Below are positions 1 to 24,855 of a stretch of DNA of 24,855 nt, one piece after another. How positions within the stretch are numbered: the first letter of the stretch is position 1; each line of letters begins with the position of its first letter. The stretch comes from a virus: IMG/VR virus record IMGVR_UViG_3300043436_002199, positions 1 through 24,855 of that record; one strand, given 5' to 3'. The notes beneath the pieces are model-generated. The model was not told the DNA's origin and did not search any database. It worked only from the letters and a program-made list of their open reading frames with translations. The translations under genes were made by a program, and so were the position numbers.

Positions 1-673
1 AAATCAATCCAGGGGCATTTGATTTTCCTTTATATGTATTAAAGAAATTATATATTAATCCAGATACATTTTTTCGATCTTCATTTAGTATACCAGTTAA
101 CCAATGACCAACTGCTAAAAAACACCACGATTCTGAAATATTATCTAATTCTGGAATTCGTTCTGATGCCTTTTGTGCACTTTCCAATTGTGTAGAATAT
201 ACTGATTCTCTAAAATATTCATTAACGACTCGGAGTTTGCATGTAATACCCATGTTATGGGCTTTTGCGGTATTTTCGAATACAGTTTTAGTGAAATGAG
301 ATGGTACTATAACTACATCCATTTTATTAATCGATTCAATCCACTCTTTTGGGCAAACATCGCCCTCTGTTCCAGCAGTTACGCCAATATTGTATTTTCC
401 TACATTTTGAAACTCATTTGGTACTGTAATCTGAACCCAGACTTCTGGCTGTTCATGTAATGGCAATCCAATCATTGCAGTTTGCCAGTGCAGCGGCAAT
501 GGATAAGTAAATGGGGTATGGCCCCATGGCAGCGAAACTAGTTTAATATCCCATTGATTTTCTCCTAATTCGGCTCGTGTCATCAATTCCATTGAGTTTG
601 TGATAAATTCACGCGCGTGGTGCCCATATCCACTTTGTGTTGCTAGTGGCGATGCTATAACTACTTTTCTCAT
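1..673 (-). CDS. Glycosyltransferase, GT-B type, partial (3' end off window)
   Basis: The frame opens with ATG at 673-671 and stays open to the left edge, giving about 224 residues with no stop. The N-terminus (VVIASPLATQSGYGHHAREF) has the glycine-rich first strand-loop seen at the start of GT-B glycosyltransferases. A later stretch around residues 78-130 (EVWVQITVPNEFQ, then VTAGTEGD and VIVPSHFTKTVF) matches the family pattern in which the acceptor domain ends with a 'messenger or guard' segment and a V-P-S-x-F/W loop. The donor-binding C-terminal domain lies outside the window. Its ATG overlaps the stop of the upstream glycosyltransferase as ATGA, so the two are probably translationally coupled. 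The acceptor is unknown: sugar transfer to DNA, virion protein or host glycan are all possible. Confidence 0.75.
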   Translation of the reverse strand, partial: MRKVVIASPLATQSGYGHHAREFITNSMELMTRAELGENQWDIKLVSLPWGHTPFTYPLPLHWQTAMIGLPLHEQPEVWVQITVPNEFQNVGKYNIGVTAGTEGDVCPKEWIESINKMDVVIVPSHFTKTVFENTAKAHNMGITCKLRVVNEYFRESVYSTQLESAQKASERIPELDNISESWCFLAVGHWLTGILNEDRKNVSGLIYNFFNTYKGKSNAPGLI

Positions 674-2154
674 TGTGTGATTCCTATATTTTTATATTGT
701 TTTTTTGTAACCGGTTTAACTACATATCTTGTTGATACCAATGGTTTATACTCAAATAATATATCGATATACCGTTTCATTGATTTCCCCATTTGTTCAG
801 CCGTTAATCCGTTTTCTAAACAAAACGTTCTACCGGTTGCTCCATATTCTAATCGTTTAGTAGAATCCATGTTATACCAATACATGATAGCATTTGCCAC
901 ATCATCAAAATTAACACGGTCATCAAAAATATATGGAGTCATTGGCGATCCTTGTAGTGATCTGTTACTAGGAAATACCGGTTTAACCCATTTGCCATGA
1001 TTTTTATATTTTCCAGCATGGTTGCTTGTAAATTCGCCATTGAAACGAATCCATTCTCCATTTTCGTCTAGAAATCCACATTGATCTTGTAACCCGCCGG
1101 TAACATTATTAATTATCGGAGTACCAGATAACATTGCTTCCGTACTACTTAGTCCCCATCCTTCGTTTGATGCTATATTAACTACCACATCCGCCACGTT
1201 ATACATGGCATTAAGTTCATCTAAGCCTAGTTTCTTATCTGAGAATATAATTTTACACTCAGGAGCAACGGCTTTCCATACGGCCCGTAAATCGGTGCCA
1301 TTTTCATCTGAAATAGCAGTATGTAATAGCAATGCAACTCGATCTTGTTGTTCTTGTGGTAGTCTTGATCTAAATTGTTTGAATGCTAGTATAAGATCGC
1401 CTGGTTGTTTTCTTCTGATATTTCGATTATTCCACATCACAACAAAATCTACATCATGTCCTGTTTTAATATCATTAAACATAGTTTGATAAAGTGGGTC
1501 AGTATCCAATATTGGTTTAAATTTATTATGATTTAGTCCATGTGGTACGAAACTAGTTAATATCGTTTTCGGAGTAATCAAATCAGTTAATGGTTGCTCA
1601 TCCAAGTCAATTACATTGAAATCATTTTGTTTTAATACTTCGTTGTGAATATTATGAGATTGTTTACTAATACCCATGATTAAATCACAACTTCCGTAAA
1701 ATGGCGCGTTCCACATTGGGAAAGGCAAATCATCCCATATGGAATAATAAATAATTGGAATTTCAAATGTATTTTTTAATTCATGTTCTAACGCATATAG
1801 CCAAGTCCAATATCTAGGATCGGTAAAATGTAGTATAGCGTCAGGCTTTTCAGCATTAATTAATGCCATTAAGATATTACGATCTCCATATCCAGACCAC
1901 GGAATAATTTTTACAGATACATCACTAACTCCAGTTTCTTTAGTAATATCCGCAGATACATCTATTCCTTTGCCGTGCTCCGGATGATTTAATGCAGCTC
2001 CTAACTGTACCCAATCATAATGATCAACTGTATTTAATACAATTTCTCGAGATATAGTTCCAATGCCAGATGGCAATCGCAAATCATCTGATAATAATAA
2101 AATCTTGCGTTTCTTTTTACTAAGGGTAGCAGATTCTAGTTCTGGTAATTTCAT
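670..2154 (-). CDS. Glycosyltransferase family 4-like (GT-B), 494 aa
   Basis: This is a full-length GT-B enzyme with two Rossmann-like halves. The N-terminal half begins at residues 17-40 (KILLLSDDLRLPSGIG). The C-terminal half begins near residue 236 (DFVVMWNNRNIRRKQP), which corresponds to the usual 'GR-x-x-x-KN' donor-side strand. The E-x7-E motif of retaining GT4 enzymes is present as E331 and E339 in NEGWGLSSTEAMLSGTP. Family knowledge says such enzymes use nucleotide-activated sugars; substrate and acceptor cannot be read from sequence. A purine-rich AAGAAAGAG lies just before the ATG on the minus strand, and a TATAAT-type promoter lies at 2181-2209. The next gene, another glycosyltransferase, starts inside its stop codon. 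The lysine-rich tail (about residues 470-494) is outside the catalytic fold. Confidence 0.85.
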   Translation of the reverse strand: MKLPELESATLSKKKRKILLLSDDLRLPSGIGTISREIVLNTVDHYDWVQLGAALNHPEHGKGIDVSADITKETGVSDVSVKIIPWSGYGDRNILMALINAEKPDAILHFTDPRYWTWLYALEHELKNTFEIPIIYYSIWDDLPFPMWNAPFYGSCDLIMGISKQSHNIHNEVLKQNDFNVIDLDEQPLTDLITPKTILTSFVPHGLNHNKFKPILDTDPLYQTMFNDIKTGHDVDFVVMWNNRNIRRKQPGDLILAFKQFRSRLPQEQQDRVALLLHTAISDENGTDLRAVWKAVAPECKIIFSDKKLGLDELNAMYNVADVVVNIASNEGWGLSSTEAMLSGTPIINNVTGGLQDQCGFLDENGEWIRFNGEFTSNHAGKYKNHGKWVKPVFPSNRSLQGSPMTPYIFDDRVNFDDVANAIMYWYNMDSTKRLEYGATGRTFCLENGLTAEQMGKSMKRYIDILFEYKPLVSTRYVVKPVTKKQYKNIGITQ

Positions 2155-2180
2155 AAAAACTCTTTCTTGTTTATAACTTT

Positions 2181-2209
2181 ATTATAAATATTTTAATTTA
2201 AAATAACAA
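2181..2209 (-). promoter_or_regulatory. Candidate promoter for the glycosyltransferase pair
   Basis: On the minus strand TTGTTA (2209-2204) and TATAAT (2186-2181) are separated by 17 nt. The -10 box is perfect and the -35 box is weak. It overlaps the last codons of the upstream SLOG gene and lies about 27 nt before the glycosyltransferase start. Confidence 0.45.
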
Positions 2210-2594
2210 CCGATTTGTTAGATTTTTTTGCTTGATTATAAGCTGTTTTTAAAACTGGATCTAGCTCGGGGTCATTTGTTAAAATCATTATATAATCACA
2301 ACTTAATGCCAATAATTTCATTCTGTGATGCAATTGGCTAAAATGATATTGTTTTCCATAATATGATTTTGGCATGGCTGAATACATATTAAATCCTGAA
2401 AATGATGGATTGTATTCTGCATATTCCATCCCAAACTCCAATGCATATTTTTTTACCATATGATTGGCACCTTCCTTTCCGCCGCCGCCTACAACTGTAG
2501 CTTCTGGATACTTTTGTTTGATACTATATAATATATCTTTTACTTTTCTTTTATTTTGCCAATTTGTATTTCCTATTATCGCTATTTTCATCAA
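2193..2594 (-). CDS. SLOG/YspA-like nucleotide-binding protein
   Basis: This 133-residue protein starts with a Rossmann strand (KIAIIGNTNW), has a glycine-rich loop VVGGGGKEGANHMVKKYA at about residues 34-51, and ends with a strand (YIMILTNDPELDP ... SVVILN). That order is typical of the SLOG superfamily (DUF2493/YspA), small single-domain proteins thought to bind nucleotide-derived ligands. No catalytic role is established for phage members. The start could be either of two adjacent ATG codons (2594 or 2591). It is read after the Cas4-like nuclease and before the glycosyltransferases, with no overlap. The assignment rests on fold pattern only; TIR- or DprA-related folds are the nearest alternatives. 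Confidence 0.65.
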   Translation of the reverse strand: MMKIAIIGNTNWQNKRKVKDILYSIKQKYPEATVVGGGGKEGANHMVKKYALEFGMEYAEYNPSFSGFNMYSAMPKSYYGKQYHFSQLHHRMKLLALSCDYIMILTNDPELDPVLKTAYNQAKKSNKSVVILN

Positions 2595-2626
2595 TATTTG
2601 TCGTATTTTATAATGATATGATTAAA

Positions 2627-3580
2627 TCATTCTCGTATCCTGTTTTCCTTAGGACAATTTTCATAATCAGTTTTAAATGGACACCATTTACAATTATTCG
2701 CACCCTTTCCGGCAATCGGCATATATGTTCTAGATTCATTTTTATTTCCATCCAAATCAAAACACATAGATATAAACTTATCAATTTGTTGTTGCACCTG
2801 CTTTTGGGTAATCTTTCCAGATGCCGGAAAAATTTGTTGTATTCGGTGTTGTGGGAACATTGAATCTACTTGTATTTTTCGTTTTACTACAAAAAATTCT
2901 ATATCGATATTATCTTTTGGATATCCAAACTGTTTTGAATAAAAGTTTTTATATGAAACTAACTGAGCTGCTTTTAATTTGTCTGCTTTTTGATATTTAT
3001 TCCACCCGGTTGTGCTAGTTTTAATATCAATAATATTAATTCGATTATTTTTGATGTCTTTGATTACAACATCGATAAAGCCATACCAATATACTGAAGG
3101 ATTAATATCCGATGCTGGTATACATAATTGAACTTCGATGCCTATTAGTTCATGCTGTTTAGTAGAAAAATACTGTGATCTTCTTTTTATGAACCAATTT
3201 AAAATTGAAATACCATCAGATAAAAATTCTTCTAATTCAGCCGGCGTTGAAAAATGCACGCCGTTATTTTCAGTAACACCCTTAAAATACTCAGTTTTCA
3301 TATTTTCAGTGAGCATTTTTGGCAGATCTAAATCATTGGCTTCATTGACTGATTTAGTGTACATTGTTGTAAGATACTCTTGCAGGGTTTCATGAAACGC
3401 AGTTCCAAATATTGTATTAATACTATGAGTAAATGGCGCTAACTTCTTTATGTATGACAGTTCCCACTGTTTCGGACATTTTTCATGCATTGCGAATTGT
3501 GAGTACGATATCTTAGCGGGGACTGTGCTAGGATCAGTTAATGATAATTTATATATTGGACTAATGTATCCTGACTTCAT
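2627..3580 (-). CDS. PD-(D/E)XK exonuclease, Cas4/RecB-like with Fe-S cysteines
   Basis: The 317-aa protein has the Cas4/AddB-type layout. ISYSQFAMHEKCPKQW near the N-terminus supplies Cys35, and GTAFHETLQEYL carries the motif I histidine (H63). The nuclease core follows: GFID (D170), IIDIKTS (D185, K187) and QLVSYK (Q206, Y210). A C-terminal cysteine set, C297, C300 and C309 (CKWCPFKTDYENCP), completes a four-cysteine 4Fe-4S site with Cys35. Family members are metal-dependent DNA exonucleases that act in recombination or end processing. Here it sits just downstream of the clamp and clamp loader block, which fits a role in phage recombination or replication. Gam- or helicase-fused forms exist, but this is nuclease only. 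CRISPR adaptation is unlikely, since no cas genes or array are present. Confidence 0.85.
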   Translation of the reverse strand: MKSGYISPIYKLSLTDPSTVPAKISYSQFAMHEKCPKQWELSYIKKLAPFTHSINTIFGTAFHETLQEYLTTMYTKSVNEANDLDLPKMLTENMKTEYFKGVTENNGVHFSTPAELEEFLSDGISILNWFIKRRSQYFSTKQHELIGIEVQLCIPASDINPSVYWYGFIDVVIKDIKNNRINIIDIKTSTTGWNKYQKADKLKAAQLVSYKNFYSKQFGYPKDNIDIEFFVVKRKIQVDSMFPQHRIQQIFPASGKITQKQVQQQIDKFISMCFDLDGNKNESRTYMPIAGKGANNCKWCPFKTDYENCPKENRIRE

Positions 3581-3595
3581 ATTACTGATATGTTA

Positions 3596-3685
3596 TTAGT
3601 TAATATCTTTATAATTATCTAAATCAAGTTGTATTGTGCCATTCGTAGCAGTAGCCGTTATAAATGTAAATACATGATTTGTCAT
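3596..3685 (-). CDS. Possible 29-aa leader peptide or micro-protein
   Basis: An ATG at 3685-3683 opens a 29-codon frame (MTNHVFTFITATATNG...) that ends with TAA at 3596, 16 nt before the nuclease start. A purine run (AAAAAAAGAG) and a TATAAT box lie directly upstream. No family is recognised. It fills most of the only sizeable gap in this region, so it is either a real micro-protein or a leader for the nuclease gene. Chance is a fair alternative for an ORF this short. Confidence 0.3.
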   Translation of the reverse strand: MTNHVFTFITATATNGTIQLDLDNYKDIN

Positions 3686-3698
3686 ACTCTTTTTTTAT

Positions 3699-3727
3699 AT
3701 TATAAGAAATTATTTTCGCAATTCCAA
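3699..3727 (-). promoter_or_regulatory. Candidate promoter for the nuclease unit
   Basis: On the minus strand TTGGAA (3727-3722) and TATAAT (3704-3699) are separated by 17 nt. It overlaps the end of the DUF3310-like gene and would give a very short leader before the micro-ORF at 3685. Confidence 0.45.
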
Positions 3728-3952
3728 CAAATTATTTGAAATATTTACCTGATCATACGCAGCTTGTTGTTCTGCTAGATATATATTGATTAAATCGTTT
3801 GTCTTTTTTAAATCTTCTGCAAAGTTGCCTTTGTGACGGCATCTAACTATTCGTTTTATAATATCAAATTCATAGCTATTAAGCTGCCACTCTTCTGCAA
3901 ATTTATATAGACTATTTTTGCCCCGATAGTGTGTTTGTGTGTTTATATTCAT
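3710..3952 (-). CDS. DUF3310-like small phage protein
   Basis: This 80-aa protein begins THYRGKNSLYKFAEEWQLNSYE and continues FDIIKRIVRCRHKGNFAEDLKKT. That matches the phage DUF3310 pattern: HY near the start, then a helix with iKYi-R...KG...eDL-KA. The molecular role of the family is not settled; some members are labelled nucleotide kinases without strong proof. Its ATG shares one base with the stop of the gp62-like gene (TAATG), so it is translated with the clamp loader genes. The tail after residue 60 is Gln/Asn-rich and probably disordered. Confidence 0.5.
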   Translation of the reverse strand: MNINTQTHYRGKNSLYKFAEEWQLNSYEFDIIKRIVRCRHKGNFAEDLKKTNDLINIYLAEQQAAYDQVNISNNLLELRK

Positions 3953-4407
3953 TATTTACCTTTTAATATAGTTTGTTTTTCTTTGTCGGTATATCCGTAT
4001 TTTGATATCAATGCATCGCAACTATGTAGATCCATTAAATCTATATACTCAACAGCTTCATGTTTGGATACTTGATAATGCTCAGCTACTTGTGCTACCA
4101 GTTCCTTGGTATAGGTATCTTCTTTTTTGCCTTTTATGTATTTAGCAAAGCCTTTAGATGCCGGAAGAAAATCATGATACAAACGATATGTTTCTGATGG
4201 TCGTAACAACCCAATTGTGTATGTTTGTAACACATTAACTAGTTCAGTGAACTCCTGACGCATACTCAGCCATCGATTCACAATAAATGGTGCGAATCTT
4301 TTCTGATCAGTTTCTGAATAGCTTGACCATTGTTTCTTTTTGTATGTTACTCCGTCGATAAAATCGAAAATTGTTGCACCTTGGGTTGCCCCTTTTTTTA
4401 CTGCCAT
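3952..4407 (-). CDS. 62: DNA polymerase clamp loader small subunit (T4 gp62-like)
   Basis: I chose the internal ATG at 4407 (MAVKKGATQG), which starts one base after the upstream stop, over the first ATG at 4443, which would overlap the neighbour by 35 nt. The 151-aa protein carries the signature of gp62-like subunits: DFIDGVTYKKKQWSSYSETD followed by PFIVNRWLSM and a helix ending GLLRP. In T4, one gp62 joins four gp44 AAA+ subunits to load the gp45 clamp. The gp44-like gene lies two small genes upstream and the clamp gene beyond it, so the T4 45-44-62 order is kept, with insertions. Sequence identity across this family is low, but the FIVNRWLSM block is distinctive. Confidence 0.8.
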   Translation of the reverse strand: MAVKKGATQGATIFDFIDGVTYKKKQWSSYSETDQKRFAPFIVNRWLSMRQEFTELVNVLQTYTIGLLRPSETYRLYHDFLPASKGFAKYIKGKKEDTYTKELVAQVAEHYQVSKHEAVEYIDLMDLHSCDALISKYGYTDKEKQTILKGK

Positions 4408-4408
4408 A

Positions 4409-4621
4409 TTATAGTTTATATTTAATTTTCCATTTTGCTTCAAACAACCGTCCTAATCCAATTTCCACAATAACTGCGGTATCTGGAATTCCTGGGAGTT
4501 TCATACCTAGAATATCATCGATACATTTGTTTCGAAACGTTTTCATTTTAGTACGAGCATTGCTACGATTTGATGTTTTAAAAACAATTGTTATGTTATC
4601 TTTATGATATGCTGCTGACAT
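4409..4621 (-). CDS. Hypothetical protein, 70 aa, in clamp loader operon
   Basis: No family recognised. The protein is basic (many Lys/Arg in MKTFRNKCIDDILGMKLPG and KWKIKYKL at the end) with no membrane segment. It overlaps the zinc-ribbon gene by one base (TAATG) and is followed after one base by the gp62-like gene, so it is firmly inside the clamp loader operon. In T4 this interval is empty (44 is followed directly by 62). It has no resemblance to the translational repressor RegA, which T4 encodes nearby. Confidence 0.7.
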   Translation of the reverse strand: MSAAYHKDNITIVFKTSNRSNARTKMKTFRNKCIDDILGMKLPGIPDTAVIVEIGLGRLFEAKWKIKYKL

Positions 4622-4833
4622 TATTTTTTCAGTTTAATTGGCTGAAACTCTTCTGGTATTGCGCCGCAATCATCGCATCGGAATACTGGAATTGGCACCA
4701 TTGTATCTTTATTAGCGCCGGTTAATAATCGACTAACCTTATTAATTGCTACTACTTGACGAAAATACAACCCATTGCATTCTGTGCATTGGATAGGTTG
4801 CATATCTGTTGGCTTTATATTTGGGGTGTTCAT
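4621..4833 (-). CDS. Small zinc-ribbon protein
   Basis: The 70-aa sequence has two CxxC knuckles, C16-x2-C19 (CTECNG) and C53-x2-C56 (CDDCG), separated by about 33 residues, the usual layout of a zinc ribbon. The part between them (residues 20-50) forms strands that would carry the two knuckles. Zinc ribbons bind nucleic acid or protein partners; the target here is unknown. It lies between the gp44-like and gp62-like genes with gaps or overlaps of 1 nt, so it is probably co-translated and may associate with replication or transcription machinery. Confidence 0.65.
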   Translation of the reverse strand: MNTPNIKPTDMQPIQCTECNGLYFRQVVAINKVSRLLTGANKDTMVPIPVFRCDDCGAIPEEFQPIKLKK

Positions 4834-4834
4834 G

Positions 4835-5770
4835 TTAAATTTCGTTTAATAAGTTTACAAACATTGCCATGATGTTGATTTCTTTGTCAACCACCGATGC
4901 ATCTTTAAATTGGGCTTCTGCTATGATTAAGATAGATCCACCAATATGACCTGTGGCAAATTCATCTAAACTGTCATACAAAAATGTGTACATTGGAGTA
5001 AAGTCTCTAACTTTGCTATCTGCAATTACTTGGCGAATTTTATTAAATGCTGCTTTTTTATCTTTAGAATTTTTCAACAATTCTAAAACTTCTGACATAT
5101 AGTTTGCTTGAAGAGAACTAGCTTTGTCTAATTGTAATTTATTATTTACTACCGAAGCTTGTGCTGTATTAATCGCGCGACGAATATCAGGATATGAAGA
5201 ATTTATAATTGCTACAATATCGTTAATGTCATATTCAACGCCCTTTTCATCTAATACTGTAACTAATCGTTTTGCTACATCAGTTTTATTCGGTGGTGTA
5301 ATTGCAAATGTTTGACATCTACTTTGAATTGGATCGATAATCTTTTCAATATAATTACAAGTTAAAATAAACCTAGTTGTTTTGCTATATGTTTCCATTA
5401 AATTACGTAACGCTGCTTGGGCATTGGGCGTAAGATAATCCGATTCATCTAGTATAATAATTTTCCATTTTTTAAATCCTACCGTAGAAGCATATCGTTT
5501 AATCTTATCTCGTACGGCGTCTACTGAGTTTTCGTCTGATGCGTTTATATACATTATATCCGCGTCGACACTATTAGCAATAATTTTTGCTAAGGTAGTT
5601 TTACCGGTACCAGCTGACCCAAAGAATAGTAAATGCGGAACATCTCCGTTTTCAATAAAAATTTTTACTTTATCAATAATGTGCTCATTACCAATGTACC
5701 CATTAATGGTTGCCGGACGAAATGCTTCTGTCCACAAAGTGTTTTCGATGTTATCTATATTTTTAAACAT
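4835..5770 (-). CDS. 44: Clamp loader large subunit, AAA+ ATPase (T4 gp44-like)
   Basis: A clear RFC/gp44 AAA+ protein of 311 aa. Walker A is GSAGTGKT (51-58), Walker B is IIILDESD (104-111), sensor 1 is TCN (137-139) and the clamp loader SRC arginine-finger motif is at 150-152 (QSRCQTF). The C-terminal helical collar domain (about 230-311) is present. It hydrolyses ATP to open the gp45-like clamp and place it on primed DNA. It follows the dUTPase gene by 8 nt and precedes the zinc-ribbon gene. All ATPase residues are intact, and the length is close to the T4 protein. Confidence 0.95.
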   Translation of the reverse strand: MFKNIDNIENTLWTEAFRPATINGYIGNEHIIDKVKIFIENGDVPHLLFFGSAGTGKTTLAKIIANSVDADIMYINASDENSVDAVRDKIKRYASTVGFKKWKIIILDESDYLTPNAQAALRNLMETYSKTTRFILTCNYIEKIIDPIQSRCQTFAITPPNKTDVAKRLVTVLDEKGVEYDINDIVAIINSSYPDIRRAINTAQASVVNNKLQLDKASSLQANYMSEVLELLKNSKDKKAAFNKIRQVIADSKVRDFTPMYTFLYDSLDEFATGHIGGSILIIAEAQFKDASVVDKEINIMAMFVNLLNEI

Positions 5771-5778
5771 ATTTTTTC

Positions 5779-6207
5779 TTAGTTTCCTGTTGACCCAAAT
5801 CCACCAGTCCCGCGCTCACTATTAGATAATTCGGTGGTTTCGATGAACTTAATTAATGGATATGGTAAAATTATTAGTTGGCCGACTCGATCGCCTACGT
5901 TGTATGTGCATCCGGGATTCCAATCTTTTATTAAACGAAACTTAAACATAATTTCGCCTCGATACCCCGAATCAATTACACCTACATGATTAGTTAAATA
6001 CACATCATGCTTGCTATTTGACGACCTAGGAAATATTAATCCAACATGTCCATCTGGAATTTCAATTGCCAAACCAGTACCATATACAATGTTTTTATAT
6101 TGGTCTTCGGTTCGTGAAATTGCAATTAAATCCATACCAGCATCCCCAGGTTGGGTATAACTAGGGATAACTGCATCTGTATGTAATTTTTTTATTTTTA
6201 CTTGCAT
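5779..6207 (-). CDS. dut: dUTP diphosphatase (trimeric dUTPase)
   Basis: All five conserved motifs of the trimeric dUTPase are present in 142 aa: PGDAGMDL (20-27), PRSSNSK (60-66), GVIDSGYRGEI (76-86, catalytic Asp79 and base-stacking Tyr82), GDRVGQLII (105-113) and RGTGGFGSTG (132-141). It converts dUTP to dUMP, preventing uracil incorporation and feeding dTMP synthesis. It lies between the clamp and clamp loader genes. The inserted segment at residues 31-41 (SRTEDQYKNI) is a surface loop. All catalytic residues are kept, so it is probably active. Confidence 0.95.
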   Translation of the reverse strand: MQVKIKKLHTDAVIPSYTQPGDAGMDLIAISRTEDQYKNIVYGTGLAIEIPDGHVGLIFPRSSNSKHDVYLTNHVGVIDSGYRGEIMFKFRLIKDWNPGCTYNVGDRVGQLIILPYPLIKFIETTELSNSERGTGGFGSTGN

Positions 6208-6220
6208 ATATCTAAGTTAG

Positions 6221-6931
6221 TTAGTTCTGTAATTGCACTAACCAATATTTTGATTCAAAATCTGGTCCGTTAAATTCTACCCGAGATAGCCCGTCTGGCG
6301 ATACATGTATTTTACCAGAATCCCCTTTATTTGATGTTAAAATTTCTTTTAATTTATCAGCCGAGAAGCATATTGGTTGCATATCACCAGCTGATGTCGT
6401 TCCTACCTCAAATGAAATATTATCTGCGTTGATTGTCGTGTAATTAATAATAAAAACAATATTTCCATTTTTAATTTGAACCGCAAAGTTTTTTGCATCA
6501 GGCAGTGCATTTTTTGCTTTAATAAATTTATTGATAAATTCGTCATCAATATTAATTGTAACATTGTAATCAGGTTCCGAGTTAATTGCTGGTACTGACG
6601 GAATAACGGTTGTATCTGCTAACATAAAGGTCATTTTAGTTTTTCCTTCTTTAATTACCATTGCATAATTTTTACCATTATTATCTTTTACGTCAATGTC
6701 AATATTTTCACCAACAGCTGATAACATTTTTATTAGTCCGCCGGTATGATTAATGCCGAGATCGCCGGTTGCAAAGGGGACGGTGTTCCATACTATATTT
6801 CCAACAACTGTTTGGTCATTGTCAATTAACTCGCAAGTAATATTATTATCCGACGAAACTAATTTAACTGCTTCGCAATTACCTCCTAGGTAATAACGAT
6901 TAATAAATGATTGTAACTTTGATTTTTCCAT
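6221..6931 (-). CDS. 45: Sliding clamp, DNA polymerase processivity factor (gp45-like)
   Basis: A 236-aa protein with the strand-rich, low-motif composition of phage clamps. LGINHTGGLIKMLSAV (about 58-73) corresponds to the gp45 region linking the two subdomains, and FSADKLKEILTSNKGDSGKIHVSPDGLSR (from about 193) corresponds to the conserved last helix and strand. The adjacent gp44- and gp62-like genes support the call. It would form a trimeric ring that tethers the family B polymerase encoded at 12722-15232. In T4 gp45 also activates late transcription. No Shine-Dalgarno is visible; the leader is pure A/T. Confidence 0.8.
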   Translation of the reverse strand: MEKSKLQSFINRYYLGGNCEAVKLVSSDNNITCELIDNDQTVVGNIVWNTVPFATGDLGINHTGGLIKMLSAVGENIDIDVKDNNGKNYAMVIKEGKTKMTFMLADTTVIPSVPAINSEPDYNVTINIDDEFINKFIKAKNALPDAKNFAVQIKNGNIVFIINYTTINADNISFEVGTTSAGDMQPICFSADKLKEILTSNKGDSGKIHVSPDGLSRVEFNGPDFESKYWLVQLQN

Positions 6932-6943
6932 TTTTATTTTATT

Positions 6944-8203
6944 TTAAAATTTAAAGAATTTATTGAATTGGTTGGCGTCAGTAGTAGATATACTATCGCC
7001 GCCAAACTTTTTATATGTCTTTTTATATGATGCATACACATTCATTGCATTGGATGGATCTGCAAACATTTCATACAATGATAATACGACTGTATACAAA
7101 TCATTCGGTATTGCGGTTTCTAATAATTCTATATGGCTATCTGTTAACCGATTAATATCTTTTACCATTTCGCAGTATACGTGTGTATTATGCACTACCA
7201 TTCGTGGCATACCTTCCTGTGAATACCGATCTAAACCAGATGTAGTTTCTCCGCCTAAATATTCATACGTAAAATCATTACAGGCCGGACAGCCTAATTG
7301 ACAAACAACATGTTTTGTCTTATCAATTTCGACAAATCCAGATTTACCTTGTTTAGCGTGAGTTTTACGACGGTATTCAGCATTTTTTGGAAAATATAAT
7401 TCAGTAAATGTCTGTGTCTTATAGTTGCTCGAATGTAAATATGTTCCATATACCGGATATTGCCCTGGGGAAGATGAATCTGACATTAATTGAATTCGAT
7501 TGTCTGTCAGTGTATTTAATAATTTTTGTAATACTCCTAATATAAAGAAATCTGATATTTTACTGATTCCTAGTAAATGTATATACTGCACATGTTTCTT
7601 TTCGAACTCTCGTTCTTTTAACATCAATGCAATAACATACATGAAGTCTACTAATTTTTTAGGACCGCCAATGCACCATCCATTAAAGTCAAAGTCTTTA
7701 AATTTATGATACCAAATAGAGTATTCGTCAGTAAATGTACCTTGTATTACATTTAAAAATTTAGTCTTACCACTTTGATTCTTTTCGAACCACTTAAAAT
7801 TATCAAATGATATATCCATTGCGTCTTGGAAACGATTCTCAAATGTTACTCGGGGCGGTATATCTAAATTTGCTGCAACATCACTGTTCGCCTCTAACCA
7901 ATGAAATATTTTTTCGCGGATTGTGCCGTCCCATTTCAATGCCCCCGTTGCAATCTGGAATCCACCCGAATCTCCGAATACAAATGTCCCATCATCTAAT
8001 CCTAATTGATCTCTAAAATCCATTTTTTTGTAATGATGCCCTGCAGTTACTAAGAAATATGGGTGTCGCCATTTTTCTGGATATTCTTTTGAGAAGAACC
8101 GCATTGTAGTGCCATCAGAAAATTTTGTATCTTTCTTAAATGCAGAAACCATCGATCCTGCTGATAGAGACGGTATATATAAAAACTCTTTCTTATTACT
8201 CAT
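6944..8203 (-). CDS. dpdA: DpdA-like DNA 7-deazaguanine transglycosylase (TGT superfamily)
   Basis: The 419-aa protein has the tRNA-guanine transglycosylase barrel motifs in order: FGDSGGFQ (76-83, base-binding Asp78), LDIPPR (113-118), NVIQGTF (151-157), GWCIGG (175-180), HLLGIS (209-214), and SDSSS (241-245) where the TGT nucleophile aspartate sits (D242). Cysteines C301, C305 and C308 stand where TGT binds zinc. Phage and bacterial DpdA enzymes exchange guanine in DNA for a 7-deazaguanine base; folE, queD and queE in this window supply precursors, which makes a DNA rather than tRNA target likely. Its ATG lies inside the 3' end of the glycosyltransferase gene (8-nt overlap) behind an AAGGA ribosome site. 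The DpdA subtype cannot be assigned by eye. Confidence 0.85.
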   Translation of the reverse strand: MSNKKEFLYIPSLSAGSMVSAFKKDTKFSDGTTMRFFSKEYPEKWRHPYFLVTAGHHYKKMDFRDQLGLDDGTFVFGDSGGFQIATGALKWDGTIREKIFHWLEANSDVAANLDIPPRVTFENRFQDAMDISFDNFKWFEKNQSGKTKFLNVIQGTFTDEYSIWYHKFKDFDFNGWCIGGPKKLVDFMYVIALMLKEREFEKKHVQYIHLLGISKISDFFILGVLQKLLNTLTDNRIQLMSDSSSPGQYPVYGTYLHSSNYKTQTFTELYFPKNAEYRRKTHAKQGKSGFVEIDKTKHVVCQLGCPACNDFTYEYLGGETTSGLDRYSQEGMPRMVVHNTHVYCEMVKDINRLTDSHIELLETAIPNDLYTVVLSLYEMFADPSNAMNVYASYKKTYKKFGGDSISTTDANQFNKFFKF

Positions 8204-9404
8204 GTATTCCTTGTTCGTTTAATAATTGGGTACAATATTCTTTTTCATGCCACACGCATAATTCTTTATCATAGTCATTGGCAATAATGTATCCTTCCAT
8301 TCTACGACCTAAATCTGATGTATCAACTATATCATAATGTGTTTTGGGTGAATCTAATACATCATGAATTGTATCAATTGCTGATTGAACATCAAATGGT
8401 TTATACATTCTGTTAGCATCTATAAATTCTGGAAAGGATCTAAAATTTGGATACACAATATCGGCGCCGAATGCTGTTGCTTCGATAACGGTCCACGATA
8501 CATAGTCTTGTAATGATGTATTAAATTGTATACGACAAGTTGCTAATTCTAAATAATATTCTTCTTTCGTAAGTCCGTTTAATAGTTTGAACCTAGGTTG
8601 GTTTTTTGCTAATTCATACATAGCATCAATTACTCCAGGTAACATTGATCTAAATTCTTTTCCAGATGTTGTCACGTGCCATTCAAAATCTGGTTTTTGA
8701 CTTAAGAATTCTTCTGCTACTTTTAACATGAAGAATGGGTTCTTTTCTTTATCTAACCGAGATGAATACACGATAGTATCTTTCTTTTTAACTATTCCAT
8801 GCGCCGATGCATCTGAATAATTTGGCAATTTATTCAATGTTGCTTCTTTATGTATTGGCAATGATACTACATGTATTGGAGCTTTGAATCCAGCTGCCCT
8901 CAATTGTTCTTTATGGATTGATGACCCAACAAATATGCCGGCCATTCGATTATCAAGTCCCAACTCAAATCCACGCATCCATGATCGCATAGGCCAAGTA
9001 AAATCATATTCATCTACTGACTGTGCATGTAGCATTGCATATATTTTTACATTGATACCATATAGATCCAATGCATATAATATTGATTCAATACCCGGAT
9101 GCCAATAATCTTGTAAAAACAAGACATCGCCGTCTTTTACTTGATCAATATTAAGCATATCTAAAAAGTTGCTACATTGACTCATTGCAAATTTACCGCG
9201 GCCGACTGCATCTAACACAGCTCCAACTTTAATTTGCTGATCCGGATCGAATTCTCCTGGTACTTCTATAAACTTAAGTTTTCCGGCTTTTTCATATGGA
9301 GCAAATGTTGCGGGCATCCATTCTTTTGATAATTGGTATGTGTATCGAGCTTTAAGTGGTTCTAACCCAAAATACCAAACTGTTCTTATGTTTTTATCTG
9401 TCAT
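8196..9404 (-). CDS. Glycosyltransferase (GT-B, GT4-like) coupled to dpdA
   Basis: A 402-aa GT-B enzyme. The donor half begins with IVYSSRLDKEKNPFFML (211-227; R216/K219/K221 in the diphosphate-binding position). The family's second acidic motif appears as VIEATAFGADIVYPN (306-320, E308), followed by E326. The N-terminal half (LFLQDYWHPGIESIL, 95-109) resembles glycosyltransferases that open with a long Rossmann domain. It overlaps dpdA by 8 nt and follows the PTPS-like gene by 5 nt, so it is made together with the DNA-base exchange enzyme. A role in sugar addition to the modified base or its precursor is an inference from position; modification of a virion or host surface molecule is the alternative. 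Confidence 0.8.
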   Translation of the reverse strand: MTDKNIRTVWYFGLEPLKARYTYQLSKEWMPATFAPYEKAGKLKFIEVPGEFDPDQQIKVGAVLDAVGRGKFAMSQCSNFLDMLNIDQVKDGDVLFLQDYWHPGIESILYALDLYGINVKIYAMLHAQSVDEYDFTWPMRSWMRGFELGLDNRMAGIFVGSSIHKEQLRAAGFKAPIHVVSLPIHKEATLNKLPNYSDASAHGIVKKKDTIVYSSRLDKEKNPFFMLKVAEEFLSQKPDFEWHVTTSGKEFRSMLPGVIDAMYELAKNQPRFKLLNGLTKEEYYLELATCRIQFNTSLQDYVSWTVIEATAFGADIVYPNFRSFPEFIDANRMYKPFDVQSAIDTIHDVLDSPKTHYDIVDTSDLGRRMEGYIIANDYDKELCVWHEKEYCTQLLNEQGIHE

Positions 9405-9409
9405 ATTAT

Positions 9410-9775
9410 TTATTTAATCTGTGTATCTCGTTCTACAACACAACCATTTTCCCAATCTTCCCAAACTTCGACTTTATACAAACTAGGAAATGATTCCAAT
9501 AACCACTCACCAATATCTTCACAACTCATTCTACCAAACTCTAATACATTTGATTCAGATCCAGTAAAACCTACGCGTAGTCCTCTTTGTATTTTGCGAT
9601 TCAACAAAATGAATTCTTCATCTCTATCTGTATGCGTTACATTTGCATAACAACGAAAGCCAAACATATGACGGTGTCTATCAGATAAAAATGATACTTC
9701 TGGGAATACATCTTTGGCTTCGGGCCAACAATGAAATCCTTCTATACTAAACGTTACTACTATTGAATACTTCAT
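9410..9775 (-). CDS. QueD/6-pyruvoyl-tetrahydropterin synthase-like protein, small paralogue
   Basis: The 121-aa protein shows a degenerate tunnelling-fold pattern: FSIEGFHCWPEA (H15, C16) in the place of the FSAAH strand, then FLSDRHRHMFGF (H34, H36) in the place of HGH, then MSCEDIGEWLLESF for the central helix, and VEVWEDWENGCVV in the place of the glutamate strand. Three histidines could bind zinc as in QueD and PTPS. It is not a duplicate of the queD at 17667-18143, which has its own motif set. It overlaps the nucleotidyltransferase gene by 29 nt and precedes the dpdA-linked glycosyltransferase. Function unknown; a pterin or deazapurine substrate is a reasonable guess. Confidence 0.5.
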   Translation of the reverse strand: MKYSIVVTFSIEGFHCWPEAKDVFPEVSFLSDRHRHMFGFRCYANVTHTDRDEEFILLNRKIQRGLRVGFTGSESNVLEFGRMSCEDIGEWLLESFPSLYKVEVWEDWENGCVVERDTQIK

Positions 9776-10172
9776 TTGCTATTTGTTTTTTAAATTTAGT
9801 TGTAGACCAGCCATGATCTCGATTAATATAATGTATTGGTATATTTAAATCATCGCCAGTAAATGATTTTCCAATATAGTCATCGCCTAAGAATCGTGTA
9901 AGTGTCGGGTTTCTAGATGATAACGATTTAAGATAATCATATAATTCAGCTTCTGTTGTGTATGTGTGAACTTCATCTACCTGACGTAATGAGTGTAGCA
10001 TCGTGAGTCTATCATCTACAGATAATATAGGTTTACACTTTTCTGGTCTTTCTATGGTTGGATCGGTATGCAATAATACCAATACGCGATCACAATTTTT
10101 TTTCATTTCTGTGAACATATAGATATATCCGGGATGTATTACATCAAAATTTCCTGCTATAATTCCTAACAT
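9747..10172 (-). CDS. Cytidylyltransferase-like nucleotidyltransferase
   Basis: A 141-aa single-domain protein of the HIGH-motif nucleotidyltransferase superfamily, closest in layout to TagD/RfaE-type enzymes. The N-terminus GIIAGNFDVIHPGYIYMF (3-20) holds the motif, but its final His is replaced by Tyr (H13-P-G-Y16). VDDRLTMLHSLRQVDEV (52-68) is the conserved middle helix, and RDHGWSTTKFK (118-128) matches the R-x-x-G-I-S-T-T nucleotide-binding motif. Family members join CTP or ATP to a phosphorylated small molecule such as a sugar phosphate. Leading the operon with a PTPS-like protein, a glycosyltransferase and dpdA, it might prepare an activated donor. Activity with the Tyr substitution is uncertain. 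Confidence 0.7.
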   Translation of the reverse strand: MLGIIAGNFDVIHPGYIYMFTEMKKNCDRVLVLLHTDPTIERPEKCKPILSVDDRLTMLHSLRQVDEVHTYTTEAELYDYLKSLSSRNPTLTRFLGDDYIGKSFTGDDLNIPIHYINRDHGWSTTKFKKQIANEVFNSSNV

Positions 10173-10191
10173 ACGTTATAGTTTTATTTTT

Positions 10192-10220
10192 AATATATAA
10201 AAAATAATATAAAATTCAAA
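10192..10220 (-). promoter_or_regulatory. Promoter of the dpdA/clamp operon
   Basis: On the minus strand TTTGAAT (10220-10214) is followed after 16 nt by TATATT (10197-10192), 20 nt before the nucleotidyltransferase ATG. The same TTTGAA(A/T)-N16 arrangement recurs at 18872, 19338 and 20286. Confidence 0.6.
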
Positions 10221-10228
10221 ATATATTT

Positions 10229-10675
10229 TTATAATTCTTCGTCATACATGTATGATGCTGGCTTTGTTTCTTGCATATGCATTTTAGCAATCATATGGCA
10301 TCGATACCAACCGGCATCAATACTCAATGTGTCGGTGTCTTTTAGCACTTGTAATGCGGTATCTTTTATTCTATATATAATGTGGCATCGATTGATTAGA
10401 TCGGGCGGTATACGGAGTATTGTTTCTGAATTTGCTTCTACGGTGATAGCACAATTACTAGTATCCAATATCCAACGAATTGTTTCTAACCGAGCTGTAC
10501 CAACAAAACATTCTGACATATATTCGATAGTAAAATAATAATGTGGATATTCGTTAACTGTTTTTACATTTAATCCATGTTCTTTATCATCCACTAACTC
10601 TCTTACAAAGAACGTCATGATATCCGAATATCTGCCTTCTACTTCCAGACCGCGCCATTGTTGTTTTCCGTACAT
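10229..10675 (-). CDS. Hypothetical protein, 148 aa
   Basis: No family recognised. The protein looks soluble and mixed alpha/beta (EYPHYYFTIEYMSECFVGTA; ETIRWILDTSNCAITVEAN), with four scattered cysteines that form no metal-site pattern and an acidic end (YMYDEEL). It stands as its own unit between the terminator at 10729-10758 with promoter at 10690-10719 and the next promoter at 10192-10220. The start at 10675 is the only ATG that keeps the whole frame. Confidence 0.7.
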   Translation of the reverse strand: MYGKQQWRGLEVEGRYSDIMTFFVRELVDDKEHGLNVKTVNEYPHYYFTIEYMSECFVGTARLETIRWILDTSNCAITVEANSETILRIPPDLINRCHIIYRIKDTALQVLKDTDTLSIDAGWYRCHMIAKMHMQETKPASYMYDEEL

Positions 10676-10689
10676 ATAACTTTTTATTT

Positions 10690-10719
10690 ATTATAATAGA
10701 TATTTTTAATATAACCAAA
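10690..10719 (-). promoter_or_regulatory. Promoter directly after the 10729-10758 terminator
   Basis: On the minus strand TTTGGTT (10719-10713) and a perfect TATAAT (10695-10690) are separated by 17 nt. It follows an intrinsic terminator and lies 14 nt before the ATG of the 148-aa gene, which supports both calls. Confidence 0.55.
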
Positions 10720-10728
10720 TCAAACAGT

Positions 10729-10758
10729 AAAAAAGTTCTAACATTTCTGCTAGAACTT
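10729..10758 (-). terminator. Rho-independent terminator after the holin-like gene
   Basis: Minus-strand reading gives AAGTTCTA (10758-10751), a 10-nt loop, TAGAACTT (10740-10733), then further T to 10729: an 8-bp perfect stem running into a six-T tract. It sits 22 nt after the stop of the 55-aa gene. The stem is A/T-rich, so strength is moderate. Confidence 0.7.
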
Positions 10759-10779
10759 AAAAATATAAATGGTGTAATG

Positions 10780-10947
10780 TTATTTTTTGGCTATGAAAGA
10801 CCAAATTCCACCTACCAGAGTGATTACCGCGCCAGATACTTCTGTCCAACTCGACTCATCTACTAATCCTTTCATAACCAAAATCCCGCCGACAAAGGTT
10901 AATGTATGACGAATGATTCCTAATAATTGTTCTTGTGTTAATTTCAT
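10780..10947 (-). CDS. Holin-like small membrane protein, 55 aa
   Basis: A 55-codon frame from ATG 10947 to TAA 10780, behind an AGGAAA ribosome site. The sequence has a short amphipathic start (MKLTQEQLLGIIRHTL), a first hydrophobic segment (LTFVGGILVMKGLV, about 16-29), a polar turn (DESSWTE) and a second hydrophobic segment (VSGAVITLVGGIWSFIA, about 37-53) ending AKK. Two membrane spans, glycine-rich faces and a charged end are typical of small class II phage holins; the pattern recalls the Pam3 gp28-type putative holin family. No endolysin gene is visible nearby, so another membrane role is possible. It closes the transcription unit before the terminator. Confidence 0.65.
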   Translation of the reverse strand: MKLTQEQLLGIIRHTLTFVGGILVMKGLVDESSWTEVSGAVITLVGGIWSFIAKK

Positions 10948-10975
10948 AATTTCCTGTATAATGTATTTTTAAAAG

Positions 10976-11968
10976 TTAAACATAGTTAGTTGTTGAAACG
11001 TCTGTATCATTAAAGGCGTAGTCGGAACATCCTGTTAGTGCTTCCATTAATTCTTTTGCCTGTGCCGATATCATGTATATTCCGGTCAGTTGCGGTGATG
11101 TTGAACCAGCCGCGTGTGGGCGACCGGGTAATACCTCAATTTTGCCAGATCGACAAACGTATCGGCCGAGAAAGCCACCTGATGGGCCGTCTGTCTCTGC
11201 AATCTCAAATTTAAACACTGCTCCTAATGATGATGGTTTAATAGCATTTTTATAACCATATAAAACGTCTATTTGGCGCGCGGTTTTTCCTTTTTGAGGA
11301 CCGTCGTTATACATTAATAACAACTTTAGTCTCCTTGGTTCGGTGGCGTTTTGTTCGCTTAAATTCTTAGTAACAGTATAAACTTTTAATCGCCTTAAAG
11401 AATTAATAATACTTACATCTCCAATATATCGGGTAGTCATTTCAATTGGACTGAATTTCGATCGGAGAAAATTATATAAATCCATTTTAGTACGATTTCT
11501 TATATAAGTAGAAACTATTTCTGCATCTCGTTCTGATCTTATAAAATATAAAATTATTGCTACTTCCTCTGTACGCCCCATCTCGGAATACATCATAATT
11601 AAATCCGATTTGGCTTTAATACCCGAGTGCTCTACTCGAGCAGCTAATACTGGAAATTTGGTAAGTATACCTATTGCATTTTTTCCATGCTGATCTGCCT
11701 GTTTTATATCGACCGATAAATTATCTAAACGATCCAATTCCTGCTGATCAATTTTCAGTGCAGTTTTAAGTTCGTTATCTGTAGCGCCATGGGCGCGTAC
11801 GAACTGCATTACTCGTACGGTAGCAAGATCACTGTTCTTAGAGTTGCTAGGTGGCTTAGCTAACTGTTCATTCAAATTCTTTGTGTTAAACCGACGCATG
11901 TTTTCTGATAACAGATTTTTCATTTTAATATTTTTCATTTTAATATTTTTCATTTTAATATTTTTCAT
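10976..11968 (-). CDS. Unknown protein with capsid-targeting-like N-terminus, up to 330 aa
   Basis: No family recognised for the body. The first 15 residues are three copies of MKNIK, then comes MKNLLSENMRRFNTKNLNEQ, which repeats the start of the neighbouring 214-aa protein almost exactly. Two L-x-E sites (L20-S-E22, L32-N-E34) resemble T4 prohead protease sites. Four in-frame ATGs (11968, 11953, 11938, 11923) each have the same AT-rich leader, so the start is ambiguous; 11923 begins the conserved part. The middle (about 60-190) looks helical. The end (from about 205) carries LKLLLMYNDGPQKGKTARQ and a Gly-rich strand region. It is the second gene of a three-gene unit with the 214-aa protein and the holin-like protein. 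Confidence 0.75.
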   Translation of the reverse strand: MKNIKMKNIKMKNIKMKNLLSENMRRFNTKNLNEQLAKPPSNSKNSDLATVRVMQFVRAHGATDNELKTALKIDQQELDRLDNLSVDIKQADQHGKNAIGILTKFPVLAARVEHSGIKAKSDLIMMYSEMGRTEEVAIILYFIRSERDAEIVSTYIRNRTKMDLYNFLRSKFSPIEMTTRYIGDVSIINSLRRLKVYTVTKNLSEQNATEPRRLKLLLMYNDGPQKGKTARQIDVLYGYKNAIKPSSLGAVFKFEIAETDGPSGGFLGRYVCRSGKIEVLPGRPHAAGSTSPQLTGIYMISAQAKELMEALTGCSDYAFNDTDVSTTNYV

Positions 11969-11976
11969 TTTAATAT
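11921..11976 (-). repeat. 15-bp tandem repeat that multiplies the start codon
   Basis: The unit ATGAAAAATATTAAA (minus strand) occurs three times in phase, followed by a fourth ATGAAAAAT that enters the conserved protein; the ATATTAAA ahead of the first ATG is a further partial copy. Each ATG therefore has the same upstream sequence. The period is a multiple of three, so copy-number change keeps the frame. Confidence 0.9.
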
Positions 11977-11987
11977 CGGATATCTAG

Positions 11988-12632
11988 TTAAACAAATTCT
12001 ATGAATTGAAAAGTAATACTATCCTGCATTCCAATATTTGTTTCTATTTCCTCTTTACCTGTTGTATTACTAATATAATTCCATTCGGAAGTTTTAGGGA
12101 AATTACCCAATATCACATTTTGACCGTTTAAAACTTGTATAGACGAAATACCGCCGTTATCTGACAAAATGCCATTATACTTGCCAGGCCGAATCTTCCC
12201 CATACTGGTTAATGTTATAACCCCGGTTTCACCACCAATCTTTATCTTTGCTTTAATTGGGGTACTGTTGTTCATATCATCGTTAAATTTGGAAAATTGG
12301 TCAGAATTATATTCTTCTTTAAGATTTGTAGTATCTAAGTATTTAAATAATTTGCTGGCGCTATATCGTTGGATGTCTGGTGTTTCGTCTGCAGACATTC
12401 TGAGTTGATTATATAAGCGTATTAAATTTGTATCGCCGCTATTATAAACTTCAGTATAAAAATCACCTAATTCAGCAAGAATAGTATCAGTCATATTTTC
12501 ACCACGAGCACCGCCATCCATGATGTCTTTTACAGTTTCGGTGAAATCTGAATTAGTTTTAATGTTTTCTTTAAGATTTTTAGTACCAAATCTTCTCATG
12601 TTTTCTGCTAGTAAATTTTTCATACGTATCAT
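11988..12632 (-). CDS. Unknown protein with capsid-targeting-like N-terminus, 214 aa
   Basis: The body matches no family I know. The N-terminus MIRMKNLLAENMRRFGTKNL is shared with the next gene (330 aa) and has L8-A-E10 and L20-K-E22, the (L/I)-x-E form cut by T4 gp21-type proteases. Residues 25-110 look helical and acidic (DIMDGGARGENMTDTIL, YTEVYNSGDTNLIRLYNQL). Residues 125-205 look like a beta domain (IKIGGETGVITLTSMGKIRPG). The two proteins differ completely after the shared start. A second ATG at 12623 (MKNLL) is a possible start, but the first keeps Glu at position 10 as in the other members of the set. Confidence 0.75.
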   Translation of the reverse strand: MIRMKNLLAENMRRFGTKNLKENIKTNSDFTETVKDIMDGGARGENMTDTILAELGDFYTEVYNSGDTNLIRLYNQLRMSADETPDIQRYSASKLFKYLDTTNLKEEYNSDQFSKFNDDMNNSTPIKAKIKIGGETGVITLTSMGKIRPGKYNGILSDNGGISSIQVLNGQNVILGNFPKTSEWNYISNTTGKEEIETNIGMQDSITFQFIEFV

Positions 12633-12659
12633 AGTTTTAAAATATTATTAATATACTTA

Positions 12660-12688
12660 AATATAAGCATTTTCTTTCAATTAAACAA
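12660..12688 (-). promoter_or_regulatory. Candidate promoter for the 214-aa/330-aa/holin-like unit
   Basis: On the minus strand TTGTTT (12688-12683), 17 nt, TATATT (12665-12660). A second reading, TTGAAA (12680-12675) with a 19-nt spacer to TATATT (12655-12650), is also possible. The region is almost all A/T, so the exact boxes are uncertain. Confidence 0.4.
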
Positions 12689-12721
12689 ATTATTTTAATA
12701 TAAATATGTCACAAAAAAAAA

Positions 12722-15232
12722 TTATCCAAAACTAAAAAATTTTCCCATATTATTATTCTGTGGTAATTGTCCCCAATTCATGGCAGCAAAGAAATCATCT
12801 AATTTGCCTTTAAGTTCCTGATTGAAAATTTTATCTCGATCAATATACTTTTCAACAAATTCAACAATTTCCGGTGGGTCTGCATAGCCTCGCAGTGCCA
12901 TCGAATCAAAACCATACGGATTATTTTTGAGGTATGCCCATTTAATTTTTTCGCCGTTTGATATATCAATAACATCGTGTTGATCTAATCTACTCAACAT
13001 ATCATTAAAATTAATTGACGATTTAACGTGAATTGGAGTTCCTGATAAATATCCAGAAAATGTATTACGTTTTACAATATACTTTGATATTTCCTTTACC
13101 CCAGTATTTTTCATAACATTTAGAATATCAGATTTATGTATATTCTTTTTAAAATTTAAGATAACATCCGCTGTTTCTTGTTTTCCGTGCTCCTTTAATA
13201 TTAACCACAATGCTTCAGTCATTATTTGTTTAAAATCAGTTGGGAAACTAGATCGAACTACGTCTAAGCCTTTGATGTCAAGCTTGTTTGTTGGTTTACC
13301 TTCTTTAAAAATAACCCATTGGGCATATCGCTTTTTAGCAATCCACAAACCAGATTTTGCTACATATTCTTGTTTAATTTGGAACCGATGTGTTTTAGTA
13401 TTATGAAACTTGTCAGCATATATGTCATACATATTATTAACGTGTTTCTGTATTTCAGATGCAATTTCATTTGTTTTTTCAATCATGAATTGTTCATCGG
13501 TTTCATCAAAATTTGGATATCGTTTTGCAATGAGTGGTAAACTAGAAACAAATGTACTATCCGTATCTGTATAAAATGAATATTCGCATTTATACCCAGT
13601 TGCATTAATAAAATGATCTTTACCAATTTCTTTCTCATAATACTTATTAATTGCCAGGGCAGAAAATTTAATTACGCTTTGGCCGGTTGATGTTATAGCA
13701 CCAGCATTATCTAGATCGTAAAATCGAAAAGTTTTTAAACCTAAAACACCGTAAAATGAATTAAGTAATACTTTTTGAGTTAATTGCATTGCATCATAAA
13801 ACTTATACTCTTCCGAACCTACTTCGTATTCATCTCGTTTATCCTTAAAAATAACACGCTCATTGAACCATTTTTCTAGAATAGCCGGCAAAAATCCTAT
13901 TTTGCTAGTTTCATACACAGCCCCGTTGCTAGCAACAGTATAATTGTTATCATGCAGCCATGTTTTCACATCTTCAACTGAGTATCCGGTATTTAGTTTA
14001 ACTGTTACTGCATCTGACTTTAATAAACAATTTTCATCCCAGTTTTGTATAACCGCTACTTTTGTTTCCGGCGATATGTTTAAACTCATGATGATGCTAG
14101 GATACAGTGATGTTAAATCTAAATCATATATCCATTTATATAATCCGGGTATCGGAGGCATTACATATGCGCCAGCTAAATCGACATGGTTTTCTTCTTC
14201 TACAAATCGGAATTTTTTGTTAGGAGCAACAAAACCATTTCTTTTTAAATCTACAATTGCCGCACCATCAAGATATTTAGACGCATAATATACATCTTCA
14301 TATGGAACATGCCCTTTGTGGCAAATAGTTCTAGCTAATTTAATTAGTTGAAGTTTTTCATCAAGATCTGCTACTAAATCAACGTCTGTCATGTTGTACC
14401 ATGCAAACTTATGGATATCTTGTTCGAATAAAGTATCTAGATCGCCGTCATATTCAATCTTCCCTCGTCCCAACTCAGTTTTACCAACAGTGTCTAATCG
14501 ATAATTTGGCAATTCTGAATAAGTAAAGTTTTTGTATAGTTTTAAATAATCTAGACTAGATACTCCGAATATTTTCCATTTTTCTCGTTTAGGATTGTAT
14601 TCAACTATACCAGCGCGCGACAGTTGTTGTATCGATTGGGCACCTAAAACTTTTTTACTGCGTTTCAATAAATACGGAATATCATAATTATCCGTATTCC
14701 ACCCGGATATAATTGTAGGGGCAATTTCTGCAAAGGCATTGATAAATCTAATTAGCAAATCCGATTCAGTTCGAAATATTTCAATCTCATATCCATCGCC
14801 GTGTAATACACTTTCTTTGATGCGTATACGTTCATCTAATAGAAGTACTCGCCTGTCATTACCAGCTTTATCATAATATGCAATAGATGTAATAGCAGTT
14901 CGTACATCTTGTATAGTGCTGTAGCCTAGCGCATCTTTTGCAGTTTCAATATCAAAAAATAATTCTCGATGCCCTGTTGATGGGGTATCTGATTCATAGT
15001 ACAAATCAATCAATGTTCGAACTTCTTCGTTTAGATCCGATTCATATGAATCTGGGTTATTTTTTAAATTTGAATTTACTCGTTTAAGTCGTGTTCCATT
15101 TAACGATTTGTATTGTCCGTTCTGATCAGGAAGATACCCATATGGCTTAAACGGAAACTTTTGATGTCCCAGTTCATCATCCCATATATGCATGATTTCA
15201 TTTTTTTTGTCATATCCAGACGCTTGATACAT
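12722..15232 (-). CDS. 43: Family B DNA polymerase with 3'-5' exonuclease (T4 gp43-like)
   Basis: An 836-aa replicative polymerase. Exonuclease motifs: Exo I FFDIETA (D94, E96), Exo II SGWNTDNYDIPY (176-187, D184), Exo III YNMTDVD (279-285, D283). Polymerase motifs: A LDLTSLYPS (371-379, D372), B KVLLNSFYGVLG (487-498), C YTDTDS (554-559, D556 and D558). All catalytic acids are present. The final residues NMGKFFSFG form a hydrophobic tail like the peptide by which gp43 docks on the clamp. It is somewhat shorter than T4 gp43 (about 900 aa), mainly in the N-terminal domain. It ends the folE-led unit, 13 nt after hpt. If the genome carries 7-deazaguanine by DpdA exchange, this enzyme must copy the modified template. 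Confidence 0.97.
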   Translation of the reverse strand: MYQASGYDKKNEIMHIWDDELGHQKFPFKPYGYLPDQNGQYKSLNGTRLKRVNSNLKNNPDSYESDLNEEVRTLIDLYYESDTPSTGHRELFFDIETAKDALGYSTIQDVRTAITSIAYYDKAGNDRRVLLLDERIRIKESVLHGDGYEIEIFRTESDLLIRFINAFAEIAPTIISGWNTDNYDIPYLLKRSKKVLGAQSIQQLSRAGIVEYNPKREKWKIFGVSSLDYLKLYKNFTYSELPNYRLDTVGKTELGRGKIEYDGDLDTLFEQDIHKFAWYNMTDVDLVADLDEKLQLIKLARTICHKGHVPYEDVYYASKYLDGAAIVDLKRNGFVAPNKKFRFVEEENHVDLAGAYVMPPIPGLYKWIYDLDLTSLYPSIIMSLNISPETKVAVIQNWDENCLLKSDAVTVKLNTGYSVEDVKTWLHDNNYTVASNGAVYETSKIGFLPAILEKWFNERVIFKDKRDEYEVGSEEYKFYDAMQLTQKVLLNSFYGVLGLKTFRFYDLDNAGAITSTGQSVIKFSALAINKYYEKEIGKDHFINATGYKCEYSFYTDTDSTFVSSLPLIAKRYPNFDETDEQFMIEKTNEIASEIQKHVNNMYDIYADKFHNTKTHRFQIKQEYVAKSGLWIAKKRYAQWVIFKEGKPTNKLDIKGLDVVRSSFPTDFKQIMTEALWLILKEHGKQETADVILNFKKNIHKSDILNVMKNTGVKEISKYIVKRNTFSGYLSGTPIHVKSSINFNDMLSRLDQHDVIDISNGEKIKWAYLKNNPYGFDSMALRGYADPPEIVEFVEKYIDRDKIFNQELKGKLDDFFAAMNWGQLPQNNNMGKFFSFG

Positions 15233-15245
15233 ATTATATAGTTGT

Positions 15246-15758
15246 TTAAATTACGCAAATATTTTGAAGATTTCGTTTTAATCCATTATCATCTAGACCA
15301 AAACCAATAACCCATTCATCTCCAATTTCAAATGCGTAATAGTTAGGTTGAAATTTATTTTTAGCTCGGGTCAACATCGTAACGATATTAACGGTTGCTG
15401 GCATTTTATCGGTTACTAGTCGCAATGCTTCCATCATGGTATTTCCGGAATCTAATATGTCATCAACAATATAAACATGCCGGCCTTTTAGTTCTAGTTC
15501 CAATCCTTTAATTACAGACACTCCTTCTGAGTTATCTTGTCCATTATATGATTTTAATCGAATAAAGTCTACTTGGCAATCTATATGCAAACATCTTGTT
15601 AATTCAGAAAAGAAATGAAATGCCCCGTTTAGTACACAAATAAATACTGGAGGCATTTCATGTGATCCGTACTTTTTTAAAAAATCATCCGACATCTGAT
15701 CTCCTAGTTGCCGGATACGGGCATTAATTGTGTCCCGTTCAATTAAGATTTTTTCCAT
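15246..15758 (-). CDS. hpt: Hypoxanthine (guanine) phosphoribosyltransferase
   Basis: I take the ATG at 15758 (MEKILIERDTINARI), which matches the usual HPRT start; an earlier ATG at 15788 would add ten residues and lengthen the overlap with the membrane protein gene. The 170-aa product has VLNGAFHFFSEL (42-53), FIRLKSYNG (65-73), the PRPP loop VYIVDDILDSGNT (95-107), the purine-binding lysine region LTRAKNK (129-135) and WVIGFGLDDNGLKRNL (149-164), as in bacterial HPRT. The reaction joins hypoxanthine or guanine to PRPP to give IMP or GMP. In a phage it would recycle purines from degraded host DNA. Whether it accepts a 7-deazapurine is unknown. Confidence 0.9.
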   Translation of the reverse strand: MEKILIERDTINARIRQLGDQMSDDFLKKYGSHEMPPVFICVLNGAFHFFSELTRCLHIDCQVDFIRLKSYNGQDNSEGVSVIKGLELELKGRHVYIVDDILDSGNTMMEALRLVTDKMPATVNIVTMLTRAKNKFQPNYYAFEIGDEWVIGFGLDDNGLKRNLQNICVI

Positions 15759-15967
15759 ATGCGGTATATTCCAAAAAGATTGATGCATATAATAACTAAA
15801 CTTAACATGAGATGGCTGATATTGTCAATAAAAATATCATATGTTATCCACCCAGTATCGCCAATTATCCAGGTTATCATAGCAGTTTTAGTATAGCCTT
15901 TTGCATTAGAAAAATATCCTATTAATACTAGTGCCGTACTAAACCATCCAATTGATTCTATAATCAT
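15743..15967 (-). CDS. Small membrane protein with three predicted spans
   Basis: The 74-aa protein is almost entirely hydrophobic: WFSTALVLIGYFS (8-20), TAMITWIIGDTGWITYDIFI (28-47) and LMLSLVIICINLFGIYRIW (53-71), ending in KKS. The G-W-x-x-Y/F pattern in the middle span and the final F-G-x-Y-x-W motif recall one repeat of PnuC/YgjV-like small transporters, though it is too short to be a full transporter alone. Oligomerisation or a regulatory membrane role is possible. It starts one base before the groES-like gene ends its frame and overlaps the hpt start. Confidence 0.6.
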   Translation of the reverse strand: MIIESIGWFSTALVLIGYFSNAKGYTKTAMITWIIGDTGWITYDIFIDNISHLMLSLVIICINLFGIYRIWKKS

Positions 15968-16267
15968 TTATTTGTTTTTTATCATTGCAATTTCAGATTC
16001 TCGAACAATTAAATATTCAACATCTTCTATTTTTACTTTTTTCTGATCGCCGGCATAACTTTTATGCATCACTACAACATCGCCAGACGCGACTGACATT
16101 GGAATCCTAACTCCTGCTGTTGTGTATACTCCCGATCCTGCGGCTACTACCTCTGCGTAAATATAGTCGCCATTAGCCCCATCTAACATAATGATGCCAG
16201 ATTTTGTTTTTTCTACTCGTTCATTTTCTTTTAAAAGAAGATAATCTCCGTACGGTGTAAAGTTCAT
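15968..16267 (-). CDS. groES: GroES-like co-chaperonin (gp31-like)
   Basis: The 99-aa protein follows the GroES pattern: FTPYGDYLLLKENERVEKTKSG (3-24) for the first strand, with SGIIMLD leading into the part that in GroES forms the mobile loop, then AEVVAAGSGVY, PMSVASGDVVVMHKSYAG (the G-D-x-V strand) and EYLIVRESEIAMI at the end. The mobile loop (about 24-35) is shorter than in host GroES. Phage co-chaperonins such as T4 gp31 cap host GroEL to fold the major capsid protein. It lies between thioredoxin and the small membrane protein, 13 nt from the former. Confidence 0.9.
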   Translation of the reverse strand: MNFTPYGDYLLLKENERVEKTKSGIIMLDGANGDYIYAEVVAAGSGVYTTAGVRIPMSVASGDVVVMHKSYAGDQKKVKIEDVEYLIVRESEIAMIKNK

Positions 16268-16280
16268 AATTTATTTGTTT

Positions 16281-16520
16281 TTAGTTAAAAAATTGTTTAA
16301 TTGTTTCGGTGTTTATATTATTACCACTCATTCGCTGTTTAACAGATCCATTTTCCATTAATATAATTGTCGGTACATTCCGTATTCCTAGTGTCTGTAC
16401 CATCGATGTATTTGTGTCGATATCAATAAACTGCACGGGTATATTTAATGATTGAATTTTTGGTTTCATTGCTCTGCATGGTTCACACCATGCGGCTGTA
16501 AAATATAATGCTTGTTTCAT
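16281..16520 (-). CDS. Thioredoxin/glutaredoxin-like protein
   Basis: A 79-aa thioredoxin-fold protein with active site WCEPC (C12, C15) followed by RAMKP, and the cis-proline NVPTIIL at P50. It lacks the first helix and strand of full-length thioredoxin, as do many phage NrdC-type proteins. The likely role is to reduce the C-terminal cysteine pair of the class II ribonucleotide reductase encoded at 20777-22633, as thioredoxin does in B12-dependent systems. Its start overlaps the stop of a 25-aa frame (ATGA). Confidence 0.9.
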   Translation of the reverse strand: MKQALYFTAAWCEPCRAMKPKIQSLNIPVQFIDIDTNTSMVQTLGIRNVPTIILMENGSVKQRMSGNNINTETIKQFFN

Positions 16521-16594
16521 TTTGTTAGAATATATTTAAAATTAATATAACCAAAGGTTGTAGTTACGGTCCAATATGACTTGTTGTTATCCAT
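16517..16594 (-). CDS. Possible 25-aa micro-protein coupled to thioredoxin
   Basis: ATG at 16594-16592 opens 25 codons (MDNNKSYWTVTTTFGYINFK...) ending in TGA that overlaps the thioredoxin ATG as ATGA. It fills the 90-nt gap between two genes. No family recognised. The coupling and lack of other content argue for a real gene, but length alone cannot prove it. Confidence 0.4.
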   Translation of the reverse strand: MDNNKSYWTVTTTFGYINFKYILTK

Positions 16595-16610
16595 TTTTGT
16601 TTTTATTTAC

Positions 16611-16874
16611 TTAATTAATTTGAAATCCATCAGCTTGAATTGCTTTTTTTGCTTTAACTAATTCTTGCGCATCAGTTGCAATAACCTCCATCTCTTCCAT
16701 ATCTAAGCCTGCTCTTGCAACTGCTTTAGAACCTGCTTTGTCTAGTAAGTTTTGAATGTATCTAACATCATCCTCATCGGTATTGTAATCAAACGAAAAT
16801 TCAAATCTTTTAACTTCTTTTAATGTTCTTCTAACCTCTTCACGGATTAGTTTTCTAAATTCTGATATTTTCAT
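16611..16874 (-). CDS. Small protein with capsid-targeting-like N-terminus, 87 aa
   Basis: No family recognised for the body. The start MKISEFRKLIREEVRRTLKE is a basic amphipathic helix with I10-R-E12 and L18-K-E20, a variant of the (L/I)-x-E sites found in five other proteins here. The remainder (FEFSFDYNTDEDDVRYIQNL to the end) is a compact alpha/beta domain of about 65 residues, acidic in the middle. It sits between queE and the thioredoxin micro-ORF. Similar short basic starts are common among small proteins of T4-like phages. A processed internal head protein is an inference. Confidence 0.65.
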   Translation of the reverse strand: MKISEFRKLIREEVRRTLKEVKRFEFSFDYNTDEDDVRYIQNLLDKAGSKAVARAGLDMEEMEVIATDAQELVKAKKAIQADGFQIN

Positions 16875-16900
16875 GTTGTTTATTTATTTGTTTTTGCAAC

Positions 16901-17677
16901 TTAAACTCCTCTTTTAGTATCGAATGCAATAATATGATCTCTTCCCGTCATATTGTAACCCTTCTCAGCACACATATCAAATACAAGTGGATACATTTCA
17001 ATTAATGTTTCTCTAGTATCTCCTGCGGGCATAATATATGTTTTGTCTTTTGGGATATTAAGTAGAGTGCGAATGTTTTCAATTTCTTGTAGATTCTTGT
17101 CCGTTCCATCCCATACTGGTTTGAAATGATAATCCGTATGGAAGTGAATCATCTGGCTCATTGTAGCAAGCTTCATTCTAAACTTGTTATGTTGATCAAT
17201 CATTCTTTGATCTACAATCGCTCCTTGAGGCGTAACAGCACCGAGTACGGGTACAGAATTACCAAACTTTGGACTGAGAGATATAAGGCCAATAGGATAG
17301 TCGGTAGGTACGAAATGGCTACCTTCAGTTTCAATAGTAATGAGTATATCTCTTTCATTTGCAAAATGTGTTAGTTCATTTACAAGTGCAGGATGCATTG
17401 TGGGGCTTCCGCCGGTTAACATCATCTCTTTAATGTGTGGGTTCTCGTCATAGATCTTAATAATGTCGTTAAACGTGAATATTCCTTTCTCGGGATGAAT
17501 ACTTGTATACCACGAATCACACCATCCTCCTTCACCGAAGAAGCATCTGTGAGTACATCCGGTTGTGCGTACTGCAATTGTGGGTCTTCCAAATCTAGAG
17601 CCTTCACTTTGAACACATCGATATAATTCAACAACAGGCAATACTTTATTGTAATCTTCTATTCTGTTATTCTTCAT
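16901..17677 (-). CDS. queE: 7-carboxy-7-deazaguanine synthase (radical SAM), QueE
   Basis: A 258-aa radical SAM enzyme. VQSEGSRFGRPTIAVRTTGC (22-41) is the QueE hallmark start, with the substrate-binding QSEG and the first cluster cysteine. The cluster cysteines are spaced C41-x3-C45-x7-C53 rather than the standard C-x3-C-x2-C, because FFGEGG is inserted before WCDSWY. The SAM-binding GGEP motif appears as MLTGGSPTMHP (85-95), and TIETEGSHF (about 114-122) follows the family pattern. QueE converts 6-carboxytetrahydropterin to 7-carboxy-7-deazaguanine. It overlaps queD by 11 nt and is third in folE-queD-queE order, the pathway order. Confidence 0.9.
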   Translation of the reverse strand: MKNNRIEDYNKVLPVVELYRCVQSEGSRFGRPTIAVRTTGCTHRCFFGEGGWCDSWYTSIHPEKGIFTFNDIIKIYDENPHIKEMMLTGGSPTMHPALVNELTHFANERDILITIETEGSHFVPTDYPIGLISLSPKFGNSVPVLGAVTPQGAIVDQRMIDQHNKFRMKLATMSQMIHFHTDYHFKPVWDGTDKNLQEIENIRTLLNIPKDKTYIMPAGDTRETLIEMYPLVFDMCAEKGYNMTGRDHIIAFDTKRGV

Positions 17678-18143
17678 ATATACTTGAATTATTATCGTTT
17701 TCGAAACATTCTACTTTAATACATTTGCATCTACCAGCATCTGTTTTAGATAAAACGTCATTGAACTTATCAAATACTAATTTAGCACAAGATTCAGCTC
17801 CCATTTTATCCATAACCCGTAAAGCACAAATACCCTCCATTGCCATAGTTTCAAACAAATCTAAATATGGATCATCCTTTTCAATTAACAATGTATGATC
17901 CCACATATGGTTCATCCAATCTTTTAGACCATTTCCGTTAGGTGGTGTTTTGAATCCACCGTAGTCAACAATCCAATGCATATCATCTAGTTGTTTGTCG
18001 ATGTCAGGTACCTCTGAGGCAAACCATACTTTAAATTTAAGAGCATATCCATGAAGTAGCTCACAATGCGAATGCGATGCTCGCCATTGTCTAAGTGCTA
18101 CCGAATAGTTGTCGAATAGTTTAGTTGAAATATATCTAGCCAT
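17667..18143 (-). CDS. queD: 6-carboxy-5,6,7,8-tetrahydropterin synthase, QueD
   Basis: A 158-aa protein of the QueD subfamily that has RQWRASHSHCELLHGYALKF (18-37): catalytic Cys27 in C-x3-HG, with HGY in place of the classic HGH. WIVDYGGFK (57-65) matches the family 'v-D-F-g-x-L-k' block, followed by WDHTLLIEKDDP (81-92). KCIKVECFEN near the end supplies the conserved glutamate strand. QueD converts dihydroneopterin triphosphate to 6-carboxytetrahydropterin. It shares one base with folE (TAATG) and overlaps queE by 11 nt, so the three are made together. Confidence 0.88.
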   Translation of the reverse strand: MARYISTKLFDNYSVALRQWRASHSHCELLHGYALKFKVWFASEVPDIDKQLDDMHWIVDYGGFKTPPNGNGLKDWMNHMWDHTLLIEKDDPYLDLFETMAMEGICALRVMDKMGAESCAKLVFDKFNDVLSKTDAGRCKCIKVECFENDNNSSIYEE

Positions 18144-18844
18144 TAATTATAACCTTTAATAAATTGATAAAATTCTGATCGGGCATTACCATCATCTAGA
18201 AACACCCCCGATAGTTTTGCAGTTTTCATTGAAGCTCCTCGATGCTTAACACCTCTACAAGATACACAATTATGTGTTGCTTCAATCATTACAGCAACTC
18301 CTTTATTATCTGAAATAAGTTCATTGACTGCATGCTGAATTGCAACTGTTAACTGTTCTTGAATTGCCCCACGTCTACCAAAATGTTCAACAACCCGATT
18401 CAATTTACTTAATCCAACTACATTTCCGTTTTCTGCCGGAATATATGCAATGTGGCACAGTCCTTCAATGGCTTGATGATGGTGGCTACACATGGATGTT
18501 AATGGAATGCCTCCTTCAAACACGATGCCATCATATCCGTCACTAGGGAACGATGTAATATCTGACATTGGTTCATATCGACCTCGCCATAAATCATTAA
18601 CATATGCTTTAGCAACTCTGTTCGGAGTATTGTCTGAGTTTGGATCTTGTTCCCATGCAACGCCTAATGCTCGGAGAAATTCTCCATAATAAAATGCAGC
18701 ATCTGTAATGATGGCTTGTTTTTCTTCTGCAGTTAGTTTGGCATCTGCACCGAACATGGCTTGTTTAGTTGCTAGCTGCGTTGATATGCCGTTAGCAAAC
18801 CCAGCATCAACTAGCTCTAAGTTTTTTCGTTGTTTGTTTGTCAT
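18143..18844 (-). CDS. folE: GTP cyclohydrolase I, FolE
   Basis: A 233-aa enzyme with NTPNRVAKAYV (72-82), SMCSHHHQAIEG (117-128; zinc ligands C119 and H122), VVGLSKLNRVVEHFGRRGAIQEQLT (142-166) and HNCVSCRGV (191-199; third zinc ligand C193). All catalytic regions of GTP cyclohydrolase I are present. It makes dihydroneopterin triphosphate from GTP, the first step toward 7-deazaguanine. It is preceded by a good promoter at 18872-18900 and followed by queD and queE. The N-terminal 40 residues form a helix that differs from the bacterial FolE start, a normal variation. Confidence 0.95.
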   Translation of the reverse strand: MTNKQRKNLELVDAGFANGISTQLATKQAMFGADAKLTAEEKQAIITDAAFYYGEFLRALGVAWEQDPNSDNTPNRVAKAYVNDLWRGRYEPMSDITSFPSDGYDGIVFEGGIPLTSMCSHHHQAIEGLCHIAYIPAENGNVVGLSKLNRVVEHFGRRGAIQEQLTVAIQHAVNELISDNKGVAVMIEATHNCVSCRGVKHRGASMKTAKLSGVFLDDGNARSEFYQFIKGYN

Positions 18845-18871
18845 GTAACTATATTATTGCTTTATATCTTT

Positions 18872-18900
18872 ATTATAAGATAAATTATATTGAATTCAAA
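18872..18900 (-). promoter_or_regulatory. Promoter of the folE-queD-queE unit
   Basis: On the minus strand TTTGAAT (18900-18894), 16 nt, TATAAT (18877-18872), then AAAG. The leader to the folE ATG is about 20 nt. This is the clearest copy of the repeated promoter element. Confidence 0.7.
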
Positions 18901-18903
18901 GTT

Positions 18904-19320
18904 TTATATAAACATAATCCGCGAAAATATATGTCCTGGTAAACTTTCTCGCAAGTATTTTTGTGTAAATTTAAGTGCTGTGATACTCGTTATACTATCT
19001 TCGATGTTCGATATATCTCCGGAGTCTGAAACCCATTCTTGTTCATGTTCAAATGTTTCACCTGGTGCTCCGGGGTATATATACGGAGATAATGTAGGTA
19101 AATCATCACTACTAAATTCTAACCTAACCCCAATTTCATCACCTGATTCAAATTCCTGAAAAGACCATAAATTTTCATCATCTGTAAATGAAACATATTT
19201 TCCCATTGCCGATTTTAATTTGTTAGAATTTATGATGCCTACAAGACCAGGAGCAGTTGTGAAATGATATACTATGTTAGGATAATAATTATTTTCGAGT
19301 AATTGTTTTAATCGTATCAT
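18904..19320 (-). CDS. ADP-ribosyltransferase-like protein with capsid-targeting-like N-terminus
   Basis: The 138-aa protein starts MIRLKQLLEN (L7-L-E9), the shared N-terminal form. The body then reads IVYHFTTAPGLVGIINSNKL (16-35), KYVSFTDDENLW (41-52) and FEHEQEWVSDSGDIS (90-104). H19 in 'YHFT', the 'SFT' strand and a late E-x-E pair (E93, E95) follow the pattern of compact ART-like domains (H-Y-E or R-S-E class), in which the last Glu is catalytic. T4 injects the ADP-ribosyltransferase Alt with its DNA, so an ART packaged through its N-terminus would have a known parallel. The call is by pattern only, and activity cannot be judged. It has its own promoter (19338-19366) and the 20-nt leader repeat. 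Confidence 0.5.
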   Translation of the reverse strand: MIRLKQLLENNYYPNIVYHFTTAPGLVGIINSNKLKSAMGKYVSFTDDENLWSFQEFESGDEIGVRLEFSSDDLPTLSPYIYPGAPGETFEHEQEWVSDSGDISNIEDSITSITALKFTQKYLRESLPGHIFSRIMFI

Positions 19321-19332
19321 ATTAATAAATAT
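19306..19332 (-). repeat. Leader repeat, copy 1 (start of ART-like gene)
   Basis: Minus strand ATATTTATTAATATGATACG with the next seven bases ATTAAAA is identical over 27 nt to 20735-20761. It spans the start codon: 12 nt of leader and the first five codons. Confidence 0.9.
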
Positions 19333-19337
19333 CCTTT

Positions 19338-19366
19338 ATTATAAGATATTTTATTGTAATTTCAAA
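19338..19366 (-). promoter_or_regulatory. Promoter of the ART-like gene
   Basis: On the minus strand TTTGAAA (19366-19360), 16 nt, TATAAT (19343-19338), then AAAGGA and the leader repeat. Both boxes match the copy upstream of folE, including the spacer end ATCT. Confidence 0.65.
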
Positions 19367-19374
19367 GTTAACTT

Positions 19375-19408
19375 TTACATGGTTGGATCGCCTGGAGTAT
19401 CTATACCA
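19375..19408 (-). repeat. 3'-end repeat, copy 1
   Basis: The last 34 nt of the ParB-like gene match 20330-20363 at 30 of 34 positions by eye. They encode the shared tail GIDTP-x-(D/N)-PTM and the stop. Confidence 0.85.
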
Positions 19409-19824
19409 GTCCAATCGAATTTTGTGGTATTTGAATTTTTCGCTTGAACTAAATTTACTTCAATTTTTGAATTTCCGAGTGCCCAATTAGCTACGAGTCT
19501 ATGATGGCCGTCGAATATTGCCATTTCGCCATCCTCAAATTCAACTACGTTTATTGTAGATAATTTATTCAAACTAGATAGTATTGTTTTTACTTTGTTA
19601 CTTTGAATGTTTGGTTGTGTTATGTGTATATCTTTTAAAGAAATGAGTTGAAGCCTGCCATTATCTTTATTTTTTTCGAACGCTTCTATTACATCACTCC
19701 AACTGCGACGACTTTTATTAAAAATGCTTTCTATATTTTTGGCATCATTAAATAATTTGCCTGTTGGTAATTCATCAATTTTATTATCAAATGTTTCAAT
19801 TAGTAAATTCTGAAGTCGTATCAT
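19375..19824 (-). CDS. ParB/Srx-fold protein with capsid-targeting-like N-terminus
   Basis: I chose the ATG at 19824 (MIRLQNLLIE), one base past the DUF5522 stop, over the first ATG at 19839, since it reproduces the start of two sister genes. The 149-aa product has L8-I-E10 at the N-terminus, then LQLISLKDIHITQPNIQ (59-73), IDVV-type strand INVVEFEDGEMAIFDGHHRLVANWALG (91-117), with the DGHHR box at 105-109. That is the signature of the ParB N-terminal/sulfiredoxin fold, where the GxxR/GHHR loop binds a nucleotide. The tail FDWTGIDTPGDPTM is repeated in the papain-like gene. Function might be CTP- or ATP-dependent DNA binding, nicking or phosphotransfer; none can be proved here. Confidence 0.6.
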   Translation of the reverse strand: MIRLQNLLIETFDNKIDELPTGKLFNDAKNIESIFNKSRRSWSDVIEAFEKNKDNGRLQLISLKDIHITQPNIQSNKVKTILSSLNKLSTINVVEFEDGEMAIFDGHHRLVANWALGNSKIEVNLVQAKNSNTTKFDWTGIDTPGDPTM

Positions 19825-19836
19825 ATTAATAAATAT
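19817..19836 (-). repeat. Leader repeat, copy 2 (start of ParB-like gene)
   Basis: The same 20-nt ATATTTATTAATATGATACG as copies 1 and 3. Here it overlaps the last codons and stop of the upstream DUF5522 gene, so it has been kept inside coding sequence. Confidence 0.9.
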
Positions 19837-20047
19837 CATTTACCGTAGTATTACCCTTTACATGTGCGGGTTCATACGGACAATGCATGCATCCGTTTCC
19901 ACAGCAAGAACCTCGACGTACGTGATATGTTGCAGTCATCACTTTGCGACCGTCTTTATCATAATAAAAATCAACAGGAAGGAGCTTGTTTCCAAACTCC
20001 TTCACATACTGTTGATAAATCCAATCGTTTGACAGATTGATGATCAT
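19826..20047 (-). CDS. DUF5522-type cysteine-rich small protein
   Basis: The 73-aa protein has the block HVRRGSCCGNGCMHCPYEP (about 42-60), matching the 'kRG-x-CCGsGCrHCPY' core of DUF5522 proteins, with four clustered cysteines (CC, C, C) able to hold metal. The family is of unknown function and, as far as I know, common in Bacteroidota, consistent with such a host. It starts two bases before the histone-like gene ends and its stop is embedded in the leader repeat of the ParB-like gene. Confidence 0.75.
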   Translation of the reverse strand: MIINLSNDWIYQQYVKEFGNKLLPVDFYYDKDGRKVMTATYHVRRGSCCGNGCMHCPYEPAHVKGNTTVNDIY

Positions 20048-20048
20048 A

Positions 20049-20216
20049 TTACTTGCCTTCTTCTACAGATGCTTTTCTATAATCCGTAACTAGCTTTTTA
20101 AGTTCACCAACTGATTTTCTGGCTTGTTGCTGTGACTTTTTTGTTGTTCCATTATGTTGAGCTTCAAACTCATTCCATAAATTTGACATTGTTTCAAATA
20201 ACTCTTGTTTGTTCAT
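20049..20216 (-). CDS. Histone H1-like DNA-binding micro-protein, 55 aa
   Basis: A 55-codon frame, ATG 20216 to TAA 20049. The N-terminal half (MNKQELFETMSNLWNEFEAQ) is an acidic amphipathic helix. The second half (KKSQQQARKSVGELKKLVTDYRKASVEEGK) matches the C-terminal half of Bacteroidota and chlamydial Hc1-type histone H1-like proteins, where 'R-AR-x-x-L-EL-KKL-x-x-xFRK-xS-xEE' is typical. Those proteins bind DNA and affect nucleoid packing. The gene has its own promoter (20286-20314) and a CA-rich leader. In a phage it may act in genome condensation or gene control. The family pattern is short, so paralogous coiled coil is the main alternative. Confidence 0.7.
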   Translation of the reverse strand: MNKQELFETMSNLWNEFEAQHNGTTKKSQQQARKSVGELKKLVTDYRKASVEEGK

Positions 20217-20260
20217 AATTGTTTGTTTTTGTTTGTTAATAATTGTTTTTGTTTGTTTGT
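20217..20260 (-). repeat. Duplicated CA-rich leader before the histone-like gene
   Basis: On the minus strand the motif ACAAACAAAAACAATTAT is followed by ACAAACAAAAACAAACAATT, an imperfect tandem copy directly before the ATG. It is unstructured and pyrimidine-poor, a form that helps initiation in AT-rich Bacteroidota-type leaders. Confidence 0.6.
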
Positions 20261-20285
20261 CTGTTATAACTTGTTTTCTTTTTAT

Positions 20286-20314
20286 AATATAAAAAATTTT
20301 ATTTAAAATTCAAA
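20286..20314 (-). promoter_or_regulatory. Promoter of the histone-like/DUF5522/ParB-like unit
   Basis: On the minus strand TTTGAAT (20314-20308), 16 nt, TATATT (20291-20286). It is placed just after the stop of the papain-like gene, as the other copies are placed after their upstream genes. Confidence 0.5.
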
Positions 20315-20329
20315 GATTTATGTAAAATA

Positions 20330-20363
20330 TTACATGGTTGGATTACATGGAGTATCTATTCCA
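20330..20363 (-). repeat. 3'-end repeat, copy 2
   Basis: Partner of 19375-19408; it encodes the shared GIDTP-x-(D/N)-PTM tail of the papain-like gene. Confidence 0.85.
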
Positions 20364-20749
20364 GATGCATCGTATTTTGTTTTTTGAATATTAGTGTAAA
20401 ATTCGGCATCCAGCCACGCAGTGCCATATTTTTTTATAAATCGTTGAAAAAATGGTAAATTTGTTAACTCAGTAGTACCATTTAGCATTTCAGCATCATA
20501 AAATTTATTTCCTAACTTTACCCATGAATGTCCACTTGGGTCATTTGGAAAGTCAAAAGACCATTGATGATCTCCTCCAAACCGTTCCATGAATAATGAT
20601 GCCCATATATCACAATAACCATTGTTAATTTCTTGTGGAGTTAATGATTTGTAATCTTCTCTATACTCATCATTTATCCTGGCAATTAATTCAGATTGAA
20701 AATTGTTATCAATACGAGACTCTTTCAATATGTCTTTTAATCGTATCAT
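20330..20749 (-). CDS. Papain-like cysteine hydrolase candidate with capsid-targeting-like N-terminus
   Basis: The 139-aa protein starts MIRLKDILKES (L8-K-E10). The body has NNGYCDIWASLFMERF (42-57, C46), PSGHSWVKLGNKFYDAE (71-87, H74 and D85) and a helix KKYGTAWLDAEF. A Cys in a helix start, a His before a 'W-V-K-x-G' strand and an Asp in 'YDAE' is the order of papain/NlpC/transglutaminase-like hydrolases. The tail YDASGIDTPCNPTM matches that of the ParB-like protein. It follows the ribonucleotide reductase gene after the leader repeat, with no visible promoter of its own. Peptidase, deamidase or transglutaminase are all open; only the triad layout is seen. Confidence 0.5.
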   Translation of the reverse strand: MIRLKDILKESRIDNNFQSELIARINDEYREDYKSLTPQEINNGYCDIWASLFMERFGGDHQWSFDFPNDPSGHSWVKLGNKFYDAEMLNGTTELTNLPFFQRFIKKYGTAWLDAEFYTNIQKTKYDASGIDTPCNPTM

Positions 20750-20761
20750 ATTAATAAATAT
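20735..20761 (-). repeat. Leader repeat, copy 3 (start of papain-like gene)
   Basis: Identical over 27 nt to 19306-19332 and over 20 nt to 19817-19836. Confidence 0.9.
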
Positions 20762-20776
20762 AAGGCGCCTGCGAAA

Positions 20777-22633
20777 TTAAGCAATCTCACACGCTCCACC
20801 TGCACACGCTAATTCACCGGCCCGATCTGTATTGTCATCTAATTCAATAACTTTTGATAAATCAATTGACACTAGTGACTTAAACATTTCTTCATATACT
20901 TCTTTAGTACAATCTTCAAATGGAGCCTGCATATAAGTATGGTCTGAATAGGGCAGTACTGATAATCCATTGTAATGTTCTCGATTTTCCCACATCCATT
21001 CTCCTGCCAATTCCCATTCGTCTGGTTTCAAAGATACTGTTGCTGATACATTATGTGTATTGTTTCCGTTTCTATGTCCTGGTTTAACCCATTCCAAATG
21101 CACTTTTTTAATACGATCTAACAATTGGAACGGGGACTCTGTTCGCATAATTGCCCCATCCGGTGCTTTTTGCGGAATTGAAATTACTGCCGTGTCATGT
21201 GGACGGAAATATTCATCTTGTACTAACTCTGGGTTGTTAGCTGCTAAATATGAATAAATTGATTCATTCTTTCCTACTCTAATACGACGGATATAATAAT
21301 CATTGTGCCAAGCATGTATTCCTGAACTAGTACCCAAAGTAAGGGATGTTGTTCCTGCGGGTTTAACTGTTGTGGTTCTTGCTGATTTATTGATACCAAT
21401 TAACTCAGCTACCCTCGCATTTTCTTGTTTAACCGTTTTTGCAGCAGATTTCATATCAAATCCTAACACCGTCCCAGATCCAATACCCGTCATCGATACC
21501 CCAATTAACGCATCTTTTTCAGTTGTTCGTTGCCAAACTGGTCTCAAATAATGAAAATTTGTATATCCGGCTTGAAGCGTTCCAATAAATGCAGCAGCTT
21601 TAACACGGGCTTCATAATCTTCTTGAGATTCAATGTCAGATGCATTAACTTCGCATAGATTACAGAATTGAAATGGTCTAAGTGCAATCTCACAACATGG
21701 ATTCGTTCCCCAATCTTTATCATTGGTTAAATAGATACCCGGTTCGCCTGCCCCCGATAACTCAACACGTTTCCATAAATCCATAAAGAATTCTTTGGTT
21801 AATTTATGACGCATCAATGTAGCAGAATTATTAGCACGACCTCTTTGTGGATTTGTTTCCCACCAATTGCCTGATTTGCACGCAATCATTTCTTCATCAT
21901 CTGCGGAGAACAAACTAATCAATGCCGCTCTACGAATACCGCCGGCTAACACCGCATCTGCAATATGACATACCATATCATGAACTTCGATCGTAGACAA
22001 TCTATCACCATCATTTTTAGCATCCAGAATACCTGCTAACTTAATCAAACATTCTTTAAGTGGTTGTGGGCCCGGTGCCTTTCCTCCAGATGTAACAAGT
22101 CGCGCGCCTTTTTGTCGAATATCAGAAAAATCAAACACAAATGTACTTCCTCCAATAAAATATGACTTAACTAATACCTTAACGGCATCAGCCCATCCTT
22201 CGATTGAATCGGTAATTAAATAACGCCGATTCCTATTTGGATTTGGTTTATGAATTTCTGGTAGTTTTTCTATATGATGTTTTTGCACTGAATATCCTAC
22301 CCCAGTGCCACCTAATAATAAAAACATTGTTTCGCCAAACGCTCTATAATCATCGATTGGTAAATATGCACAGTTATAAATTCGATTAGGAGAAATTTCA
22401 ATAGGTTTTCCACCAAACTGTAAACTTCTCATTGATGGTAATACTTTTTTATCGTAAACGTATTTATATGCATTCTCAATTTCATCCGTTAAATGCGGAT
22501 ATTTTTTAATGTGCATTTGTTTATTTCTTGTAACTAACTCGTCCCATGATTCCCGTCGATTGTGGTTGGGAAGATATTTTGAGTATTTCATGTGTACTGT
22601 AATTTCACTTAGAATTTGATTTGAAATTTCCAT
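20777..22633 (-). CDS. nrdJ: Adenosylcobalamin-dependent (class II) ribonucleotide reductase
   Basis: The 618-aa protein matches the monomeric B12-dependent reductase. IYNCAYLPI (85-93) gives redox Cys88. NPCCEIALRPFQFC (311-324) gives the thiyl-radical Cys313 and its redox partner Cys324, eleven residues apart as in the Lactobacillus enzyme. The end ACAGGACEIA gives the C-terminal shuttle cysteines C610 and C615 (C-x4-C). LLLGGTGVGYSVQ (106-118) and GSTFVFDFSDIR are barrel strands. It reduces ribonucleotides to deoxyribonucleotides without oxygen, needing adenosylcobalamin and thioredoxin. A good AAAGGA ribosome site lies before the ATG. It lies between an intrinsic terminator and the accessory gene block; no NrdA/B is seen. 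Confidence 0.93.
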   Translation of the reverse strand: MEISNQILSEITVHMKYSKYLPNHNRRESWDELVTRNKQMHIKKYPHLTDEIENAYKYVYDKKVLPSMRSLQFGGKPIEISPNRIYNCAYLPIDDYRAFGETMFLLLGGTGVGYSVQKHHIEKLPEIHKPNPNRNRRYLITDSIEGWADAVKVLVKSYFIGGSTFVFDFSDIRQKGARLVTSGGKAPGPQPLKECLIKLAGILDAKNDGDRLSTIEVHDMVCHIADAVLAGGIRRAALISLFSADDEEMIACKSGNWWETNPQRGRANNSATLMRHKLTKEFFMDLWKRVELSGAGEPGIYLTNDKDWGTNPCCEIALRPFQFCNLCEVNASDIESQEDYEARVKAAAFIGTLQAGYTNFHYLRPVWQRTTEKDALIGVSMTGIGSGTVLGFDMKSAAKTVKQENARVAELIGINKSARTTTVKPAGTTSLTLGTSSGIHAWHNDYYIRRIRVGKNESIYSYLAANNPELVQDEYFRPHDTAVISIPQKAPDGAIMRTESPFQLLDRIKKVHLEWVKPGHRNGNNTHNVSATVSLKPDEWELAGEWMWENREHYNGLSVLPYSDHTYMQAPFEDCTKEVYEEMFKSLVSIDLSKVIELDDNTDRAGELACAGGACEIA

Positions 22634-22665
22634 ATTTCCTTTGTTTAAATTAAATGTTCGTAGAT

Positions 22666-22692
22666 AAAAAAAGGTCGAGTGTTTGCCCGACC
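22666..22692 (-). terminator. Rho-independent terminator between helicase and nrdJ
   Basis: Minus-strand reading gives GGTCG (22692-22688), a 10-nt loop, CGACC (22677-22673), then seven T (22672-22666). The stem is 5 bp with four G/C pairs. It lies between the helicase stop and the nrdJ start. Confidence 0.75.
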
Positions 22693-22717
22693 CATTTCTG
22701 TATTAATAAATATAGTA

Positions 22718-24079
22718 CTATCCTAATGATCCACCTAGATCTTTAAATTTTTGTGCTAAATTTTTCTTAACTAGAGTTTCTCCGGTTTTCATTGTTTGAG
22801 TTGTTTGTCTACCTTGAGTGGTCTGTGGTTCAAAAAACTGAAATTGGCCGTTATTTGTGTTAATTTTACTGGGTAATGTAATACCATCTGGGCCAAATCT
22901 ATTTTTAATTACATGTCCCCTACCAGTTCCAGACAATTTATCTTCTACTTTTCTTGATAATGACATCAAGAAATCAGCAACCATAACTTTACCGTATGAT
23001 GATGCAATTTTATCTGCTTCGATAATATCATCTTCCAGTGCAGATCTACTAGCTTGCGATGCCGTCCAAACAGGAACGTTATACTCTCCAGCCATTCCTC
23101 GTAGGTCTTCGTATAATTCTTCTAGTGCCTCGTGTTTATCTTTCTTAGTATTTATTTTTAACAGATCCCCGTAGTCGACGATTACCAAATCTGGCGCTGT
23201 TCCTAGCATTATTATTTTTTCTAAATGAGCTTTAAGTCCCATCACACCGATCGATTTAGTTGGAAAATGTTTTATAATTAAGGTACCTGGTGTTTTTTCT
23301 ATAGTTTTTTCTATATCAGAAATATGATGTTTTAACTCCTGTGCGCCTATACCTGTTAATACCGAGTCATATCTTTGACCAACATAATCCTGATTTAATT
23401 CTAATGTATAATGTACTACAGTTTTGCCAACTTTCAACGCATTTCGGCCGATATTGATTAACAGCCATGATTTTCCAATACCAGCTGGTGCCATTACTAC
23501 CCCTAATTCGCCTTTTGCTAATCCACCATCCATTAAATCATCAACTACATCCCACCCGGTAGTAATAGTGTCACGAGCAGCTGTTGTATATCTTATAGCA
23601 ATATCCTTTTTATAATCTAAACCAACATCAGTATCAGCACCAGCTTTCATTGCATTGTCAATTGTTGTTTTAATTGCGTCAAAGTTCCCGATCGATAACA
23701 ACTGAACTGATTCTGTTATCGCTCGTTTTATTTCTTGATTCTTACAAAAAGTAAGTATTTCATCTTTAACAAATTTTAAATCGTCTGATTCTATATAACG
23801 AAATATTTCTTTTAATTGCTCTAATATTGCAACTTTCAATACTTCGTCGGTTACATCTGTTATTTTAACTTTTAAAACGTCTTTAGTTGGCGGTGTTTTA
23901 TATTTTTTAAAGTGGTCTAGTATTATTTCTAGAACCCATATATTAGCATCAGATTCAAAATATTCTGGCTGAATTATATCAGCTATTTGTTGCATAAATC
24001 CTCTATCTGAAAACATAGCCGCAATTGCTTTAACCTGAAAGCTCCACCCGTATTCCGTAAGTTTATCTGATGATGTCAT
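22718..24079 (-). CDS. 41: Replicative DNA helicase, DnaB-like (T4 gp41-like)
   Basis: The 453-aa protein has an N-terminal helical domain (1-150) and a RecA-like C-terminal motor. Walker A is MAPAGIGKS (196-204), Walker B is PDLVIVDYGDLL (296-307), and TGRGHVIKNRFGPDG-type sequence near residue 400 matches the last DnaB motif with its arginine finger region. The TITTGWDVVDDLMDGGLAKGELG block (171-193) leading to Walker A is typical. The helicase unwinds the fork 5'-3' as a hexamer. No primase gene is in the window. It follows the 5'-3' exonuclease gene and is bordered downstream by the terminator. Confidence 0.92.
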   Translation of the reverse strand: MTSSDKLTEYGWSFQVKAIAAMFSDRGFMQQIADIIQPEYFESDANIWVLEIILDHFKKYKTPPTKDVLKVKITDVTDEVLKVAILEQLKEIFRYIESDDLKFVKDEILTFCKNQEIKRAITESVQLLSIGNFDAIKTTIDNAMKAGADTDVGLDYKKDIAIRYTTAARDTITTGWDVVDDLMDGGLAKGELGVVMAPAGIGKSWLLINIGRNALKVGKTVVHYTLELNQDYVGQRYDSVLTGIGAQELKHHISDIEKTIEKTPGTLIIKHFPTKSIGVMGLKAHLEKIIMLGTAPDLVIVDYGDLLKINTKKDKHEALEELYEDLRGMAGEYNVPVWTASQASRSALEDDIIEADKIASSYGKVMVADFLMSLSRKVEDKLSGTGRGHVIKNRFGPDGITLPSKINTNNGQFQFFEPQTTQGRQTTQTMKTGETLVKKNLAQKFKDLGGSLG

Positions 24080-24090
24080 ATTGATATTAT

Positions 24091-24110
24091 ATTAATAAAA
24101 TTTTATTAAT
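24091..24110. repeat. Perfect 20-bp A/T palindrome before the helicase gene
   Basis: ATTAATAAAA is followed directly by its reverse complement TTTTATTAAT. It overlaps the exonuclease stop codon and ends 12 nt before the helicase ATG. It could be a hairpin or a dimeric protein site. Confidence 0.6.
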
Positions 24111-24855
24111 CCAAATTAGTTGTTTGTTGTGCAAACGCATTTAATGATAACCAAGTAGTATTCAACCAATCTGGTAAATTTTTCATTGTCGTCCACATTT
24201 TATCTTCCATAAACAATTTTCGAAATTCATTTTTATTTAACATTGGAATTTCAGATTCGACTATTTTTCGTATGTTAGATTTATTCTGGGCTGGAATATC
24301 TAGTTCTTTCAAATTCATTAACAAGAAATTTTTATATAATATTTCTTTATTATTGGAGATTGTTTTATATTTTGTAGATTCGGTTAATAACCGAGTTGAT
24401 TTTTCAATTACTTGATCTATTCCAAATCCAGCTGGATCTGTTAATTCTGGTAATAGTTTTAATATTGTTTTCGGACCAATCCCAGATATCCCAGGTATAT
24501 TATCTGATTTGTCGCCCGTAAATGATCGGTATACTACATAATTATTTGGGTGTACACCAAATTCATTAATAACAGTTTCAACTGTATACATTTGTTTTTT
24601 GATAGGACTCCAAATTTGCACCTTATCATTAACTAGTTGATAAAAATCTCGATCTGTACTTACAATTGTAATACGTTTACTAGTATCATTATACATTTCT
24701 GAAATATAAGTAATAGTATCATCAGCTTCGATTCCGTCAATTGATAAAAATGTAACTGGTAAACAATCTAAATAGGAAACCAATCTACTAAATTGATACC
24801 GCATTGCTTCCTGTTCGTCTTCAATTGAAGCAAATGTCTGATGATCATGTCTCCG
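24106..24855 (-). CDS. 5'-3' exonuclease / RNase H-like FEN nuclease, partial (5' end off window)
   Basis: The frame stays open to the right edge, so the ATG at 24804 is probably internal and the true start lies outside. The visible residues include LSIDGIEADDTITYI (the E-A-D-D metal site), ITIVSTDRDFYQLV (the S-T-D-x-D-F site) and GDKSDNIPGISGIGPKT (metal Asp residues followed by the helix-hairpin-helix DNA-binding loop). These are the FEN/5'-3' exonuclease motifs found in T4 RNase H, which removes RNA primers from lagging-strand fragments, and in the polymerase I exonuclease domain. The missing part carries the first metal-binding Asp. It is followed by the helicase gene after 26 nt. Confidence 0.9.
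   Translation of the reverse strand, partial: RRHDHQTFASIEDEQEAMRYQFSRLVSYLDCLPVTFLSIDGIEADDTITYISEMYNDTSKRITIVSTDRDFYQLVNDKVQIWSPIKKQMYTVETVINEFGVHPNNYVVYRSFTGDKSDNIPGISGIGPKTILKLLPELTDPAGFGIDQVIEKSTRLLTESTKYKTISNNKEILYKNFLLMNLKELDIPAQNKSNIRKIVESEIPMLNKNEFRKLFMEDKMWTTMKNLPDWLNTTWLSLNAFAQQTTNLD

What the first reader, a model, noticed from the sequence alone, without database searches (positions are those of the whole stretch)
18904..19320. Candidate packaged ADP-ribosyltransferase smaller than T4 Alt
The 138-aa protein joins the capsid-targeting-like start to an ART-like core (YHFT, SFTDD, late E-x-E). T4 Alt, also packaged and injected, modifies host RNA polymerase. This would be a far smaller enzyme with the same logic.
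Basis: inference. Interest (0 to 1): 0.55.

Follow-up and report, generated by a model that had tools for sequence, protein, structure and literature searches.

The report
Tagged small phage ADP-ribosyltransferase cargo
A virus of bacteria, distantly related to T4, appears to carry a very small enzyme of the ADP-ribosylating kind with a T4-style head-loading tag, inside a gene slot where different enzymes swap in behind the same tag; head loading and enzyme activity are both still to be tested.

Summary
The ORF is real (minus strand, 138 aa) and constrained (dN/dS 0.165-0.179). Its predicted fold is ADP-ribosyltransferase (ART): Foldseek ranks 1-23 are ART-superfamily entries, best E 0.03; VIA-align Z up to 9.4. 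Iterative search from the core alone joins it to a wider phage family with [YFW]-H-x-T and E-x-E motifs. The conserved Glu pair is E91/E93, not E93/E95, and the target has Asp where relatives have Arg after S-x-T. Its start (MIRLKQLLE) is a tag shared with unrelated proteins and resembles T4's capsid-targeting/gp21 site; a gp21-family protease occurs in 9 of 13 related records. New here: the tag sits behind an identical DNA box (ATATTTATTAAT-ATG), and several tagged neighbours share a C-terminal tail (GIDTPGDPTM) around swapped cores (GNAT, ParB-like, ART). Packaging, cleavage, NAD use and target are inferred. Head-packaged ARTs are known (T4 Alt) and proposed widely (PMC9503650).

The parts
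18904..19320 (-). target gene: 138-aa tagged ART-like protein
19294..19320 (-). N-terminal tag MIRLKQLLE (L-L-E, candidate gp21-type cleavage after E9)
   Evidence: cleavage inferred
18964..19272 (-). ART-like core, residues 17-119: YHFT motif I, SFT motif II, E91-x-E93 motif III
19321..19332 (-). conserved DNA box ATATTTATTAAT directly before the ATG
   Evidence: box+ATG three times in the window, 0 expected from shuffles
19375..19824 (-). neighbouring tagged gene (MIRLQNLLIE) with weak ParB-like similarity and the C-terminal tail; in relatives the gene next to the target is a longer ART (L003-L005, L022) or a GNAT (L001/L017)
   Evidence: best ParB-named PHROG E 3.6e-4, Pfam ParBc_2 E 0.034
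19825..19836 (-). DNA box before the ParB-like gene
19378..19425 (-). C-terminal tail TKFDWTGIDTPGDPTM
20330..20749 (-). tagged gene (MIRLKDILKE) with C-terminal tail GIDTPCNPTM; core looks papain/transglutaminase-like by eye only
   Evidence: no Pfam hit up to E 1
20750..20761 (-). DNA box before that gene
20333..20380 (-). C-terminal tail TKYDASGIDTPCNPTM
11988..12632 (-). tagged gene MIRMKNLLAENMRRFGTKNL, core unknown, no exact box

Best explanation
The gene makes a minimal ADP-ribosyltransferase carried in the phage head. Steps: (1) the N-terminal tag MIRLKQLLE places the protein in the prohead core; (2) a T4-type gp21 protease cuts after E9, leaving about 129 residues; (3) the enzyme travels with the DNA into the next host; (4) it transfers ADP-ribose from NAD to a host macromolecule, using H19 and the E91-x-E93 pair, to blunt a defence or redirect host functions. 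It is one item of an exchangeable cargo slot between a ribonucleotide-reductase gene and folE, in which different cores sit behind the same DNA box and tag. Shown: the gene and its constraint, the tag and box, the varying slot, the family motifs, gp21-family proteases in related records. Predicted: the ART fold. Inferred: packaging, cleavage, injection, NAD use, target.
For: Fold: AF2 model pLDDT 66.9, pTM 0.68; Foldseek ranks 1-23 of 145 matches are ART-superfamily entries (by title, some by recall), rank 24 is unrelated; VIA-align Z 9.4, rmsd 2.6, 93 aligned to Tpt1 8tg6, and 47 of the 50 rows shown are Tpt1/KptA, DarT or ART-toxin entries, the other 3 being CC0527 (184 chains had Z of 2 or more). 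The longer relative (pLDDT 74.4) matches Tpt1 7yw4 at Foldseek E 5.7e-5 and Z 10.6, and DarT at Z 8.3. Family: jackhmmer from the core alone (inclusion E 0.01) gathers 27 of 4447 distinct ORFs from the 153 loci held. His in 26 of 26 rows that cover motif I, second Glu of motif III in 26 of 26, E-x-E spacing in 25 of 26 (28 rows, one a copy of the query). Tag enrichment. PF03420 in 9 of 13 and gp23 in 10 of 13 related records. In Mel-JY01 the only two strict-tagged genes are both of this ART family, one of them a 60-aa piece; in Slickus01 five genes share their own LYESLLEEG-type start, three confirmed as family members and two by eye; both phages have PF03420, while in Dickeya JA29 no PF03420 was found and its two family members have no tag. 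Selection.
Against: No virion proteomics or assay. Foldseek best E is 0.03 with no match at 0.001, and model confidence is middling; the tool warns that Z under 8 can be a common arrangement, and 12 of 971 chains reach 8. Pfam never reaches its cut-off; HYD1 hits 6 of 14 members, but Cas9_C (E 0.00098) and Ank_4 (E 0.0022) also hit 2 members each. The target subfamily has Asp or Glu where every other row that covers it has Arg after S-x-T, and lacks the Arg that most relatives have after E-x-E, so activity may be altered or lost. At the T4 cleavage position 9 of 10 related gp23 loci read [LI]-V-x-E, so they do not meet the strict T4 motif L/I-x-E. The tag also sits on a lysozyme-like protein (L221), which need not be an injected effector. 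A T4-type late promoter (TATAAATA, up to 1 mismatch) is not enriched before tagged genes: window 2 of 4 v 13 of 29, G001 4 of 14 v 72 of 184, G006 1 of 11 v 38 of 186. In one contig (L022/L123) the target orthologue has an in-frame stop and the longer ART is frameshifted, so they may be dispensable. I found no head genes in the window and it is a fragment.
Confidence: 0.52

Rival explanations
1. It has the ART fold and is packaged, but is no transferase: a catalytically dead or NAD-binding decoy (or NADase) derived from the longer tagged ARTs, acting by binding.
For: The Arg after S-x-T is replaced by Asp or Glu in the target and its orthologues; a longer ART sits next door in several relatives and keeps this Arg.
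Against: Y18, H19, T21, S44, T46, R66 and E91 are invariant in 15 rows and E93 nearly so, and dN/dS is about 0.17.
Confidence: 0.2
2. It is an ART expressed in the infected cell, not packaged; the MIRLxxLLxE start and DNA box serve expression or recombination rather than head targeting.
For: The box touches the ATG and is identical before many different genes; the slot lies among DNA-metabolism genes; AcrIF11 shows an ART used inside the cell against CRISPR (PMC12421852, passages).
Against: The tag matches the T4 capsid-targeting layout (PMC9026906, section 2.5 and passages of 2.6; T4 gp24 starts MAKINELLRES), and tagged genes without the exact box exist: window 11988-12632, and by the list only 3 of 14 tagged genes in G001 and 0 of 11 in G006 have it.
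Confidence: 0.25
3. It is an RNA 2'-phosphotransferase (Tpt1/KptA)-like RNA repair enzyme, the closest fold match.
For: Tpt1/KptA chains head the Foldseek list.
Against: No KptA family among Pfam hits up to E 1; the acidic E-x-E is not a recalled feature of Tpt1, whose core uses Arg and His (recalled).
Confidence: 0.05

Closest known systems
Bacteriophage T4 Alt
   Same: ART (here predicted) of a T4-type phage with a short N-terminal propeptide; Alt is packaged, injected and ADP-ribosylates host RNA polymerase (PMC9026906, passages and section 2.5)
   Different: 138 aa against 682 aa (coordinates); no detectable sequence similarity; different gene neighbours; Alt is also processed at its C-terminus
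T4 internal proteins IPI-IPIII and their capsid targeting sequence
   Same: Short N-terminal tag with residues 4, 7, 8 and 10 important, on otherwise unrelated cargo (PMC9026906 passages of section 2.6; PMC3012670 passages)
   Different: T4 IPs inhibit type IV restriction enzymes (PMC12373910, passages); here some cores are enzyme-like, and a DNA box and a C-terminal tail are shared as well
Tox-ART-HYD1 (PF15633)
   Same: Best Pfam hint for the target (E 0.0085, residues 17-46) and a weak hit for 6 of 14 family members
   Different: 17.1 bits, below the cut-off of 25; described in polymorphic toxin systems (PMC3482391, passages)
Tpt1/KptA and DarT
   Same: Closest solved folds
   Different: Other catalytic residues (recalled); tag not examined in them
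AcrIF11
   Same: Phage-encoded ART (PMC12421852, passages); small by recall
   Different: Not compared by sequence or fold here; the passages read mention no head tag

Membership tests
ART superfamily | ART fold (split beta-sheet core, PMC9503650 section 3.3.1) | tested here: met
   predicted model only, Foldseek best E 0.03
ART superfamily | motif I His (or Arg), recalled | tested here: met
   H19, 26 of 26 rows that cover it
ART superfamily | motif III Glu, recalled | tested here: met
   E93 in 26 of 26 rows that cover it; E91-x-E93 spacing in 25 of 26
ART superfamily | NAD pocket and NAD-dependent transfer | not testable with these tools
Tox-ART-HYD1 (PF15633) | score above the curated cut-off | tested here: not met
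   17.1 v 25 bits
Tox-ART-HYD1 (PF15633) | signature H, [RK], [FY], [DE] (PMC3482391 passages) | tested here: inconclusive
   H and E present; the Arg after S-x-T is Asp in the target but Arg in longer relatives; positions not aligned to the HYD1 model
T4 Alt family | detectable sequence similarity to Alt | tested here: not met
   tblastn of the target against 50,697 phage records, no match at E 1
T4 capsid-targeting sequence | short N-terminal tag, hydrophobic at 4/7/8, L/I-x-E near residue 10 | tested here: met
   MIRLKQLLE, Glu at 9 rather than 10; enrichment; layout from PMC9026906
T4 capsid-targeting sequence | cognate gp21-type protease in the phage | tested here: inconclusive
   PF03420 in 9 of 13 related records, not in the 40-kb fragment that carries an orthologue of the target; the window is a fragment
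T4 capsid-targeting sequence | drives head entry and is cleaved | not testable with these tools
   needs virion mass spectrometry
Tpt1/KptA | Arg/His catalytic set (recalled) | tested here: inconclusive
   fold match only; no residue-level alignment available
AcrIF11 | sequence or fold similarity | not tested
   no direct comparison made

The most novel reading that the evidence does not exclude
The slot is a general cargo-loading cassette: a fixed 5' module (DNA box plus head-targeting tag) and, in many genes, a fixed 3' module (a 16-residue tail) let the phage group exchange cores by homologous recombination, so that each phage loads its head with its own set of small proteins, many of them enzymes, ARTs forming the second largest group. 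85 distinct box-plus-tag ORFs of 60 aa or more fall into 31 core groups, and two fused genes show a join inside the tail (L062, L065/L152).
Probability: 0.45. Interest if true: 0.75.

Novelty: new variant of a known kind. Interest (0 to 1): 0.6.

Why it matters
If right, T4's mix of Alt and internal proteins is one case of a broader habit: phages loading small, swappable proteins behind a short tag. The tag and box give a simple sequence rule for finding candidate head cargo in uncultured phages, and a working ART of about 129 residues after cleavage would be a very compact one. A sequenced phage with a named host and tagged genes of this family exists (Microcystis phage Mel-JY01), so the idea can be tested.

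Tried and rejected
DNA-pattern scan for YHFT..FTDD: 10 stretches, 5 on contigs already known and 5 not relatives (checked). Scan of viral contigs with alignment A1 added one new contig. Genome-contig scan with A4: 23 candidate stretches, none a relative at E 1e-3, on a single peptide pattern, so bacterial relatives are not excluded. Sequence search of solved structures gave nothing useful for the target or the family. T4-type late promoter before tagged genes: not enriched. PHROGs gave no match better than E 0.13 and NCBIfam none up to E 1 for the target. jackhmmer from a full tagged and tailed ART (L085) drew in 54 ORFs, many unrelated in the core, through tag and tail; the family was therefore built from the target core alone. 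Papers naming Mel-JY01: none in the library. Searches for an earlier description of tagged ARTs of this kind listed work on packaged phage ARTs, capsid targeting and phage genomes; two searches showed 20 of 27 and 20 of 57 papers. Six papers were opened: PMC9026906 (passages; section 2.5 whole), PMC9503650 (passages; section 3.3.1 whole), PMC12373910, PMC12421852, PMC3482391 and PMC3012670 (passages only). Internal counts for G006 differ between (977; 975), probably through tie-breaking in the gene lists. The box census is partly circular, since fetched loci by the box itself (96 stretches, 80 listed); (34 distinct ORFs, 32 with tag or tail) was made before that scan, on loci fetched by the target, folE, ART and tail searches and on the pieces of G001 and G006.

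Full report
The finding. The 138-aa ORF at 18904-19320 is on the minus strand, between folE (18143-18844, Pfam GTP_cyclohydroI) and a weakly ParB-like ORF (19375-19839). The window is a 24,855-base virus record. The best match to its DNA polymerase among annotated phages is Microcystis phage Mel-JY01 at 45% identity; the next rows are T4-like cyanophages at about 30%.

Is it a real gene? Orthologues stand at 85-86% in five contigs and 72% in a sixth; dN/dS is 0.165-0.179 against three of them. In the 72% contig an in-frame stop breaks the gene and the neighbouring longer ART is frameshifted, while folE and the reductase gene there are open.

Is it an ART? Pfam gives only a sub-threshold Tox-ART-HYD1 hint (E 0.0085, 17.1 against 25 bits). 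In several relatives the neighbouring gene is a longer protein with YHYT, SFTRD and EAEER motifs. Iterative search from the target core alone, without tag or tail, links both and adds proteins of Mel-JY01, Dickeya phage JA29 and Alishewanella phage Slickus01 (inclusion threshold E 0.01). In alignment A3 (15 rows) Y18, H19, T21, I29, S44, T46, R66, P79, F90 and E91 are invariant and E93 nearly so. In the wider alignment motif I reads [YFW]-H-x-T; His is kept in 26 of 26 rows that cover it, the second Glu of motif III in 26 of 26, and one row (L133) has a two-residue insertion between the Glu residues (28 rows, one a copy of the query). The target and its orthologues have Asp or Glu where every other row that covers the site has Arg after S-x-T. 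The model (pLDDT 66.9, pTM 0.68) finds ART-superfamily chains at Foldseek ranks 1-23, rank 24 being unrelated and none reaching E 0.001; VIA-align gives Z up to 9.4, and of the 50 rows shown 47 are Tpt1/KptA, DarT or ART-toxin entries and three are CC0527. The longer relative (pLDDT 74.4) finds Tpt1 at E 5.7e-5 and DarT below it, unrelated rows starting at rank 20; VIA-align gives Z 10.6 and 8.3. Pfam hits on 14 family members are all weak: HYD1 in 6, Cas9_C and Ank_4 in 2 each.

Is it tagged for the head? T4 capsid-targeting sequences are 10-19 residues, with residues 4 and 7 important for targeting and 8 and 10 for processing; gp21 cuts after L/I-x-E (PMC9026906, section 2.5 and passages of 2.6). 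The tag here, M-I-R-L4-x-x-L7-L8-(x)-E, fits; in the target the Glu is at 9. T4 gp24 starts MAKINELLRES. Strict tag at N-termini v internal Met: window 4 of 33 v 0 of 172, G001 10 of 198 v 2 of 882, G006 10 of 197 v 0 of 975, Mel-JY01 2 of 227 v 0 of 983, Slickus01 0 of 184 v 0 of 879, Dickeya JA29 (60 kb) 0 of 53 v 0 of 366, T4 (34 kb) 0 of 57 v 0 of 178. So the strict form does not catch T4's own cargo in the stretches looked at, nor the Slickus01 genes; it describes this phage group. The two in Mel-JY01 both belong to this ART family, one being a 60-aa piece. Slickus01 has five genes with a different shared start (LYESLLEEG type): three were family members and two look so by eye. PF03420 is in 9 of 13 related records, in Mel-JY01 and in Slickus01 but not found in JA29, whose two family members have no tag. 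At the position of T4's gp23 cleavage, ten related gp23 loci read [LI]-[VL]-x-E, nine of them with Val at the third-last place, which is close to the tag but misses the strict T4 motif; the alignment there is gappy.

The slot. The three genes at 18904-19320, 19375-19839 and 20330-20749 share the box ATATTTATTAAT directly before ATG (3 matches, 0 expected), and the last two share the tail (2 matches, 0 expected). In relatives, genes behind the same tag include a GNAT (Acetyltransf_7 31.0 against 27 bits), ParB-like proteins, ARTs and others, many with the same tail. The GNAT has Asp at tag residue 10; in T4 IPIII an Asp there allows targeting but blocks processing (PMC9026906 passage). Before the box scan, 32 of 34 distinct ORFs after box+ATG had tag or tail; after it, 90 of 99 distinct ORFs were tag-like, and the 85 of at least 60 aa formed 31 core groups, among them a phage lysozyme. 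The box is not universal: by the list only 3 of 14 tagged genes in G001 and 0 of 11 in G006 have it. G006 has seven tagged genes in a row, one the longer ART.

Mechanism and limits. The most likely reading is an ART loaded into the head by the tag, trimmed by gp21 and injected, to modify a host target. Packaging, cleavage, NAD use and target are not shown. Promoter analysis did not support T4-type late expression. The loss of the S-x-T-R Arg leaves open a dead or altered enzyme.

Relation to the known. Iyer and colleagues describe ARTs in 30% of the myoviruses they surveyed and place about 44% of phage ARTs in contexts that suggest head packaging (PMC9503650, section 3.3.1 and passages). Capsid targeting of a diverse set of internal proteins by a shared short sequence is T4's (PMC9026906, PMC3012670). 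What I did not find in print, by the searches named under Tried and rejected, is this small ART family with the shared tag, box and tail.

Noticed in passing
window 16901-18844 (-): A radical SAM gene (QueE-like by eye; 27.0 bits, below the cut-off of 29.5), a PTPS gene (QueD-like) and GTP cyclohydrolase I in a row: a preQ0-type set, suggesting 7-deazaguanine chemistry.
   Followed up: partly
window 6944-8203 (-): 419-aa ORF that looks like a DpdA/TGT-like base-exchange enzyme by eye only; no Pfam or PHROG hit at 1e-5.
   Followed up: partly
window 670-2154 and 8196-9404 (-): Two group-1 glycosyltransferases above the Pfam cut-off.
   Followed up: no
L022/L123: The target orthologue has an in-frame stop and the longer ART is frameshifted, while folE and the reductase gene are open; assembly error or loss.
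   Followed up: no
L062:5238-5930, L065:2690-3421: Two cargo cores fused, the join lying in the TKYDAS part of the tail: looks like a recombination scar.
   Followed up: no
L182:8612-13164 (G006): Seven tandem tagged genes, one the longer ART, in a 165.6-kb record.
   Followed up: partly
L213:7304-13266 (Slickus01): Five genes with a shared LYESLLEEG-type start in Alishewanella phage Slickus01, three of them members of the ART family; annotated as hypothetical where seen.
   Followed up: partly
L263:12352-12723, L271:3816-4406, L244:2779-3435: Three further box-plus-tag proteins that look like other ART types by eye; no Pfam hit at 0.01.
   Followed up: partly
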